Origin: Aneurinibacillus soli
GTDB lineage: Bacteria > Bacillota > Bacilli > Aneurinibacillales > Aneurinibacillaceae
Direction of reading: 5' to 3'
NCBI RefSeq assembly: GCF_002355375.1
Contig: NZ_AP017312.1
Coordinates: 3,322,001-3,386,000, forward strand
DNA: 64,000 nt
The notes beneath the pieces were generated by a model. That model searched no databases. It saw only the letters and a program-made list of their open reading frames with translations, and was not told the origin of the DNA. This document shows, piece by piece, positions 1 through 64,000 of this stretch. Numbering within the stretch: the first letter of the stretch is position 1; each line of letters opens with the position of its first letter. The position numbers and the translations under genes were made by a program.

Positions 1-1023
1 GGGATGGCACTTGGCGCTGCACTTGCCGGATTATGGGCAGACCGCTATGGCCGCAAGCGTCTGTTTATCATTACATTACTTGTCTATAGCATCGCAACAG
101 GGCTAAATGCCTTCGCTGCTACACTTGCCATCTTTATGGCCCTTCGCTTCATTGTCGGCTTCGGTCTTGGAGGCGAGCTGCCAGTTGTCACAACCTACGT
201 ACTTGAAACCGCACCGCAGCAGCATCGTGCCAAATGGGTTGTCTGGCTTCAGAGCTTTTGGGCAGCTGGTGCACTTGTTGCAGCCATTATTTCCTACTTC
301 ATCATCCCACAATACGGCTGGCGTGTTGGCCTTTTCATCGGAGCACTTCCGGCATTATATGCGCTATACTTGCGTCGTGCCCTTCCGGAAACACCTGCCT
401 TCACCCGCCAGGCAATCACCCAAACATTTGGCGAAAAAGTACGCCTGCTCTGGTCCGCTCCATACCGCCGCACGACCATTGTGCTATGGACACTCTGGTT
501 CGCATCTGTCTTCTCGTACTACGGAATGCTGCTCTGGATGCCCTCCATTATGATTATGAAAGGGTTTACCCTTATCAAAAGCTTCGAATATGTACTCCTG
601 ATGACGCTCGTACAAATCCCCGGCTATTTCGTCGCTGCTTACTGTGTCGACCGCTGGGGGAAAAAGCCGACCCTTGTCACCTTTATGACGCTATCAGCCC
701 TCTCCTCACTCGCCTTCGGACTGTCACCAAACATTTGGGCGCTGCTTACTTCCGGCATCTGCCTGTCATTCTTCAATCTCGGCGCATGGGGTGCAACGTA
801 TGCATACACCGCTGAACAATATCCAACACTGTTCCGAGCTACCGGAACCGGCTGGGCGGCAGGATTTGGCCGCATCGGGGGCATTATTGCACCGTACGCA
901 GTCGGCCTTCTTATTGGAACGCATGTCGGCTTCTCCTGGATTTTCGGACTGTTCTTTTTAATGACAACACTTGCGGTACTTGTCGTAAGCTTCCTTGGTC
1001 GGGAAGGTATAACTGAAAGCTGA
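1..1023 (+). CDS. niaP: MFS transporter, NiaP/YceI-like (5' truncated by window edge)
   Basis: The reading frame is open from the first base, and the first visible residues are MFS motif A between TM2 and TM3 (LWADRYGRKR), so about 60 N-terminal residues lie outside the window. About ten membrane segments remain. The stretches GFGLGGELPV, FSYYGMLLW, SFEYVLLMTL, FFNLGAWG and RATGTGWAAGFGRIGG resemble the Bacillus YceI/NiaP niacin permease as I remember it. The expected role is proton-coupled uptake of nicotinate or a similar small acid. Substrate is inferred from family resemblance only; a benzoate or sugar-acid MFS carrier is the alternative. A shared terminator follows the stop. Confidence 0.75.
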   Translation, partial: GMALGAALAGLWADRYGRKRLFIITLLVYSIATGLNAFAATLAIFMALRFIVGFGLGGELPVVTTYVLETAPQQHRAKWVVWLQSFWAAGALVAAIISYFIIPQYGWRVGLFIGALPALYALYLRRALPETPAFTRQAITQTFGEKVRLLWSAPYRRTTIVLWTLWFASVFSYYGMLLWMPSIMIMKGFTLIKSFEYVLLMTLVQIPGYFVAAYCVDRWGKKPTLVTFMTLSALSSLAFGLSPNIWALLTSGICLSFFNLGAWGATYAYTAEQYPTLFRATGTGWAAGFGRIGGIIAPYAVGLLIGTHVGFSWIFGLFFLMTTLAVLVVSFLGREGITES

Positions 1024-1046
1024 TGTACGCTCTATCTGCCAGACAA

Positions 1047-1079
1047 AAAAGAGAGGGATACTAAGTGCCCTCTCTTCTT
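1047..1079. terminator. Bidirectional intrinsic terminator
   Basis: AAGAGAGGG (1049-1057) pairs with CCCTCTCTT (1068-1076), flanked by A and T runs. It lies between the convergent MFS gene and the dehydrogenase pseudogene and can serve both. Confidence 0.85.
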
Positions 1080-1087
1080 CATGCTCA

Positions 1088-1406
1088 TTATTGCGCCGTA
1101 TACCCACCATCAATGACAATCGCCTGACCGGTTACACTTCCGGCTTTATCACTCGCGATAAACATCGCATACTCGGCAATATCTTTCGGTGTCAGCAATT
1201 TGCGCTGTGGTACGAGCGGATAAATCACTTCTTCGAGCACGCTCGTAAGCGGTACATTGCGGGTGCGGGCCAGATCTGTCAGCTGGTTGCGAACAAGCGG
1301 TGTATCCACGTAGCCCGGGCAGAGCGCATTCACGAGCGACCTCAAGCCCGATACCGCTTGCCGCACCGGTAATAAATACTGTTTTGTTCTGTACAAGTGT
1401 ACTCAT
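1088..1406 (-). pseudogene. bdhA: 3-hydroxybutyrate dehydrogenase remnant with out-of-frame internal deletion
   Basis: Reading from 1406, the N-terminus MSTLVQNKTVFITGAASGIG is a normal short-chain dehydrogenase start with the nucleotide-binding GxxxGIG motif. After about 27 residues the homology jumps to VNALCPGYVDTPLVRNQ, the C-terminal third of D-3-hydroxybutyrate dehydrogenases, but in another frame. About 140-150 residues, including the catalytic Ser and YxxxK, are missing and the frame is broken, so no enzyme can be made. The C-terminal part ends in a normal VIDGGYTAQ. It is the last gene of the sco operon, where it would have oxidised 3-hydroxybutyrate to acetoacetate. The family is clear; the symbol is assigned by context. 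Confidence 0.85.
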
Positions 1407-1422
1407 ATGCTGTCGACTCCTA

Positions 1423-2073
1423 TTATTTCACTATCAGCATCTCGGAAACGATAAGTTCCGGCTCCGTGCACGCTTTAATCTCTTCGACTGTAAAGCCTTC
1501 TGCCACTTCGACAAGTTCGAGACCACGCTCTGTTACGTCAATCACTGCACGATCCGTAATAATGCGGTCGACAACCCCTTTACCTGTAAGTGGAAGGGTG
1601 CATGCATTCAAAATCTTTGGCTCACCGTGCTTATTTACATGCTCCATAATCACGATAATGCGCTTCGCGCCGTGTACAAGGTCCATCGCTCCCCCCATAC
1701 CTTTGACCATTTTGCCCGGAATCATCCAGTTCGCCAGATCACCGTTCACAGACACTTCCATCCCCCCAAGGATGGCTAAGTCAATATGACCACCGCGAAT
1801 CATCGCGAACGACTCTGCGCTGCTAAACAGGCTTGCGCCCGGTGTCATCGTAATGGTTTCTTTCCCCGCATTGATGAGCTCCGGGTCCAGCTCCTGCTCT
1901 GTCGGGTACGGTCCGATACCAAGCAGGCCGTTTTCCGATTGAAGCACAACATGTTTATCAGCCGGGATGTAGTTCGCTACCAGCGTTGGAATTCCAATTC
2001 CTAAGTTTACATAGAAACCATCTTGAACTTCCTGTGCTGCACGCTTTGCAATTTGTTCCCTTGTCATTGCCAT
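1423..2073 (-). CDS. scoB: Succinyl-CoA:3-ketoacid CoA-transferase subunit B
   Basis: 216 residues, beta subunit of the family I CoA transferase that moves CoA from succinyl-CoA to acetoacetate. The glutamate motif [12 protein letters not shown] is present; the conserved Glu there carries the covalent CoA thioester. The start at 2073 is set by the ribosome site AAGGGAGGG upstream; a second ATG lies two codons later. It follows scoA with a 19-bp gap, so the two are co-transcribed. Both subunits are intact although the genes on each side are broken, so acetoacetate activation may still work without the permease and dehydrogenase. Confidence 0.93.
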
Positions 2074-2092
2074 ATTTTTTCCCTCCCTTGTC

Positions 2093-2791
2093 TTATGCCT
2101 GCACGGTGCGGCGTTCGATTCGTTTTTCGTAATTCTGGCATTCGATAATGCGCTGGACATAAATGCTCGGCGTATGGATTGTATTCGGATCGATTGCACC
2201 TGGTTCTACAAGTTCCTCTACTTCAGCAATCGTTATCTTGCCAGCAGCAGCCATCATCGGGTTGAAATTTTGCGACGTTTTGTAATACACGAGATTGCCC
2301 ATTTTATCGCCTTTCCATGCTTTGATAAGCGAGAAGTCAGCAGTTAGTCCGGTTTCAAGCAAGTATTCCTTGCCGTCAAATGTGCGTACCTCACGACCTT
2401 CTGCAAGCGGTGTACCGACGCCAGCCGGTGTATAGAATGCCGGAATACCCGCGCCGCCTGCACGAATGCGTTCAGCAAGCGTGCCCTGCGGTACTAGTTC
2501 GACTTCCAATTCTCCTGAGAGGAATTGACGCTCAAATTCTTTATTTTCACCTACGTAGGAAGAAATCATTTTTCTAATCTGTTTGTTCTGCAATAGCAAA
2601 CCGAGTCCCCAGTCGTCCACTCCGCAATTATTCGAGATAATCGTCAAGTCTTTGACGCCTTTATCACGCAGGCCGAGTATCAACTTCTCCGGGATGCCTA
2701 CCAATCCAAATCCGCCAACCATCAACGTTGCTCCGTCTTTAATTCCGTCTACAGCCTGTTCAATAGATGTGTACACACTCACTCGACTCAC
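2093..2791 (-). CDS. scoA: Succinyl-CoA:3-ketoacid CoA-transferase subunit A
   Basis: 232 residues, the usual length for the alpha subunit. The N-terminal glycine-rich CoA-binding segment ([19 protein letters not shown]) and the motifs [15 protein letters not shown] and [16 protein letters not shown] are typical. With ScoB it converts acetoacetate plus succinyl-CoA to acetoacetyl-CoA, which feeds thiolase or, in PHA producers, PhaB. It is the first intact gene of the operon, and a cre-like sequence lies just upstream. No lesion is seen. Confidence 0.93.
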
Positions 2792-2809
2792 TCCTCAACC
2801 AAAATTTAT

Positions 2810-2823
2810 TGAAATCGCTTTCT
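2810..2823 (-). promoter_or_regulatory. cre-like CcpA site upstream of scoA
   Basis: On the minus strand AGAAAGCGATTTCA matches 13 of 14 positions of the cre consensus TGWAANCGNTWNCA. It lies 20-30 bp before the scoA start and would fit catabolite control of ketone-body use. The assignment rests on sequence match only. Confidence 0.45.
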
Positions 2824-2839
2824 TTTTATGAAAGCGGAA

Positions 2840-3565
2840 TCAAACAATACCAAACATATAGTACAGCGCAATCACAAAAATACAGCTAGCGTTTTGATGA
2901 GCCTCATAGCAAAAATATCGATGTACGACTGGCGATGCGTAAGCCCGGCTACGGCTAAAAGCGTAATAACGGCGCCGTTGCGTGGAAGCGTATCCATACC
3001 ACCGGATGCCATGGACGCTACACGGTGCATCACTTCTGGATTGATGCCAAGCTTCTCTGCCTGCTCGAGGTACTTGTCTCCCATCGTTGCAAGTGCGATA
3101 CTCATTCCGCCAGATGCTGAACCCGTAATCCCCGGAAGCAGCGCAATAATGCCCCCAAACCCATACTCGGATGCGGTGTTCAGTGTAGCCAGTAGTGCAC
3201 CACCAATTGATGCATTAATCCCTGCATTAAAATTCTGTTTAACTCGCGTGAAGGAAAAAAGTAAGACCGTCAAAATCCCCAGAACGAGCGCTCCCTCAAC
3301 AGCCCAGATGGCCGTTTCTTTCGTCACATCAACAGCTGCCACCTTCGGAATATTAATGCTCTCAAAATCAAATTTTTTGCCGTAGACTTGCGGAATGAGG
3401 CCGGTGAACACTTTATTGAAAACTCCAATAATTATAAGCGGTAAAATCGCAATAAAGGCGTTTGGCAGTTTTTCATCTGTAAGTGGTTCCGGTTCATTTT
3501 TATGCCCTATACCATATCCTTCGCCATTTGCCTTTGCTTTCCTTCTTCTAGATTCCAAATAAATC
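2840..3565 (-). pseudogene. GntP-family permease fragment, 5' truncated and frameshifted near its 3' end
   Basis: The frame codes for the C-terminal half of a GntP/gluconate-type permease: membrane segments around NAFIAILPLIIIGVF, ALVLGILTVLLF, the loop GINASIGGALLATLNTASEYGFGG and GSASGGMSIAL. The first half is absent and the frame runs into the sigma-54 gene fragment. At about 2868-2875 the run GTATTTTTGTGA gives a premature stop; a single extra T would continue into VIALYYMFGIV and a natural stop at 2840. It was probably the acetoacetate/3-hydroxybutyrate permease of the sco operon. Non-functional. Confidence 0.8.
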
Positions 3566-4012
3566 ATGCCGAAAAAGTCCTTTTTCAACAAGTGTCAGCA
3601 AATCTTTATTCGTCGCGGCAATAATTCGCACGTCAATTGACTCCGGTTTATCTGCCCCAACCTGTTCAATTTCTTTTTCCTGCAGCACGCGGAGCAACTT
3701 TACCTGCATCATCAGCGGCATCTCGCTAATTTCATCAAGAAAAATCGTACCGCCCCGTGCTAGCGCAAATTTCCCCTTTTTGCCCGATTTTTTGGCACCC
3801 GTAAACGCACCTTCTTTATAACCAAACAGCTCAGATTCAAACAACGTGTCTGGAATCGCTGCACAGTTCACTTTAATAAGCGGCCCGCCTGATCGGTAGC
3901 TTTCACGGTGAATGGCATGGGCGAACAAATCGTCCACTTCCTGAAACATAACGGTTCCGACAACGGCTGCTACCTTGTCCTGGTTAAAGACCGGGATGCG
4001 ATGCCCTCCCTC
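3566..4012 (-). pseudogene. Sigma-54-dependent activator fragment lacking Walker A
   Basis: The open frame starts abruptly after a stop codon at 4013-4015. [20 protein letters not shown] looks like the end of a PAS sensor domain. It then jumps to [26 protein letters not shown], so the linker and Walker A (GESGTGKE) are gone. GAFTGA (the sigma-54 contact loop) and Walker B ([13 protein letters not shown]) follow, ending in FRHDLF where it fuses to the permease fragment. No C-terminal HTH remains. Intact relatives activate ketone-body or short-chain acid operons. At least three breakpoints are visible. Confidence 0.8.
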
Positions 4013-4035
4013 TCAAGTACTGGTCATGAAATACA

Positions 4036-4063
4036 GAAAAAACCGCTCCAGTTGGAACGGTTT
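4036..4063 (-). terminator. rnpB intrinsic terminator
   Basis: On the minus strand AACCGTTCCA and TGGAGCGGTT form a stem with one G-U pair, followed by a T run. It sits 20 nt after the RNase P RNA 3' end. Confidence 0.8.
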
Positions 4064-4081
4064 GTGTGTGTCAATATAAGG

Positions 4082-4478
4082 CGGTAAGAAGTGCTGTAAG
4101 CCAGGTTTTGTACTTCCGTACTCGTAGCGGCAGCCAGCCTGGTACAAGAAGTGACAGTCATCTATCTACGAAGCATTCTTCGTCTGTCGTCCGGTTCAGT
4201 TCCCTTCAGACAGTGCCCCTACCAAAATTTGGGTTGCTCGCTTGAGGGGTTTACCTCGTTCCACCTCTGTGGTTTCCCACAGAGCTTCGTCACTGTGGCA
4301 CTTTCAGGCTAGTTTCGGCATATTCCAAAAGGAACGTAGCCGATTTCACCGCCGTCAGCCGGACCACCGGCTGCCCTACCTTGCGATAGGCACAAACACT
4401 CCGGGCATCTCAGCCCGGGCGAGCCTGGACTTTCCTCTGTCTGTTTTGCAACAGACAGCGACCATCCACACTTCTTAC
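4082..4478 (-). ncRNA. rnpB: RNase P RNA, bacterial type B
   Basis: The 5' GAGGAAAGTCC block (near 4438) begins the conserved core, followed by the J-region GAAACTAGCCTGAAAGTGCC and CCCAAATTTTGGTAGGGG, which is characteristic of Bacillus-type (B) RNA. AGATAGATGA and the 3' AAACCTGGCTTACAG segment are also typical. The P1 helix is visible: GTAAGAAGTG at the 5' end (4469-4478) pairs with CACTTCTTAC at the 3' end (4084-4093), fixing a length near 395 nt. It processes pre-tRNA 5' ends and here follows two tRNA genes on the same strand. Confidence 0.95.
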
Positions 4479-4488
4479 ATACATCAAA

Positions 4489-4572
4489 TGCGAATGAGAG
4501 GACTTGAACCTCCACGGGGTTGCCCCCACTAGAACCTGAATCTAGCGCGTCTGCCAATTCCGCCACACTCGC
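4489..4572 (-). tRNA. tRNA-Leu (CAG)
   Basis: 84 nt. Acceptor GCGAGTG pairs with CATTCGC. Anticodon arm CTAGA-TTCAGGT-TCTAG gives anticodon CAG. A long variable arm (GGGGGCAACCCC) confirms a class II leucine tRNA, and the T-arm contains GGTTCAAGTCC. The 3' CCA is not encoded. Confidence 0.95.
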
Positions 4573-4582
4573 TTAAAACTGG

Positions 4583-4656
4583 CGTCCCAGGAGAGATTCG
4601 AACTCCCGACCGTACGCTTAGAAGGCGTATGCTCTATCCTGCTGAGCTACTGGGAC
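4583..4656 (-). tRNA. tRNA-Arg (UCU)
   Basis: 74 nt. Acceptor GTCCCAG pairs with CTGGGAC. Anticodon arm TACGC-CTTCTAA-GCGTA gives anticodon TCT, reading AGA/AGG. The D-arm (AGCTCAGCAGGATAGAGC) and T-arm (GGGAGTTCGAATCTCTC) are normal. CCA is not encoded. It is 10 nt from tRNA-Leu in the same orientation, probably one transcript with rnpB. Confidence 0.95.
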
Positions 4657-4784
4657 ATTTTATTAACTGCATTTATTTCTTGCGGCGATAAAAACAATAC
4701 TATCACACACGACTGATACATGGCAAGTGATTTTTTCACTTTTTATTTGCGGTTCTATGCCAAAGTATGTTCTTGGCTGCGTTT

Positions 4785-4880
4785 TCTTTTATCGAAATCG
4801 ACCAGGCGTGATGGTGGGAGGAGAGAGCGACTGTTCGCTTCTCTCCTCCCAACAACGTTTCGATTCAAAAAAGAACAAAA
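4785..4880. repeat. Short copy of a dispersed non-coding repeat, with a strong hairpin
   Basis: TGGGAGGAGAGAGCGA (4815-4830) pairs with TCGCTTCTCTCCTCCCA (4835-4851) with one bulged base. GACTGTTCGC (4829) and CAACGTTTCG (4853) recur at the same 24-nt spacing in the copy at 5593-5700 (GACTGTCCGC at 5655, CAACGTTTCG at 5679). The rest of the gap 4657-4934 shows no gene. The hairpin may also end transcription of the DinB gene. Confidence 0.55.
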
Positions 4881-4934
4881 CAATCTTTTGGCGTGTTGTT
4901 TCTATCCAGCAGCCTAGCAAACACCCTGTATTCT

Positions 4935-5438
4935 CTACACGCTAGGTGCCTCTACGCCAAACGTACTCCATTCCTCTCTAGAAGGACCAAATACTCCTGG
5001 AACCCGAAGTCCGGCCTGGCGCATCAACACGGTCATCTGTCCACGGTGATGAATCTGATGGTGAATCAAAACATTCAAAACGATTGCTTTCGTCCACGGT
5101 TCTCCATACAGGTTTACTTCCTCCTGCAATGAAGTATCAGACCACTGCTGACGAAGCGCATCTGCCAGCGATTCATTAGCCTTTCGATATGCCAGGGCGA
5201 TTACTTCTGCTGTTTCTGGAACAGGTGCTTCTTCTATCGCTCCCGCAAGTGTGAGTCCTGACTTCTCCATCATCTCATATATAGTATATACAATATGCCA
5301 TGCAACACGTCCCAGTGTCCGGTCGTGAGGCGATACCTCCTGCTTAAGCGAAGCATCTGTCAATGTATCCATCACTCTCTGCATTCCTGCTGCGTCATTA
5401 TCCCATGCCCGGATAAACGAATCAATTGTTGTGTACAT
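4935..5438 (-). CDS. DinB/YfiT-like four-helix metal-binding protein
   Basis: 167 residues, the normal size for the DinB family. The metal-ligand pattern is visible: one His in RVAWHIVYT (about residue 48) and two in LIHHQIHHRGQMT (about 125-130). The family includes thiol-dependent S-transferases for bacillithiol or mycothiol and many members of unknown role; no substrate can be read from the sequence. A strong ribosome site GAGGGAGGAAAG precedes the ATG at 5438. It stands alone, surrounded by non-coding repeats. Confidence 0.85.
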   Translation of the reverse strand: MYTTIDSFIRAWDNDAAGMQRVMDTLTDASLKQEVSPHDRTLGRVAWHIVYTIYEMMEKSGLTLAGAIEEAPVPETAEVIALAYRKANESLADALRQQWSDTSLQEEVNLYGEPWTKAIVLNVLIHHQIHHRGQMTVLMRQAGLRVPGVFGPSREEWSTFGVEAPSV

Positions 5439-5592
5439 TTCTTTCCTCCCTCTAAATAAGAATATATGTTCTTATTTATTTTAACATATATACTTGGAAA
5501 AAAATAGAGAGGAACAAGAAAAGACAAGGACGGCTGTCCCGATAGCCGGAACATGGTGAACAGGACAGATTTTCGTAATATCGACAACGTTT

Positions 5593-5700
5593 GGTGGTGA
5601 GGGAGTGGGAGAAGAAAGGAGCCGTTCGCTTCGGTACGCTTGCAGGGAAGCTATGACTGTCCGCTCCGGGAGCCCGCGCAACGTTTCGGTTTACCAAAAC
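5593..5700 (+). repeat. Dispersed ~110-bp repeat, copy A
   Basis: This GC-rich block lies in a 668-bp stretch without a gene (5439-6106). GGTACGCTT (5633-5641) and GACTGTCCGCTCC (5655-5667) recur with the same 22-nt offset, inverted, at 5996-6004 and 5970-5982. Flanks also match (GGTGGTGAGGGAG against GGTGGAGGAGCAG; ACCAAAAC against CACAAAAC). No ORF with a ribosome site runs through it. Confidence 0.65.
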
Positions 5701-5705
5701 CCACT

Positions 5706-5941
5706 CGACACCAGAACGGATTTTCTCGATAGCCACTGGCTTTTTGAAAGACTGCTTCCTTAATGTTTTATCTACATAGCAAAGCTCAGCCTCTTGATTA
5801 TACTTGAAGAGTTTCGTCCAAACTGTGTCAGGAGCTGGATCGAGCGGGGCAACGGAACGCCTGTACGCGACTCCCCAGCGGAAGGGGATAGGCGAACGGG
5901 CTTTTGCCTACAATGCTTCGATGCCAATACATCGTGGGCAT
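5706..5941. other. Gene-free spacer between two inverted repeats
   Basis: No credible coding frame or RNA gene was recognised here. Some GC-rich short inverted segments are present (for example CTCCCCAGCGGAAGGGGA near 5870). The stretch is mostly bounded by repeat copies A and B. Confidence 0.4.
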
Positions 5942-6058
5942 GTTTTGTGGGCGAGTTCGTCTGGCCCCTGGAGCGGACAGTCCCAACTTCTCCGTAAGCG
6001 TACCAAAGTGACGAGGCCCCGCCCGATCCTGCTCCTCCACCACACTTTGGAGAAAACC
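5942..6058 (-). repeat. Dispersed ~110-bp repeat, copy B (inverted to copy A)
   Basis: Read on the minus strand, this block aligns over its whole length with 5593-5700, including GGTACGCTT and GACTGTCCGCTCC at identical spacing and a matching CAAAAC end. Divergence outside those blocks suggests an old family, not a recent duplication. Confidence 0.65.
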
Positions 6059-6065
6059 TACACCA

Positions 6066-6108
6066 AGAAAAAAAGAGGGCGATCTCAATTGAGACCACCC
6101 TCTTCTTT
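6066..6108 (-). terminator. Intrinsic terminator after the 96-residue gene
   Basis: GAGGGCGATCTCAA pairs with TTGAGACCACCCTC with two mismatches, and the minus strand continues with a T run. Confidence 0.75.
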
Positions 6109-6397
6109 ATTCACGCGGATCTACCGCATGTATGCCGGAAGCCATCCAGCCGGATGCGGCTTCATGCTGCTCCCATTTTGTTTCCCATTTTGTGACGAAT
6201 GCTTCAATCGCGGCGATCCAGCGCAGCAAATAATCTCGCTCCAGCGCCAGGTCCGCAATGCCTGCCATATCATTAACCTGAAAGCAGGTGCGTACTTCAT
6301 CTTCCAGCCACTGTACTTCGAGCCGCTTCTGCTCGACTACATGCCGCAGCCGCACAAAACGGAGGTGCAGTCTGTCCAATCCTTCAATCGCTTCCAT
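6107..6397 (-). CDS. Unrecognised 96-residue helical protein, partner of the upstream gene
   Basis: I do not recognise the family. The protein is predicted to be almost entirely helical, with heptad-like spacing from residue 10 to 75 and no signal peptide or membrane segment. The segment LEDEVRTCFQVNDMAGIADL is similar in pattern to MEEEVLNHFKVNNMSAISQL near the C-terminus of the larger protein encoded just upstream, so both carry the same short module. The gene follows that one by 25 nt, has its own ribosome site (GAGGGTGG) and shares its terminator. A joint structural or binding role is inferred. Confidence 0.7.
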   Translation of the reverse strand: MEAIEGLDRLHLRFVRLRHVVEQKRLEVQWLEDEVRTCFQVNDMAGIADLALERDYLLRWIAAIEAFVTKWETKWEQHEAASGWMASGIHAVDPRE

Positions 6398-6422
6398 GTA
6401 CGGCCACCCTCTATATCAGGGA

Positions 6423-7415
6423 TTACTGCTTGTTAATGACTTTCATAACATTTTCAAGCGCTACTACAATTTGTTCACAGTGTTCTTTTTCAGCAACCAA
6501 TTGAGAAATTGCAGACATATTGTTCACTTTAAAGTGATTCAGTACTTCTTCTTCCATTTCCTTAATACGCAGTTCGAGTTTCTCTGTAGAATCCTGCACG
6601 TTCACTACAACATCTTCTAATACACTTGCTGTTTTTACTTCTACCATTGCTACGGCAACCTCCTCTATTCCTGATTGAACTTCTTGATTTTGATTTTGTT
6701 CTTGTGTGTCTTTCGGCAGCTGTGGTTCTTCTTCTACTGTTTCTACCGCCACTTCCTGTACCTGTGGAACTTCAGCAGATGGTTCGGGTTCAGCTTCCGC
6801 TGTGTCCTTGGCATACGCAACCAGTACGAGATCGTCTACTACGCGCATCCGCTCGTCGCCTTCTAGAACAAATGTATACTCCCGACGAGACAAGTTCAAT
6901 TCATGTTCCATCTGCATGTACAACTGCGTCAGCGGCACATGTTTTACCTGATGCTCAGACAAGAAAGCATACAAGGCATCATTCGCAATCTTCCAGCGAG
7001 CCAGATACCATAGATCCGAACCTTCAAACTGGACAAATCGCGCATCACTCTGAAGCGGAAGCTTGTCCATCTGGAAACTGTATGATACAACATTCATGCG
7101 GCGCAGCTTTTTCACACACTGCTCCGCAGTAAGCGGTCCTTTGTTCTCTAAGAAATAGCGAACAAGTTCTTCCGCGATATGGTCGCGAAATGCAACATCC
7201 ATCTCAATGACCGCATGAGACGCACCGGTATGGAATGGTGTGCCCAACTCCAGCACTTCATCGATGATAGTAACCGGAGATTTCCCCATCTGTTCCAGCT
7301 GTGTACCATATGTATTCTCCAGACGGCTTTCTAGCTCCTGCCTTGACAGTGAACGTTCCCCCTGGCGGAAAACTTTTTTTACCATACTTCCTGGTGTGTA
7401 TACTAACGTACTCAT
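6423..7415 (-). CDS. Unrecognised 330-residue protein with acidic linker and C-terminal coiled coil
   Basis: No family recognised. Residues 1-205 look globular, with alternating alpha/beta stretches and possible small winged-helix-like repeats (HIAEELVRYFLENKGPLTAEQCVKKLRRM). About 206-275 is a low-complexity, Glu/Val/Gln-rich linker (EPEPSAEVPQVQEVAVETVEEE and similar). About 276-330 is a coiled coil whose motif EEEV..HF.VNNMS.IS.L recurs in the downstream 96-residue protein. There is no signal peptide or membrane segment, so it is probably cytosolic. The ribosome site AAAGGAGT precedes ATG 7415. The two genes form an operon. Confidence 0.75.
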   Translation of the reverse strand: MSTLVYTPGSMVKKVFRQGERSLSRQELESRLENTYGTQLEQMGKSPVTIIDEVLELGTPFHTGASHAVIEMDVAFRDHIAEELVRYFLENKGPLTAEQCVKKLRRMNVVSYSFQMDKLPLQSDARFVQFEGSDLWYLARWKIANDALYAFLSEHQVKHVPLTQLYMQMEHELNLSRREYTFVLEGDERMRVVDDLVLVAYAKDTAEAEPEPSAEVPQVQEVAVETVEEEPQLPKDTQEQNQNQEVQSGIEEVAVAMVEVKTASVLEDVVVNVQDSTEKLELRIKEMEEEVLNHFKVNNMSAISQLVAEKEHCEQIVVALENVMKVINKQ

Positions 7416-7672
7416 TCACAGACTCCTTTACATAGTCTTGTCGTGTATTATCATACCATGTTCTGATGCAGGTTTGGGGGGCAAAATTACCGTTTTGATC
7501 AAATTTCCTACATCTCACACCTTTATTTATAAAAATTCATTTTTCTGCATTTTATTCATAGACAATTTCAACTCCTGGTTGTATATTTATTATTATTAAT
7601 TTAATAAATATGCATTCATATTCAGGCATACGTCCTGTTATTATAGAAATCTTACAAAAGGAGAACAACAAA

Positions 7673-8167
7673 ATGCAGATACGGAAAGCAAAAATTCATG
7701 ATCTCGATGGAATGATGGCACTCATTAATGAATACGCACAGGAAGGGCTGATGCTACCGCGCTCTAAGCTGTCACTGTGCGAAACGCTACACTGTTTCTC
7801 AGTTGTCGTGGATGACAAGGGAGAAGTAAGCGAAGCGGGCACTATTGTCGGGGTAGGCGGCCTCCATATTTTATGGGAAGACCTGGCTGAAGTTCGCTCA
7901 CTGGCCATCTCTGGAAAAGCCAAAGGAAAAGGTCTTGGCAAACTGCTTGTGAACCACCTCGTACAGGAAGCTCAAGAACTCGGTCTGCAGCGGGTAATGT
8001 CGCTCACATACCAGCAAGTCTTCTTCGAAAAATGCGAATTTTATGTTGTGCAAAAAGAAACACTCCCCCATAAAGTATGGAAAGATTGTGTAAACTGCTC
8101 TAAATTCCCAAGCTGTGATGAAATTGCCATGATCCGCGACCTTGCGCCGATCACAGCTGCCGTATAA
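7673..8167 (+). CDS. GNAT N-acetyltransferase, short ArgA-like
   Basis: 164 residues. The GNAT acetyl-CoA loop is visible (EVRSLAISGKAKGKGLGKLL), preceded by the beta-strand GVGGLHIL. The C-terminal segment KVWKDCVNCSKFPSCDEIAM with its cysteines is, in my memory, typical of Bacillales proteins annotated as amino-acid N-acetyltransferase of the short ArgA type. The reaction would be acetyl-CoA plus glutamate to N-acetylglutamate; this is a family inference. The start at 7673 follows AAAAGGAG at 10 nt. The 257-bp upstream gap is very AT-rich, with no confident operator. Confidence 0.75.
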   Translation: MQIRKAKIHDLDGMMALINEYAQEGLMLPRSKLSLCETLHCFSVVVDDKGEVSEAGTIVGVGGLHILWEDLAEVRSLAISGKAKGKGLGKLLVNHLVQEAQELGLQRVMSLTYQQVFFEKCEFYVVQKETLPHKVWKDCVNCSKFPSCDEIAMIRDLAPITAAV

Positions 8168-8175
8168 ATAACAAA

Positions 8176-8211
8176 AGAAGGAGCGCCTATCATACAAGAC
8201 GCTCCTTTTCT
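8176..8211. terminator. Intrinsic terminator between convergent genes
   Basis: AAGGAGCG (8178-8185) pairs with CGCTCCTT (8200-8207), followed by TTTC and preceded by an A run. It can serve both the acetyltransferase and the DUF1232 gene. Confidence 0.8.
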
Positions 8212-8221
8212 TTACGTATGC

Positions 8222-9286
8222 TTATTTCCCACGCCTGAGTATGCCTTTCAGCATTTGCAAGCGACTCGTTCCAACGAGAGAATCGGCCTTCGTCAGTACA
8301 TCCCGAATGACACCCATAATATTTTTATTGCCATTCCAGTGTTCCTCGATGATTTTTTCATCTACATCTACCAGCATTTTGTTTAGCGCCATCACTGCAA
8401 ATACGATGTCGTCCGCAAATCCAACAGGACCAAGCAATATCTCCGGGAGAATATCGAGCGGTGACATAAAGTAGACAACAGCCAACAATGCGACTGACTT
8501 CGAGCGCAGCGGGACTCGATTATCTTTGGCCAGTCGAGCCAGCAAAACGAATAAATCCGGTGCCAGCAACAAATACGGCATGAACTTATCCGATGTACCT
8601 GCTCCCATTTTATCACGGATATAATCCTCAATTTTACTGCGGAGGCGGTCATAAAATCTCCGCTCCTCCTGCTCAAGCACCCTTAGCCCCCCATCTGTTT
8701 CCTCAACACCTTCTGCTGCCCGCTCTGTTTTGTTCTCATCTGTAGGCAATGGGTCATTCTCCGTCAGCACATTCCAGTTAAACTCACTCATATCCACCAA
8801 TATATCCGATGGGATCATACTATCGAACTCAATCCCCTCTGTAGTAAATACCATCCTCTGTATGTGTATCTCCTGAAGCTCTGGATTCAGTTCAACAAGC
8901 TTGCCAAGCTGAATCGTGAGGCTGTTATCCGATGCAAGGACATATGGGCTATCCGGAAGTGCACTTGAAAGCAAGGTGCGACCAGTAAGACTTTTTGCTA
9001 GTATGCGTTCTGTTTCAGTCAGAAGCTTCTGCATAAAGGTACCGCGTGTTCGCTCCATGCTCTCTTCATAGGAAAGAGTAAGGTAACGCCCTGTCGTATC
9101 AAAACAGAAGGCTTCAATGCGAACCGTGTACACCACCGGAAACCATTCACCACGCACCCGCACCTGTGCATCAATAAGTGCCTGTCCATCTAGCGTACGA
9201 ATACGGTTAATGTACAGTATCTGTGGCAGCAGTGTATTCAGCTTTGGAAGTAGCATCGTCTCAATCATCGGTCCGGTAAGCTTCAT
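8222..9286 (-). CDS. DUF1232 (YkvA-like) domain protein with a long N-terminal region
   Basis: 354 residues. The C-terminal third holds the DUF1232 core SVALLAVVYFMSPLDILPEI followed by GPVGFADDIVFAV, a short hydrophobic helical hairpin of unknown function. The first 190 residues are an unrecognised domain with predicted beta-strands, then an acidic linker (about 190-215). The start at 9286 is chosen because AAGGAGT lies 9 nt before it; an in-frame codon 9 upstream lacks a ribosome site. Most DUF1232 proteins are only about 100-140 residues, so the N-terminal extension is unusual. Function unknown. Confidence 0.75.
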   Translation of the reverse strand: MKLTGPMIETMLLPKLNTLLPQILYINRIRTLDGQALIDAQVRVRGEWFPVVYTVRIEAFCFDTTGRYLTLSYEESMERTRGTFMQKLLTETERILAKSLTGRTLLSSALPDSPYVLASDNSLTIQLGKLVELNPELQEIHIQRMVFTTEGIEFDSMIPSDILVDMSEFNWNVLTENDPLPTDENKTERAAEGVEETDGGLRVLEQEERRFYDRLRSKIEDYIRDKMGAGTSDKFMPYLLLAPDLFVLLARLAKDNRVPLRSKSVALLAVVYFMSPLDILPEILLGPVGFADDIVFAVMALNKMLVDVDEKIIEEHWNGNKNIMGVIRDVLTKADSLVGTSRLQMLKGILRRGK

Positions 9287-9470
9287 GTATATCGACTCCT
9301 TGTTTTTAGGCAATTTACAATTAGATTACCCTTTTATACGCAAGAGTGGACATCAGGTTTCAACACAAGAAATTCAAAACACAGGCTAACATTCAATGCG
9401 TTTTTCCGATATAATAGTAAGTATTAGATTAGATTTGTACAGGCAAACTGCCAAAAAGCGAGGAATGTCC

Positions 9471-9971
9471 ATGTGGCAAAATTTGTTCCGTAAGCTAAAA
9501 TACCAGTATTTGAAGTTGTTGCGCTCCCAAGGTGCACCCTCTATTATAGCGCGCAGCTTTTCACTCGGGATCTTCATTGAATTCCTTACACTTCCGACAC
9601 TCGGTGCCGCGTTTTTGTTATTGTATCCGCTTATCCGGCTCGTTCGAGGCAGTTTTGCTGCTTCGCTGATCGGATTTATCATGGGTAAGTTTGTTCTTCC
9701 TGTGTTTTTTGTTCTCAATATGAGCGTAGGTAACTTTATTGTCGGTAAAAAACTCGACCATCAGCACGTAAACGGACACCTTCATCACCATTCCTTTTTA
9801 TCCGCTGTGCAATTTGTCAAAGAAAAAGGAATCACCCTGTTCGTAGGTAGTGCAGTCAATGGTACAGTTACGGCTATTCTTTGCTACATCCTTGTTTTCT
9901 ACGGACTTCAGTTTTATCGCAAACGTAAAGAAAAACGTCGCCTAGCGATTCAGTTGAGTAAAGTAAAATAA
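9471..9971 (+). CDS. DUF2062 membrane protein
   Basis: 166 residues. Two to three membrane segments (SLGIFIEFLTLPTLGAAFLLL, ASLIGFIMGKFVLPVFFVL, GSAVNGTVTAILCYILVFYG) and the basic N- and C-termini fit the DUF2062 family of small inner-membrane proteins. A His-rich loop (DHQHVNGHLHHHS, about residues 99-111) stands out and could bind metal. The start at 9471 follows AGCGAGG by 7 nt; ATG 9465 is an alternative. Function unknown. Confidence 0.75.
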   Translation: MWQNLFRKLKYQYLKLLRSQGAPSIIARSFSLGIFIEFLTLPTLGAAFLLLYPLIRLVRGSFAASLIGFIMGKFVLPVFFVLNMSVGNFIVGKKLDHQHVNGHLHHHSFLSAVQFVKEKGITLFVGSAVNGTVTAILCYILVFYGLQFYRKRKEKRRLAIQLSKVK

Positions 9972-9984
9972 ATAAAGTCACGAA

Positions 9985-10022
9985 AGAGGGGCGGTCCCGT
10001 TGATACAGGATCGCCCCTTTTG
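9985..10022. terminator. Intrinsic terminator between convergent genes
   Basis: AGGGGCGGTCC (9987-9997) pairs with GGATCGCCCCT (10008-10018), followed by TTTTG. Confidence 0.8.
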
Positions 10023-10044
10023 TTTTTGCTCTTCTTCTATCCGA

Positions 10045-10839
10045 TCATGCCAAAACGGCTCGATCACTTGCAAACTTCTCGCCGCGCAGACGCTGGAACT
10101 CTTCCAGCAGTCTCTCGATTGTGAGATCCTTTTTCTCCTCAGCCGGTACATCCAGAATAATCATACCTTTGTCCATCATAATCAGACGATTGCCGAGATC
10201 AAGCGCTTGCTGCATGTTGTGCGTAACCATGAGCGTAGTTAGCTGCTGGCGACCGACAATCTGCTCGGTAAGCTCAGTAATGCGCTGCGCGCGTGCCGGG
10301 TCAAGCGCAGCCGTATGCTCATCAAGTAAAAGCACCTTTGGTTTTGTAAATGTCGCCATCAACAGACTAAGCGCCTGCCGCTCCCCACCAGATAGCATAC
10401 CGACTTTCGCATTGAGCCGATTTTCCAGTCCAAGATGAAGCGTCTCCAGATACGTCCGGAATTCATCGCGGCGCTTTGCCGTTACCCCACGTCCGAGCGT
10501 GCGGCGTTTATCACGTGCATAGGCAAGTGCGAGATTCTCCTCAATCGTCATAGCTGGTGCCGTTCCTGCCATCGGGTCCTGGAACACGCGACCAATCATC
10601 GGTGCCCGCTTGTACTCCGGCAAGTTATTCACTACTGTACCATCAATCTCCACGGTACCATGATCCGGACGCAATACACCGGAAATAATGTTCATAAGTG
10701 TCGATTTTCCGGCACCATTACTACCGATAATCGTAACAAAATCCCCTGGCGCCAAATGCAGATTAATATGATTGAGAGCAATCTTCTCGTCCACAGTTCC
10801 TTCATTAAATACAACATAGATGTCATTGAGTTTAAGCAT
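10045..10839 (-). CDS. ABC transporter ATP-binding protein (TrpZ-like)
   Basis: 264 residues, one nucleotide-binding domain. Walker A GSNGAGKST (about 39-47), Q-loop VFQDP, signature LSGGERQALSLLMA and Walker B KVLLLDEHTA are all intact. It is the last gene of a three-gene transporter operon and overlaps the permease gene by 8 bp. With a PF04392-type lipoprotein and a BPD_transp_2-type permease this matches the TrpXYZ importer class, predicted for tryptophan or other amino acids. Substrate is unproven, and no T-box leader is visible. Confidence 0.88.
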   Translation of the reverse strand: MLKLNDIYVVFNEGTVDEKIALNHINLHLAPGDFVTIIGSNGAGKSTLMNIISGVLRPDHGTVEIDGTVVNNLPEYKRAPMIGRVFQDPMAGTAPAMTIEENLALAYARDKRRTLGRGVTAKRRDEFRTYLETLHLGLENRLNAKVGMLSGGERQALSLLMATFTKPKVLLLDEHTAALDPARAQRITELTEQIVGRQQLTTLMVTHNMQQALDLGNRLIMMDKGMIILDVPAEEKKDLTIERLLEEFQRLRGEKFASDRAVLA

Positions 10840-11776
10840 GCTTCTTCACCTCGCTACGCTCCCGTGCACTCGGATTTCCATCGGCACGCGTTTTTGCGTG
10901 TGCCGCCCGACGTTTGCGCTCCTTGAAGCCTGCCGAAATACGCGGCATTACAAGCGCGACAATAACAATTAATGCGGTCATCAGTTTCATATCAGACGGA
11001 GCAAGGCCGACCCGCATCGCCAGCGCGACAACAAGGCGGTAAATAATCGCCCCGCCGATAACCGCAAATGTCGCGCGAAAAATCGTTTTATCTCCAAAAA
11101 TTGCTTCCCCGATAATAACGGAAGCAAGGCCGATCACGATCATCCCAATCCCCATCGATACATCGGCAAATCCCTGGTACTGTGCATATAATGCACCAGA
11201 CAATGCCACAAGACCATTGGAGATACTTAAACCCAGAATGATCGTCGTATCTGTATTGGTGGAGAAACTGCGAATCATGCGCTGGTTATTTCCTGTCGCA
11301 CGAATCGCCAGCCCGATCTCCGTATGCAGGAATCGGTCATTCAAAAATTTAATCAAAAGCGCAATGACAGCAACCGCTGCAAGTACCCCGTAATCTCCCC
11401 ACTTCTCATCAAACTGCGTAAACAGCGTATCTTCGCCAAGCAGTGGTACATTCGCCTTGCCCATAATACGCAAATTGATCGTATACAACGCAATCATGGA
11501 GAGAATCCCGGAAAGAAGTGGATTGATCTTCCCTTTCGTATGCAAAATCCCGGTCATAGCACCGACGATAACCCCTGCTCCTAGGCTTGCAATCGTCGAT
11601 AGAAATGGTGCCGTTCCTGCTGTAATCAGCGTAGCCGCCACTGCTCCACCGGTCGTGAAGCTTCCGTCGACTGTCAAATCCGGAAAGTCAAGAATCCGGA
11701 ACGTTAGGTATACGCCAAGTGCCATAATTGCAAAAATAAATCCGGACTGCATCGAGCCCATTAATGCCACGCTCAT
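10832..11776 (-). CDS. ABC transporter permease (TrpY-like)
   Basis: 314 residues with about eight to nine membrane segments, LivH/BPD_transp_2-like. The conserved loop GLAIRATGNNQRMIRSFSTN is the coupling region that contacts the ATPase. The last 30 residues are strongly basic and cytoplasmic (FKERKRRAAHAKTRADGNPS). The gene starts 18 bp after the lipoprotein gene and overlaps the ATPase gene. Confidence 0.88.
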   Translation of the reverse strand: MSVALMGSMQSGFIFAIMALGVYLTFRILDFPDLTVDGSFTTGGAVAATLITAGTAPFLSTIASLGAGVIVGAMTGILHTKGKINPLLSGILSMIALYTINLRIMGKANVPLLGEDTLFTQFDEKWGDYGVLAAVAVIALLIKFLNDRFLHTEIGLAIRATGNNQRMIRSFSTNTDTTIILGLSISNGLVALSGALYAQYQGFADVSMGIGMIVIGLASVIIGEAIFGDKTIFRATFAVIGGAIIYRLVVALAMRVGLAPSDMKLMTALIVIVALVMPRISAGFKERKRRAAHAKTRADGNPSARERSEVKKHA

Positions 11777-11794
11777 AAGAACCTCCCTGTGCCT

Positions 11795-12856
11795 TTACTT
11801 CGCTGCCTTACCGTCAATCATGTCTGGCTTCCATTTATCCAGCGCTTCTTTTGGTAATTTAGTAATATCAATGCCCTGTGCTTTCGCCGCTGCCTTATTA
11901 ATCGTCAGCGTCAGCTTATTCGGATAACCAATTGCTATCTCACCTGGCTTAGCACCCTCTTTTAAAATTTTAACCGCCATTTTACCTGTTTCATAGCCAA
12001 TATCCGAATATTCAAAGCCCACACCCGCAAAACCACCGCTGCGTACAGACTCAAGTTCCCCTACAAACAACGGAATTTTATTTTTGTTTGCTGTACCAAT
12101 AATGGTTTTAAGCGCAGTAACAGCTGTATTATCCTGCGGCACGTAAATCGCATCTACTTTGCCGACAAGTGATTCTACGGCTGGCTTGATTTCGTTTGTA
12201 TTCGTCGCTGTAGCATCTACTGGTGTGAGCTGTAGTTTACCCAGTGCCTCTTTTGCTACTCTTACGTTCGCAACCGAGTTTGCTTCCCCACTGTTATACA
12301 CGATGCCGACTTTTTTGGCATTCGGGAACAAGTCCTTAATCGCCTTCATCGTATTCGGGATGGCATCCGGTGGTGTATCAGACACACCCGTAACGTTGCC
12401 ACCTGGCTTCTGCAAGTCTTTCACCAGCTTCGCACTTACCGGGTCTGAGACAGCTGTAAACAGTACAGGCGTATTTTTTACGTTCTGGGCAATCGCCTGT
12501 GCATTCGGCGTCGCAATCGCGAGAATTAGATCTTTCTTGTCTGATGCGAATTTTTGAGCAATCGTATTCACATTCGTCGGGTCGGCCTGTGAATTCTGAT
12601 AATCAATTTCTACATTCTTTTTGTCTTCCAGTCCGTTCTCTTTGAGCGCTTTTAAGAAGCCCTCCCGAGCTGCGTCAAGCGCCGGATGCTCCACAAACTG
12701 CGTGATGCCGATTTTATATGTTTTTGTTTCAGCACCGCCTGCGCTACTAGATGACTTCTTATCATCCGTACCGCCGCCCCCACACGCACTTAAAAATGTA
12801 AGCATACCTGCTGCCGCCAGCGGAAGCAACCGTTTTACTTTTCCTTTCATCAACAT
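11795..12856 (-). CDS. ABC transporter substrate-binding lipoprotein (TrpX-like)
   Basis: 353 residues. Signal peptide with lipobox: LLPLAAAGMLTFLSACGGG, with cleavage before Cys about residue 25, then a Ser/Gly linker. The body fits the ABC_sub_bind family (PF04392): KIGITQFVEHPALDAAREGF at the start of domain 1 and VGIVYNSGEANSVANV in domain 2. These proteins bind amino acids or nucleosides outside the membrane. The start follows GAGGGGAG. It is the first gene of the operon; its 207-bp upstream region shows no riboswitch I can recognise. Confidence 0.88.
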   Translation of the reverse strand: MLMKGKVKRLLPLAAAGMLTFLSACGGGGTDDKKSSSSAGGAETKTYKIGITQFVEHPALDAAREGFLKALKENGLEDKKNVEIDYQNSQADPTNVNTIAQKFASDKKDLILAIATPNAQAIAQNVKNTPVLFTAVSDPVSAKLVKDLQKPGGNVTGVSDTPPDAIPNTMKAIKDLFPNAKKVGIVYNSGEANSVANVRVAKEALGKLQLTPVDATATNTNEIKPAVESLVGKVDAIYVPQDNTAVTALKTIIGTANKNKIPLFVGELESVRSGGFAGVGFEYSDIGYETGKMAVKILKEGAKPGEIAIGYPNKLTLTINKAAAKAQGIDITKLPKEALDKWKPDMIDGKAAK

Positions 12857-13063
12857 GAAACACTCCCCTCTATATTTATCATTCCTTTGATAAAGTTCTT
12901 TGTTGAGTAGATTTATTATAGCATGTTCTACTTTGCTTTAAAGCAAAAAAATAATAGAATCTTTTAATTTTAATGAAAAAGTATTGCGATTTTATGCGTT
13001 AAAGCGTCTACTTGCGAAATTTTTTTGTGATTCATAAATAAATTTATATTTTTTTTACTTGAT

Positions 13064-13969
13064 CTATCGTTTTATTGCTTCCATATCGGGTGGAAGTGGT
13101 GCTTCAAAAGAAAGCCACTCTTTGGTATGGGGATGTGGAAATGACAGCCTGCGAGAATGGAGTGCCTGCCGTTTGATTTTCTCTTGTGTTCCCCCATACA
13201 AATCATCCCCGAGCAGTGGATGCCCGATATGGCCCATATGCACACGAATCTGATGGGTCCGTCCCGTCTCAAGCACCAGGCGAACGTGTGTAAACCCTTG
13301 ATAGCGGCCAAGCACCGTATAATTCGTACGTGCCCACTGCCCGTCTGGATGAACCATTCGCTCCATGATCGAATCATCTCGCCGCTTGATCGGTGCATCA
13401 ATGACTCCTTCATCTCTAGACATAATGCCATGTACGAACGCTTCATATTGTCGCTTAATGCCACCCGCCCGCTGTACATCTGCAAGCTGCTGATGCGCAT
13501 ACTGGCTGCGTGCAATAATAAGTAGACCCGACGTATCTTTATCCAGCCGATTAACCGGACGAAACTTGCGTGAAACTCCCTGCGCAAGCCAGTGATATAC
13601 AACCGCGTTGCCGAGCGTCCCATCCGGATGCAGCATAGTGGGATGGACACACAGGCCCGCCTCCTTATTCACAATGAGCACATCTTCGTCTTCATATAAT
13701 GAAACAAACGGAATAGGCTGCGGTACGATATTCTCCGACTCCTCTTCTGGAAGACACAGCTCTACGACATCTCCTTCTGTTAGCGGATGATCCAGATATG
13801 TCGATACTCCGTTCAACAAAATGCCCTTCGTCTGCTTTAACTCGACAAGCAGGCTGCGCGATAGTCCGTGATATCCACGCAAAAATGAACGAACATTTTC
13901 CGTATGCTCGTCTCCTTCTTTGACAATAAAAGTTAACACTCTTGCTATTTTATGCTCCTGATTCATCAT
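13064..13969 (-). CDS. RluD-family pseudouridine synthase
   Basis: 301 residues. An N-terminal S4-like domain (about 20-75: VRSFLRGYHGLSRSLLVELK and ILLNG) precedes the catalytic domain. The catalytic motif RPVNRLDKDTSGLLI contains Asp143, and LETGRTHQIRVHMGHIGHPL is the second conserved block. It isomerises uridine in 23S rRNA or tRNA. Bacillales have several paralogues (YlyB, YjbO, YhcT), and I cannot choose among them. The ribosome site AAGGGGT lies before the paired ATGs at 13969/13966. Confidence 0.9.
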   Translation of the reverse strand: MMNQEHKIARVLTFIVKEGDEHTENVRSFLRGYHGLSRSLLVELKQTKGILLNGVSTYLDHPLTEGDVVELCLPEEESENIVPQPIPFVSLYEDEDVLIVNKEAGLCVHPTMLHPDGTLGNAVVYHWLAQGVSRKFRPVNRLDKDTSGLLIIARSQYAHQQLADVQRAGGIKRQYEAFVHGIMSRDEGVIDAPIKRRDDSIMERMVHPDGQWARTNYTVLGRYQGFTHVRLVLETGRTHQIRVHMGHIGHPLLGDDLYGGTQEKIKRQALHSRRLSFPHPHTKEWLSFEAPLPPDMEAIKR

Positions 13970-14149
13970 AAAATACCCCTTTCTGCCATACTATTTACAT
14001 CATTGTTCATCATAATAAACATAAAAAAATCAGATTAATACGAGTTATCACTTTTTATTCCGAAATATTATGTTATGATAAAGAAGTGATCAGATGAATT
14101 TAACATTCAGCCTGATACGCTTACATTATCGTAAGAGAGGGAGAAAATA

Positions 14150-17100
14150 ATGGCCGAGATGAAAAAGTTCACCAAAGTTCTGGTGGCAAACCGTGGAGAG
14201 ATTGCCATCCGTATTTTCCGCGCCTGCACAGAGCTTGGCATTCGCACAGTTGCAATTTATTCCGAGCAGGACAACGTAGCCCTACATCGTTTTAAAGCGG
14301 ATGAAGCGTACTTGATCGGAGAAGGCAAAGGCCCGATCGAAGCGTACCTCGATATTGAAAACATTATCGAAGTCGCCAAACGCCATGACGTGGACGCCAT
14401 TCATCCCGGCTATGGCTTTCTAGCCGAGAACGAGCAGTTCGCAGCTCGCTGTGAAGAAGAAGGCATCGTCTTCATCGGTCCGAAATCCGAGCATATCCGC
14501 ATGTTTGGCGATAAAGTCATCGCCCGTAAAATGGCGATTGAAGCCAACATCCCGGTGATCCCGGGAACACCAGAGCCGATCAGCACACTTGAAGAAGCCC
14601 TTCGCTTCGTAAAAGAAAACGGTTACCCGATCATCATCAAGGCTGCATCGGGCGGTGGTGGCCGCGGCATGCGCATCGTACGCAAGCAAGCTGAGCTACA
14701 AGACTCTCTTGATCGCGCCCGTTCCGAAGCAAAGTCTGCATTCGGCAACGCCGCTGTCTATCTCGAAAAATATCTGGAGAATCCGAAACACATCGAAGTA
14801 CAGATTCTCGCGGATCGTCATGGACATGCTATTCATCTGTTTGAGCGCGACTGTTCTATTCAGCGCCGCCACCAGAAAGTTGTCGAGGTAGCACCAAGCT
14901 TAGCCCTCACTGACCGCCAGCGTGAAGAGATCTGCGATGCAGCCCTGCGCCTGTCCAAATCATGCCAGTACCTGAACGCCGGAACTGTCGAGTTCCTCGT
15001 AGCTCCAGACGGCACGTTTTACTTCATTGAGGTAAACCCTCGCATTCAGGTCGAACATACGATTACCGAGATGGTAACCGGCATTGATATCGTACAGTCC
15101 CAGATTCGCATCGCGGAAGGCTATGCACTCGAAGACGACGAGATCGGGATTCCGTCACAAGCAAGCATTCAAACACGCGGCTTTGCGATTCAATCCCGTG
15201 TAACAACCGAAGACCCGGAGAAAAATTTCCTGCCGGATACCGGACGTCTGCTCGCTTATCGTTCTGCAAGTGGTTTCGGTGTGCGCTTAGATGCCGGTAT
15301 CGGTGCACCTGGCGCAGTAATCACACCGCACTACGATTCCCTGCTTGTTAAAGTATCAACCCAGGCCCTTACCTTTGAACGAGCAGCCAGCAAAATGCTG
15401 CGGACTCTCAAGGAATTCCGGATTCGCGGCGTTAAAACGAACATTCCGTTCCTTGAAAACGTTATGCAACATCCAGACTTCTTAAGTGGCAACTACGATA
15501 CATCTTTTATTGATACGAAACCGGAGCTATTCGAATTCCCGCAGAAAAAAGACCGGGGGACAAAGCTTCTTACTTATATTGGTCAGACGATTGTTAACGG
15601 CCATCCAGGTTTAGTGAAAGCGGACAAAAAACCGACATTCGTCAAACCGCGCATTCCACAAACATCCGTCAATCAGCCGTACCCGTCCGGTACGAAGCAA
15701 ATTCTTGACGAGCAAGGTGCAGACGGCGTTGTGAAATGGATTCAGCAGCAGAAAAAACTGCTTGTAACCGACACAACATTCCGCGATGCGCACCAGTCAC
15801 TATTCGCTACCCGTGTCCGCACACATGATCTGGTGCAAATTGCCGAAGCAACCGGAAAAATCGCTTCTGACTTATTTTCGCTCGAAATGTGGGGCGGCGC
15901 AACCTTTGATACATCGATGCGCTTCCTGAACGAAGATCCATGGGATCGCCTGATGCAACTGCGCGCCCACATTCCGAACGTATTGTTCCAGATGTTATTC
16001 CGTGGCGCCAATGCTGTTGGCTACACGAACTACCCGGATAATGTCGTCAAGAAGTTCATCGAGACATCCGCCAACGCAGGCATTGACGTATTCCGTATTT
16101 TCGACAGCCTGAACTGGACGGAAGGCATGCGCCTTGCCATTGAGTCTGTCCGTGAGAATGGAAAAATTGCCGAAGCGGCGATCTGCTATACAGGCGACAT
16201 TCTCGATCCGAGACGTGACAAATACAACTTGAAATACTATGTAAATCTCGCCAAAGATCTCGAAAAAGCAGGCGCACACATTCTTGCTATCAAAGATATG
16301 GCCGGCCTTCTTAAGCCATATGCAGCATTCGAGCTTGTCAAAGCACTAAAACAAGAAATCGGCATTCCGATTCACCTGCACACACACGATACAAGTGGCA
16401 ATGCAGGCGCAATGCTCCTGAAAGCGACCGAAGCAGGTGTGGATATTGTGGATGTGGCATTAAGTTCCATGTCCGGTCTGACATCCCAGCCGAGCTTAAA
16501 TGCACTTGTAACCGGACTTGAGCAACATGAGCGTTCAACCGGGCTCGATATAGATGGCTACCAGCAGCTCGCCGATTACTGGGAAGATGTTCGCACGTAT
16601 TATGCGGGCTTCGAGACAGGCATGAATGCAAGTAACGCAGAAGTATACAAGCACGAAATGCCGGGTGGACAGTATACCAATCTTCAGCAGCAGGCGAGTG
16701 GCGTAGGCCTTGGTGAGCGCTGGGGCGAGATCAAGGAGATGTATTCGAACGTCAATCACATGTTTGGCGATATCGTGAAAGTAACTCCATCTTCCAAAGT
16801 CGTCGGCGATATGGCACTGTTCATGGTACAGAACAACCTGAGCGAGAAAGACGTATATGAGCGCGGTGACTCTATCGACTTCCCTGAGTCCGTTATCACG
16901 TTCTTCCAGGGCTATCTCGGCCAGCCATACGGTGGATTCCCTGAGAAGCTTCAGCAGACCATTCTCAAAGGACGCGACTATTTTACAACCCGTCCAGGCG
17001 AGCTTCTGCCACCGGCGGACTTCGATGAGATAAAAGCTATACTAGAAGAAAAACTGGAACGTCCTATCACTGATTTCGATGTGATGTCGTATGTGATGTA

Positions 17101-17605
17101 TCCACAGGTGTTCCTCGACATGCAGAAGCGCCAGCAAGAATTCGGCAACGTATCCGTACTTGATACACCGACTTTCTTCTACGGTCTTCGTCTCGGAGAA
17201 GAAATCGCCATTACGATTGAACAGGGCAAAACCTTGATGGTGAAGCTGTTATCTGTAAGCGAACTCAGCCCTGACGGCATGCGGACGATCTACTATGAGC
17301 TAAACGGCCAGCCGCGTGAGATTACGCTACGTGATGCAGGAGCCAAAGTAACGGTTGCTCATCGTATAAAAGCGGACAGTTCTGATTCGGGCCAGATTGG
17401 TGCTTCTATGCCAGGTAAAGTACTCAAACTAATGGTAGAGACGGGCGATAAAGTAACGAAAGGCGAGCATGTCATCGTAACCGAAGCCATGAAAATGGAG
17501 ACGACCATGCAAGCGCCGTTCTCCGGTGTCGTGAAAGAAATTTCCGTCAAAGCAGGCGACACAATCGAGACAGGCGATCTGTTACTTGTCATCACCCCAA
17601 GCTAA
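14150..17605 (+). CDS. pycA: Pyruvate carboxylase
   Basis: 1151 residues, full length for the single-chain enzyme that makes oxaloacetate from pyruvate, bicarbonate and ATP. Biotin carboxylase domain about 8-460 (ATP-grasp GGGGRGMRIV; RDCSIQRRHQKVVEVAP). Carboxyltransferase about 530-800, starting with LLVTDTTFRDAHQSLFATR and containing HTHDTSGN. PYC tetramerisation domain about 830-1040. Biotinyl domain about 1085-1151 with Lys1115 in EAMKME. The start follows AGAGGGAG. It supplies oxaloacetate for the TCA cycle and aspartate. Its own terminator has been split by a transposon (see 17633). Confidence 0.97.
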   Translation: MAEMKKFTKVLVANRGEIAIRIFRACTELGIRTVAIYSEQDNVALHRFKADEAYLIGEGKGPIEAYLDIENIIEVAKRHDVDAIHPGYGFLAENEQFAARCEEEGIVFIGPKSEHIRMFGDKVIARKMAIEANIPVIPGTPEPISTLEEALRFVKENGYPIIIKAASGGGGRGMRIVRKQAELQDSLDRARSEAKSAFGNAAVYLEKYLENPKHIEVQILADRHGHAIHLFERDCSIQRRHQKVVEVAPSLALTDRQREEICDAALRLSKSCQYLNAGTVEFLVAPDGTFYFIEVNPRIQVEHTITEMVTGIDIVQSQIRIAEGYALEDDEIGIPSQASIQTRGFAIQSRVTTEDPEKNFLPDTGRLLAYRSASGFGVRLDAGIGAPGAVITPHYDSLLVKVSTQALTFERAASKMLRTLKEFRIRGVKTNIPFLENVMQHPDFLSGNYDTSFIDTKPELFEFPQKKDRGTKLLTYIGQTIVNGHPGLVKADKKPTFVKPRIPQTSVNQPYPSGTKQILDEQGADGVVKWIQQQKKLLVTDTTFRDAHQSLFATRVRTHDLVQIAEATGKIASDLFSLEMWGGATFDTSMRFLNEDPWDRLMQLRAHIPNVLFQMLFRGANAVGYTNYPDNVVKKFIETSANAGIDVFRIFDSLNWTEGMRLAIESVRENGKIAEAAICYTGDILDPRRDKYNLKYYVNLAKDLEKAGAHILAIKDMAGLLKPYAAFELVKALKQEIGIPIHLHTHDTSGNAGAMLLKATEAGVDIVDVALSSMSGLTSQPSLNALVTGLEQHERSTGLDIDGYQQLADYWEDVRTYYAGFETGMNASNAEVYKHEMPGGQYTNLQQQASGVGLGERWGEIKEMYSNVNHMFGDIVKVTPSSKVVGDMALFMVQNNLSEKDVYERGDSIDFPESVITFFQGYLGQPYGGFPEKLQQTILKGRDYFTTRPGELLPPADFDEIKAILEEKLERPITDFDVMSYVMYPQVFLDMQKRQQEFGNVSVLDTPTFFYGLRLGEEIAITIEQGKTLMVKLLSVSELSPDGMRTIYYELNGQPREITLRDAGAKVTVAHRIKADSSDSGQIGASMPGKVLKLMVETGDKVTKGEHVIVTEAMKMETTMQAPFSGVVKEISVKAGDTIETGDLLLVITPS

Positions 17606-17620
17606 CTCTTATATGTACAG

Positions 17621-17632
17621 CAAAAGAGACGG
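17621..17632 (+). terminator. Left half of the split pyc terminator
   Basis: AAAAGAGACGG (17622-17632) starts 16 bp after the pyc stop, where a terminator stem is expected, but its partner is not nearby. A perfect complement, CCGTCTCTTTT, lies at 23311-23321, immediately beyond the far end of the transposon. Confidence 0.7.
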
Positions 17633-17692
17633 TGCACACATTTTATTTAGAATCAACGAATTATAATAACCCTTATTCATATCAATAAAAAA

Positions 17693-17715
17693 TATAAAAT
17701 GTTTAACATTTTATA
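17693..17715. repeat. Left subterminal palindromic site of the transposon
   Basis: TATAAAATG-TTTAA-CATTTTATA is a near-perfect palindrome 60 nt inside the left end. Its counterpart at 23230-23250 lies 60 nt inside the right end. Likely recombinase binding or arm sites; inferred. Confidence 0.6.
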
Positions 17716-17726
17716 AAGAAAAATAA

Positions 17727-17770
17727 AGGGATAGATACAGGCAGAGGAATCCTGCTTGTTCTATCCTTTT
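17727..17770. terminator. Intrinsic terminator inside the left end of the transposon
   Basis: GGGATAGATACAGGCAG pairs with CTGCTTGTTCTATCC with small mismatches, with T runs on both sides. It can end transcription of the cargo gene (minus) and protect the element from pyc read-through (plus). Confidence 0.7.
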
Positions 17771-17834
17771 TTGTACCACAAATGACCTCATTTACAACTA
17801 CAACATGTTGTTGTAATGGTAAATTACAAATCAG

Positions 17835-18362
17835 TTAATTTTCCTGCCTTACTTCAAATCCTGTTAAGAGAATGCAAGTAAAGAACGCCACTACTGCGAC
17901 TGTTATTCCAAACATGACACCCATTGCCGCCATAAACATGTCCAATTCGGGTGTAGATGGTGGCAATGTTATTAAACGATAGATTAATCCACATGCCAGA
18001 AATCCATAAAAACTGCTTCCTGTAACTGCCATCTTTAAGCGGTCAATTTTACTACCAATCCATGTTTTATTGATTGCAATCCAACAGTAAACACTACAAA
18101 TTATAGCCGAGAACATAATGAATAAGTGAATAACGGGAACTAAAAAATATATACCGATAAAAAGAAATAGAACTGTTAATGAAAATAAGGTTCCATTGAT
18201 TAAGAATAAAAGTAACCCACTTTTAAATGGACTGCGAAACCACTCAAGTTGATGCAGTTTTAGAAGAATTTTATTATTACAATCAATATGAAACGCTATT
18301 TGTTTTCTAAAAAGTGAGATTAAGCATACGAACATAAAACCCAACAAGAGGAAAAATATCAT
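17835..18362 (-). CDS. Unrecognised four-helix membrane protein (transposon cargo)
   Basis: 175 residues. Membrane segments at about 1-16, 48-70, 74-97, 112-130 and 140-168, with short basic loops (CNNKILLKLHQLEWFRSPFK). No family recognised and no catalytic motif seen. Low GC and Lys/Asn/Ile-rich codon use match the recombinase genes and not the host genes. It is the only non-transposition gene in the element, at the distal end where Tn554 relatives carry resistance genes, so it is best viewed as cargo. A resistance or immunity role is speculation. Confidence 0.7.
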   Translation of the reverse strand: MIFFLLLGFMFVCLISLFRKQIAFHIDCNNKILLKLHQLEWFRSPFKSGLLLFLINGTLFSLTVLFLFIGIYFLVPVIHLFIMFSAIICSVYCWIAINKTWIGSKIDRLKMAVTGSSFYGFLACGLIYRLITLPPSTPELDMFMAAMGVMFGITVAVVAFFTCILLTGFEVRQEN

Positions 18363-18524
18363 AAATAATCCTCCCTTTTTTGATTTTATTATAACACAAA
18401 TTGGAAAATCACTATATCAACATCAAAGTTTAACAGAGCCTTCATGTTAAGCAATTATCTAAAATTCCAATAACTATATTAGCATGAGCTTTACATCAAA
18501 ATGTTGGCACTCTCCAAAAGAGTG

Positions 18525-18998
18525 CTATTGAAACTGCTCAAATTGTTTTGCAATCCAGGCTCCATTGTTCTCAGCAATATATTTTTCAGCCAAGAGTAAC
18601 CGCTGTACAAGCTCTTTCTTTGACAGTTTCATGTACTTTCTTTCGGCATTTTCTATGCTTCGTTCTGCACTGATACGTCGGTAGTCAACAGGCACAAATT
18701 TAATAGAACGTTTTTGTATGGAGTTATTGGAATGTAATTTTTTCTTATATGTCTTGCTATGTTGCTTGTAATACTCATTCAGTTCCTTATTCGTACTGAT
18801 TGTATTTGGATGAATTCCTCTCCCTTCGGGGTCAATTTCTTTTGACTTCTCTGACACATTTTTTAGCGTAACAGGGAGATCCTGTTTGACCAAAAGGTCA
18901 ATTGCTTCCTTTCCTAATGAGGAAGAGCGTTTACTTCGAGACTCGTGAACATCTTGCAGCCATGCTCGGTCATTTTTTGAAGGAAATGTGTGGCTCAT
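18525..18998 (-). CDS. tnpC: Transposition auxiliary protein, TnpC-like
   Basis: 157 residues, longer than Tn554 TnpC (about 125). It is basic in the middle, with a C-terminal helical region (RSIENAERKYMKLSKKELVQRLLLAEKYIAE) suited to a coiled coil. Identity rests mainly on position: third gene after two tyrosine recombinases, overlapping tnpB by 29 bp. The start at 18998 follows GGGAGG by 9 nt. TnpC of Tn554 modulates transposition frequency and orientation, but this was not checked by alignment. Confidence 0.75.
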   Translation of the reverse strand: MSHTFPSKNDRAWLQDVHESRSKRSSSLGKEAIDLLVKQDLPVTLKNVSEKSKEIDPEGRGIHPNTISTNKELNEYYKQHSKTYKKKLHSNNSIQKRSIKFVPVDYRRISAERSIENAERKYMKLSKKELVQRLLLAEKYIAENNGAWIAKQFEQFQ

Positions 18999-21102
18999 AC
19001 TGTTGTTCCTCCCTGTATTTCTCAATCAGTTCCATTTCCTTTAACTCGTTTCTCGCAAGTTTCCGCATATTTTTTGCCTTTTTCACTTCAACTGTCAAAC
19101 CCATTGAAGTAAACCGCTTTTCCATATCCTTAGACAACTCAATGACATCAAGAAGTTCATGTTTCTTTTCAGGTTGTGGAATTTTTGCCATGCACCCTAA
19201 ACATTGCATTTTCGTAGGGCATACAGCATTTGTAACACAAGTCCCGCCCAATACATTGTTATATACACCTACTTCGGTTTTGTGTTTTTCCCATTCCTTT
19301 TGAAGCTCTTCTGGGCTACGGAGAACCGCTACATCTAAATCAACATAGTTGGCAATCACACTATGTAATTCTCCAACTTTTTCGGCTACTTGGCTTGGGG
19401 TCGGTTCAGAATAATATCCCGTTACATTTACATCACGTTGATGAAGTATCTTTGCTACAATATCAACGGGGATTTGCTGACGCTGAACAGCTTCTGTAGC
19501 GAACGCATGACGTAGTAAATGTGTTTTAATGACAACTGGTTGTCCTTCTTGTGTCTCGAAATTTAGTCCATGAAGCAGAAATCGAAGACATGAATAAAGA
19601 GCATCCTTTTTAAAAGATTGATGGTTGTATTGAAAAAAATAGGGCTTAGGCTCTGGAAACTGATGTTTCCTCTCATCACGATACGGTACACTTGGAATTG
19701 CACCGTTATAATGCTCTTTAAGCAGTAAGGAAACAGCTTGTATTAGTTTCATTGTTTGCTCACTGATTGAATAACTTTCTGCGGTATCTCTACCTTTCGG
19801 AACAACTTGGAACGAAAAGTGTACTTTACCATTTGCTTTTATTGCTCGAATGCAATCTTTTGTACTTTGAATTTGCAACAGCTCACTTATCCTTGCTCCT
19901 GTTGTGGTCAGTATGTCTACTGCTAATAAACCGAAGGTTGTTGCGACATAAAAAGACTCCACATCAAATACAATGCCTTCGGCTTTGTTGTTGTGAAGAG
20001 AAATAAATTTACTTTGAAATAGAACTCCTTTATGCATAGAATTAAAAGGCACGGGATTTTTACTTGTTCCTTCTTCACCATATCCCCATGAGAACAGGAG
20101 CTGTCGCTTCCGCTCTAAATCAGCATCTGTCGCATTTTGAGACCATAATCCTAACACGCCTTCTTGCAGTATCTCTGTAAACCATAGACCTTCTGCTACA
20201 TCGTCATCATTTAACCGTTCTGCTCCGATAAGCTCCACAAAGTAATATTTGTTCTTATCAGAATACGTTCCTGTACGCTTCTTTGCTGACTTTACAATAG
20301 AATCAGTGAATTTCTCTTGGTGGTAAAGTACAAAGGAGGGCTTGTCCCATAAGCGGAAATAAAACCGTTCTCCAACTCGTTCAGGTTCGTCATAATGAAA
20401 TTCTAATGGTAACGTCACATTGTCATTTTCGACCTGCTTACAGGCTGTTAGAAAAGCTTCTCGTAATCGTTTTATCTGATTCCAACGGAAATTTGCTTCT
20501 ACCCTAATTTGAGGAAGAAAAGGAACAACAGCATCCGTTTCACTCTTACGAGTGTTTTTTGCCTGTTCTCTTGCTTGCTTGCCAAACGAAAAGTCTCTGC
20601 TGTCAAATTTAGGCATAGGGAACAAGAATTGCTGAAAATACTTCTGTTGTTCCTGATTTAGCTTTGATGTGAGCCATTTTTTAGTCGAATAGGCAGTGGA
20701 ATTATACTCTTTTAAAAATATTGCTCTTTGGTTATACGAATGTTCAGGAAAAATGCTACCTTTTAGATACTCGTACATATGCTTGTTTACATCAAAATCA
20801 AAGAAAATTTGTAAATCATACGTATAAAATATGTCCTTCAATCTTGCATTTAAATTTCTAAGTGTAGACTCTATTGTGCGAGTATCTAAATTCCTATCTC
20901 CACCAACAAGCATTACAAATAACAACTGATTTCTCCAAGGCATATCTAAACACCGATTAAAGAAATATTTAACAGGCACTTCATTCAATTTATCTAAAAG
21001 AAACATGCCCCTGTTATTCCGTAAGTGAAGAATGTGTTCATCCACTTTACCCACTAATTCCTCATAAAATGGGGAGGTAGGTGAATTGATTCCTGTTGTC
21101 AT
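18970..21102 (-). CDS. tnpB: Tyrosine recombinase, TnpB-like
   Basis: 710 residues, larger than Tn554 TnpB (about 630). The catalytic domain is in the last half: box I Arg in TTGARISELLQIQ, box II HLLRHAFAT (HxxR), and the nucleophile in LHQRDVNVTGYYSEPT. Past the catalytic Tyr is a C-terminal cysteine cluster (GGTCVTNAVCPTKMQCLGC), a likely zinc-binding tail typical of TnpB. The start is 3 bp after the tnpA stop, with GGAGG inside the tnpA end. It cuts and joins DNA at the element ends together with TnpA. Confidence 0.9.
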   Translation of the reverse strand: MTTGINSPTSPFYEELVGKVDEHILHLRNNRGMFLLDKLNEVPVKYFFNRCLDMPWRNQLLFVMLVGGDRNLDTRTIESTLRNLNARLKDIFYTYDLQIFFDFDVNKHMYEYLKGSIFPEHSYNQRAIFLKEYNSTAYSTKKWLTSKLNQEQQKYFQQFLFPMPKFDSRDFSFGKQAREQAKNTRKSETDAVVPFLPQIRVEANFRWNQIKRLREAFLTACKQVENDNVTLPLEFHYDEPERVGERFYFRLWDKPSFVLYHQEKFTDSIVKSAKKRTGTYSDKNKYYFVELIGAERLNDDDVAEGLWFTEILQEGVLGLWSQNATDADLERKRQLLFSWGYGEEGTSKNPVPFNSMHKGVLFQSKFISLHNNKAEGIVFDVESFYVATTFGLLAVDILTTTGARISELLQIQSTKDCIRAIKANGKVHFSFQVVPKGRDTAESYSISEQTMKLIQAVSLLLKEHYNGAIPSVPYRDERKHQFPEPKPYFFQYNHQSFKKDALYSCLRFLLHGLNFETQEGQPVVIKTHLLRHAFATEAVQRQQIPVDIVAKILHQRDVNVTGYYSEPTPSQVAEKVGELHSVIANYVDLDVAVLRSPEELQKEWEKHKTEVGVYNNVLGGTCVTNAVCPTKMQCLGCMAKIPQPEKKHELLDVIELSKDMEKRFTSMGLTVEVKKAKNMRKLARNELKEMELIEKYREEQQYEPHISFKK

Positions 21103-21105
21103 AGT

Positions 21106-22461
21106 TTAGTCCTCCAACCCGTCTAATAGAGCTTGTATATCTGTATCTAACTCTGTTTCTTTCTCTATTTCCAACACATTGAGTACGGTTTTTTTCGTTC
21201 GTTTACGTTTTGATTGTTCCATGTATTCTTTTTCTTTCTCTGTCATGTTTTCAAGCATTTTGTCGTGCAAGTTTCGATGGCTCTCTTCATCAAAATGATG
21301 CTCGTACACTTCAATGGTGTCTTTTTGTTTCCACTTCATGTACGTAATAAGTTCATTCTTGCGTTGGGCAATTTCTACATCATTCTTGGAAATGTTGTAA
21401 ATCTCACGCATACTTATTGTGACGAACCAGTGCCTCGTTTTATGTGGGTTTAACCTCATGTCCAGCAACGTTATTACCTTATTCCAATGAGGATACCAAG
21501 CTTGATAATTAAATGGCGTTCCACGTTCCGTTAGGAACATGGGTTCATCATTAGGTAGAAAATCGAAATCCCGCCCAAGAGGGTCAAACTTCTTACGTTC
21601 CTGATTAATGTATTGAAACAGAAGTTTCACTGTATCTTTGCTAAAACGAAGAAATTTCACTCTACGACCATGACTTCCCTTGTTAAACGTGTTTACTTCT
21701 TGAAAGGACTTACGGGAACGATAATCTCCAATCGTTAATTCAATGACTTCTGAGGCCCTTGCTCCTGTCTCAAACAGCATACGAGCAATTACTTTCTCTC
21801 GCAGAGACCAATTTGCCTGATTACCCGCCTGTTTGACTTTATGGTATAGAAAAGGGTCGTCAATAATCTCAGGTTGCCATTCTTCGTTAATGAGTTTGAA
21901 GTAGGAATCTGTCAACCGTCTATGCACAAGAGGGTCTTCCGTTCCTGCTTCTGCAGGCATCCGAGGCTTATTTTCTCTTACACCTTCGGTATGGACTTTA
22001 TAATCATCCAGAATTGCATGAGAATCTATAAGAGGGTTGGCGTACATATACTGTCTCAGCGTGATAAGGGATTTATAGAACGACTTGAGAGCTGAAAGAA
22101 AACGATGAACCGTATTTGGGCTTTTATTTGAGAGTTTTACAAATCGAAAAGAGTCTTTTTCTCGTACCTTGCATGCCATTTCATTCATCAAGTAATCTTC
22201 AACAGCAACTCGTATTGCTTCTGGATGGTAACTCCAAGTGACACGTTCCCCTTGATAGTTGCTGTATCTATCCATCCAAGTAAAGAATGGAAGAAGGGAT
22301 TGGAGATACGATAATGCCGAACTTTTTGATATCTTCCTACTCACATCATCGTAAAAGTCTGTTAGCGGTAAAAATGGCTTGTTAGTTTCGTCAAATACAA
22401 GCAACTTGTACCGACTTTGAACATCCTTCGGACAATACATGTGATAATAACCATTTTTCAT
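21106..22461 (-). CDS. tnpA: Tyrosine recombinase, TnpA-like
   Basis: 451 residues from ATG 22461, chosen because CAGGAGG lies about 9 nt upstream; Tn554 TnpA is about 361. The N-terminal core-binding domain is about 20-160. The catalytic domain has box I Arg (FETGARASEVIEL), HKTRHWFVT (HxxR) and the nucleophile region DTIEVYEHHF. All catalytic positions are present. A charged C-terminal tail of about 90 residues (KRKRTKKTVLN and ETELDTDIQALLDGLED) follows the Tyr. It forms one operon with the upstream HTH gene and tnpB. Confidence 0.9.
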   Translation of the reverse strand: MKNGYYHMYCPKDVQSRYKLLVFDETNKPFLPLTDFYDDVSRKISKSSALSYLQSLLPFFTWMDRYSNYQGERVTWSYHPEAIRVAVEDYLMNEMACKVREKDSFRFVKLSNKSPNTVHRFLSALKSFYKSLITLRQYMYANPLIDSHAILDDYKVHTEGVRENKPRMPAEAGTEDPLVHRRLTDSYFKLINEEWQPEIIDDPFLYHKVKQAGNQANWSLREKVIARMLFETGARASEVIELTIGDYRSRKSFQEVNTFNKGSHGRRVKFLRFSKDTVKLLFQYINQERKKFDPLGRDFDFLPNDEPMFLTERGTPFNYQAWYPHWNKVITLLDMRLNPHKTRHWFVTISMREIYNISKNDVEIAQRKNELITYMKWKQKDTIEVYEHHFDEESHRNLHDKMLENMTEKEKEYMEQSKRKRTKKTVLNVLEIEKETELDTDIQALLDGLED

Positions 22462-22494
22462 TTTTGAAGCCTCCTGTGAAACATCCAAACCCAA

Positions 22495-23049
22495 TTATTC
22501 TTCCAACCAATTGTAGAAAGGAAATTTTGACGGATAGTCACTCTCGCCTTTATTTTCCGTCGCCTCGTAGTCCTGTTGTGTAAGGTCATAAAAATGCTTA
22601 CTTTGCTTCTTCGGTAATTTAACAGGAACAGTCGTTGGACTCCAATTCTCCCGAATGGCTTTCTTAATAAACCCGTCAGGGTTTTTCACTTTTGCGGCAG
22701 ATTGTTGCATGATAAGCAAAATTTCTAAGGTTCGTTTGATACCAACAACGGACAGAATAGTAAGGATTTCCTCCGTAGGGGATGTCAATGTGACTGCCTC
22801 ATACGCTAATCTCACTAACTCCAGTTCATCCACATCTTGCTGTACTGCCTCCTCACTTTGCTGAGAATCTTCTCTCACAAATCCTGTTCCCTGTTTGATA
22901 TGCACAAGGTCGCTCTCAGGGATTCTCCATCCTTCTTTATCGCTATTGCGAAATGCGTTAGGAAACTTGCCAGAACGCAACCAGCGCTTTATGGTTTCTT
23001 CGTGTTTTCCTACAGCAGATGCCAATTCTTTTACTGTATATACTTTCAT
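22495..23049 (-). CDS. HTH (MerR/excisionase-type) DNA-binding protein of the transposon
   Basis: 184 residues. Residues 1-50 form an HTH_17/MerR-like winged helix (YTVKELASAVGKHEETIKRWLRSGKFPNAFRN, then GWRIPESDLVHI), as in excisionases and small regulators. The remainder is unrecognised, with a basic segment near 140-160. It is the first gene of the transposition operon, 33 bp before tnpA, and reads out from the right end. Classic Tn554 has only tnpABC, so this is an extra gene; it may direct synapsis or control expression. The function is inferred from the fold and position. Confidence 0.75.
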   Translation of the reverse strand: MKVYTVKELASAVGKHEETIKRWLRSGKFPNAFRNSDKEGWRIPESDLVHIKQGTGFVREDSQQSEEAVQQDVDELELVRLAYEAVTLTSPTEEILTILSVVGIKRTLEILLIMQQSAAKVKNPDGFIKKAIRENWSPTTVPVKLPKKQSKHFYDLTQQDYEATENKGESDYPSKFPFYNWLEE

Positions 23050-23159
23050 TTGAGCACCCCGAAATAAATTATAGATTCAATAACAGAATATACGTTCCTA
23101 TTCTAACTAAAGCTCATGTTGTTGTAAATGTGTTTTTGCTGGTATTGTTGTGGTAGTAT

Positions 23160-23250
23160 ATGAGGTCATAAAGAGGTCTATAAAAATAAAAAAATACACC
23201 ACTTTTGCTAAGTGGTGTACCAATATTCATATAATGTTTCACATTTTATA
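23160..23250. repeat. Right subterminal sites of the transposon
   Basis: ATGAGGTCAT (23160-23169) is the inverted match of 17782-17791. TATAATGTTTCACATTTTATA (23230-23250; the 19-20 nt core is shared) mirrors 17693-17715. Between them a perfect hairpin TACACCACTT-TTGCT-AAGTGGTGTA (23202-23226) could block read-through. Confidence 0.55.
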
Positions 23251-23310
23251 AATCATCTTGTTTTTATAAGAAGAAGTAATAAATAATCATTCTTTATTTT
23301 ACAGAGTAGC

Positions 23311-23321
23311 CCGTCTCTTTT
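23311..23321 (+). terminator. Right half of the split pyc/ytfJ terminator
   Basis: CCGTCTCTTTT is the exact complement of 17622-17632 and lies 10 bp from the ytfJ stop. Removing the transposon would leave pyc and ytfJ converging on one normal terminator in a spacer of about 50 bp. Confidence 0.7.
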
Positions 23322-23330
23322 CATTCGCTT

Positions 23331-23846
23331 CTATTCCCACACCAGATCATCAATCACATGATTGCCCGGCTTATCTCCCTTTCTACGACAGGATTTCTTC
23401 TTCTCAGTGACTTGGCAGCTATCAAACATTTCCTTAATTTTATCAAATGCCGCTGGAGCCATGTCCAGCAGGCGGTCATATAGATGTACATCTTCCCGAA
23501 GTGATACTGTACGGATACCATCCCGATTCACAACAAGAAAGGCGACCGGGGTAATCGAGATCCCGCCCCCACTTCCACCGCCAAATGGAAATCCTTTCTC
23601 TTCTCCGCTCTGCATACTATTTCCATGCATTACGCCGCTCTGGCTGTTCTGTTGGTGTGTTCCATCCTTATACGATTCAAACTCCGTTCCACCAGCCGCA
23701 AAGCCAAAGCCCACTTTGGATACCGGCAGAATGACACTGCCGTCCGGTGTTTCAATCGGGTCCCCGATAATTGTATTAACGTCTACCATTTCGCGGATGT
23801 TTTCCATCGCCGTCTTCATTAACCCTTGAATCGGATGCTCTCCCAT
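23331..23846 (-). CDS. gerW: Spore germination/sporulation protein GerW (YtfJ)
   Basis: 171 residues. The family core is clear: HPIQGLMKTAMENIREMVDVNTIIGDPI, VILPVSKVGFGFAAGGTEF, a Gly-rich stretch (GGGSGGGISITPVAFLVV) and a C-terminal region with DRLLDMAP. In Bacillus subtilis YtfJ/GerW is made in the forespore and is needed for L-alanine germination. It is in an operon after ytfI, with stop and start 3 bp apart. A basic Cys-containing C-terminal extension (KKKSCRRKGDKPGNH) is present. Its terminator is the one split by the transposon. Confidence 0.93.
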   Translation of the reverse strand: MGEHPIQGLMKTAMENIREMVDVNTIIGDPIETPDGSVILPVSKVGFGFAAGGTEFESYKDGTHQQNSQSGVMHGNSMQSGEEKGFPFGGGSGGGISITPVAFLVVNRDGIRTVSLREDVHLYDRLLDMAPAAFDKIKEMFDSCQVTEKKKSCRRKGDKPGNHVIDDLVWE

Positions 23847-23849
23847 GTG

Positions 23850-24500
23850 TCAACGCCCTTTCCGAAAATAATGGATTGCTATGCGAATCGCTGCAATGAT
23901 AGCATGTCCGATGCGCAGTCGGAGTATGCAAAGAAAACGAATATCGAGCCGGGTCCGGGAAAAATCCGGCACGACCATAAGCTTAGGCTCCGTATATAAG
24001 GTTATATAGCGCCCGAGAATCGCAAGTGCAACATTTTTGGCAGTCCATACCATGCCGCTCACTGCGCCTGTCGCCGCTGCCTCTCCCACTCCGACATGCG
24101 TCTGCCACTCCAAATTTTCACCGAGCACGCATTTAAGTGTGGTACGTAAAATCTCGTCCATATCGTACACACGCCGCCGTACATCCATGAATGTACGCTT
24201 CAACTCTGCAATTGTATGCGGGGTAATCCACTCTTTCTTTTTCCGTTCCTTTTCCTCCGAAGCCGAGTCCGTGCCGGCATCGGCTTCCTCCGCTATTTTT
24301 ACCCCGGTTCGCAAGTTCCGAAGCTGAAGCATATTGGCATGGATTCGATAGCGAAGCAGCCTCCCGTATACAGATAATTCAATCTCCAAATCATCATTTT
24401 CCGCCTGCCGCCGGTATACGATCTGGATACGCAGCGATGTAAACCAGATGATGAGCAGTATTACACCGGCAATACCCAGGCCAAGCAGCCACCCGTTCAT
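23850..24500 (-). CDS. ytfI: DUF2953 protein (YtfI)
   Basis: 216 residues. An N-terminal membrane anchor (WLLGLGIAGVILLIIWFTSL) is followed by the DUF2953 body: IQIVYRRQAENDDLEIELSV and an acidic/basic linker about 80-100, then FMDVRRRVYDMDEILRTTLK and TGAVSGMVWTAKNVALAIL. It pairs with gerW as in Bacillus, and a membrane or spore-related role is inferred from that. ATG 24500 is preferred because AAGGTGGAGG precedes it; GTG 24509 is possible. Confidence 0.85.
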   Translation of the reverse strand: MNGWLLGLGIAGVILLIIWFTSLRIQIVYRRQAENDDLEIELSVYGRLLRYRIHANMLQLRNLRTGVKIAEEADAGTDSASEEKERKKKEWITPHTIAELKRTFMDVRRRVYDMDEILRTTLKCVLGENLEWQTHVGVGEAAATGAVSGMVWTAKNVALAILGRYITLYTEPKLMVVPDFSRTRLDIRFLCILRLRIGHAIIAAIRIAIHYFRKGR

Positions 24501-24641
24501 GTCCTCCACCTTCCCTAGTTCGTAGTGTGGACGTAATTTCCTGTTTCATGCATCCGGGTGATCAATTTTCCATATTGAGAAACTTTCCCCACGTATCTGC
24601 GTCAAACCTCATAGTAACTCGTACATAAGGAAGTGAATGAT

Positions 24642-25598
24642 TTGAATCGCATCTTTTTGCGCTCCCTGCTCAGCTGTCTACTCACAGTCAGCCTGTTTGC
24701 CGGGCATGCGCCGCAGTCTGCATCTGCCGCTGCTGCATTTCATGATATTAATGACCACTGGGCCAAAGGACAAATCCGCTCGCTTGCTCAGCAGGGTATT
24801 GTAACGGGAATAAATTCAGACACGTATGCGCCGGACCGGCCACTCACACGTAGCGAGTTCGTCGTCATGCTAGCCCGTGTTTTTAAAAGCGATTTGAAAA
24901 CAAAAGGTTCAGCTTACGAGGTTAAAAAATACTACCGCGATGTAGACGTATCCGATTTTTATGCGGATGAACTTGTGCGATTGAATCGGGCAGGCATCAT
25001 TGATGATCGCGGCTCCTTCTACGGGGATCGTTACATTACCCGGCAGGAGATGGCGCATTATCTAGTTAATGCCTATAACTATTTATACGGTCAGAATTTA
25101 TCTACGTTCGTCAACGCAAACCAGAGCTCCTTTACGGATTCCAGCAAGATCTCTCCCCGCTACCGGGATGATGTTGTCATCGCAGACAAGATCCACCTCA
25201 TCACCGGGCGTGACGGAGGGAAATTCGCTCCGCGTGATACACTGACACGCGGGGAGGCGGCATCCGTGATTTATCGCTTCAGCCAGTTAATCCCGTATGA
25301 GGACAAGGGCGTGCGATCCGGCCCTAGCCTTGCGAACATAAATGATGCTTACTATAAAAACGGTAAGCTCTACATTACCTTTACGTATTCATTAAGCGGC
25401 GCCGGCTATAACGGACAGATTATCGTCATTACCCGCTCTGGGAAGCAAGTGAAAATTGATGTCGAACCGGTTAAACTTGATGGGAGCTCTTCAACCGGCC
25501 ACTTCAAGCAGACCCGTACCATCACCATTGAAGAATCTGGCGTCCAAACGATTTTCGTTCGCATGAACGGAAAAGAGACCGCCCGTTTTAACGTCTAG
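24642..25598 (+). CDS. Secreted protein with three S-layer homology domains
   Basis: 318 residues from a TTG start placed 7 nt after AAGGAAGTGA; GTG 24633 is too close to the ribosome site. Signal peptide with cleavage near SASAA. SLH repeats: about 32-75 (FHDINDHWAKGQIRSLAQQG, TYAPDRPLTRSEFVVML), 95-150 (YRDVDVSDFYADELVRLNRAG, ITRQEMAHYL) and 160-215 (ISPRYRDDVVIADKIHLITG, FAPRDTLTRGEAASVI). The last 90 residues are a beta-rich domain without catalytic motif. SLH domains bind pyruvylated cell-wall polymer, so the protein is surface-attached. Confidence 0.88.
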   Translation: MNRIFLRSLLSCLLTVSLFAGHAPQSASAAAAFHDINDHWAKGQIRSLAQQGIVTGINSDTYAPDRPLTRSEFVVMLARVFKSDLKTKGSAYEVKKYYRDVDVSDFYADELVRLNRAGIIDDRGSFYGDRYITRQEMAHYLVNAYNYLYGQNLSTFVNANQSSFTDSSKISPRYRDDVVIADKIHLITGRDGGKFAPRDTLTRGEAASVIYRFSQLIPYEDKGVRSGPSLANINDAYYKNGKLYITFTYSLSGAGYNGQIIVITRSGKQVKIDVEPVKLDGSSSTGHFKQTRTITIEESGVQTIFVRMNGKETARFNV

Positions 25599-25604
25599 AC
25601 ATAC

Positions 25605-25643
25605 ATAAAGAGGCAGCCCGCATATGGCTGCCTCTTTTCATTT
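25605..25643. terminator. Bidirectional intrinsic terminator
   Basis: AAAGAGGCAGCC (25607-25618) pairs perfectly with GGCTGCCTCTTT (25626-25637) between convergent genes. Confidence 0.9.
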
Positions 25644-25663
25644 TCTTCTGTATAACGCTGTAG

Positions 25664-26482
25664 TTAACCGCGTGCCGGAAGGAAAATCCCTTCTGGATCG
25701 ACATTTTCATGCAGAATGCGGAGCTCTTCATATGTCGGAAGCTCTGTTTCACCTTTACAACGGGTAAAATCAAGCTCAAATCCTGTGTTCTCCTGAAGCT
25801 GTTCGCGCGTGATACCCGGATGAATCGTATCAACATAGATGGTACCTGCTTCTTCATCAAAGCGGAATACCGCCATATTCGTAATCACCGCGCTCGGTCC
25901 TCCGAGAAACTTTTTCCCGTATACGTCTTTGCGATGCGCGAGTGTTCCTTCCGGCCATTTGCGTATCATCCAGCCCGGGGATGTAATATAATCAACACTT
26001 TCTTTGAAACGGCGCTTCTCCTGTACCATAATAAACACAGTTCGTTTGGCAAGCGAGTTAATATCCGGATTGCCGCCGCTGCCCGGGAAACGCACAGAAG
26101 GAGACGTATAATCACCAACAGCGGTTGTGTTTACATTACCGTATTTATCGATCTCAGCTCCACCTAGGTACGCAAGATCGACTTTACCGCGCTGAAGCTG
26201 GTTAAATACATCAAACAGACCCGATGCAACAGAAGCCTGGGTAACACAACGTGGGTCCCCTACCGAAGATGGGAGAGAGTCTCCCCTGGAATCAATCGTA
26301 CCCGCCTCGTAAATCAGTTTGCTGTTGGGTGCATTCACTTTTTGCGCGAGCATAATCGCAAGCATCGGTAATCCGGTTCCGGCAAATACAACCTCACCGT
26401 CTTGCACTTCACGAGCAGCCGCAACAGCTAACATATCTACAACCGAGTACTCACCTGGTTTTACATATTGTTTGTCTGTCAT
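25664..26482 (-). CDS. CoA-transferase subunit B (GctB-like)
   Basis: 272 residues, beta subunit of a family I CoA transferase of the glutaconate type. Visible blocks are FAGTGLPMLAIMLAQ, IYEAGTIDSRG (the catalytic Glu region is expected here), DLAYLGGAEIDKYGNVNTT and VHPGITREQLQENTGF-like near the end (IHPGITREQL). It follows the alpha gene with a 1-bp gap. The acyl acceptor cannot be read from sequence; short dicarboxylates, 3-oxoadipate or a CoA ester of an aromatic degradation pathway are all possible. Confidence 0.85.
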   Translation of the reverse strand: MTDKQYVKPGEYSVVDMLAVAAAREVQDGEVVFAGTGLPMLAIMLAQKVNAPNSKLIYEAGTIDSRGDSLPSSVGDPRCVTQASVASGLFDVFNQLQRGKVDLAYLGGAEIDKYGNVNTTAVGDYTSPSVRFPGSGGNPDINSLAKRTVFIMVQEKRRFKESVDYITSPGWMIRKWPEGTLAHRKDVYGKKFLGGPSAVITNMAVFRFDEEAGTIYVDTIHPGITREQLQENTGFELDFTRCKGETELPTYEELRILHENVDPEGIFLPARG

Positions 26483-26483
26483 T

Positions 26484-27458
26484 TTAACGCGACCCCCGTT
26501 TCACTTTTGTACTATATTTATGATAAGAATTAGCGCGAAGCTTCTCTAAGCGAGAGAAACCTAGCTTGTCCAAATATTCATCGTGATCTCGCACACCGTA
26601 CACCCATTCATCTACCCATGCACGAAATCCTTCTTCTGTTTTGCAAGCGGATGCAAACTCACGAATAAACGCACCGTCTACGTCATAACATCCGTATGCT
26701 CCGGTCGGATGCGCCGCCCATGGCAGTTCAACAATCGCATCAACAAGATAACCTGGAACGAGATTACGCTCTGGTTCCTCGCGCAAATACGATTCCGGCA
26801 CGATTTCTTCTGCTAGTACAATGACTCGATCCGCAGCTTTAATCGCCTGCTCATCGGAATACGTCTGCCCACTGATGCGGATCGTACCCTCTTCCCCTAC
26901 CTGCTGAGCATGGACAATGCATACATTCGGACGCACAGCTGGCACATGAATCACTTCCCCTTCATTGTAGAACGGGTCCTGTGCGTAATCGAATTTTTTC
27001 ACAGGAATTTTGTCATTGGCACCATTGCGCAGTCCGGCACGCTCAAGCATATCGTACTCTGGATTCAAAATATCGGTTCCACGCGATGCCCATGTTGGCA
27101 TATACGGAATGCCCATCGCACCGGCCGCCATACGGTACAGCATATGCTGATGGCTGTAATCCTCCGCAATAATCGTTCCTTCTTTTAACTTTCTATCCAG
27201 ACAGTACGGCACTTTACCATACAGTTCATGTCCTATCCAGCACGATTCCCAGATCGACACAGCTCCTGCTCCAATCAAAAGTTCAGCATGTGTGCCTGAG
27301 TTCACTTCTACAAGATGAAGTCCTTTCTTCCCCTGGCGCAGCATTTCATAAATAGCCGCCATCGGGCGACGCCAGATTACAAAACCGCTAAATGTGATCA
27401 TATCGTTATCGTTGATCATCTGAATTGCTTCCTGCAATGTGCAGCGTTTGTCCTGCAT
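26484..27458 (-). CDS. CoA-transferase subunit A (GctA-like)
   Basis: 324 residues, matching glutaconate CoA-transferase alpha chains (about 320) and not the shorter ScoA (232). The start has MTFSGF-like NDNDMITFSGFVIWRRPMAA, then VEVNSGTHAELLIGAGAV, and VRPNVCIVHAQQVGEEGTIRI in the second half. The ribosome site AGGAGGAG precedes ATG 27458. A 340-bp AT-rich region with an inverted repeat separates it from the divergent amino acid permease, so shared regulation is possible. Confidence 0.85.
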   Translation of the reverse strand: MQDKRCTLQEAIQMINDNDMITFSGFVIWRRPMAAIYEMLRQGKKGLHLVEVNSGTHAELLIGAGAVSIWESCWIGHELYGKVPYCLDRKLKEGTIIAEDYSHQHMLYRMAAGAMGIPYMPTWASRGTDILNPEYDMLERAGLRNGANDKIPVKKFDYAQDPFYNEGEVIHVPAVRPNVCIVHAQQVGEEGTIRISGQTYSDEQAIKAADRVIVLAEEIVPESYLREEPERNLVPGYLVDAIVELPWAAHPTGAYGCYDVDGAFIREFASACKTEEGFRAWVDEWVYGVRDHDEYLDKLGFSRLEKLRANSYHKYSTKVKRGSR

Positions 27459-27554
27459 ATGTTTCTCTCCTCCTTATGTATGAATCTAAAAAGCTTATAC
27501 ACCCCTATCTACTTATTTTTAAATAAATTCTGAATTATGTCCATCCTTTTTTTG

Positions 27555-27568
27555 AGCGAGCGCTTGCT
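27555..27568. promoter_or_regulatory. Inverted repeat in the divergent CoA-transferase/permease region
   Basis: AGCGAGCGCTTGCT is a 14-bp palindrome with one mismatched pair. A second palindrome-like stretch (GTTTATTTTTAAACATAAAC) follows at about 27571. The rest of the 27459-27798 gap is AT-rich with no gene. Candidate operator; no regulator identified. Confidence 0.4.
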
Positions 27569-27798
27569 TTGTTTATTTTTAAACATAAACAATAGAATTT
27601 TCTAAAAAAAATAATTGCTCAAAAAACAAATTTTTAAACTGTTTTATACTATTTACCATTTACTTACCCTTACATTTGTTTTACAATTCAAACATATGTA
27701 GCAGAAGTTATATAAAACAATAAATTACACCACAATAAAATGCTTATTGTTTTATGCTTCTGAAACACATGAACTTTTATCGTAAAGGAAGTGGGAGT

Positions 27799-29193
27799 AT
27801 GAGTTTATTTCGCAAAAAATCAATCGCCGACCTACTAGCTCACACCAATAATAAAGAGAGTGGTCTCAATAAGTCTCTCGGCGCCTTCGACCTTACGATG
27901 CTTGGCATCGGTGCAATTGTCGGTACGGGGATTTTTGTACTGACAGGCGTTGCAGCAGCCAGGCATGCAGGCCCCGCTCTGATGCTGTCGTTCATTCTTG
28001 CCGGTCTTGCCTGCGTATTCGCCGCTCTCTGCTATGCAGAATTTGCATCATCCGTACCTGTTTCCGGAAGCGCTTACACGTACAGCTATGCAGCATTCGG
28101 GGAGATTTTCGCCTGGGTTCTTGGTTGGGATTTAATTCTGGAATACGGTCTTGCCAGTTCAGCCGTCGCAAGTGGCTGGTCCGGTTATTTCCAACACCTG
28201 CTGGACGGGTTCGGCCTTCATCTGCCTACCGCATTAACAAGCGCGTACAACCCGGCCAAAGGAACATACATTGATCTTCCAGCCGTGTTGATTATTTTCC
28301 TGATTTCACTTCTCCTAGTACAAGGTATAAAAGAATCAACCCGCTTGAATAATATTATGGTTATGATCAAAATTACGGTTGTTCTTCTTTTTATCGCAGT
28401 AGGTGTCTGGCATGTAAAGCCAGCGAACTGGTCTCCTTTCATGCCGTTCGGATTTAACGGGGTTACTACAGGTGCCGCCACGGTCTTCTTTGCCTATATC
28501 GGATTTGACGCTGTATCTACGGCAGCAGAAGAAGTTCGTAATCCGCAGCGCAACATGCCAATCGGTATTATCGCTTCTCTTTTGATCTGTACCGTTCTTT
28601 ATATTGTTGTCTCTGGTATTTTAACGGGAATGGTTCCTTACACACAGCTTGATGTAAAAGATCCGGTTGCGTTCGCCCTGAAGTTTGTTCATCAAGACTG
28701 GGTATCCCGTTTTGTAGCACTTGGCGCCATTCTTGGTATTACAACGGTTCTGCTTGTTATGCTGTACGGCCAGACGCGCCTGTTCTTTGCCATTAGCCGT
28801 GACGGTCTGTTGCCAAAGTCTCTCTCTAAAGTTAACGAAAAAACGCAAACCCCGGTTATTAGCACGTGGGTCACTGCTGTGCTGTGCGCATTCTTTGGCG
28901 GTCTGGTTCCACTGGACAAGCTGGCAGATCTTACAAACATTGGTACACTGTTCGCATTTACGGTTGTTTCCATCGGCGTTATCGTACTGCGTAAGAAACA
29001 GCCAGATTTAAAACGTGCATTCCGCGTTCCATTTGTACCTCTTGTTCCGATTCTTGCTGTCGTATTCTGTGTGTATCTCATGTCCAAGCTGCCAAGCATA
29101 ACATGGATCGGTTTTCTTGTCTGGTTCGTTATCGGAATTTTCGTCTATTTCGCATATGGGTACCGTAACAGCGAGCTTAGTAAGCGCCCATAA
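27799..29193 (+). CDS. APC-family amino acid permease (YfnA/CAT-like)
   Basis: 464 residues from ATG 27799, which follows AAAGGAAGTGGGAG. Twelve membrane segments. The family signature is at about 28-55: LNKSLGAFDLTMLGIGAIVGTGIFVL (TM1 with its unwound substrate-binding glycine motif). SGSAYTYSYAAFGE in TM3 and FFAYIGFDAVSTAAEEVRNPQRNMP in TM6/loop are typical of cationic-amino-acid-transporter-like YfnA/YhdG. It imports an amino acid by proton or exchange coupling; the exact substrate is open. Confidence 0.9.
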   Translation: MSLFRKKSIADLLAHTNNKESGLNKSLGAFDLTMLGIGAIVGTGIFVLTGVAAARHAGPALMLSFILAGLACVFAALCYAEFASSVPVSGSAYTYSYAAFGEIFAWVLGWDLILEYGLASSAVASGWSGYFQHLLDGFGLHLPTALTSAYNPAKGTYIDLPAVLIIFLISLLLVQGIKESTRLNNIMVMIKITVVLLFIAVGVWHVKPANWSPFMPFGFNGVTTGAATVFFAYIGFDAVSTAAEEVRNPQRNMPIGIIASLLICTVLYIVVSGILTGMVPYTQLDVKDPVAFALKFVHQDWVSRFVALGAILGITTVLLVMLYGQTRLFFAISRDGLLPKSLSKVNEKTQTPVISTWVTAVLCAFFGGLVPLDKLADLTNIGTLFAFTVVSIGVIVLRKKQPDLKRAFRVPFVPLVPILAVVFCVYLMSKLPSITWIGFLVWFVIGIFVYFAYGYRNSELSKRP

Positions 29194-29218
29194 TCTTCTC
29201 TCCATCTATTTTTACAAA

Positions 29219-29259
29219 AGAAAGAGCGGTCTCACTCAATCTGAGACCGCTCTTTTTAT
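29219..29259. terminator. Bidirectional intrinsic terminator
   Basis: AAAGAGCGGTCTCA (29221-29234) pairs perfectly with TGAGACCGCTCTTT (29242-29255), followed by T run, between convergent genes. Confidence 0.9.
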
Positions 29260-29272
29260 ATCGGTAACGTTC

Positions 29273-30865
29273 TTACACTTGCTGTGTTTTGCGCTCTTTT
29301 TCTGCTTGACGCAGTTCAACACGACGGATTTTACCGGATGTTGTTTTCGGCAGATCGCTTACAAACTCAATCTCACGTGGATATTTATACGGAGCTGTAA
29401 CATTTTTTACATGATCCTGCAATTGTTTGACCATTTCATCAGAAGCATCCGCTTCATTACGCAAAATCACAAATGCTTTTACGATGCTACCACGTACTGG
29501 GTCCGGACTTGCGACTACGGCGCACTCTTTAACAGCCGGGTGCTTCACAAGTGCGTCCTCTACTTCGAATGGCCCGATTGTATAGCCGGAGCTGATGATA
29601 ATATCGTCAGAACGACCTTCAAACCAGTAGTAGCCATCTTCATCCGCTTTTGCCTGATCACCCGTGAGATACCAGTCGCCACGGAAAGCGGCTGCTGTAC
29701 GCTCCGGATCGTTCAAGTAGCCTTTGAACAAAGCCGGTACACTGCGATGTACGGCAATATCACCCACCTCACCAACTGGAACTGGATTGCCGTCTTCATC
29801 AATAATCGCAATCTGATTGCCTGGAGTCGGGCGGCCCATGGAGCCTGCTTTCACTTCCATTCCTTTCAGCGTACCGATAAGCAACGTGTTCTCTGTCTGA
29901 CCGTAGCCATCACGCACTGTTGCATTGAAGTATTTTTTGAACGTATCGATAACTTCCCGGTTCAGCGGCTCGCCCGCACTTACGGTACTGTGCAGATGTT
30001 CGAGATTGTATTGGTCAAGCCCTTCTTCTTTCGCTATAATGCGGTACTCGGTTGGTGTGCAGCAAAGCACATTTACTTTGTACTGTTCAAGCAGAGACAG
30101 GTATTTTTTCGGGTCGAATTTGCCAAGGTACACAAGACCAGTTGCGCCTGAACCGAGTACCGAGATGAACGGGCTCCAATTCCACTTCGCCCAACCCGGG
30201 CCCGCTGTCGCCCATACGATATCATTCTCGCGGACATCAAGCCACAGCTTCGCGGCTACTGCCTGATGCGCGTATGCCCAGCTGTGCGTATGAATAACAC
30301 CCTTCGGATTGCCCGTTGTACCGGACGTATAATTCAGAAACGCGATATCGCCTGCGCGTGTATTCGCAGTTTCAAATTGTTCGCTTTTGCCTTCCATTAA
30401 GCTATTAAATGGTAGCCAACCTTCCTTTTCGGCTCCAAATACAATGTAATTCTCAATCGTACGGCATTCCAGACGCACTTCATCAATACGATCTGTCAGA
30501 TCATGATATGAAATAATCGCCTTCGCGCCAGAATGTGTGGCACGGTATAAAATATCTTTTGGCATGAGCATCTCAGACCCCGGCAAAATAACCGCCCCGA
30601 TCTTAAGTGCTGCCATATAGCTAATATATGCCTGTTCGATGCGCGGCAGAATAATGATAATCTTATCCCCTTGCCCGATCCCAAGCTCAACGAGTCCGTT
30701 CGCAAGACGGTTGGATGCTTTGCTTAACTCCCCATACGTAAACTGCTTCTTTTCTCCTTCTTCACTTTCCCATAGCAATGCGAGCTTATTCGGATCCTGA
30801 GCATGGCGCTCAATATCGTTTACCATATTATAGTATTCTGGTGCATGCAACTGCGGATTGGTCAT
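29273..30865 (-). CDS. Acyl-CoA synthetase (AMP-forming, AcsM/YtcI type)
   Basis: 530 residues from ATG 30865, which follows TCAGGAGGATCAGGAG. Adenylate-forming motifs are all present: A3 YTSGTTGNPKGVIHTH (about 175-190), A5 DGYGQTEN, A7 YLTGDQAKADEDGYYWFEGR, A8 SDDIIISSGYTIGPFEVE and the A10 lysine in TTSGKIRRVELR. Length and the WATAGPGWAKWNW segment suggest the medium-chain/acetate-like (MACS) group, not long-chain FadD. It activates a carboxylic acid to its CoA thioester. A cre-like site precedes it, as in acsA of Bacillus. Confidence 0.9.
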   Translation of the reverse strand: MTNPQLHAPEYYNMVNDIERHAQDPNKLALLWESEEGEKKQFTYGELSKASNRLANGLVELGIGQGDKIIIILPRIEQAYISYMAALKIGAVILPGSEMLMPKDILYRATHSGAKAIISYHDLTDRIDEVRLECRTIENYIVFGAEKEGWLPFNSLMEGKSEQFETANTRAGDIAFLNYTSGTTGNPKGVIHTHSWAYAHQAVAAKLWLDVRENDIVWATAGPGWAKWNWSPFISVLGSGATGLVYLGKFDPKKYLSLLEQYKVNVLCCTPTEYRIIAKEEGLDQYNLEHLHSTVSAGEPLNREVIDTFKKYFNATVRDGYGQTENTLLIGTLKGMEVKAGSMGRPTPGNQIAIIDEDGNPVPVGEVGDIAVHRSVPALFKGYLNDPERTAAAFRGDWYLTGDQAKADEDGYYWFEGRSDDIIISSGYTIGPFEVEDALVKHPAVKECAVVASPDPVRGSIVKAFVILRNEADASDEMVKQLQDHVKNVTAPYKYPREIEFVSDLPKTTSGKIRRVELRQAEKERKTQQV

Positions 30866-30897
30866 CTCCTGATCCTCCTGAAAATTTTTCTTTAGCA

Positions 30898-30911
30898 TGA
30901 AAACGGTTACT
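30898..30911 (+). promoter_or_regulatory. cre-like CcpA site upstream of the acyl-CoA synthetase
   Basis: TGAAAACGGTTACT matches 13 of 14 positions of TGWAANCGNTWNCA, 33 bp before the start codon. Suggests catabolite repression or activation; sequence match only. Confidence 0.45.
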
Positions 30912-30984
30912 TTAAACTTTATTCTTCATTTTTCCGCTGTTTCCTTCCTGATTTCTATAAAAGTACAGAAAAATTTTTATATAC

Positions 30985-31018
30985 CAAAAAAAAGAGGGTG
31001 GCATTTGCCACCCTCTTA
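30985..31018 (-). terminator. SASP gene terminator
   Basis: AAGAGGGTGGCA and TGCCACCCTCTT (30992-31017) form a perfect stem; the minus strand continues with seven T. Confidence 0.9.
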
Positions 31019-31033
31019 CATCCACCTATTTAC

Positions 31034-31234
31034 TTATGCACGGCCACCGAGCTGTTGTTCAGCCATTTGAACAAGACGCTTCGTGATCTCGCCGCCTACA
31101 GAACCATTCGCACGAGATGTAGAATCCGGTCCAAGCTGTACGCCGAACTCAGAAGCAATTTCATACTTCATTTGATCGAGCGCGTTAGCCGCTTGTGGTA
31201 CTGCCAGCTTGTTTGAGCTGTTGTTGTTAGCCAT
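31034..31234 (-). CDS. Alpha/beta-type small acid-soluble spore protein
   Basis: 66 residues. The two SASP signatures are present: [20 protein letters not shown], which contains the GPR protease cleavage site (E-I-A/S-E-F), and [20 protein letters not shown]. These proteins coat spore DNA, hold it in an A-like form and protect it from UV and peroxides, and are degraded at germination. ATG 31234 follows AAGGAGGTG; the in-frame GTG three codons earlier lies inside the ribosome site. Expected to be transcribed by sigma-G. Confidence 0.95.
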
Positions 31235-31322
31235 TGTTGTCACCTCCTTGACTGGTGTACCTATAGAATGTCACGGTACAAGCAGCCTCATGCGGAGAAC
31301 TCTAATGTAAATGATGGAAAAT

Positions 31323-31997
31323 TCAAACGAACGACTGATGAGTGTGCCTGCGCCACCATAAACCGACTCCAAGTACCAGACCCGTAACCAGAATCGGCAC
31401 GACCCAGGTCAGCTCATATAGTACAGGAGCAATATGCTGCTGCACTACCTCCTCCTGAATGATCATCGAACCAGCTGTATATGCAAGAATTCCCGCCCCA
31501 ACATACACAAGAACCGGAAGTCGATCCATCAGATTTGCAATCAGATTGCTGCCAAACATCAGCAACGGAATGCTGAAGCCCAGTCCAAAAAGAAGCAGAA
31601 CGAAATCCCCATGCGCCGCTCCCCCCACAGCCAAAACATTGTCCAGACTCATTACAAAATCAGCGACAACAATCATTTTAATCGCAGACCAGAGCGTGCC
31701 ACTAGCCTCAATGCCATCACCCTCCGCCTCTTCACCTGCCAGAAGTTTAAAGGCAATCCAGGCAAGCACAAGCCCGCCTGCTGCTTTTAAATACGGAATT
31801 AACAGTACCCACGCGGCGAGCGCAGTCAGGATCACACGCAGTGCTACCGCTCCCCCGGTTCCCCAGATAACAGCTTGCTGTCTTTTTTCTGGTGGAAGTT
31901 TACGGCTGGCCATGCCAATGACCACTGCGTTGTCTCCGCTGAGTACAATATCAATAATGATAATATTGACGAATCCAATCCAGAAAGACGCGTCCAT
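31323..31997 (-). CDS. TerC-family membrane protein (YjbE-like)
   Basis: 224 residues with seven membrane segments. Acidic membrane motifs IIIIDIVLSGDNAVVIGMA and MIVVADFVMSLDNVLAVGG are the TerC hallmark; the Asp/Asn residues bind Mn or Ca. Recent work on Bacillus homologues points to manganese export to exoenzymes. ATG 31997 follows GAAGGTGGTGGGG. Many relatives are preceded by a yybP-ykoY manganese riboswitch, but I see no such motif in the 75 bp between here and the upstream terminator. Confidence 0.88.
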   Translation of the reverse strand: MDASFWIGFVNIIIIDIVLSGDNAVVIGMASRKLPPEKRQQAVIWGTGGAVALRVILTALAAWVLLIPYLKAAGGLVLAWIAFKLLAGEEAEGDGIEASGTLWSAIKMIVVADFVMSLDNVLAVGGAAHGDFVLLLFGLGFSIPLLMFGSNLIANLMDRLPVLVYVGAGILAYTAGSMIIQEEVVQQHIAPVLYELTWVVPILVTGLVLGVGLWWRRHTHQSFV

Positions 31998-32068
31998 ATC
32001 CCCACCACCTTCTATGGTGAAGTATATTCGACAACAAGACAGGCTATGACCAGAGTGCGCTTCCAACA

Positions 32069-32100
32069 CAAAAAACACGCCCGCAATCGGACGTGTTTTT
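32069..32100 (-). terminator. Terminator of the MOSC-Crp operon
   Basis: AAAAACACG (32071-32079) pairs with CGTGTTTTT (32092-32100), extended by an imperfect inner stem. It begins right at the Crp/Fnr gene stop. Confidence 0.8.
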
Positions 32101-32780
32101 CACGACAAAAATAATTTTTTCTTGTATAGCACAATTTTTTGCGGGTCAAACTGTAGCACTCCTTCCCGCTTCAATTGGCTTATCGTACGGCTTACGGTTT
32201 CCCGTGTTGTTCCGACCATACTAGCAATATCTTGGTGAGTCAGCTCCATATGAATTTCATGCGCTTCCTCTGTCTCTACGCCACTTGTACGAGCAAGCGA
32301 GAGAAGAGTGTTAACAATTTTCTCACGCATATCTTTGCTCAGCACATCAGAGAGACGCCGCTGCAATTCGCGGATCTTGCTTTCTAGAATTTGCAGCAGA
32401 CGAATACAAAGACGAGCGTTACTCTCCAGAAGCCGGGTTAACTCCCCTACATTAATGGAATACAAAACCGTATCCTCCAACGTCTCCGCTGTGGCCGGAT
32501 ATGGACTGCCGCCAAACATGCCAACGTGAGGAAATAAATCCCCTTCCTGCAGAACATTGACGATCTGTTCCCGTCCGTCTTCCGTTGTTTTGTACACTTT
32601 GACCCGTCCGTATTCAAGCAAATAAATCGCCGTGCACAATTCCCCTTCATAAAACAAAATGCCCCGTTTTTTCATCGTACGGCGCGACATAACACTAGCG
32701 ATAGAATTCCGTTCTTCCTCTGTAAGCGGCGCAAACAGCGGTACCCCACGCAAAAAGGTAAGTAATTGCTCGTTATCCAC
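32100..32780 (-). CDS. Crp/Fnr-family transcription regulator
   Basis: 226 residues. N-terminal cyclic-nucleotide-binding fold (about 14-130: VPLFAPLTEEERNSIA, LFYEGELCTAIYLLEYGRVKVYK), a long dimer helix, and a C-terminal HTH (LTHQDIASMVGTTRETVSRTISQLKREGVL, about 180-210). No N-terminal Fnr cysteine cluster is seen, so oxygen sensing by an iron-sulfur centre is unlikely. GTG start, overlapping the end of the MOSC gene by 8 bp, with GGAAGTG upstream; this suggests translational coupling. The signal is unknown. Confidence 0.88.
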   Translation of the reverse strand: MDNEQLLTFLRGVPLFAPLTEEERNSIASVMSRRTMKKRGILFYEGELCTAIYLLEYGRVKVYKTTEDGREQIVNVLQEGDLFPHVGMFGGSPYPATAETLEDTVLYSINVGELTRLLESNARLCIRLLQILESKIRELQRRLSDVLSKDMREKIVNTLLSLARTSGVETEEAHEIHMELTHQDIASMVGTTRETVSRTISQLKREGVLQFDPQKIVLYKKKLFLS

Positions 32781-33468
32781 GCTTCACACTTCCATTGAGT
32801 CGCGCTCCAGTATCTTCCTTATTCCCCTCAAGCCGCCTCTCAAACGTCGCGCGCCAACTTGCCGACAAAGCCTCCACATCCAGCAAGCGGCGAATTCCAT
32901 CTCGATCTTCTTTATTATAATGCATCAGCTGATTCGCACAGGTAACCGATATGCCAGCCGGATCGGCGGACAAGCGGCGAAGCACAAGCCCGGGATCAGC
33001 TTGAATACTTCCGGTCTGGATAACCCGGAAGTAAAATCCGGTTCGTCCCGTTTCCTGTACCCATAGCGCCATATCCGGCACACCGTAGCGCTTCGCCAGC
33101 TTGTGGCATGGCTGACGGGGCTGGCTGACCTGGACAATGGTCTCTCCTAAAGCAAATGTATCTCCAATGCATACATCTGTCTCAACAAGACCATTCACCG
33201 TCAAATTCTCTCCGAACGCCGCAACCGGAAGAACACGACCGAGACGTTCCTCCCAGTATGGATAATGCTCGAATGGATACACACATATCGCCTTATCCGG
33301 TCCACCATGATGCTTTAGGTCCGCCTGACCATCTCCTTCGAGCCCTTCTGGTCCAAGCATTCGCTCTCCATTCACTGGCTGCTTGGCAATTGCACTCTTC
33401 CAGCGAACGCCCCCCGTATCATAAGAGACAGGAAGTCCGATATTTACCGCTTTTACGTATGCTTGCAT
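32773..33468 (-). CDS. MOSC-domain protein (YiiM-like)
   Basis: 231 residues. MOSC core about 30-165 with the conserved Cys in VSQPRQPCHKLAKRYG, the residue that binds the molybdenum cofactor or the substrate sulfur. GPEGLEGDGQADLKHHGGPDKA and FGENLTVNGL are typical, and the C-terminal 3-alpha domain (about 175-220) is as in YiiM. YiiM reduces N-hydroxylated bases such as 6-N-hydroxylaminopurine. Operonic with the Crp/Fnr gene, though no functional link is known. Confidence 0.88.
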   Translation of the reverse strand: MQAYVKAVNIGLPVSYDTGGVRWKSAIAKQPVNGERMLGPEGLEGDGQADLKHHGGPDKAICVYPFEHYPYWEERLGRVLPVAAFGENLTVNGLVETDVCIGDTFALGETIVQVSQPRQPCHKLAKRYGVPDMALWVQETGRTGFYFRVIQTGSIQADPGLVLRRLSADPAGISVTCANQLMHYNKEDRDGIRRLLDVEALSASWRATFERRLEGNKEDTGARLNGSVKRG

Positions 33469-33710
33469 CTGCTAACTCCCTTCTTGCATCTGACTTCATT
33501 CCTGAGCCATTATACGGCAAAATGCTCTTTTTCCACAAATCACAATGTAGTCAGGACTTTGCCTCCGTTTACATATCTTTATACCCAAAAATAAAACAGG
33601 TATTTATGCTTTTTTTACTATTTTTTATGAACTTTATATGGAAAAAATCATTATCTCGTATTAATGTAAAGAGTATAAAACTTTTATAAAGAAAAGAAAG
33701 ATGGGACTAC

Positions 33711-34082
33711 ATGAATACGAAAATTTTAATTGCTGATGATGAAGATGTATTGCGCATGCTGATCACGGAAACGCTCGAAATCGAAGACTACGAACTTGAT
33801 GAAGCGCAAGATGGACTTGAAGCCTATGAGAAAATTATGAAGCACGAATATGACCTTATTCTGCTTGATCTTATGATGCCAGGAAAAACAGGACTAGAAG
33901 TTTGCCAACTTGTACGGGCTGCAGGTAAAACAACCCCGATTGTGATGCTGACAGCCAAAACACAAGCAGAAGACCGGGAGAATGCCGTCAAGGCTGGTGT
34001 GAATTACTTTTTCGCTAAACCATTCAGCCCAATGCAGCTTCTCGGCTTTATACAGGAGATTCTGGAGGAAAACCCTTTATGA
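33711..34082 (+). CDS. Stand-alone response regulator receiver (CheY-like)
   Basis: 123 residues, a single receiver domain without an output domain. Acidic pocket ADDED (9-12), phospho-acceptor Asp53 in LILLDLMMPGKTG, Thr in VMLTAKTQ and Lys in FFAKPFSP. First gene of a three-gene operon; its TGA overlaps the kinase ATG (ATGA). It may be a shuttle in the phosphorelay formed with the two downstream proteins. Confidence 0.92.
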   Translation: MNTKILIADDEDVLRMLITETLEIEDYELDEAQDGLEAYEKIMKHEYDLILLDLMMPGKTGLEVCQLVRAAGKTTPIVMLTAKTQAEDRENAVKAGVNYFFAKPFSPMQLLGFIQEILEENPL

Positions 34083-37000
34083 AAACGAGTATTGTAAACC
34101 GCCTGCGGCGTTTTCTACTCATTCCCCTTATCGCAATTCTGGCACTGTCAGCTATTTTATGGACGTTCAACCTTCGTGAACTGAACAACTATAATACATC
34201 TATGTCCAATCTACTTGAAAAGCGCAATCAACTGCGCCTCGTGCAACATAATGTTGAAGGGCTTGTTTCTGAACTACGTGGCTTTATGGCCATGCGGAAT
34301 GATTCCTTCCTTACCTTGATTGATACACGGCAGGCAGACGCACAAAGTCAAATTGAGGCCTACAGCCAGCTTCCACTAACCGGGAAAGAGCGAACATTCA
34401 TTGAAGGAATCAAACGTGATCTCAAGGTATATACCGATAAAATTATCCCGGAAGGCATCGCCCTTACTCGGGCCGCCAACTACCAGGCAATCAATACGAA
34501 AGCAGGAAATTCCCAGACCGGTTATACAAACTTTGTTAACAGCATCCGCAATCGCTTGGAAGCTCAGATGGAGGTATATACCGATGATATCGAGCAAGTA
34601 CAAAAAGAGCACCAGCGCTACATCATGTATTCACTAAGTGGGTTCCTTAGCCTGCTCATTATGATTTTGATTTTGTCCTACTGGGTTACAACGCGCTTTG
34701 GGCGCGAGATTGGCAAGCCGCTCGACGTGCTGACCGCTTCTGCACGTCGCATATCGCAGGGCGAGTACACACTCATTCCACCGTTGAATCATGATGATGA
34801 ACTTGGCGAGCTTGAACATGCCTTTAACCAGATGGTGCGTCGAATGGAAGAAAAAGAGAGCGATCTCTTATCCCAAAATGATGAATTAACCGCTCATCAG
34901 GAAGAACTATACGCGCAGCAGGTAGAGCTTGAAGAAGCCGTCCAGAAGCTGACGGACAAAGAAAATATTCTCCTTCGCCGGAATCAACTAAGCACATCGC
35001 TTGCAACTGAAATCGAAGTCGAAAACATGCTCAAACAAGTACTCGACAGCATGCTTGACCTCACAGGTTCTCAGATTGGCGCCGCGATTATACTTGACCA
35101 TGAACTGAAAGACCGTTTTGTAAGTAAAGGAATCTCTCACGAGCAGATCGACATTCTGCTTGCGCATATTTATGAAGGAATGAGCGGTCGTGCTATCGCT
35201 GAGAAAGGCGTGTTAACACTCGAACGTATGGCTCGCACCGACGAGAGTGGACACCATGCATCGTATCCTGTACATGATTTATACATGCCACTTTTGAACC
35301 GGGATGATGAGGTCGTAGCGCTGCTAGTCGTCACCCGTCTAAATGGATACGCCTTTACTCACGCTGACCTGGATGAATTCAGCGCACTCACCCGCCAGAT
35401 TTCACTTGCCGTAGAGAATGCGGTCGTGTACAAAAAGACCCAGCAGACTAGTCTACTTAACCAGGCGATTCTAAATTCAGCGCTCGAAGGCATCTGTCTC
35501 ATTGATCCACAGGGTGAACTGCTTGCTGTGAATCATTCCTGGTGTGATATGTATGGAGTTGAAAAGCCCGAAGACATTCAAACACTCACTATGGCAGAAT
35601 TATCGCAAAAAATTCACCAGCGCTTCAAGCAGCCAGACGAGATGTTTGCCTTCTACCATCAGGCTATTAATGGCACGCTTGATGAAACGCAAGAACTTAC
35701 TGTTGAAATTATCCAGCCGACATATCGGGTTATTCGCATGTACTATCGTAAAGTTATAAACGATCATGCTGGCGTTATTGGTTGGGTCATTGTCTGTCGG
35801 GATATTACACGAGAGCATGAGATCGATCGAATGAAATCCGAATTCGTTAGCACTGTCAGTCACGAACTTCGCACGCCGCTATCAAGCATTCTCGGCTTTG
35901 TGGAAATTATGCTTCAGCGCAAAATTAATCCTGACAAACAAACACGTTACTTGAATACAATTTATAAAGAAGCGCGTCGACTGACCAACCTGATTAATGA
36001 TTTTCTTGACGTACAGCGCATGGAATCCGGGCATCAGGAATACCAGAAAGAAATGATCAGCTTACGTAACGTTGTAGAAGAGGTCATAAGTGCCCATCAC
36101 TCCGATATTCATCCGATTCGTCTCGATTGCCGTACGTTGCAAGATACCATATGTGCGGATCAAGAAAAGATGCAGCAGGTTGTGACCAACCTGCTAAGTA
36201 ATGCAATTAAGTATTCGCCAAATGGCGGAACGGTCACACTCACAATTGATGTGTGCTCGGAACGACCACAAGATGTATGTCTTCACATTACAGACGAAGG
36301 TCTCGGCATTCCAGAAGATGCTATCTCTCACCTGTTTGAAAAGTTTTATCGAGTGGATAATTCTGACCGCCGTAAAATCGGGGGAACCGGCCTTGGGCTT
36401 GCTATTTGTTCAGAGATTATAAAAGCCCATAATGGCTTGATTCATGTCTCCTCCATGCTTGGAAGCGGAAGTACATTTACGATTTCACTGCCGACAGCGA
36501 TCACTTCCTCGCATGGGCTGCTTTACGCACCTCCTGCTCCTGAATCGACAAACAGTACACCCATAGTCGAAAAGGAGCTTTCTGGACATATTCTGATCGT
36601 AGAAGATGATGAAAGCTTGCGTGCGTACCTAGCTGAAGAGCTCGGTAACTTTCTTACGCAAAAGGGAATTAAGATCGTTCATGCATTGAATGGGGAGCAG
36701 GCATTACAATCCATCGCAGATGATCCACCACTTCTTCTCATCCTCGATATTATGCTCGGAGAAGGAAAAGACGGCTGGGAGATTTTACAGGAAATAAAGC
36801 GCCAGGAAGCCTATCAATCCATTCCGATTGTAATCTCCAGTGCACTTGAGGAACGAGAAAAAGGAATTGGATATGGAATCTCCGAATATTTAATTAAGCC
36901 GTATGCAGCTGAAAAACTTACATCAACCGTTTGGAATCTGCTTCAACAGCAAGAAGCAGAAGGGCATGTATTTATTCCCGAAGATCAAGAAAAGGATTAA
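34079..37000 (+). CDS. Hybrid sensor histidine kinase (extracellular-HAMP-GAF-PAS-HisKA-HATPase-REC)
   Basis: 973 residues. TM1 about 10-30; an external helical sensor about 30-180 (CHASE3-like pattern); TM2 about 182-203; HAMP about 207-260; coiled coil 260-300; GAF about 305-455; PAS about 460-580; HisKA with phospho-His595 (STVSHELRTPLSSIL); HATPase with N (VVTNLLSNAIKYSPNGG), G1 (ITDEGLGIPED) and G2 (GGTGLGLAIC) boxes; C-terminal receiver with Asp890 (LLILDIMLGEGKDGW). It senses an external or redox/ligand cue and passes phosphate through its own receiver, probably to the HPt of the downstream protein. Ligand unknown. Confidence 0.93.
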   Translation: MKTSIVNRLRRFLLIPLIAILALSAILWTFNLRELNNYNTSMSNLLEKRNQLRLVQHNVEGLVSELRGFMAMRNDSFLTLIDTRQADAQSQIEAYSQLPLTGKERTFIEGIKRDLKVYTDKIIPEGIALTRAANYQAINTKAGNSQTGYTNFVNSIRNRLEAQMEVYTDDIEQVQKEHQRYIMYSLSGFLSLLIMILILSYWVTTRFGREIGKPLDVLTASARRISQGEYTLIPPLNHDDELGELEHAFNQMVRRMEEKESDLLSQNDELTAHQEELYAQQVELEEAVQKLTDKENILLRRNQLSTSLATEIEVENMLKQVLDSMLDLTGSQIGAAIILDHELKDRFVSKGISHEQIDILLAHIYEGMSGRAIAEKGVLTLERMARTDESGHHASYPVHDLYMPLLNRDDEVVALLVVTRLNGYAFTHADLDEFSALTRQISLAVENAVVYKKTQQTSLLNQAILNSALEGICLIDPQGELLAVNHSWCDMYGVEKPEDIQTLTMAELSQKIHQRFKQPDEMFAFYHQAINGTLDETQELTVEIIQPTYRVIRMYYRKVINDHAGVIGWVIVCRDITREHEIDRMKSEFVSTVSHELRTPLSSILGFVEIMLQRKINPDKQTRYLNTIYKEARRLTNLINDFLDVQRMESGHQEYQKEMISLRNVVEEVISAHHSDIHPIRLDCRTLQDTICADQEKMQQVVTNLLSNAIKYSPNGGTVTLTIDVCSERPQDVCLHITDEGLGIPEDAISHLFEKFYRVDNSDRRKIGGTGLGLAICSEIIKAHNGLIHVSSMLGSGSTFTISLPTAITSSHGLLYAPPAPESTNSTPIVEKELSGHILIVEDDESLRAYLAEELGNFLTQKGIKIVHALNGEQALQSIADDPPLLLILDIMLGEGKDGWEILQEIKRQEAYQSIPIVISSALEEREKGIGYGISEYLIKPYAAEKLTSTVWNLLQQQEAEGHVFIPEDQEKD

Positions 37001-37017
37001 AGGAAAAGAGTGAGAGT

Positions 37018-38676
37018 ATGGCACGAGAAACACTTGAACAACTTTTTCGAAAAAAATATTATGCACAGCTTATAGAAGTGCAGTCGCGTTTATCACAGGA
37101 AGAACGTCTGCAGACTGATGTAAAGTGGCGAGAAGAAATCTATCGGGTACTGCACAGTCTAAAAGGAACAGCAGGTACGCTCGGCTTTGCTAACTTAACC
37201 CATATGGCAGAAACCGGGGTGTTGATGTTCTCAGAAAGCCACACCTATGCTCTGCCATCTTATATGATCGCCCCACTACATACGCTCATCAACGAAGCGA
37301 TTACGTACCTGCGTGTAGCTGAACACGCTCATGTTAGTGAAGATATTCTGCAGGAGATGCGGAATTTTAATGCTCTAGATGGCAAGCCGAAGCGGATTCT
37401 TGTTATTGATGATGATGAGATCCTTCTATCGTCCATTCACCACATGCTGTCTATGGGTGGATTTGATGTAGAAGTACTGTCTGACCCAAGCCATAACCTG
37501 GAGGAGATGCTGAATCGACAGCCAGACTGCATCATTTTGGATATTATGATGCCCGATACGGATGGCTTTTATGTCATGCAGCACATTCGCAATGACGTAC
37601 AGCGCGAGTTCACTCCGGTACTGATGTTAACCGCACGAGCAGATCTGACCGACAAGTATAAAGGATTTCAGTTAGGTGCAGACGAATACTTGACGAAACC
37701 TTTCCATTTTGAAGAGCTGATGTTACGCATCAAAACATTAATTTCCCGCGTGGAAAAGTATCGTTCCCTAACGTTGTACGATTCTCTAACAGGACTTCAC
37801 AATCGACGCTATCTGCTGGATCGCCTGCAGGAGCTATTCATTATGCATGCGCGCAAGCCGCAAAATGTGACACTGTCGATTATTGATCTGGACTTCTTCA
37901 AACGGGTAAATGACACATACGGGCACCCATGCGGTGACACGGTTCTCAAATCGTTTGCTTCTTTTCTCAAAGAGAAACTCCGGGAAACGGATATCATTAC
38001 CCGATACGGGGGAGAAGAATTCATTGTTGTCCTTCCGGATACGCCACTTGAGCAAGCACAGATTATTCTAAACCGGGTTCGTGAAGATTTCAGCCGAACT
38101 GAGATTCACTGTTCATGCCAGAATGTCTCCTTCTTTCAAACCTTCAGCTGTGGCATGGCTCAGATCGGGATCGATGGACACGACATTACCAGCCTGATTG
38201 AATACGCAGATAAGGCACTGTATCTGGCGAAATTCAAAGGCCGCAACCGCATCTGTCTTGCCTCCGAGCTTGGTGATGATGCTACAAACGGTGCAGCTCG
38301 CAAGAAAGTTCTCATCGCAGATGACGATATGATCGTGCAGGCGATTTTAAAAACTCAGTTGGCTGATACCGATTGGGATCTTATTTTTGCCAAGAACGGG
38401 CAGGAAGTGCTCAACATCGTTACGGATGTCACACCCGACCTATTTATTCTTGATGGCATGATGCCTGTTCTTAATGGCCTGGAAGCTTGCATGACTTTGC
38501 GTAAGCAACCACGTTTCGCCAAAACCCCCATCATCATGCTGACCGGGCGAGATGCCAAAGAAGAAATCGCTCAGGCACTGGATACAGGTGTTGATGATTA
38601 TGTGCTGAAGCCATTCTCCGCGATCGAACTAAAAGCCCGTATTAACCGACTATTTGTGCGTACAACTTCACGATAA
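37018..38676 (+). CDS. HPt-REC-GGDEF-REC diguanylate cyclase
   Basis: 552 residues. HPt about 1-115 with His46 (VLHSLKGTAGTLG); receiver 1 about 125-242 (Asp175); GGDEF about 252-415 with the active motif GGEEF at 331-335 and an intact inhibitory I-site RETD at 322-325, five residues before it; receiver 2 about 428-552 (Asp479). It should make cyclic di-GMP from two GTP under phosphorelay control, with product inhibition. ATG 37018 follows AAAGGAAAAGAGTG, 17 bp after the kinase stop. No membrane segment. HPt and two receivers in one cyclase make it an integrator of the operon's signals. Confidence 0.92.
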   Translation: MARETLEQLFRKKYYAQLIEVQSRLSQEERLQTDVKWREEIYRVLHSLKGTAGTLGFANLTHMAETGVLMFSESHTYALPSYMIAPLHTLINEAITYLRVAEHAHVSEDILQEMRNFNALDGKPKRILVIDDDEILLSSIHHMLSMGGFDVEVLSDPSHNLEEMLNRQPDCIILDIMMPDTDGFYVMQHIRNDVQREFTPVLMLTARADLTDKYKGFQLGADEYLTKPFHFEELMLRIKTLISRVEKYRSLTLYDSLTGLHNRRYLLDRLQELFIMHARKPQNVTLSIIDLDFFKRVNDTYGHPCGDTVLKSFASFLKEKLRETDIITRYGGEEFIVVLPDTPLEQAQIILNRVREDFSRTEIHCSCQNVSFFQTFSCGMAQIGIDGHDITSLIEYADKALYLAKFKGRNRICLASELGDDATNGAARKKVLIADDDMIVQAILKTQLADTDWDLIFAKNGQEVLNIVTDVTPDLFILDGMMPVLNGLEACMTLRKQPRFAKTPIIMLTGRDAKEEIAQALDTGVDDYVLKPFSAIELKARINRLFVRTTSR

Positions 38677-38705
38677 ATATCGAGTTGATATACGTACAAT
38701 ACCAA

Positions 38706-38757
38706 ACAAAAGGAGCCATCTCAAAAGTCGTAACGACAATTGAGATTGCTCCTTTTT
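38706..38757. terminator. Intrinsic terminator with nested inner hairpin
   Basis: AAAGGAGC..ATCTCAA pairs with TTGAGATTGCTCCTTT (38708-38753). The loop holds its own hairpin GTCG-TAA-CGAC. The same inner sequence recurs in the phaC terminator at 52272-52318. Confidence 0.85.
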
Positions 38758-38769
38758 GTAATTATATCC

Positions 38770-39663
38770 TTAGGTGAATACGACTGTTTTGTTTTTATGG
38801 ACAAGAATCCGATCTTCCACATGCCAGAGAACCGCACGGGCAAGCACGATCCGTTCGATATGACGTCCTTCTTTCTTCAAATCCTCTACGTTATCACGAT
38901 GACTCACACGACTTACATTCTGCTCGATAATCGGTCCGGCATCAAGGTCTTCCGTTACATAATGTGCGGTGGCTCCGATGATTTTCACCCCGCGCTCATA
39001 CGCCTGGTTGTACGGCTTTCCGCCGATAAATGCTGGCAAGAATGAATGATGAATGTTGATAACCTGATTACGGTAATGCTCAATAAAATATGGAGACAAA
39101 ATCTGCATGTAGCGAGCAAGTACAATGAAATCTGTGTTGCCTTCCATTAGTTCACGCTGCTTCTTCTCTACTTCCAGCTTCGTATCAGCTGTAACCGGCA
39201 GATGATGATACGGGATACCAAGAGACTCAACAAGTTCTCTTGAATCATCATGATTGCTAATTACCATCGTAATGTCTGCATTCAGATCTCCCGCCTGCCA
39301 ATTCCACAGCAGTTCGCGCAAGCAATGGTCTTCTTTGGATGCGAAAATCACCATTTTTTTCGGGCGACTGGCGAGTGTAATACGCCAGTCCATCTCGAAC
39401 TCGTCCGCTATCGACATAAATTCCCGACGCAAGTGATCGACTGTGGATTCCAGATCTTCCTTATAAAATTCGATTCGAATGAAGAAACGTCCCCCTTCTG
39501 GATCTTGTGTATACTGGTCTGATTGAAGAATGTTCGCACCATTCTCATATAAGAAACGAGAAACAGCCGCGACAATTCCCGAACGATCTGGGCACGAAAT
39601 AAGCATGCGCCCGACTCCCTGATACTTCTTCTCAAATACAGATGCTACTTTTTGTGCTGTCAT
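38770..39663 (-). CDS. purU: Formyltetrahydrofolate deformylase
   Basis: 297 residues. N-terminal ACT domain (about 18-85: GRMLISCPDRSGIVAAVSRFL) and a C-terminal formyltransferase fold (about 95-290) with the catalytic Asn-His-Asp set in INIHHSFLPAFIGGKPY and ATAHYVTEDLDAGPII. It hydrolyses 10-formyl-THF to formate and THF, balancing one-carbon pools; the ACT domain responds to methionine/glycine in E. coli. ATG 39663 follows GGAGG at 10-12 nt. Monocistronic. Confidence 0.95.
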   Translation of the reverse strand: MTAQKVASVFEKKYQGVGRMLISCPDRSGIVAAVSRFLYENGANILQSDQYTQDPEGGRFFIRIEFYKEDLESTVDHLRREFMSIADEFEMDWRITLASRPKKMVIFASKEDHCLRELLWNWQAGDLNADITMVISNHDDSRELVESLGIPYHHLPVTADTKLEVEKKQRELMEGNTDFIVLARYMQILSPYFIEHYRNQVINIHHSFLPAFIGGKPYNQAYERGVKIIGATAHYVTEDLDAGPIIEQNVSRVSHRDNVEDLKKEGRHIERIVLARAVLWHVEDRILVHKNKTVVFT

Positions 39664-39793
39664 TATTTTACGTGCCTCCAAAATAAAGGTTCAAAAAAAT
39701 CAATTTCCGCTTATTATACCGTATTTCTTTCCGCTGGAAAACGAATAAAATGATACAGACTGGCCATTCTACCGCATGAATGTTCGTCTTATG

Positions 39794-39823
39794 TAAAAAA
39801 GAGAGCTATCGTCAGCTCTCTTG
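39794..39823 (-). terminator. folE terminator
   Basis: AAGAGAGCT (39799-39807) pairs with AGCTCTCTT (39814-39822); the minus strand continues in a T run. Confidence 0.85.
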
Positions 39824-39833
39824 TCTACATCGC

Positions 39834-40424
39834 TTATTCTTTTTCCAGCAGGCGGAAGAATCGCTCTTCCTGTACCAGGTCTGTCTTAAACACGCCGCCA
39901 CGCGCAATCGTACGCGTCCGACTGCCCGGTTTCTTAATACCACGCATGGACATGCACAAATGCTCCGCTTCTACAACTGCAATCGCGCCGATCGGGCAAA
40001 CCACATTGTTCAACGCTTCTACGATCTGATTTGTCATGCGCTCCTGCACCTGTGGGCGACGAGCAAGAATATCAACCAAGCGAGCAAATTTACTTAATCC
40101 TACAATACGTCCGTCCGGAATGTATCCAATATGCACCTTTCCAAAAAACGGAACGAAATGGTGCTCACACATGCTATAAAAAGGAATATCCTGCACAATT
40201 ACAATGTCAGATGCCCCTTCAGCCGGGAATGTTTTGCCGAGAACCTCTTCTGGATCCTCCTGCAACCCGCCAAACACTTCACGGTACATTTTTGCAATCC
40301 GCTTTGGTGTTTCCTGCAGCCCTTCCCGTTCCGGATTTTCTCCGATTAGCTGAATCACTTCATAAAAATGCTGCTCGATCGGATCAGCAGCCTGTTTACT
40401 GGACTTAACTGCTTCTGCGCGCAT
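39834..40424 (-). CDS. folE: GTP cyclohydrolase I
   Basis: 196 residues. Catalytic and zinc residues are visible: MCEHHFVPFFGKVHIGYIP (Cys and two His), GLSKFARLVDILARRPQVQERMTNQI and EAEHLCMSMRGIKKPGS (second Cys). It converts GTP to 7,8-dihydroneopterin triphosphate, the first step of folate synthesis. ATG 40424 follows AAGGAG at 9 nt; the ATG three codons upstream directly abuts the ribosome site. Neighbouring purU also touches folate metabolism but is a separate unit. Confidence 0.95.
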   Translation of the reverse strand: MRAEAVKSSKQAADPIEQHFYEVIQLIGENPEREGLQETPKRIAKMYREVFGGLQEDPEEVLGKTFPAEGASDIVIVQDIPFYSMCEHHFVPFFGKVHIGYIPDGRIVGLSKFARLVDILARRPQVQERMTNQIVEALNNVVCPIGAIAVVEAEHLCMSMRGIKKPGSRTRTIARGGVFKTDLVQEERFFRLLEKE

Positions 40425-40591
40425 GGCGTTCATCTCCTTAGCTAATAACATAGAACAGATTTCAGCAGTGCCAGCGTCTGTTCTCCATAAAGTACACTGT
40501 ATAATAGTTATATAATGATTGCAAGTTGATAATGCGTTCAATATCATGGAAACAGAGCTTATAAGGCGCGCAGTTCTTTCTCTGATTCCTG

Positions 40592-41413
40592 CTATTTTCC
40601 GCTTATTTTCACCTGCTCATTCGCTAATACAAGTCGTGTTAACGCCTCCGCTACTCCACTATCATTGTTCGAAGCCACGATAAGATCAGCCTGTGCTTGC
40701 ACATCCTCCGGCGCATTAGCAACCGCTACACCAACGCCTGCAATGGACAGCATCGCCAGGTCATTATAGTAATTGCCAATCGCAATCGTTTCGGAAAGCG
40801 GTACACCAAGATGACTTGCCAGGTAATTAAGCGCCGCTCCTTTAGAAGTAGTCTTCTCGATTACATCAATATAGAAAGGGCCACTTCGCAAAAGCTGGAC
40901 CGGTAGACTCAGCTCCAGCAGATCGTTATACGCACGGTCAAGCTCACCTTCTGCACCGAACAACGTGAATTTTACCAGCCGCTCACGCAACGAGAGCGGG
41001 TCGGAGATCACTTTAGGCATAGCTAAATACTTGGTGTACATCTCCCGCACATCGTCGCGCTCCATGCTTTCTGTATACATATCAAAAGCGGTACAAAAAT
41101 CCGTGTGAATTCCGCGCATATGGCAGTATTCCATCACCGCTTGTACATCCTCCATGAAAAAACCATTCTCCAGCAGTATTTCCTGCGTACTGGAATGAAC
41201 CGCCACCGCTCCATTGTGCGCAACATAATACCCTTCAATCCCAATCTCTGTGAGAATGGGCGTTACACTATGTGGAGCCCGGCCCGAACAGAGCACCACC
41301 GTAACACCTGCTTCTGTTGCTGTATACAACGCTTCTTTATTTTGTTCCGTAAGGCGGTAATCATCCGTCAACAACGTCCCATCAATGTCAATTGCAACAA
41401 GCTTGTAGTCCAT
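40592..41413 (-). CDS. Cof-type HAD-IIB hydrolase
   Basis: 273 residues. HAD motif I DIDGTLLTDD with the nucleophile Asp, motif II SGR, a C2-type cap, and motif IV GNYYNDLAML. These enzymes dephosphorylate sugar phosphates or flavin/pyridoxal phosphates; the physiological substrate cannot be read from sequence. Several paralogues are normal in Bacillales (YcsE, YwtE, YkrA). Confidence 0.9.
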   Translation of the reverse strand: MDYKLVAIDIDGTLLTDDYRLTEQNKEALYTATEAGVTVVLCSGRAPHSVTPILTEIGIEGYYVAHNGAVAVHSSTQEILLENGFFMEDVQAVMEYCHMRGIHTDFCTAFDMYTESMERDDVREMYTKYLAMPKVISDPLSLRERLVKFTLFGAEGELDRAYNDLLELSLPVQLLRSGPFYIDVIEKTTSKGAALNYLASHLGVPLSETIAIGNYYNDLAMLSIAGVGVAVANAPEDVQAQADLIVASNNDSGVAEALTRLVLANEQVKISGK

Positions 41414-41498
41414 ATTTTTTGTCGTACTCCTCTACTCTTACGATTTCTATCCCACTTCTGTATCATACCATACCTTTAGATTTTCCTAACAGAAAGCT

Positions 41499-41541
41499 AA
41501 AACAAGCCTGATTCCCTAGGGGGAGACCAGACTTGTTTTTT
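41499..41541 (-). terminator. Terminator after the amt-DUF294 operon
   Basis: AAACAAG (41500-41506) pairs with CTTGTTT (41532-41538), with an inner CCCTAGGG-type stem and T runs. Confidence 0.65.
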
Positions 41542-41543
41542 CC

Positions 41544-42566
41544 TTAGGTATGCGTACGAACAAGCCGCTTTTGCTGAACTTTGAGAAAACCCAGCGCCTC
41601 TTTCCACTCTCGCTTCTGTTCACGATGCCAATGTTTAAGATCAATATAATTATGAAGAGGAACACCCTGCTGCCGCAATGCGAGATGATGTGTCAACCTG
41701 ACATGCAGGAAAAGACGTAATATATGAAGCCATGTATCCTGATCCTGTGCAGACAGGACACCTGCCTGATACAGACTGATAAGTCTTTCTTTTGTCCCCA
41801 CTTCTTCAATCTGATGCGTGAGTGACAAAATTCGGACCGTATTCACAATCTGGTAATATCCACCCTCTTTCATATCATACAGCCCGGCATAGTCTCCCCA
41901 TCGCTCATAATAAAGCTGACCGAACATGCCAAGCGGAATCGTATGTGCAGCCGAATGTTCCGCAAATCTCTTACGCAAATCGCGCCGCTCATACAGCTTT
42001 CGACGCAGCCAGTTACCCAGTAAATGCACCATTGATCGATCTCCATACACTCCGCGCATATCCGACGCAATCAACAAGTAGCGAATGCTGTCAAGCCCTC
42101 CTTCCTCCATCCAGCCCGCAAGCGTCTGCTTCCAACTTCTAATCTCGTGGCACCAGCGTGGGTTCGATGCCATCACATTTCCCAAACAAAGCGAATACCC
42201 GATTGCTTCCAGTTCAAAAGCGATCCGGCGCCCGAACTTCAAGAAATACACTTGATACTCCCGTTCACGACTTATATCTGGTTGCGTATCGTCTAAATCC
42301 CCATATACAATCCCATGATCCTGATCACTCGCCAGTGTCCGCTCCCGGCGCCCACCACTTCCAAGTTCGAACCAGCAATACGGTGCAGGCGGCGAACCTT
42401 CTCCCGTATCGACCATCCACTGCTCTGCCCGCATGACCGCTTCCCGGCACACCCGGTCATGCCCTTCATTAAGCACTTCATACTTCTCAAAAACAGGAAG
42501 AGACGAGACCGCCAATGCGGCAGCCTCGCTTTCCATCCACAACCTCGCGTTATATGGTACGCTCAT
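41544..42566 (-). CDS. DUF294 nucleotidyltransferase-like protein (GlnD-like fold)
   Basis: 340 residues. The N-terminal half has the nucleotidyltransferase signature WFELGSGGRRERTLASDQDH (G-S-x9-DxD), as in DUF294 and GlnD. The C-terminal half is the helical DUF294_C region (LRKRFAEHSAAHTIPLGMFG, VNTVRILSLTHQIEEV). No CBS or cNMP domain is present. It starts inside the end of amt (ATG 42566 or 42572; amt stops at 42550), so translation is coupled. Its target is unknown; modification of an ammonium-signalling partner is inferred from context, since no glnK follows amt. Confidence 0.82.
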   Translation of the reverse strand: MSVPYNARLWMESEAAALAVSSLPVFEKYEVLNEGHDRVCREAVMRAEQWMVDTGEGSPPAPYCWFELGSGGRRERTLASDQDHGIVYGDLDDTQPDISREREYQVYFLKFGRRIAFELEAIGYSLCLGNVMASNPRWCHEIRSWKQTLAGWMEEGGLDSIRYLLIASDMRGVYGDRSMVHLLGNWLRRKLYERRDLRKRFAEHSAAHTIPLGMFGQLYYERWGDYAGLYDMKEGGYYQIVNTVRILSLTHQIEEVGTKERLISLYQAGVLSAQDQDTWLHILRLFLHVRLTHHLALRQQGVPLHNYIDLKHWHREQKREWKEALGFLKVQQKRLVRTHT

Positions 42567-43899
42567 AAGCATGCCCTGCCGCTTTAGCCGATACTGTTTC
42601 CGAAGTAAAAGCGGGGTTCTCAGCCGGATCAAGATGTTCCGGATACCCATACACACCGTGCTCACTCAAGTCAAGACCAGTGATCTCCTCTTCCGGTGTA
42701 ACGCGTAGTCCCATTGTCACTTTGAGCAGGTACAGAATGGCAAAGCTAACAGCTGCTACATACAACATCGCACCAAGCGCTCCTACAACTTGCACGTACA
42801 GCTGATGCCAGCCGCCGCCGTAGAACAAGCCTGCCTGACCAACCCCTACCTTCTCTACCAGGCGTGGAGAAGCGAAAAACCCTGTTGAAATCGTACCCCA
42901 GATACCCGCAATACCGTGTACCGAGAAAGCAAAGACCGGATCATCCACACCTTTGCGCTCAAAGTAAAGCGATGTGAAGAATGTGATGATGCCCGCAATC
43001 GCCCCAATCACTACAGCGGCCCATGGTTCTACAAACGCGCACGCGGCTGTAATTGCTACGAGTGCCGCAAGCACACCATTCAGCATGCTTGGAATATCCG
43101 CCTTACCGAGTACAAACCACGCGATCAGCATCGCAGCAATCGCGCCCGCTGCTGTCGCCAAATTTGTCGTCAATGCTACATAACTAAAGAATCCATCCCC
43201 AATTGCCATCGTAGAACCTGCATTAAACCCAAACCAGCCAACCCAGAGAATGATAACACCAAGAACGGAGTAGACCTGATTGTGACCCGGGATCAGATTT
43301 GGTTTCCCATCCCGTGTAAACTTGCCAATACGAGGTCCAAGAAGCAATGTCGCTATGAGAGCTGCAACCGCACCTTGTAAGTGGACAACGGTCGAACCAG
43401 CAAAATCCTGCATGCCCATCTTAGCTAGCCAGCCACCACCCCATACCCAGTGACCAATAACTGGATAGATCGCAACCGTAAACAGAATACCGAAGACGAA
43501 ATATACAGATAATTTAGCGCGTTCTGCAAAACCTCCCCAGGCAATCGCCAGTGATACAGCGGCAAAGGCCATCTGAAACAAGAACTTCAGATCCAGCGGT
43601 ACGTGCGCCCACGATAGAGAAGAAAATACTTGATCCGCTTCTGCTCCACCAAGATGAAGCATCCATCCTTTCAATCCGACAAATCCATTACCATCTCCAA
43701 ATGTAATCGCGAATCCTGCCACCCAGAAGAAAATGCCCGTAATCGCAAAGCTGATAATCTGCTTTCCAGCTACGTGTCCAGCATTTTTCATTCGGGTTGA
43801 ACCTGCCTCTAAAAGCGCGAATCCTGCCTGCATGGAAATAACTAAGATTGCAGCTACAAAAACATAGGCAGAATCAAGCGCACTAGCTAAAGCTTCCAT
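42550..43899 (-). CDS. amt: Ammonium transporter
   Basis: 449 residues, about eleven membrane segments. The family signature and pore residues are present: an N-terminal FALLEAGSTRMKNAGH, the first twin-His position in GSTVVHLQGAVAAL, and the second in FSVHGIAGIWGT. A cytoplasmic C-tail of about 50 residues follows TM11 (LRVTPEEEITGLDLSEHGVY), which matches the gating and GlnK-binding segment. ATG 43899 is favoured by spacing from AAGGGG. Two perfect GlnR/TnrA boxes flank its promoter, so expression should rise under nitrogen limitation. Confidence 0.95.
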   Translation of the reverse strand: MEALASALDSAYVFVAAILVISMQAGFALLEAGSTRMKNAGHVAGKQIISFAITGIFFWVAGFAITFGDGNGFVGLKGWMLHLGGAEADQVFSSLSWAHVPLDLKFLFQMAFAAVSLAIAWGGFAERAKLSVYFVFGILFTVAIYPVIGHWVWGGGWLAKMGMQDFAGSTVVHLQGAVAALIATLLLGPRIGKFTRDGKPNLIPGHNQVYSVLGVIILWVGWFGFNAGSTMAIGDGFFSYVALTTNLATAAGAIAAMLIAWFVLGKADIPSMLNGVLAALVAITAACAFVEPWAAVVIGAIAGIITFFTSLYFERKGVDDPVFAFSVHGIAGIWGTISTGFFASPRLVEKVGVGQAGLFYGGGWHQLYVQVVGALGAMLYVAAVSFAILYLLKVTMGLRVTPEEEITGLDLSEHGVYGYPEHLDPAENPAFTSETVSAKAAGHAYERTI

Positions 43900-43921
43900 A
43901 TGCATATCCCCTTCCTTCTCG

Positions 43922-43938
43922 TGTTAACTTTCATGACA
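43922..43938. promoter_or_regulatory. GlnR/TnrA box, downstream (repressor position)
   Basis: TGTTAACTTTCATGACA is a perfect TGTNAN7TNACA. It covers the predicted start of transcription (near 43934), where GlnR represses in Bacillus. Confidence 0.8.
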
Positions 43939-43940
43939 TA

Positions 43941-43969
43941 ACTATATGCTCACCTGTAAATTTATGCAA
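43941..43969 (-). promoter_or_regulatory. Sigma-A promoter of amt
   Basis: On the minus strand TTGCAT (43969-43964), a 17-bp spacer and TATAGT (43946-43941). The transcript would start about 43934. Confidence 0.65.
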
Positions 43970-43973
43970 CTCA

Positions 43974-43990
43974 TGTCATTTAAATTAACA
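43974..43990. promoter_or_regulatory. GlnR/TnrA box, upstream (activator position)
   Basis: TGTCATTTAAATTAACA is a perfect TGTNAN7TNACA, centred about 48 bp before the predicted transcript start, the position from which TnrA activates. The remaining gap to 44212 holds only a candidate -10 TATAAT (44148) for the divergent gene. Confidence 0.8.
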
Positions 43991-44212
43991 TTATATATCT
44001 TCCTAATCAACCGCTTACATTAGATATTTCTTGATTTTTCTCACTTTTTCATTCATGTTAGCTTTCCTTTCCTCATCAAACTTAGGAGCCTAAAAATTCT
44101 CCATAAAAGCAGTAAAAAAACAATAGCCAGCACGAAATGATTTTCAGTATAATGGGGTGAATATAAAACTTTATTAAAGATATCGTAAAGAAAGGGTTAA
44201 GAGGTGTGTTAC

Positions 44213-45112
44213 ATGCGGCGTGCGATTCTTGTCGTATTGTTTTTGTTGCTAGGAGCAGTTGTTTGGCAAATCTCCACGGTTGAACACTGGATTATTTTTA
44301 ACTGGGTATTTCTTGCTCTGCTTCTTCTGGATTTTCGTAAAGATCAAAAAGACATTGATCTACTTGCCTTCCTTCCTAAAGGAGTTGCGCTGCTGTTCTG
44401 CTTGTACTATGTGTATCAGCACGCGCCCAAACTGTGGTACTTCCTTGCCAGCTGGGAAACATCAAACGTCAAACACTTTTTCAACTGGAACGATACATTC
44501 CGGAAAATTCCGTTCAATAATGGGGCGATTTTTCGCCTGTACCAGCCTGAATGGTTTACGATTTTCATGCGCTGGGTATATGGATACGGTTTCTCACTTG
44601 CACTCTGGGTATCGGTCATCCGAAGCTTAATGACACGAGATCTGGATAAAATGCTTCGCTATGTGCTGTCTAGCCATACCATGCAGTTACCGATTATCGT
44701 GCCGTTTTATACGCTGGTCATGCTACAAGAAGTATGGTATGTACTCGGGGAGCCGGATGGTATGGCACGCGGTTTCACACATGCCCAGGCACAACTCTGG
44801 GTTATGAACTGCTTCCCAAGCATGCACACATCCGTTTCCTTTGCAATTCTTTTGCTGGCACTCCGCGAGAAGGGCAGTATCTTCCGCTGGGTGATGGCAA
44901 CCTACTGCGGCCTGGTTATTTTCTCTACGCTTTATCTGGAGATTCACTGGGTGCTTGATGTGATTGCCGGCATGGTGCTTGGTTACACCACTGTCAAACT
45001 GGTCGACTTCCTGTATGCTTTTGCAGCACGTCGAATCGAGGCACGGAAAAAGAATGCGGCACTGATCCCGATTCCGACCGCAGTTTCCACGCAAGACACA
45101 TCGAATCTATAG
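44213..45112 (+). CDS. PAP2-superfamily membrane phosphatase-like protein
   Basis: 299 residues with about seven membrane segments. The PAP2 motifs are PSMHTSVSFA (motif 2) and YLEIHWVLDVIAGMVLG (motif 3 with the catalytic His-Asp); motif 1 (KX6RP) is not obvious, so this is the inositolphosphotransferase/Aur1-like subgroup (PAP2_3). It could remove phosphate from a lipid or transfer a lipid headgroup. ATG 44213 follows AGAGGTG at 6 nt. A -10 TATAAT lies at 44148-44153. Confidence 0.8.
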   Translation: MRRAILVVLFLLLGAVVWQISTVEHWIIFNWVFLALLLLDFRKDQKDIDLLAFLPKGVALLFCLYYVYQHAPKLWYFLASWETSNVKHFFNWNDTFRKIPFNNGAIFRLYQPEWFTIFMRWVYGYGFSLALWVSVIRSLMTRDLDKMLRYVLSSHTMQLPIIVPFYTLVMLQEVWYVLGEPDGMARGFTHAQAQLWVMNCFPSMHTSVSFAILLLALREKGSIFRWVMATYCGLVIFSTLYLEIHWVLDVIAGMVLGYTTVKLVDFLYAFAARRIEARKKNAALIPIPTAVSTQDTSNL

Positions 45113-45123
45113 TTTCTCTACTC

Positions 45124-45158
45124 AAAAAGACTTTTCGCTCGAAGCGAAAAGTCTTTTA
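45124..45158. terminator. Bidirectional intrinsic terminator
   Basis: AAAAGACTTTTCGCT and GAAGCGAAAAGTCTTTT form a long stem (45125-45157) with almost no loop; it overlaps the stop of the next minus-strand gene. Confidence 0.85.
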
Positions 45159-45947
45159 TTTCTTCCTCACGATAAATCCATACACATCCGCTGGATACGT
45201 CTCGACCTGACATATCAGCTTACCTACCTCAATAATCTCCAGCTCGTCACTACACTTGCAACACCGCTGCAATAACGCATAGGATTCTGCAGCTTCCCTC
45301 TCCCCCTGATTAGCAATCCGTAATTCACCTCCGCTCTCCGTCAGCGCAAGCGCACGATCATATATATCCTGCGGCCGGTACGCACCAGGAGACAATCCCC
45401 ATAACAAAAGCGGTTCTGCGAATACAAATGGGAACAACAATGTCACAGTTCGAGCAGATAGTAGCTTCGCTTCCAGCACATCATCTACCATATACGTACT
45501 TTCTGTCCGCGCCGCATGATACATCGCATGATCATACCGACTGTACCCGTCCCGATACACGCGATAGCCGTCCAGTTCAACACCAGAAAGCGAAGCATGT
45601 GCATCCCCTCCCGCCGCCTGTATGGCCCGGAATGCATACGCATAGTCAAAATTTTTGCTTCCAATATCCAGCCACGAACCCGGTCGGTGAATCTCCCCTA
45701 CTCGTCTTCCAAATTGATCCAGCCAATCCAACACAAGTACATTGCGCCGAAATAGTGCTTCATCCATCTCCCGCGCCCATGTCTGCACCGTTGGATATGC
45801 GGTACATAACTGATTAAATCGGTTTCGGACTTCTCCCGTATAGGAGATACTCACCCCCGGATGCACAATCCGATAACCTGAACGACTCCAGCGTATACGT
45901 GAGCGCAGCTTGAAAAACAGCGGATTTAACAACCGATGCAACAACAT
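45156..45947 (-). CDS. Class I SAM-dependent methyltransferase-like protein
   Basis: 263 residues. The motif I-like segment GSWLDIGSKNFDYAYAF (about 90) resembles the SAM-binding loop, and LESGGELRIANQGEREAAES-like LTESGGELRIANQGERE fits the post-motif strand. The rest is not assignable to a specific methyltransferase. The start at 45947 is preceded at 11 nt by GGGGAGGAGG. The substrate is unknown. Monocistronic. Confidence 0.6.
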   Translation of the reverse strand: MLLHRLLNPLFFKLRSRIRWSRSGYRIVHPGVSISYTGEVRNRFNQLCTAYPTVQTWAREMDEALFRRNVLVLDWLDQFGRRVGEIHRPGSWLDIGSKNFDYAYAFRAIQAAGGDAHASLSGVELDGYRVYRDGYSRYDHAMYHAARTESTYMVDDVLEAKLLSARTVTLLFPFVFAEPLLLWGLSPGAYRPQDIYDRALALTESGGELRIANQGEREAAESYALLQRCCKCSDELEIIEVGKLICQVETYPADVYGFIVRKK

Positions 45948-46033
45948 TTTCTCATCTTCCTCCTCCCCATCCATCTCCACAAAAAAACCGGAGGCGATAT
46001 ACGCACTCCGGTTGCCTGCATTCTATTATACAA

Positions 46034-46390
46034 TTATTGTCCAACTATGGAAGGTTCCATCGGTGCAAGCTTGGCAACCAATTCCTGAATGTCTTCCTCA
46101 CCTACATTAAACTCTTTTAACGATGCAACAAGATGATTCACAATCGCCATGAACTGATCGTGTTGAATGTTCATGCCTTGATGCGCTTTCTCCATGCTTT
46201 GGCCGCTATATTGATTCGGGCCACCCGTTGCAAAAGAGATAAACATTGCTTGATGACGGCGCTGTTTCTCCATATCCGTGTTATCAAAAAAATGCGCGAC
46301 GGTCTCATCAGCTAGAATACGTTTATAAAAAACATCCACAACCTGCTGAATTGCTTCCTGTCCACCGAGTCTTTCGTATAAAGATGCCAT
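46034..46390 (-). CDS. glbN: Group I truncated haemoglobin
   Basis: 118 residues, the right size for a 2-on-2 globin. Conserved positions are YERLGGQEAIQQVVDVFYKRI, FF..TDMEKQRRHQAMF, ATGGPNQYSG and MEKAHQGMNI with the proximal haem His. The Tyr at B10 (VFYKR) and the Gln in the E helix suggest oxygen/NO chemistry. Likely role in NO detoxification or oxygen handling; inferred. The Bacillus subtilis YjbI protein is group II, so this is a different subgroup. Confidence 0.85.
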   Translation of the reverse strand: MASLYERLGGQEAIQQVVDVFYKRILADETVAHFFDNTDMEKQRRHQAMFISFATGGPNQYSGQSMEKAHQGMNIQHDQFMAIVNHLVASLKEFNVGEEDIQELVAKLAPMEPSIVGQ

Positions 46391-46490
46391 CTATGAACGC
46401 TCCTTTTCACTATTTACTGTGTGTTTACCTCTGTAGTGTACCCATAGAAGCTCGTTTTTACAGTGACATTTATCACACCGTGTCCCATTC

Positions 46491-47555
46491 TTATTTCTGC
46501 CCAAACAAACGGCGCAAGTTTTCCGTATACGGTGCACGGACGATTCCTTTCTCCGTAATAACAGCCGTCACATATTCATTTGGCGTTACATCAAACGCGG
46601 GATTATACACTTTAATATCAGCCGGTGCTACCTGGCGTCCAAGACCGCGAATGATTTCATCCGCTTCACGCTCTTCAATCGGGATTTGCTCTCCGGTCGG
46701 AGTGCCAAGATCAATCGAAGATAGAGGAGCTGCCACATAAAATGGGATGTTGTGCGCTTTTGCAAGCACCGCAAGTCCGTATGTGCCGATTTTATTTGCT
46801 ACGTCGCCGTTTGCCGCCACGCGGTCTGTGCCGACAATGACCGCCTGCACCCAGCCATTGCCCATTACTTTTGCCGCCATATTATCACAAATAAGCGTTA
46901 CATCAATACCGGCCTGCTGCAACTCATACGCAGTAAGGCGCGCACCCTGTAGCACCGGGCGTGTCTCATCCGCAAAGACCTTCAGCCTCCATCCCTTTTC
47001 ATGCGCAAGATACATCGGCGCCGTTGCTGTACCGTATTTTGCTGTCGCAAGCCCACCAGCGTTGCAGTGGGTTAGCACACCCATGCCATCTTCGAACAAC
47101 GTAAGCGCATACTCTCCGATTGAGCGGCATACTTCTTCATCTTCTTTCTGAATGCGCTGCGCTTCTGTCAGCAACATCTCTTTCATCTGTTCCGGTGTCT
47201 GACCTTCCGCCTGTGCCCGCCGAGCAGTAGCTGTCATACGATCGAGCGCCCAGAACAAATTAACAGCTGTCGGGCGAGACGTAGCGAGATACGCCGCCTG
47301 CTTTTTCACTTCTTCAAGCAGTGCTTCAGATGTTTCTGCTTCGCTCTTACGCACCGCCACATACACGCCATACGCTGCGGTAATGCCGATCGCCGGTGCG
47401 CCACGTACATTCAGACGTTCGATCGCATCCCACACCTGCTTGACCGTTGTAAGCGTCATATAATCTGTTGTTTCCGGAAGCTTCGTCTGATCAAGCAGAA
47501 CAAGCTCTCCATTCTCCCATTTGACCGACTGAAGCGGTTCGTATGTTTTGGGCAT
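46491..47555 (-). CDS. mtnA: 5-methylthioribose-1-phosphate isomerase
   Basis: 354 residues. Family blocks [34 protein letters not shown] (catalytic Cys), [19 protein letters not shown] (catalytic Asp) and [12 protein letters not shown] are present. It converts methylthioribose-1-phosphate to methylthioribulose-1-phosphate in methionine salvage. ATG 47555 is favoured by spacing from AGGAGGG; ATG 47561 is too close. No other salvage gene is adjacent, and no SAM riboswitch is visible in the 228 bp upstream. Confidence 0.95.
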
Positions 47556-47673
47556 AATCATTCCCCCTCCTGTATGCTGGCTTCTCATCTCTCCATATAA
47601 GCACCACGTTTGACGAACATGTGTAAAATATGGAATAAAACTGACAAAAACGGGTAAACTACTATCAAGTATA

Positions 47674-47694
47674 CTAGATGCAAATTACATCTAG
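47674..47694. promoter_or_regulatory. Inverted repeat upstream of a small ORF promoter
   Basis: CTAGATG-CAAATTA-CATCTAG, 7-bp arms and a 7-bp centre, just before the -35 at 47702. Candidate regulator site. Confidence 0.5.
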
Positions 47695-47701
47695 ATGAAA
47701 A

Positions 47702-47744
47702 TTGTTGGTAGTCACACTGCCGGTTTATACTCACCCTGAGTATA
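47702..47744 (+). promoter_or_regulatory. Promoter with perfect palindromic operator for a 28-residue ORF
   Basis: TTGTTG (47702-47707), 18 bp, TATACT (47726-47731). The -10 is the left part of the perfect inverted repeat TATACTCACCCTGAGTATA (47726-47744), which also covers the expected transcript start. Confidence 0.6.
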
Positions 47745-47783
47745 CGTCGATATAAACCAGACTGCAAGAAAGGAGGAGATCCC

Positions 47784-47870
47784 ATGACTCAAGCAGAATG
47801 GAATGAATGGATTTTCCCAAGTGTATACGAAATCACACACATCATTGCAGAGGCAGTTGAAAGAGCATAG
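47784..47870 (+). CDS. 28-residue small protein
   Basis: M-T-Q-A-E-W-N-E-W-I-F-P-S-V-Y-E-I-T-H-I-I-A-E-A and four further residues (VERA). I recognise no family. It has an optimal ribosome site (AAAGGAGG, 8 nt before ATG), a promoter with a palindromic operator 50 bp upstream and a strong terminator 18 bp after the stop, so it is a complete small transcription unit. Two Trp and an acidic, amphipathic helical pattern are visible, with no signal peptide. It stands between the divergent mtnA and convergent phaJ. Whether it acts as protein, leader or sRNA is open. Confidence 0.65.
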   Translation: MTQAEWNEWIFPSVYEITHIIAEAVERA

Positions 47871-47885
47871 AAGAATCATCTATCC

Positions 47886-47928
47886 AAAAAGAGGCCCTCT
47901 CGTACAGTAACGAGAGAGCCTCTTCTTC
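47886..47928. terminator. Bidirectional terminator of small ORF and phaJ
   Basis: AAGAGGCCCTCTCGT and ACGAGAGAGCCTCTT form a stem (47889-47924) with one mismatch, with A and T runs on either side. Confidence 0.85.
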
Positions 47929-47940
47929 TTGCCTGTATAG

Positions 47941-48384
47941 CTATTCCATTTTCATTACCATCGCTTCGCCTTCTACTACAACTTTACCATTGCTATTCAG
48001 CACGTTTGTCTGGAGCTTAATCAGCTTTTTATCATCGCGCTTCTCGAGCACTTCCGCAACTACCGTAATCGTATCGCCAATTTTAACAGGTGCTTTAAAC
48101 TTCAAGTTTTGCGACAAATAAATCGTATTTGTCCCTGGCAACTGCGTCCCTAGTATCGTAGAGATATAACTCGCTGTCAGCATACCATGCGCAATACGCC
48201 CTTTAAAAAACGTCGTCTTGGCAAATTCATCATCCAGATGAATCGGATTCACATCGCCGGTCAGCTCCGCAAATGCCACAATATCTTGGTCTTCAATTGT
48301 CCGTACAAGCTCCGCTTTATCTCCTACATGAATGTCCGCATATGACTTTTCGACTACGTTTTTTGATTGTTCGTATATATTCAT
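47941..48384 (-). CDS. phaJ: (R)-specific enoyl-CoA hydratase (MaoC-like)
   Basis: 147 residues, single hot-dog fold. The hydratase-2 motif is present: TGDVNPIHLDDEFAKTTFFKGRIAHGML with catalytic Asp and His (about 44-49). It makes (R)-3-hydroxyacyl-CoA from beta-oxidation enoyl-CoA for PHA synthesis, or serves other acyl-CoA steps. Next to phaP/Q/R/B/C, which supports the name PhaJ. Ribosome site AAGGAGAGG. Confidence 0.88.
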   Translation of the reverse strand: MNIYEQSKNVVEKSYADIHVGDKAELVRTIEDQDIVAFAELTGDVNPIHLDDEFAKTTFFKGRIAHGMLTASYISTILGTQLPGTNTIYLSQNLKFKAPVKIGDTITVVAEVLEKRDDKKLIKLQTNVLNSNGKVVVEGEAMVMKME

Positions 48385-48440
48385 GTTTCCTCTCCTTATT
48401 TTCTCTTTTTTCAGACAAAATTCGACACGATGGCATGGAA

Positions 48441-48465
48441 AATCCCCCTGGCTCCCAGGGGGCTA
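48441..48465 (-). terminator. phaP terminator
   Basis: CCCCCTGG-CTC-CCAGGGGG (48444-48462); the minus strand continues with ATTTTCC. Confidence 0.75.
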
Positions 48466-48471
48466 TAGTTG

Positions 48472-49044
48472 TTACTTAAACAAGTTTATTGTATTGTTTT
48501 TGTTAGCTTCGAGGGAATTGATTAATCCTTTTTGCGTTGATTTTACCTGACCCAGGAAATTGTCCACCAGATTTTGCACTTCTTCTCGTGTGCGCTGCTG
48601 TTGTTCAATCAGGCTTTTAACAGACAGTTCAAGCTGCTCCTGAGATTTGTTAATCACATTGATGCTCGCTTTGCCTGGTGTCCATGTAAGTTGCTGAATA
48701 CGAGATGAGATTTCATCCAGACGTCCCAGCCAATCTTGAACGATCTGTCCCGCCTGCTCGCCCCCTACATTTTTCACATTGCTCTGATATGTGAACTTTG
48801 CTTCTTCCAGGAATTTTTTTAGTTCCTGTTCTGTTTTTTCGATATTTTCTGCCGTCTTTGTCCACAGCTCTTTTTGACGATCGAGCGTCTGCAGTGTAAT
48901 GTTCTCAATCTCACGCTGATACGCGTATATTGTTTTTACACTGTTCATCCAGCCATCCCACACCGCATCTACAATATTAGGGTTCTGTTGTGTTGTCGCT
49001 TGCACTGTAACCGACTCCTTCTCCGCTTTTTTGTTTACTGCCAT
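48472..49044 (-). CDS. phaP: Phasin-like PHA granule protein
   Basis: 190 residues, all helical, with no cysteine and long amphipathic stretches (VDAVWDGWMNSVKTIYAYQREIENITLQTLDRQ) and Gln/Glu/Lys-rich heptads through residue 175. This matches PhaP of Bacillus megaterium by size and position rather than by a motif I can name. Phasins coat PHA granules and limit their size. Ribosome site AAGGAGG. It is transcribed with phaQ in the order phaQ-phaP, as in B. megaterium. Confidence 0.8.
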   Translation of the reverse strand: MAVNKKAEKESVTVQATTQQNPNIVDAVWDGWMNSVKTIYAYQREIENITLQTLDRQKELWTKTAENIEKTEQELKKFLEEAKFTYQSNVKNVGGEQAGQIVQDWLGRLDEISSRIQQLTWTPGKASINVINKSQEQLELSVKSLIEQQQRTREEVQNLVDNFLGQVKSTQKGLINSLEANKNNTINLFK

Positions 49045-49126
49045 CAGGTCAAATCCTCCTTATGAAATAAGTGAGTAACAACATGTATATGGTGACTGCA
49101 GCAAAGCTGCGGACCCGCGTAACGGC

Positions 49127-49546
49127 TTACTTCTCTTCTTTCGACTGGTCCGGTTTCGATGGTATAAAGAATCCGGCATACATGTTGAAAAAACGGTCCA
49201 GCATGAGCTGATACTGCTCAAGTGATGACGCCCAGGTATTCAAATACTGTTCCCCGGCATCGGTCAGGGAATAAATTCGCTTGGCAGGTCCCCCTGTGGA
49301 CGTATCCCATTCTGACTTTACCATGTTCTCCTTCTCCAGCTGCCGGAGTGTCCGGTATACATTCCCCTGATCAATAGAAGGGAAGCCAAACTTGATAAGC
49401 TGTTGAATCAACTCATAGCCATGCACATTCCAACCGCGCAGGCTAAGAAGAAGAAATGGAACCATCAAGTTCTTTGGTGTACTGTTAATGGTTTTTTCTT
49501 CTCTGGCTGACTGATCAGACTGAGAATTATCTTCACGAGCTGACAT
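49127..49546 (-). CDS. phaQ: PadR-family regulator of PHA genes
   Basis: 139 residues. PadR winged helix about 30-110: NLMVPFLLLSLRGWNVHGYELIQ, then GNVYRTLRQLEKENMVKSEW and GGPAKRIYSLTDAGEQYL. In Bacillus megaterium PhaQ represses phaQP and is released by PHB. ATG 49546 follows GAAGGTG at 6 nt. The palindrome GTGTAATTTACAC lies 34 bp upstream, fitting autoregulation. Confidence 0.88.
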   Translation of the reverse strand: MSAREDNSQSDQSAREEKTINSTPKNLMVPFLLLSLRGWNVHGYELIQQLIKFGFPSIDQGNVYRTLRQLEKENMVKSEWDTSTGGPAKRIYSLTDAGEQYLNTWASSLEQYQLMLDRFFNMYAGFFIPSKPDQSKEEK

Positions 49547-49580
49547 GTGTATCACCTTCAAATCTGTAAATATCTCTTAT

Positions 49581-49593
49581 GTGTAATTTACAC
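49581..49593. promoter_or_regulatory. Palindrome upstream of phaQ (candidate PhaQ operator)
   Basis: GTGTAATTTACAC is a perfect 13-bp inverted repeat within ATGTGTAATTTACACCT, resembling PadR-type ATGT-N8-ACAT sites. It lies 35-47 bp before the phaQ start codon. Confidence 0.6.
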
Positions 49594-49704
49594 CTATGGA
49601 ATGATTTTGTCAAACATTTCTAATAAAAAAATTATCTTTATTACTTTAGTCTCATATGTGACGAAAATGTAAAAAAAGATCGTAATTTATCGAATCTTTC
49701 TATA

Positions 49705-49747
49705 TTGAGTTACCTTCCGCCGTTCTCTATACTTTACATGAAAGTAT
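49705..49747 (+). promoter_or_regulatory. phaRBC promoter with overlapping palindrome
   Basis: TTGAGT (49705-49710), 17 bp, TATACT (49728-49733). ATACTTTACATGAAAGTAT (49729-49747), 7-bp arms, overlaps the -10 and the expected start point, a repressor-like arrangement. The site differs from the phaQ palindrome. Confidence 0.65.
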
Positions 49748-49819
49748 TTTTTATACATATTTTCCCCTACCACTCATACAGATGATAGGGTGAACTAATT
49801 CAGGAGAGGAGATGAAGAA

Positions 49820-50302
49820 GTGAACAACAAAATGCCGTTCGACCCGTTCGCCATGTGGAAAGACATGTACGACAAAACCGAATCTCATTGGAGTAAAGCT
49901 GTCGATGAGTCAATGCGCAAGGAAGACTTTTCCGAATGGATGGGACAATTCCTTAGCATGTATTTGCAGTACCAGAACATGATCAAGCAGTCGACTGAGA
50001 ATTATCTGGAACAGGCAAATATGCCATCTCGCGCCGACATTTCCAATCTCGCTTCCCTCATTGTTAATCTGGAAGCAAAAGTAGATGACTTGGAAGAAAT
50101 GATCGAGGAAGATCTCGCCCACCAGATTAACAACTTGAATGTAACCCGTGAAGTAAACCGTTTGAAAACAGATGTTAAAAACCTCGATAAGAAACTTGAC
50201 GAGGTCATTATCCTGCTTAAGGAAAGCACGACCCGTGAAGTGATATCTCCAGTAGTGGCAGAAGCTGCAGTCACAAAAGAAGTAGCACAGGAAGAAAAGT
50301 AG
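49820..50302 (+). CDS. phaR: Class IV PHA synthase subunit PhaR
   Basis: 160 residues. N-terminal FDPFAMWKDMYDKTESHWSKAVDESM is the PhaR signature. The region 70-140 is a coiled coil (VNLEAKVDDLEEMIEEDLAHQI, VNRLKTDVKNLDKKLDEVI). PhaR is required with PhaC for activity of the Bacillus-type synthase. The GTG start is 8 nt after GAGGAG. First gene of phaR-phaB-phaC. Confidence 0.93.
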   Translation: MNNKMPFDPFAMWKDMYDKTESHWSKAVDESMRKEDFSEWMGQFLSMYLQYQNMIKQSTENYLEQANMPSRADISNLASLIVNLEAKVDDLEEMIEEDLAHQINNLNVTREVNRLKTDVKNLDKKLDEVIILLKESTTREVISPVVAEAAVTKEVAQEEK

Positions 50303-50340
50303 CGTACGCATACAATTCATCTAAGGGGTGTTAAATAGTT

Positions 50341-51084
50341 ATGGTGAAAATAGACGGTAAAGTAGCGATTGTAACAGGAGGATCTCGTGGTATCGGAAGC
50401 GCGATTGCAAAGGAGTTGGCGGCACACGGCGTAAAAGTGGTCATCAACTACAATAGCAGTAGTGAAGCAGCCGAAGCGGTTGTTAAAGAAATCGAGCAAG
50501 CAGGCGGTACCGCATTTGCTTCCCAGGCAGATGTATCCGACGCCGCTCAGGCACGTGTACTTGTCGAAGAAACAATCGCCAAATTCGGCCAGCTCGATAT
50601 TCTTGTCAACAATGCGGGCATTACTCGGGACCGCACTTTCCGAAAGATCACCGAGGAAGATTGGAGTAGCGTAATTGATACCAATCTGAGCAGCGTCTAC
50701 AATACAACGGCTGCTGGACTTGAACACATTCAGAAATCAGATGCAGGACGCATTATCAATATCTCTTCTATCATTGGCCAGGCGGGCGGTTTCGGGCAGA
50801 CGAACTACGCCGCAGCAAAAGCTGGCATGATCGGCTTCACCAAATCTCTCGCATTAGAACTCGCACGTGGTACAACAACGGTAAACGCAATCTGCCCGGG
50901 ATTCATCGATACTGAAATGGTACAGGCTATTCCGGATAACGTGCGGGAACAAATCGTTGCCAAAATCCCGCAACGCCGCTTTGGTGCGCCGGAAGAAATC
51001 GCACGTGGCGTTCTGTTCCTCTGCCGTGATGGCGAATATATTACCGGACAGCAGTTGAACATCAATGGCGGCATGTACATGTAA
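50341..51084 (+). CDS. phaB: Acetoacetyl-CoA reductase
   Basis: 247 residues. SDR fold: TGGSRGIG cofactor motif, NNAG, catalytic Ser in INISSIIG, YAAAK (Tyr-x3-Lys) and CPGFIDTEM. NADPH-dependent reduction of acetoacetyl-CoA to (R)-3-hydroxybutyryl-CoA, the monomer for PHB. It lies between phaR and phaC, 38 bp and 80 bp from them, which separates it from FabG. Confidence 0.93.
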   Translation: MVKIDGKVAIVTGGSRGIGSAIAKELAAHGVKVVINYNSSSEAAEAVVKEIEQAGGTAFASQADVSDAAQARVLVEETIAKFGQLDILVNNAGITRDRTFRKITEEDWSSVIDTNLSSVYNTTAAGLEHIQKSDAGRIINISSIIGQAGGFGQTNYAAAKAGMIGFTKSLALELARGTTTVNAICPGFIDTEMVQAIPDNVREQIVAKIPQRRFGAPEEIARGVLFLCRDGEYITGQQLNINGGMYM

Positions 51085-51164
51085 GTAAAATATTTTGGTT
51101 TATTTTTAATATTCTGGTATAGTTATAGAGAGAACTTATTTCCAGAGGTTGGAGGGAGTACCTA

Positions 51165-52253
51165 ATGTCAACTCCAGTGTTGAAAGATTGGGAAGAGATC
51201 CTTAATTCTATGCCCGAGGAAGCGAAGCGCACATACCGCCGCTTCCAGCGTGCAACGGAAGTGCTGACAACCGAAGCAGAGCCACAGGTCGGTCTTACGC
51301 CGAAAGAAGTCATTTGGACCAAGAACAAAACAAAGCTGTATCGGTATATGCCGGCAGCACCAAAACAACACAGAATTCCACTGTTAATGGTCTACGCTTT
51401 GATTAATAAGCCGTACATTCTGGACTTATCCCCTGGCAACAGTCTCATTGAGTATTTGGTAAATCAGGGATTTGATGTGTATCTGCTTGACTGGGGTACA
51501 CCGTCTCTGGAAGACCGTAACATGAAGCTGGATGATTACATCATGGATTACATCCCACGCGCCGTACGCAAAGTGTTAAAAACATCCGGTGCCGATGAGG
51601 TCTCACTGCTTGGCTATTGCATGGGCGGAACGATGACTTCTATTTTCGCCGCACTGCATCCACATCTGCCGATTCGTAACATTGTCTTTATGACAAGTCC
51701 GTTTGATTTCGCTGATGCTGGCTTATTCACGAACTGGCTCGATGAGAAATACTTCAACCTTGATAAAATGGTCGATACGTTAGGTGTAATTCCGCCGGAG
51801 ATGATTGACTTTGGCAACAAGATGTTGAAACCAATCGTGAATTTCTATGGCCCGTATGTCAGTCTTGTAGACCGAGCGGAGAATGAGAACTTTGTGAACG
51901 GTTGGAAGCTGATGCAGAAATGGGTGAATGACGGCATTCCGTTCCCAGGTGAAGCTTTCCGTCAGTGGATTCGTGAATTCTACCAGCACAACAAGCTGCT
52001 CAAGGGCGAATTAATTGTCCGGGGACGTCAGGTTGACCTGAGCAATATTACGGCAAATGTCCTCAATATTGCAGCGGAGCGCGACCACATCGCGATCCCA
52101 CATCAAGTAAAGGCACTAATGAATGTGATTTCCAGTGAAGATAAAACATATGCCGAGATGCCAACCGGCCACGTATCTGTCTGCTTCGGACGTCAAGCAA
52201 TCAACAAGACGTATCCGACTGTCGGCAACTGGCTAGCTGAGCGTTCGCAATAA
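51165..52253 (+). CDS. phaC: Class IV PHA synthase catalytic subunit
   Basis: 362 residues, the class III/IV size. Lipase-like box GYCMGG with nucleophile Cys152, catalytic Asp307 (ERDHIAIPHQ) and His336 (PTGHVSVCFG). It polymerises (R)-3-hydroxyacyl-CoA to PHA at granule surfaces, together with PhaR. Ribosome site TTGGAGGGAG. Ends the phaRBC operon, with a strong terminator beyond. Confidence 0.95.
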   Translation: MSTPVLKDWEEILNSMPEEAKRTYRRFQRATEVLTTEAEPQVGLTPKEVIWTKNKTKLYRYMPAAPKQHRIPLLMVYALINKPYILDLSPGNSLIEYLVNQGFDVYLLDWGTPSLEDRNMKLDDYIMDYIPRAVRKVLKTSGADEVSLLGYCMGGTMTSIFAALHPHLPIRNIVFMTSPFDFADAGLFTNWLDEKYFNLDKMVDTLGVIPPEMIDFGNKMLKPIVNFYGPYVSLVDRAENENFVNGWKLMQKWVNDGIPFPGEAFRQWIREFYQHNKLLKGELIVRGRQVDLSNITANVLNIAAERDHIAIPHQVKALMNVISSEDKTYAEMPTGHVSVCFGRQAINKTYPTVGNWLAERSQ

Positions 52254-52269
52254 GAAATCTGGTTCCAAA

Positions 52270-52320
52270 CGAAAAGAGCTGTCTCAAGCGTCGTAATGAC
52301 AATTGAGACAGCTCTTTTTT
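52270..52320. terminator. Bidirectional phaC/thiI terminator with nested hairpin
   Basis: AAAAGAGCTGTCTCAA (52272-52287) pairs perfectly with TTGAGACAGCTCTTTT; the loop contains GTCG-TAA-TGAC. It is related to the terminator at 38708-38753. Confidence 0.9.
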
Positions 52321-52327
52321 TTTGAAA

Positions 52328-53536
52328 TCAGAAAAAATCATGCTCCACTTCTGGTTCTGCCGGATCAATCCACAGACTCTCTACATTGTTAACAGCATCT
52401 TCCACCAGCTTCTCGATATCAAGCGGCACTTCACAGCGCTCCGCTACGTCTACTTTCGGCTTTGTTACCGGTGATTTCGGTACGAACACCGTACAGCAGT
52501 CTTCAAACGGCAAAATAGATGTCTCATACGTACCGATCTTATGTGCAATCTCAATGATCTCTTCCTTATCCATTGCCACAAGTGGCCGAATGACCGGTGT
52601 ATCAATCACATGATTAATCGTGTACATGCTCTCCATCGTCTGCGATGCCACCTGCCCGAGACTTTCGCCTGTCGCAATTGCGAGCGCTCCATTCTTCTCA
52701 GCGAGCTTCTCGGCAATACGCATCATAAAACGGCGCATAATCGTAATCGTATAATGTTCTGGACAATGCTTACGAATCTCGGTCTGAATTTCTGTGAACG
52801 GCACAATATGAAGCTTCATGCCTCCGCTGTATTTAGACAGAATCCGTGTCAGATCAACCACTTTCTGTTTTGCCCGCTCCGATGTGAACGGATAGCTGTG
52901 AAAATGTACCCCCTCAATCCGCACACCCCGGCGCATCGTTTTCCATCCAGCAACCGGGCTATCAATTCCACCTGACAACATCAGCATCGCTTTGCCGCCG
53001 CTTCCCGTCGGCAATCCGCCTGCTCCCTTAATGGTACGGCAAGAAATAAACGTACCGTTTGTTCGAATCTCGACAATCAACTCGACATCGGGGTTATGCA
53101 CATCTACTTTCAGGTCTGGCATATTCCGCAGCACATAGCCACCTACATGACGGTTCATCTCCTGCGAACGATGCGGGAACTGCTTATTTGGACGCTTCGT
53201 AATCACTTTAAATGTACGCGGAGCCGGATTAGCATCGAGCATTACCTCAAGCGCTGCTTTTTGAATCACTTCCAGCTCGAACTCTTCGACAAAGCGGACC
53301 GGACTAAACGAATGAATCCCGAAAATATTTTGCAGGCGTTCCGCCACTTTTTCATACGGCTCGCCGTGCAAGGACAAATACAAACGGCCAAACGTACGCT
53401 CTACCTGTACGTTTGGAAATGAGCCTTTTAAGTTTTTCCGAATATTACGGACAAGCTGTGTTTCGAATTCTCCACGATTGCGCTTTTTCAGCGCCAACTC
53501 GCCATAGCGGATTAAAATATGTTCATATTGCATCAT
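52328..53536 (-). CDS. thiI: tRNA 4-thiouridine synthase ThiI
   Basis: 402 residues. N-terminal ferredoxin-like/THUMP domain about 60-165; PP-loop ATPase with LMLSGGIDSPVAGW (about 183-196). There is no C-terminal rhodanese domain, as usual in Bacillales. It makes s4U8 in tRNA, with sulfur from its partner desulfurase. The ATG overlaps the stop of the desulfurase gene (TAATG). Confidence 0.95.
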   Translation of the reverse strand: MMQYEHILIRYGELALKKRNRGEFETQLVRNIRKNLKGSFPNVQVERTFGRLYLSLHGEPYEKVAERLQNIFGIHSFSPVRFVEEFELEVIQKAALEVMLDANPAPRTFKVITKRPNKQFPHRSQEMNRHVGGYVLRNMPDLKVDVHNPDVELIVEIRTNGTFISCRTIKGAGGLPTGSGGKAMLMLSGGIDSPVAGWKTMRRGVRIEGVHFHSYPFTSERAKQKVVDLTRILSKYSGGMKLHIVPFTEIQTEIRKHCPEHYTITIMRRFMMRIAEKLAEKNGALAIATGESLGQVASQTMESMYTINHVIDTPVIRPLVAMDKEEIIEIAHKIGTYETSILPFEDCCTVFVPKSPVTKPKVDVAERCEVPLDIEKLVEDAVNNVESLWIDPAEPEVEHDFF

Positions 53537-54690
53537 TATACCCTCATAATTTTCGCTAGATTTGGTACGATATCTTCGACCGCTGTTAGAAAACAGTCGA
53601 CTTCCGCTTCTATGTTATCCGCACAGAAGCTGACGCGAAGCGCACTCTTCGCGCGTTCTTCATCTACACCTGCCGCAATCAGGACGCGGGAGGGCTTGTT
53701 CTGCTTCGATGAACAGGCTGATCGGGTTGAAACATATATATCGCGCTTCTCAAGTGCATGCAGCACCACTTCTGCCTTCACGCCCGGAAATGAAAAGTTC
53801 ACAATATGCGGTGCCGCACACGCGTCATCTCGTCCTGGACCGTTCACTGCACAATACGCAAGCGGCGTCAAACCGTCAATCAACCGCTGGCGCAGCTTTC
53901 TCATATGCTTTGCGTGGGCGGCTATTTTTTCATGCTGTAAGCGCATCGCTTTTGCCATCGCCACAATGCCTGGCACATTTTCCGTACCGGAGCGAACTCC
54001 ACCTTCCTGTCCTCCTCCGATCACAAGCGGCGACAACTTAAGGCCACGCCGAATATACAGCAATCCGCAACCACGCAGCCCGTGAAACTTATGCGCTGAT
54101 AACGACAGTAAATCCACGCCCCATTGCCCCGGCTTAAGCGATAGCTTACCGAAGCTTTGCACTGCATCCACATGGAAGACGACTTTTGGATAATCTGCCA
54201 ACATCTTGCCGATCTCTTCAATTGGCTGTACAGTTCCAAGCTCACTATTTACATGCATGATGGATACAAGAATCGTATCATCACGCAGCGCTTGCTTCAC
54301 ATCTTCTGGATGCACACGCCCTTTACTATCTGTCGGCACGTACGTAATACTGTATCCCATCTCTTCAAGCTGTCGACACGTTTCATATACAGAAGCATGC
54401 TCAACCTGACTTGTGATAATATGCTTGCCGCGCCCTCGATGCTGCCAGGCAACCCCTTTGAGTGCTGTATTATTACTCTCGGTACCACCAGATGTAAAGA
54501 CGATCTCCCCTGGCTGTACGCTCAAGCAATCCGCAGCTACTTTACGCGCCTGCTCTAACAGCTGAGCTGCTTTCCCACCAAGATCATGCAAAGAGGACGG
54601 ATTGCCAAAGAAACGGCTCGCCGCATCTGCAAACGCGCGAACGACATCCGGATGCGGCTGTGTTGTGGCACTGTTATCAAAATAAATCAT
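53536..54690 (-). CDS. nifZ: Cysteine desulfurase (NifZ/IscS-like) paired with ThiI
   Basis: 384 residues. PLP lysine in SLSAHKFHGLRGCG (about 203), His in EHASVYETC, and active Cys in STRSACSSKQ (about 326). It releases sulfur from cysteine as a persulfide for ThiI; operon order and the 1-bp overlap match the nifZ-thiI pair of Bacillus subtilis. ATG 54690 follows GAAGGAGAAG. The symbol is by context; an IscS name would also be acceptable. Confidence 0.92.
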   Translation of the reverse strand: MIYFDNSATTQPHPDVVRAFADAASRFFGNPSSLHDLGGKAAQLLEQARKVAADCLSVQPGEIVFTSGGTESNNTALKGVAWQHRGRGKHIITSQVEHASVYETCRQLEEMGYSITYVPTDSKGRVHPEDVKQALRDDTILVSIMHVNSELGTVQPIEEIGKMLADYPKVVFHVDAVQSFGKLSLKPGQWGVDLLSLSAHKFHGLRGCGLLYIRRGLKLSPLVIGGGQEGGVRSGTENVPGIVAMAKAMRLQHEKIAAHAKHMRKLRQRLIDGLTPLAYCAVNGPGRDDACAAPHIVNFSFPGVKAEVVLHALEKRDIYVSTRSACSSKQNKPSRVLIAAGVDEERAKSALRVSFCADNIEAEVDCFLTAVEDIVPNLAKIMRV

Positions 54691-54846
54691 TGCTTCTCCT
54701 TCTTTATTGCCAGCTTTTCTTATCTTAGTATAGCCGGAGTGTTTCAGAAAAAATTTCACCCTTTATCATACCATATTTTCTCGCTATAGGAAGTCACAAA
54801 GCATTTCCGATCATATTATTCAATTGTCAAAAAATTCTTTCTTTAT

Positions 54847-54860
54847 TGAAAGCGATTACA
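54847..54860 (+). promoter_or_regulatory. Perfect cre (CcpA) site
   Basis: TGAAAGCGATTACA fits TGWAANCGNTWNCA at all 14 positions. It ends 14 bp before the -35 of the 53-residue gene, a position used for CcpA activation, and lies 160 bp from the divergent nifZ start. Confidence 0.7.
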
Positions 54861-54873
54861 TTAAAAACGGCTA

Positions 54874-54902
54874 TTTACAATACAAAGTACAACTGTTATT
54901 AT
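54874..54902 (+). promoter_or_regulatory. Sigma-A promoter of the 53-residue gene
   Basis: TTTACA (54874-54879), 17-bp spacer, TATTAT (54897-54902). The untranslated leader of about 98 nt holds the hairpin GCCGC-AAGTTAA-GCGGC near 54941. Confidence 0.6.
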
Positions 54903-55007
54903 AATTTTCAACCAATTATAAAAACAAATATAGCCACGCCGCAAGTTAAGCGGCTACTCGCTATACTTATTTTTGTCAGAATATTATAACAAAAGGAGAG
55001 AGTAAAC

Positions 55008-55169
55008 ATGACAGTGATGGTGGAAGTAAAAAAATTAAAACAGATGGAAGAAGAAATTGCACGGCTGCAACGGGAATTACATGCGATGCAATCCGCTCCG
55101 GCGCATGGATTTGAACCGCTTGACTCCGATCGTTTTCTAACAGAAGCATATAACAAATTCCTTCGTTAA
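55008..55169 (+). CDS. 53-residue small coiled-coil protein
   Basis: 53 residues. Residues 5-28 (VEVKKLKQMEEEIARLQREL) form a short coiled coil, followed by an APAHGFEPLDSDRFLTEAYN tail. I recognise no family. It has a strong ribosome site (AAAAGGAGAG), its own promoter, a perfect cre upstream and a terminator immediately after. There is no signal peptide. Probably a small cytosolic adaptor, under carbon-source control by inference. Confidence 0.75.
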   Translation: MTVMVEVKKLKQMEEEIARLQRELHAMQSAPAHGFEPLDSDRFLTEAYNKFLR

Positions 55170-55173
55170 TACC

Positions 55174-55222
55174 GGAACAGGCGGCACTCCCACTCAGGGA
55201 ATGCCGCCTGTTATTGCTCTTT
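55174..55222. terminator. Intrinsic terminator
   Basis: AACAGGCGGCACTCCC and GGGAATGCCGCCTGTT pair (55176-55212), followed after six bases by TTTTTT. Serves the 53-residue gene and, in reverse, the next gene. Confidence 0.85.
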
Positions 55223-55223
55223 T

Positions 55224-55589
55224 TTAGTAAAATGGCCTGAGCACAAGTGTCAGCAACACCGCAACAGCAGACAGCCCCATTGTCCACTGCCCCAGTCCTA
55301 CTGATCCCCGGCGCACCGCCACATACCCGAGTACAAATGCCGAGATGCCGAGAATGAACGGCATCATCAGAAAAGCTAACAGCGCCAGAATCAAACCGAG
55401 TGTTCCCGGAAGAATTCCGCCTTCCTGCCGCACTTCATTCGTTTCCATACCTGCGCTTTGGCCAAACCCACGCTCTGCTCTATGCAAATGTGGTGTTATC
55501 TCACCGGCAATTTCTTCCCGGTACGGATAACGAAAAGGAATAACGTTGTCACGTCGTTTTCGGTGCTTCGCCACCGCTTTATCCCTCAT
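55224..55589 (-). CDS. DUF4190-like small membrane protein
   Basis: 121 residues. A basic N-terminal half (KHRKRRDNVIPFRYPYREE) is followed by two or three hydrophobic helices (LGLILALLAFLMMPFILGISAFVLGYVAVRRGS and GLSAVAVLLTLVL), matching the DUF4190 two-helix pattern. Function unknown. No close operon partner. Confidence 0.7.
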   Translation of the reverse strand: MRDKAVAKHRKRRDNVIPFRYPYREEIAGEITPHLHRAERGFGQSAGMETNEVRQEGGILPGTLGLILALLAFLMMPFILGISAFVLGYVAVRRGSVGLGQWTMGLSAVAVLLTLVLRPFY

Positions 55590-55617
55590 TTCAGCTCAGG
55601 ATCGGATACAAATCACA

Positions 55618-55836
55618 TTACAAACCGCTTTTCGGTCTGAATGTATGACAACACGTACCGCTTGAACTGTCTGCGAGTTCCTTACGATCTGTAGAAACCC
55701 CGATGTCACCAAATTCCTCCGTATAGTTCACCTGTGCGTTCTGATCAATATCAACCATAATGGCACTAGCCGTACAGTCATTGCCTTGCTTCCAGAAGTC
55801 GCAGTTTGATACGCTGCATTTGACGCCCTGTGGCAT
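55618..55836 (-). CDS. DUF1540 protein
   Basis: 72 residues from ATG 55836, which follows GAGGAGGG. Four or five cysteines in the DUF1540 pattern: VKCSVSNCDFWKQGNDCTAS near the start and SGTCCHTF near the end, suggesting a metal site. In spore formers such proteins are often sporulation-associated, but the role is unknown. Confidence 0.85.
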   Translation of the reverse strand: MPQGVKCSVSNCDFWKQGNDCTASAIMVDIDQNAQVNYTEEFGDIGVSTDRKELADSSSGTCCHTFRPKSGL

Positions 55837-55959
55837 GTACAATCCCTCCTCATAAATAACCCCTGAAGAGACGAGACAAACCGTAATAAGCCCCATCCCC
55901 TCATATGTAGATTGCACTGCTGTCCAGTTCGGCATGCTTCCATGTTATTCCCAGCCTGC

Positions 55960-57150
55960 TTAGCTCCTGTTGGCGCAGGTAATGCCAATTCCGGCCAGTA
56001 ATTTACTCCCGACTGCAAGCATCGCTTCATCAATCGTAAAGCGCGGATGATGGTGGCTGTATGCTGCCTCCTCATTACGAATGCCCAAGAAAAAATAAGC
56101 ACCAGGTACCTGCTGCAAGTAGTAGGAGAAGTCCTCTCCTGCCATGCTTGGCACAGCCACATCCACTTTATCCGCTCCCATTATGGTACGCCCCACCTGT
56201 TCTACGATCGCGTTCATCTCCGGGTCGTTGACGACAGACGGATCACCTTTTACATATTCAAACGAAGCGCTTGCTCCAAATGACGCACACGCCCCGTTCA
56301 TCACTCGTTCAATCAAGCCTGGAATCTGCTCCTGGACATCGGGGTGAAAATAACGAACCGTTCCCTGAATCATCGCCGTATCCGGAATAATGTTATACGT
56401 ATCACCCGCATGTATTTGACCCACACTGATTACGGCCGGATAGAGCGGATTTAACGAACGACTTACAACGGTCTGCAATTGGGTAACGAGATGTGCCGCT
56501 ATGACGATCGGGTCTGTTGTCAGATGCGGCATTGAGCCATGTCCTCCGACCCCTTGAATTCGGATCGTAAATGAATCCGATCCTGCCATGATCGGACCCG
56601 GGCATGCTTCCATCCGACCACTGTCTACATTTTGCCACAAATGAAGTCCGAAAATCGCATCCACATCTTCAAGCACACCAGCTTCTACAAGCTCGCGTGC
56701 GCCACCCGGCACCACTTCCTCCGCATGTTGAAACACAAGCTTAATTCGGCCTGCAAAATCACCCGCCAGCGCGACAAGTGCCTTGGCTGCTCCAAGTAAA
56801 ATCGCAGTGTGCCCATCATGGCCGCATGCATGCATCACGCCTGGTGTCTCAGAAGCAAACGGAAGCCCTGTCTCTTCCTCAATCGGAAGGGCATCAATGT
56901 CCGCTCGCAGCGCGACTGTTTTACCGGGGCGATTGCCGTCAATGTAGGCGATCACATCTTTGCCGGTATATGTACTTGTCGTAAGCCCCATACTCTCAAG
57001 CTGCTTTCGAATATAGACTACTGTTTTCGATTCTTGATGTGACAGTTCCGGATAGCGGTGCAGATAGCGGCGCACCTCTGTAATCCACGCTGTCTGCTCG
57101 TTCACCACTGCCTCAATCCGCCCATGTACATCATTTGCTGTCTCTGCCAT
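55960..57150 (-). CDS. M20 family amidohydrolase (N-acyl amino acid/hippurate hydrolase-like)
   Basis: 396 residues. Metal-ligand motifs ADIDALPIEEETGLPFAS, MHACGHDGHTAILLGAAKAL (Cys and His), EEVVPGGARELVEAG and GLHLWQNVDSG fit M20D. The lid/dimerisation domain is about 185-300. It removes acyl groups from N-acyl amino acids; the substrate is unresolved (amhX/yhaA/ykuR-like). ATG 57150 follows GGAGG; ATG 57165 overlaps the ribosome site. It follows an SDR gene by 83 bp in the same direction. Confidence 0.88.
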   Translation of the reverse strand: MAETANDVHGRIEAVVNEQTAWITEVRRYLHRYPELSHQESKTVVYIRKQLESMGLTTSTYTGKDVIAYIDGNRPGKTVALRADIDALPIEEETGLPFASETPGVMHACGHDGHTAILLGAAKALVALAGDFAGRIKLVFQHAEEVVPGGARELVEAGVLEDVDAIFGLHLWQNVDSGRMEACPGPIMAGSDSFTIRIQGVGGHGSMPHLTTDPIVIAAHLVTQLQTVVSRSLNPLYPAVISVGQIHAGDTYNIIPDTAMIQGTVRYFHPDVQEQIPGLIERVMNGACASFGASASFEYVKGDPSVVNDPEMNAIVEQVGRTIMGADKVDVAVPSMAGEDFSYYLQQVPGAYFFLGIRNEEAAYSHHHPRFTIDEAMLAVGSKLLAGIGITCANRS

Positions 57151-57233
57151 AAGAAAAACCTCCATCCGTTTTCTTTAATAGTAGTGGATGGAGGCCCAAT
57201 TGAAAAGCATACAAGGCACATAATCATGAATTT

Positions 57234-57974
57234 TTATAACACAAGACCACCGTCTACAGATAGCACCGCTCCATTAATATAGGAAGAATACTGGGAGGCA
57301 AGGAATACATAGGCGCGCGCGATATCTTCCGCTTCACCCAGGCGTTTAACCGGCACTTTTTCGCGCATCATTTCGAGGATTTTCTCTGGAACAGCATCCA
57401 GCATCGGCGTGCGAATAAAACCAGGTGCGACAGCGTTTACCGTAATGCCTTTATGACCCAATTCTTTTGCCCAAGTCTTGGTCAAGCCAATCACGCCTGC
57501 CTTGGTCGCTGCGTAATTCGTTTGCCCGACATTACCATACAATCCGACGACCGAGGATGTGCTAATAATGCGTCCGTAACCGTTTGCAAGCATAAGTGGG
57601 ATTGCTGCCTGTGTGCATAAATATACACCTGTTAGATTAATGTTAATGACCTGATCCCATTTCTCTTTCGTTAACTTATGCACCATGCCATCGCGTGTAA
57701 TGCCAGCATTGTTAATCAACACATCAAGGCGTCCGGCCAATTCCTGGACTTTCGCTGCCATTTCTTGTACTGAAGTTTCATCCCCAACATTCACTTGAAC
57801 AAAATCGGCTCTACCACCTGTCTCCCGCAACTCCGCCACCGCTTCCGTTCCCTGCGCCTCGTTAATATCTGCTACAATGACATGCGCACCGCGCTCACAC
57901 AGTATACGTGCTGCCGAAAGACCAAGTCCGCTCGCTCCTCCTGTAATGACTGCTGCCTGGTTTTGAAATTCCAT
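57234..57974 (-). CDS. SDR 3-oxoacyl/acetoacetyl-CoA reductase (FabG/PhaB-like)
   Basis: 246 residues. TGGASGLG cofactor motif, NNAGITRDGMVHKLTKEKWDQVININLTGVY, catalytic Ser in ISTSSVVG, YAATK and APGFIRTPMLDAVP. It is close to phaB in pattern (NNAGITRD) and could act on 3-oxoacyl-CoA or -ACP. It is about 6 kb from phaRBC in a separate unit, so a paralogue with a different chain length is possible. Confidence 0.85.
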   Translation of the reverse strand: MEFQNQAAVITGGASGLGLSAARILCERGAHVIVADINEAQGTEAVAELRETGGRADFVQVNVGDETSVQEMAAKVQELAGRLDVLINNAGITRDGMVHKLTKEKWDQVININLTGVYLCTQAAIPLMLANGYGRIISTSSVVGLYGNVGQTNYAATKAGVIGLTKTWAKELGHKGITVNAVAPGFIRTPMLDAVPEKILEMMREKVPVKRLGEAEDIARAYVFLASQYSSYINGAVLSVDGGLVL

Positions 57975-58093
57975 GCAGTTCCCTCCTCCTCTGTTCTTGT
58001 ATAATGTATTCGCCTAGATATAAAATGTGACACATATTGACAAAAATCCAGTAGTGAACATTTACACTTATCCGCAAAGGAGCATGATGCAAT

Positions 58094-58882
58094 ATGAATG
58101 CATGGCACGACAAAATTATCGTGATTACAGGAGCTTCAAGCGGCATCGGCCAAACGACGGCTCTGCTCACAGCACAGCTTGGTGCCATCCCGATACTGCT
58201 CGCCCGCTCTGAAGATGCCCTCGCCACACTAACAGATCGTATTCAGCCTTTGCAGCCGGATGTCTCTTACTATGTTTGTGATGTAACAGATGAAAATCAG
58301 ATCGAGGATGTAGTTAACCGGATTACGGAGCGATACGGCAAAATCGATATCTGGGTGAATAACGCTGGCTACGGTGTGTTTGGCAGTGTGCTTGATGCAC
58401 AAATGGAGGATATCATCGGAATGATGGATGTAAATTATCTTGGTGTTGTTCGCTGCACAAGAGCCATTCTGCCTCATATGAAGAAACGGCAGCAGGGACA
58501 CATCATTAATGTCGCCTCAATCGCAGGAAAGCTGGCCACGCCGAATTCAAGTGCGTATTCTGCCAGCAAATTCGCTGTGATCGGCTACACGCATAGTGTG
58601 CGAGCAGAAGTAAAACCATTCGGTGTATACGTATCTGCTGTAAATCCCGGTCCCGTACGTACTCCGTTTTTCGATCGGGCAGATACAAGCGGAAGCTACC
58701 GCCAGAGTGTAGAGAAATTCATGATTGATCCAGAAACTGTTGCCAGAGGAATTCTGAAGGCAGCCGCAACTGGGCAAGCAGAAGTTACATTGCCCCGTTA
58801 TATGCGAGCCGGTGTTGTACTCCACCATGTATTCCCTCGTCTGTTCGAGAGGCTAATCGGCCCGTTTTTGAATCGGAAATAA
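58094..58882 (+). CDS. Short-chain dehydrogenase
   Basis: 262 residues. TGASSGIG motif, NNAGYGVFGSVLDAQMED, Ser in VASIAG, YSASK and NPGPVRTPFFDRADTSGS. The PGPVRTPFF and C-terminal hydrophobic HHVFPRLFERLIGPFL segment resemble classical SDRs of the YqjQ/DltE type. Substrate unknown. Ribosome site AAAGGAGC at 10-11 nt. Divergent from the SDR at 57974, with a 119-bp intergenic region. Confidence 0.82.
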   Translation: MNAWHDKIIVITGASSGIGQTTALLTAQLGAIPILLARSEDALATLTDRIQPLQPDVSYYVCDVTDENQIEDVVNRITERYGKIDIWVNNAGYGVFGSVLDAQMEDIIGMMDVNYLGVVRCTRAILPHMKKRQQGHIINVASIAGKLATPNSSAYSASKFAVIGYTHSVRAEVKPFGVYVSAVNPGPVRTPFFDRADTSGSYRQSVEKFMIDPETVARGILKAAATGQAEVTLPRYMRAGVVLHHVFPRLFERLIGPFLNRK

Positions 58883-58930
58883 AACACACGAGCATACTAC
58901 GTGTACAGATACAGAAAGGAGTTGAATATT

Positions 58931-59128
58931 ATGGATCGTGTTGCTCTTATTCTTGTTATTATCGGAGCAGTGAACTGGTTGCTTGTCGGCCTGTTCCAGT
59001 GGGATCTGGTGGCAGCTCTATTCAATGGTGAAGGTTCATTCCTAAGCCGTACTATATATTTCCTCGTCGGTCTGGCGGGTCTGTACTGCATCAGCCTGCT
59101 GTTCCGTGAACGTCATACCGCTTCCTAG
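58931..59128 (+). CDS. DUF378 small membrane protein
   Basis: 65 residues, two membrane segments (ALILVIIGAVNWLLVGLFQWDLVAALF and IYFLVGLAGLYCISLLF) with the DUF378 core GAVNWLLVG. Start at 58931 follows AAAGGAG. Function unknown; the family is common in Firmicutes. Confidence 0.9.
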   Translation: MDRVALILVIIGAVNWLLVGLFQWDLVAALFNGEGSFLSRTIYFLVGLAGLYCISLLFRERHTAS

Positions 59129-59134
59129 CCATAC

Positions 59135-59166
59135 CCAAAGCACCGGAATTCCCGGTGCTTTTTTCC
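59135..59166 (+). terminator. Terminator after the DUF378 gene
   Basis: AAAGCACCGG (59137-59146) pairs perfectly with CCGGTGCTTT (59152-59161), then TTTT. Confidence 0.9.
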
Positions 59167-59173
59167 TTAATAA

Positions 59174-59208
59174 TCAAAAGACACACGTTAGCCGGGTGTG
59201 TCTTTTGA
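59174..59208 (-). terminator. Terminator of the 40-residue membrane-protein gene
   Basis: AAAAGACACAC (59176-59186) pairs with GTGTGTCTTTT (59196-59206), with T run on the minus strand. Confidence 0.75.
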
Positions 59209-59252
59209 CTATTACTTTTTTATTCGCCCTTCGCTTCCTTCGGACGATTCAA

Positions 59253-59375
59253 CTATTTGGCACGTTTTTTCTCTTTACTTCCGAGAATTTTCTTATACCA
59301 GAAAAACAAAGCGATAGCACCGAGAAGTAGTACTGTCATTAATACCAAATAAGCAATGGCTTCTACAGTTAACAT
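59253..59375 (-). CDS. 40-residue single-pass membrane protein
   Basis: One membrane helix (AIAYLVLMTVLLLGAIALFF, about residues 6-25) and a strongly basic tail (KKILGSKEKKRAK). Ribosome site AGAAGGAGGG at 7 nt. It starts 63 bp after the permease stop in the same direction, so it is probably co-transcribed. I recognise no named family. Its shape resembles small transporter-associated subunits, but no function is assigned. Confidence 0.75.
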   Translation of the reverse strand: MLTVEAIAYLVLMTVLLLGAIALFFWYKKILGSKEKKRAK

Positions 59376-59438
59376 TGGTATCCCTCCTTCTACCGGTTAG
59401 GTTACCCATTTTACTATCCCATCACACTTTCCATTGCA

Positions 59439-60815
59439 CTACCAGATAAGCACCGCACATACTGTCGCGACAATGAGTCCCAGTATAACAGGAATAAAGT
59501 TGCGGCGTGCTAGTTCCAGAGGGGAAACGCCTACAAAAGCTGCCACCGCAATAAGTGATGACCAGGCTACAATCGTTCCGCCCCCCGACCAGATCGAGCC
59601 CATCTGTCCAACCGCTGCCAGCATAGACGTATCAATGCCGTTCCCGTATGATAACGCACCTGCCAGCGCCCCTGTAATCGGCAGGCCCGCAAACCCGGAG
59701 CCGTCAATACCACAGATCAAGCCAATCAGAAGTACGCTAAATGCGGCAATCCATTCATTTTGTGGAATATACGCTTTCATACTGTCTACAATATCAAATA
59801 AAAAACCAGGCGCTCCATCTCCAAGCACCATAATTGAGTGCTGCTGATCTCCAAGAAAGAAGAACGCGGCAATCGGAATGATAGCACCCATAATTTTGAT
59901 CGCAAATACAAACCCTTCCGACAGTCGTTCTCCCACTGCTTCAAACGCTTTTCCTTTGTGCTTCACACCTACAGCCGCAATCATAATCAGTGCAGCCGTC
60001 CCGCCGATAATCGCGCCCGCATCTCCGCCTTTAATATCGAAGGCAATCATGCCAACTACATCGAGCACAAACAAAAGCACGGTCAGTATCGCAAACCAAC
60101 CCGCATACCGATGTGGTTCCGTATCGTTCGCTCTTTCTTCGCGATGAGAAAGCAATGCAGGTTTTTTTATCGTTTTCCAGATCATAAAATAAGACAGCAC
60201 ACCGGCGACCCCACCAACAATTAACGTAAGCACAATCGATTTAAGCCAGATCGCTGATACAAGCTCCGGTGTCCCGGCCGCTTTTGCCGACAGAGCGGGT
60301 GCCACCTGCATGAGTGCATCTGCCGCCAGCGCCATCCCCTGCCCAGCCAGCGTAATCGCAATCGCTGCTCCCATCGGCGGTAGCCCAGCACGAAGAGCAG
60401 CTGGAAGAAGCACAGCGGCCACCAGTGGAATGGCCGGTGTTGGCCAGAAAGCGGTCGATAATACCGCTGTAACCGCAAACAAAATCCAGTACGCTGCATG
60501 GCCATTGACGATAATGCCCTGCACCGGCGTAATCATTTTGCGATCGGCTCCGATTTCTTTTAACGCATTTAGCATCCCAACCATGAAGGCAATGAGCAAA
60601 ATAATGCTAAACAGTTCTTTGGCTGCCATAATATTGGCGTTATATACCGCCGCCGTACCTGCCAGTATTCCTTCACCAAAGCCGCCTTTATACACCCATC
60701 CGAGCAGGAATGTCGTCAGAATAGATGGAATGATAACGCCTTTGCGAAACAGCATAGCGGCAATGACTGTAACCGCGCCCGCTGCATAAATCATATGTGC
60801 CGCATCCCAATGCAT
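59439..60815 (-). CDS. Ion-transporter-superfamily-like permease (GntP/DcuC-type)
   Basis: 458 residues, about twelve hydrophobic segments in two repeated halves with re-entrant loops (STAFWPTPAIPLVAAVLLPAA and GIDGSGFAGLPITGALAGAL), as in the IT superfamily. It probably exchanges or imports a carboxylate with H+ or Na+; a substrate cannot be read. Start follows AAGGGGG. Downstream, the 40-residue membrane protein looks operonic, and upstream a 39-residue one lies in the same direction. Confidence 0.75.
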   Translation of the reverse strand: MHWDAAHMIYAAGAVTVIAAMLFRKGVIIPSILTTFLLGWVYKGGFGEGILAGTAAVYNANIMAAKELFSIILLIAFMVGMLNALKEIGADRKMITPVQGIIVNGHAAYWILFAVTAVLSTAFWPTPAIPLVAAVLLPAALRAGLPPMGAAIAITLAGQGMALAADALMQVAPALSAKAAGTPELVSAIWLKSIVLTLIVGGVAGVLSYFMIWKTIKKPALLSHREERANDTEPHRYAGWFAILTVLLFVLDVVGMIAFDIKGGDAGAIIGGTAALIMIAAVGVKHKGKAFEAVGERLSEGFVFAIKIMGAIIPIAAFFFLGDQQHSIMVLGDGAPGFLFDIVDSMKAYIPQNEWIAAFSVLLIGLICGIDGSGFAGLPITGALAGALSYGNGIDTSMLAAVGQMGSIWSGGGTIVAWSSLIAVAAFVGVSPLELARRNFIPVILGLIVATVCAVLIW

Positions 60816-60903
60816 ACAGATGCCCCCTTATGGTGCAATTTGTACTTTACCGTATGCATCGAGCCATCATTTGGGCACTGGGCTTTACTTTGTTTAATAA
60901 AAT

Positions 60904-60934
60904 AAAAAGAAGCACTCGATCAGAGTACTTCTAC
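60904..60934 (-). terminator. Terminator of the 39-residue gene
   Basis: AGAAGCACTC (60908-60917) pairs with GAGTACTTCT (60923-60932) with one G-U pair; the minus strand continues with CTTTTTATT. Confidence 0.75.
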
Positions 60935-60953
60935 CGCATCAGTTATGTTTGAT

Positions 60954-61073
60954 CTAATGATTGATGTATTGATACCAAAAAATAGGGATTGAATACACAA
61001 GGAACGTTGTCAACAAGGCGCCAAAAAGTACATACAGATCAGTGATTTTGAACTCAAAATTCATTAAATTCAT
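60954..61073 (-). CDS. 39-residue single-pass membrane protein
   Basis: Short N-terminus (MNLMNFEFKIT), then one hydrophobic helix (LYVLFGALLTTFLVYSIPIF, about 13-32) and WYQYINH. Ribosome site GGCAGGTG at 6 nt, own terminator. No family recognised. It lies about 140 bp upstream of the permease gene, same strand. Small tandem membrane genes around one permease are noteworthy, but the role is unknown. Confidence 0.65.
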   Translation of the reverse strand: MNLMNFEFKITDLYVLFGALLTTFLVYSIPIFWYQYINH

Positions 61074-61218
61074 TTTTGCACCTGCCTTTTTCTTTTATGA
61101 CACATGCTCAGTGTAACAAGGAAATATTTAGGTAATTATCTGAATATGGTTAATGTTTGGTAAATAAAGTTTGAAGGCATGAAGATTTCGGGATTACTCA
61201 TGGTTCATTATCGTATAC

Positions 61219-62465
61219 CAAGCCTGTTGATTAGCTAATAAAAGGTAGAAAAAAGGTCGCCTTTTCAGTAGAATCGTTTGTACCACCAAACCGATTCAGA
61301 AAGAGGCGACCTCATGAAAAAGTCTACCACGTTCACTACAATTGTTCAAACACTGTTATCAGAAGAGGAGATTCAATCTGTGGTACAGGACGTTGAATAC
61401 GAGGAAAAAGCAAGGAAATTCACAACTTCTACGTTACTTCATTACTGGGCCATGGCCGCATTCGAAGAATGGGAAGGATTTCGTTACGGAGCGGATCGCT
61501 CATCGTCTTGCGGACTTCCGTCCGCTAACTATTCCACTTTTTCTAAAAAAGCAAGTGATGTTCCCTATACTGTATTTAAAAAGTTATTTCATCATCTTGT
61601 GTCCAAATGTAACCGTGCTACAAGACGTAAGTTGGCGATCCCCAAAAAACTTTTACTCGTTGATTCCACTACCATTACCGTAGGAAAACCACGACTTCCT
61701 TGGGCTCTTTATCATGGAAAACGTGCAGGCATCAAGCTACATGTGGCTTTTGATCCCGATCAGGAAACGCCTGTTCACGTAATCGAATCGATAGGAAGTA
61801 AACATGACAGTCCATTCTTAGATCAACTAGCGAACCCTTCTTTTCTTCTTGTTGCCGACAGAGCGTACGGAAAAATCGAACGGTTTGATCAATACCTGAA
61901 AGATAAGCAGTCTTTCGTCATTCGAATCAAAGAAAATGTCACAATCGATACACCACGATCTCTTCGACGCTGCTCCTCTACTGCATCCTCTGTAATCAAA
62001 GACAGTACGTGCTATCTCGGCACTTCTCAGTGTCGTTCTCAAGAGCGGCATCGTGTTATATTTTTTACAGATGATGAAGGGAATGAGATTCGAGTCGTAA
62101 CGGATCGAAGAGACCTATCTGCCGAAAAAATTGCGGAGATTTATAAAGCCAGATGGCAAATCGAAACGTTTTTCCGCTGGATTAAGCAACACGTAAATGT
62201 ACCAGTATTGTTTGGTACCACTAAAAATGCTGTATACGGTCAATTGTATACGGCTTTAATTACCTATGTTTTGATAAAGTGGATCTATGAGAAGGCGAAA
62301 CCGATGGTTTCACGTTTCGCTATGCTATCTTTTATTCAGTTTGCACGTCTTTTACGGTTTGAGAGCCTTCAGGTCGAATGGATGATTGCAATTCATACAG
62401 TAGTAAGTGAATCTCTACTCATACAAGGAAGTAGTTTGTCTAAAATTGGTTAATCAACAGGCCTG
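61219..62465 (+). mobile_element. IS4-family insertion sequence, complete
   Basis: 1247 bp. Terminal inverted repeats CAAGCCTGTTGATTAGCT (61219) and, on the other strand, CAGGCCTGTTGATTAACC (62465), 15 of 18 matches. A 9-bp target duplication ATCGTATAC lies on both sides (61210-61218 and 62466-62474). The transposase frame is intact, so the copy looks recent and perhaps active. It sits near the 3' end of a CPBP protease relic. Confidence 0.9.
61314..62453 (+). CDS. IS4-family transposase
   Basis: 379 residues. DDE residues: Asp in LLLVDSTTI, Asp in LLVADRAYGK, and Glu in the IS4 signature YKARWQIETFFRWIKQH (Y-x2-R-x3-E-x6-K). An N-terminal DUF4372-like region (IQSVVQDVEYEEKARKFTT and LHYWAMAAFEEW) is present. 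ATG 61314 follows AGAGGCGACC. The stop overlaps the right inverted repeat. Confidence 0.93.
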   Translation: MKKSTTFTTIVQTLLSEEEIQSVVQDVEYEEKARKFTTSTLLHYWAMAAFEEWEGFRYGADRSSSCGLPSANYSTFSKKASDVPYTVFKKLFHHLVSKCNRATRRKLAIPKKLLLVDSTTITVGKPRLPWALYHGKRAGIKLHVAFDPDQETPVHVIESIGSKHDSPFLDQLANPSFLLVADRAYGKIERFDQYLKDKQSFVIRIKENVTIDTPRSLRRCSSTASSVIKDSTCYLGTSQCRSQERHRVIFFTDDEGNEIRVVTDRRDLSAEKIAEIYKARWQIETFFRWIKQHVNVPVLFGTTKNAVYGQLYTALITYVLIKWIYEKAKPMVSRFAMLSFIQFARLLRFESLQVEWMIAIHTVVSESLLIQGSSLSKIG

Positions 62466-62771
62466 ATCGTATACATCTGAAATTATTAAACCACTAAAAA
62501 CCATAAGAAAATTAAAAGCTACATGCCATATTAATGCAGGAATAATGCTCCTAGACTTAACTGTTATACCTCCGTAAAAAAATCCTCCAATAGAAAAGGT
62601 AATACACGTAGTCCAAGGAAATCCAAGAGAATAGTGTTGTAAACCAAACCCTAAACTTGTTATTATAACTGCCCATTTTTCTCCTAATTGCTCTGAAAAT
62701 CGACTCAGAAGTATACCCCTCCATAGAAATTCTTCAAGAGTTGCATTTGTAATGGAAAATATGATTGCTAA
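62466..62771 (-). pseudogene. CPBP-family intramembrane protease relic, cut by the IS
   Basis: The minus frame reads TLEEFLWRGILLSRFSEQLG (the EExxxR motif), SLGFGLQHYSLGFPW and PALIWHVAFNFLMVFSG (second and third conserved His motifs): the C-terminal catalytic core of a CPBP/Abi protease. The first half is missing, with a stop codon at 62772-62774 before the homology. Removing the IS and one target repeat joins it to 61198-61209 and restores a stop after SDVYDNEP. So 5' truncation and IS insertion are two separate events. Non-functional. Confidence 0.8.
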
Positions 62772-62812
62772 TTAGACAGCTTATACAATGCGTTATGGCT
62801 ACCTCTGTATAA

Positions 62813-62850
62813 CAAAAAGCCCTTACCGCTTGGGTACGGTGGGGCTTTAT
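62813..62850 (-). terminator. Terminator of the HEPN-type gene
   Basis: AAAGCCCTTACCG pairs with CGGTGGGGCTTT (62816-62848) with small mismatches, and the minus strand continues with TTTTTGTT. Confidence 0.75.
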
Positions 62851-62888
62851 TTGCGAAAAATAAATGGCACAATTTTCTATCCTATATC

Positions 62889-64000
62889 TTAATTAAACCT
62901 ATAATTAAGGACATTTATATCCCTATTTTCTTTTAGCTTTTTGATAAAGATTGATTGATTCAAATGCCATTTTAAAAACATATCTCTTAAATTCACATTA
63001 TAATCCTTACTATGTTCGTATAATACTTGGACTAGCAATCTGTTGGAATACTCTTTAACCTTTGCTACATAATGCGGAAGCAACGTATTATCATAGTGCG
63101 CATTATGTACAATCTTATTTCTGTACCTGTAAATATATAAAATATCGTCTTGGATTTGTTTTATTCTTTCTTCAATAACTTTAAGGGCAAATTTATTTTG
63201 ACCATAAAATTTATCAACATAAGTGATTCTATCCTTAATTACTCTACAATCTGTATACGTATTTAGTTCATCTAAATTTTCAACAAAGTCATCTAATCGA
63301 ATAAACTCTCCCTCTTCCACTTTTAAACCACACTTCTTCTTAATTTCCTCTGGCAATTCAATTGCTCTTCTCGCACTCTTTTCCTTAAACGAAAACACCT
63401 CATTATTCACTAAATTACCTATATATTGGAACAACTCTGCGCATATACCATTCTTATAACTCATTATTTCTATACACGGTATAAGTTCTTTAGCCAAAGT
63501 ATAGGTAGTTTCTTTTTCCTTGTTGAGTATTAACTGCCTTCCCTCTTCAGTAAAGTCTTTAAAATCCATTAGGTTTTCAATTGCTACCCAATAATTAAGT
63601 AATTTATCTTCTGCTTTAATTGATTCCTCTCCTTTTCTAAACCAATGCAATGAATCAACAATTTTTTTCTCTATAAATGATTGCTTTTCTTGATTCCTAT
63701 ATAAATAACTACCTACTTTCTCAAAAATAAGTTGATATTCTTCACCTATGTATACCTCGCTCATATTAACTGAGTATTGGACTTTTAGTCTTTCATGAAT
63801 ACCAGATTCATATCCTCCACTAGCCCTTAGCTGAAATTCTTCATCTAAGATTAAGCAGTCATCTTTAACAACCTTAAAATCAACCTTACTTTTGTAAAAA
63901 CATCTTAATAAATCAAAAGCCTTTTCAATCTTATTAATAGCCGTGTACCTTGCAACTCTATCATCAATGGCATTTACCCAGACAGCAGCATTAAAAATAT
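62889..64000 (-). CDS. HEPN-domain (ApeA-like) protein, 5' end outside the window
   Basis: The frame is open from 62889 to the window edge, with no stop between 63764 and 64000, so ATG 63764 is internal and at least 370 residues are coded. The segment HWFRKGEESIKAEDKLLNYWVAIENLMDF resembles the start of ApeA-like HEPN domains. YRYRNKIVHNAHYDN contains the HEPN ribonuclease motif R-x4-6-H (RNKIVH). Its GC is very low. ApeA-type proteins act in phage defence by abortive infection through RNA cleavage. The N-terminal sensing part is unseen, so the exact type is open. It adjoins an IS and a broken gene, a typical accessory setting. Confidence 0.7.
   Translation of the reverse strand, partial: IFNAAVWVNAIDDRVARYTAINKIEKAFDLLRCFYKSKVDFKVVKDDCLILDEEFQLRASGGYESGIHERLKVQYSVNMSEVYIGEEYQLIFEKVGSYLYRNQEKQSFIEKKIVDSLHWFRKGEESIKAEDKLLNYWVAIENLMDFKDFTEEGRQLILNKEKETTYTLAKELIPCIEIMSYKNGICAELFQYIGNLVNNEVFSFKEKSARRAIELPEEIKKKCGLKVEEGEFIRLDDFVENLDELNTYTDCRVIKDRITYVDKFYGQNKFALKVIEERIKQIQDDILYIYRYRNKIVHNAHYDNTLLPHYVAKVKEYSNRLLVQVLYEHSKDYNVNLRDMFLKWHLNQSIFIKKLKENRDINVLNYRFN

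Follow-up and report, generated by a model that had tools for sequence, protein, structure and literature searches.

A 28-codon gene conserved in Aneurinibacillaceae with a core resembling that of the phage protein family phrog_4157

Introduction

A 28-codon open reading frame lies between mtnA and a group of PHA genes in Aneurinibacillus soli, and the question raised by this locus is whether so short a frame encodes a protein, from which signals it would be expressed and to what it is related. The window, that is, the whole 64-kb stretch of DNA that was analysed, belongs to a genome (G000) that is a single contig of 4.12 Mb. A conserved chromosomal gene of 28 codons is easily overlooked, and the phage relation of its product, described below, is not visible from the sequence alone.

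Organization of the locus

The following features were located at and around the frame.

47784-47870, plus strand: microprotein gene, MTQAEWNEWIFPSVYEITHIIAEAVERA, 28 codons, ATG at 47784 to TAG at 47870
47769-47776, plus strand: ribosome binding site, AAAGGAGG
46491-47588, minus strand: mtnA, divergent neighbour (NCBIfam salvage_mtnA)
47941-48384, minus strand: MaoC-type (phaJ-like) gene, convergent neighbour
47886-47927, either strand: terminator hairpin from folding, between the frame and the convergent phaJ-like gene, possibly bidirectional

A preliminary description of this DNA had reported a complete small unit with a ribosome site and 28 codons, preceded by an inverted repeat, and both were found as described. 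The phaJ-like gene is followed by phaP and phaQ and then by phaR on the plus strand. A direct search of the window's genome returned the frame as one copy. Its peptide gave no family match in Pfam and NCBIfam, is acidic and mildly amphipathic (mean hydrophobicity -0.03, moment 0.31, residues 12-28) and has no transmembrane stretch as judged by eye. The size of the peptide and its strong ribosome site would suit the toxin of a type I toxin-antitoxin system or a membrane-active stress peptide. A type I toxin, however, is a hydrophobic membrane-spanning peptide, and with a mean hydrophobicity near zero, a single copy in the genome and no antitoxin RNA recognised by Rfam such a role is very improbable.

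Conservation and coding capacity

A six-frame protein search detected orthologues in 10 of the 11 Aneurinibacillaceae genomes, with a length of 25-33 residues and an AAGGAG-type ribosome binding site in every case (10/10). Alignment of these orthologues revealed that M1 (TTG in G007, written as M in A2 and A4), W6, W9, P12, S13, V14, Y15 and T18 are invariant; the consensus is MxxxEWxEWEFPSVYEITRxIAEAKE, and the N-terminal (E/D)Wx(E/D)WxxPS segment is constant in the bacterial orthologues.

The codon test, which covered codons 2-24, indicated that invariant columns occur at 11/23 first, 13/23 second and 2/23 third positions. The pN/pS ratio was 0.297, as compared with a mean of 0.87 in column-permuted alignments, none of which (0/300) was as low, and the conservation of the frame is far beyond chance. 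The preliminary description had proposed such a ratio as a check and had named an unconserved frame in relatives together with a missing transcript as the result that would speak against the gene; the ratio and the conserved frame both favour it. The frame is almost certainly a real protein-coding gene, and the codon pattern indicates that its amino acid sequence is under purifying selection. The microprotein is apparently old and vertically inherited in the Aneurinibacillaceae beside the mtn genes, and it may act as the small regulator that had been suggested.

Gene neighbourhood and terminator

Neighbouring genes other than mtnA and the pha genes of the window were named by eye. The mtn genes adjoin the frame in nine of the ten species. 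The divergent neighbour is mtnA without an aldolase gene in G000, G006 and G009, and a class II aldolase gene followed by mtnA in G001-G005; in G007 the aldolase gene before mtnA is reduced to a shortened remnant, and in G008 the divergent neighbour is an AarF/UbiB-like gene. On the other side, the earlier observation that the frame adjoins PHA genes is true of the window, but the phaJ-like gene is the direct convergent neighbour in only three of the ten loci (G000, G005 and G006). The gene lies further along in G007, G008 and G009, and a chemotaxis-like gene is found in G001-G004. In these seven loci a small cysteine-containing ORF comes first (from sequence in G001 and G007; after a same-strand ORF in G008). 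This convergent ORF, with an EYVG.C..C...YCHDGFIGG.V-like sequence, was seen in L004, L007, L008, L012 and L010.

Folding of positions 47880-47935 gave -22.8 kcal/mol (z -5.0). The hairpin of the terminator in the preliminary description is thus present, yet the simple scan does not list a terminator there. A strong hairpin, with a sequence differing from locus to locus, was found in nine of the ten orthologues (-16 to -38.5 kcal/mol); G008, in which a same-strand ORF of 51 residues lies downstream, has only an imperfect one. The possibility of a leader peptide or attenuator was rejected, the window having a terminator and then a convergent gene and a strong hairpin being present in 9/10 loci; G008 with its same-strand ORF departs from this.

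Relationship to phage proteins

Comparison of the orthologues with the 23-position PHROG profile phrog_4157 showed that 5/10 matched at E<=0.001 (best 1.9e-6), 7/10 at E<=0.05 and 9/10 at E<=0.2, with no match for G009 and a poor one for G008. The window's peptide matched with E 0.009, residues 13-24 aligning to positions 8-19 of 23. The profile match is therefore found for the orthologue family and is weak for the window's own copy. A six-frame search of 299 Bacilli genomes with the same profile at E<=0.001 returned seven matches in six genomes, all Aneurinibacillaceae, four of which are the ORF, and none in 14 control genomes; at E<=1 it matched 10 of the 11 family genomes but also 3 of the 14 controls.

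The reverse comparison used a profile of the chromosomal orthologues alone and 10,095 ORFs from 32 viral loci, of which 29 had been picked by the motif pattern and three by tblastn. Phage microproteins, 28 in number, ranked first with E 6.7e-7 to 1.3e-4, the best value of the reversed profile being 0.39. The back-translated core pattern had been found on 29 viral contigs. A free-standing ORF of 19-26 residues with a start and a ribosome site was present on 25 of these contigs, several being closely related to one another, and the matches of L070, L073, L075 and L077 were taken as chance. The pN/pS ratio of the phage microproteins (28 loci, 23 distinct sequences) was 0.18, a value with a downward bias, as an amino acid pattern had served to select most of the loci.

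Members read from the phage records are Troll, BM15 gp209 and CM1. The 20-residue gp209 of Bacillus phage BM15, MVSNLVYEITKLIAEHKEGK, shares the core and lies in a phage gene cluster; an unannotated 23-residue ORF of phage Troll, MSVENNVYEITKLLAEYKEGKGK, shares it as well and lies downstream of a sigma factor gene. Half of the phage loci (14/28) carry a gene for dUTPase, a thioredoxin-like protein, thymidylate synthase, dihydrofolate reductase or pyrophosphohydrolase within about 1 kb, and in 5/28 a sigma factor gene lies about 300 bases upstream, which makes 19/28 with one or the other; neither gene type occurs in the DNA examined for 9/28, little upstream DNA being available in some. Many of the phage loci are closely related to one another.

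The core VYEITxxIAE of the microprotein thus resembles that of phage proteins of about 20-26 residues, phrog_4157. Both share the core VYE[IV]T[KR]xx[AST]E, a tiny free-standing ORF and its own ribosome site. The bacterial gene differs in being chromosomal, in lying beside mtn genes in nine of ten species and in having its own terminator, and its product carries the constant N-terminal segment where the phage proteins usually have a short ENG/NN segment. Since it occupies this chromosomal locus with mtn beside it, the ORF is regarded as a bacterial relative and not as a member of the phage family.

The relationship depends on profiles and on a core of about 12 residues, because tblastn found nothing at E<=10, either with the G003 orthologue against phages and plasmids or with a 39-residue copy from G010 against phages. 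A separate profile, phrog_34556 (112 positions), was compared with the ORF upstream of the microprotein in L079 and has the appearance of phrog_7384, a phage protein of 63 residues, fused to the microprotein; in some phages the peptide may accordingly form the end of a longer protein.

Distribution and additional copies

The joint profile A4 was built from eight of the ten chromosomal orthologues (G005 and G006 were left out; the G008 and G009 rows were cut at the C-terminus) and one other copy each from G007, G008, G009 and G010, which are found by construction because they are included in the profile. It detected a member in all 11 family genomes, including G005 and G006, which are absent from it. 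In 387 other Bacilli the same profile gave at E<=0.01 one match (G078), inside a 342-residue frame, which was judged to be chance, and in a draw of 398 genomes from the phylum the matches were that of G000 and a partial one within a frame of 201 residues. Partial matches in 20 genomes outside the family (E 6e-4 to 0.047) were dismissed as chance; the one inspected, L027, lies inside a 342-residue frame and is the one that the joint profile kept.

The microprotein ORF was not found beside mtnA in G010, which has two other copies. The first, of 39 residues, is near a gene that is tepA-like by eye and behind GACTAA-N13-GGGTAA; it was modelled as one helix (residues 6-38, pLDDT 94), lone helices being easily predicted with confidence. 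The second, MEKVENPIYEITRIITKWREKEEKK (25 residues; L024, G010:C252:15643-15705), comes immediately after the gene of a CoA-transferase subunit, scoB-like by eye, and a hairpin was seen by eye after it. Additional copies were detected in G001, G007, G008 (two) and G009; in G001 and G009 they lie among phage-type genes.

In G001 (L099:1315-1560, minus strand) the motif NGTYEATNLLAEW is found at the N-terminus of a protein of 81 residues whose gene lies among phage-type genes; the rest of this protein matched SH3 very weakly (Pfam SH3_1, E 0.92), and the structure prediction of the fusion (pLDDT 46) was not usable. Pfam and NCBIfam searches with four members returned no family, the sole exception being an NCBIfam match with E 0.14 to the 39-residue copy. 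Matches to PDB sequences (best E 0.78 for the chromosomal profile, 0.13 for the joint profile) were taken as chance.

Two origins of the shared core were considered. Unrelated peptides may have arrived independently at one short helical motif for docking, perhaps on a common target: the core has only about 12 residues, the N-termini differ completely, and the motif is N-terminal in the 81-residue protein and, by profile, C-terminal in phrog_34556. The core is nevertheless near identical (VYEIT[RK]LIAEAK in G003 and phage members), which makes common descent simpler. Convergence therefore appears unlikely, and the microprotein and the phage family probably share an ancestor, judging from this core and the profiles.

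Upstream region of the gene

The region between mtnA and the frame contains the following elements.

47633-47657, plus strand: proposed promoter of the microprotein gene, SigB/SigF/SigG type, GAATAA (47633-47638), 13-base spacer, GGGTAA (47652-47657)
47674-47694, either strand: inverted repeat CTAGATG-N7-CATCTAG, directly downstream of the proposed promoter
47726-47744, either strand: 19-bp palindrome, TATACTCACCCTGAGTATA
47739-47767, minus strand: probable mtnA promoter, TTGCAG (47767-47762), 17-base spacer, TATACT (47744-47739)

The promoter placed before the frame in the preliminary description was not recovered, a simple scan of the plus strand at 47600-47800 finding no sigma-A promoter. 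Alignment of the orthologous loci revealed GAATAA, a spacer of 13 or 14 bases and GGGTA[A/T/G] in nine of the ten, and GGTTAA-N14-GGGTAT in the tenth, G008. The promoter is proposed from this conservation and from its resemblance to the SigB consensus GTTTAA-N15(+/-2)-GGGTAT (PMC9847131), to which the window's site corresponds at 4/6 (GAATAA) and 5/6 (GGGTAA) positions with a spacer of N13. The pattern is not enriched genome-wide, with 24 sites as against 36 in the reversed control at up to two mismatches. The use of this pattern to find a regulon was rejected; one of the 17 sites inspected was the ORF's own and most others lie inside genes.

The promoters of SigF and SigG have a consensus similar to the GTTTAA-GGGTAT pattern of the SigB type. 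No SigB-like factor was found in G000, G006 and G010; eight family members have one (about 245-257 bits to Sigma_B), and the SigB cut-off was exceeded in none of the 11 genomes. SigF and SigG are encoded in the window's genome, and because a SigB-like factor is missing there, recognition of the promoter would fall to one of these two. We give even odds to GAATAA-N13-GGGTAA, about 130 bases upstream, being a SigB/F/G-type promoter of the ORF.

The inverted repeat is kept as TAnnTG-N7-CAnnTA in all ten loci, with one mismatched pair within the six-pair core in G008. In the alignment 87% of the cells are paired and seven cells are changed on both sides, a value reached by 11 of 500 shuffles; the observed values of the other four measures were reached by 12, 21, 48 and 82 of 500, so that the support from shuffling is modest. 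The repeat may form a hairpin in the RNA or serve as an operator. The search for a consensus RNA structure gave nothing convincing on the plus strand, which is no test of the repeat because the alignment began inside it in several rows, and only the 7-pair repeat on the minus strand. Rfam at its gathering score returned RNase P and two tRNAs in the window, none of them near the ORF, and a riboswitch or other known RNA under the leader was rejected; below threshold there were six matches near the ORF, the best with 22.7 bits against a cut-off of 43.

The well-conserved leader with its paired repeat, and a transcript that would be short and end at its own terminator, would also fit a dual-function or purely regulatory RNA that acts by base pairing and in which the ORF is incidental. 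The Rfam result stands against this, and the same core is encoded in phages amid quite different DNA. As the constraint is at the amino acid level, a reading by RNA only is weakened further, and we give a regulatory RNA of either kind a small chance of being right.

The palindrome had been described as covering both the -10 region and the start of the gene. A 19-bp palindrome is present, without a second exact match in the genome, but it does not lie over the start codon because its end is 39 bases before the ATG. Palindromes with arms of 8 and a spacer of 0-3 occur seven times in the 64-kb window (six distinct places, one counted twice) and two to ten times in each of ten Markov sequences; by itself the palindrome is not beyond chance.

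As to the -10 region, the strictly conserved part under the palindrome, TGAGTATACGTYG...ACTGCAAG, is TTGCAG-N17-TATACT read on the minus strand and was found in all nine loci with a divergent mtn gene, although the -35 hexamer matches only 3/6 of the consensus. The motif is absent from the mtnA loci of G008, G010, G013 and G014, where mtnA follows another frame (by eye), and a looser scan (spacer 15-19, TATANT) gave one further match, L032, with other spacing. The G008 locus, with its other neighbour, is without the block and keeps the ORF, the ribosome site, the upstream repeat and GGGTAT. Since all nine mtn loci have the block and G008 keeps the ORF without it, the block was assigned to the mtn promoter, the comparison with G008 being one natural experiment and not proof. 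The conserved DNA around the palindrome is best interpreted as a minus-strand promoter of the divergent mtn genes, and the palindrome would overlap the -10 region of that promoter and not one of the ORF.

The preliminary model, in which the gene is repressed through the palindrome as an operator over its own -10 region, agrees with the perfect palindrome in the window's genome, with the arms ACTCA/TGAGT intact in seven of the nine loci that have the block, and with a small hairpin formed by the palindrome as RNA (z -2.35). The spacing of the arms, however, varies by two bases (3 bases in two loci, 1 base in five) and two of the nine loci, G004 and G009, lack an intact left arm, unlike a dimer site of fixed spacing. 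The whole block is lost in G008 while the ORF stays, the minus-strand promoter accounts for the conserved part, and palindromes of such size arise by chance at the observed rate. This control of the gene is improbable; the partly conserved arms have a possible role as an operator, perhaps for mtn.

Discussion

The reading that best explains the locus as a whole, with a probability of about 0.6, is a microprotein under purifying selection that has a phage-like core, a SigB/F/G-type promoter and a helix docking on a conserved host protein. The ORF would be transcribed from GAATAA-N13-GGGTAA, which would place the inverted repeat close to the 5' end of the transcript. The product would be a short helix that modulates a conserved bacterial protein by docking on it. 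In phages the same helix, often encoded within nucleotide-metabolism clusters or behind a sigma factor gene, would address this target in the course of infection. The bacterial copy would add the N-terminal (E/D)Wx(E/D)WxxPS and be made under the stress or forespore control of the cell. Docking on a target common to phage and host is a tentative part of this scheme, somewhat short of even odds, and the genes around the phage copies give a weak hint of nucleotide supply or transcription.

The proposed principle, a tiny protein docking on a host protein, is that of phage proteins with known targets, namely Gp7 of Bacillus phage GIL01 (LexA), Gp0.4 of T7 (FtsZ) and Aqs1 (LasR) (PMC11323111). They are likened to the microprotein by principle and not by sequence comparison. 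Within Bacillus, SpoVM, MciZ and Sda are very short sporulation-controlled proteins that dock on a partner; this likeness is by description, the sporulation control of the microprotein being suggested by the promoter-like pattern only. A further and rather doubtful extension is that Bacillales phages and one bacterial family steer the same target with a portable helix of about 12 residues, which may stand by itself or form the head or tail of other proteins. The bacterial copy would then be a phage effector that was domesticated and placed under forespore or stress control, and it would possibly compete with incoming phage peptides.

We know of no function for the phage proteins of phrog_4157. 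A literature search for the core strings and the PHROG name returned no paper, and no description of the chromosomal form or of the phrog_4157 family was found in the portions of the literature that could be consulted. The phage family is already contained in PHROGs; what is new is the chromosomal relative, at one place across the bacterial family and with an N-terminal segment of its own. Such a relative opens a way to the target in the host for which infection is not needed, and if the target is shared it would name a bacterial protein that about 20 residues can steer.

In three phage types, membrane-type proteins of 48-58 residues lie directly upstream of the microprotein (L071:1091-1237, L074:216-392 and L072:1755-1931). 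One of these upstream proteins gave a weak Sie-like superinfection exclusion match (E 0.0011), and another matched a membrane protein family (9.9e-39).
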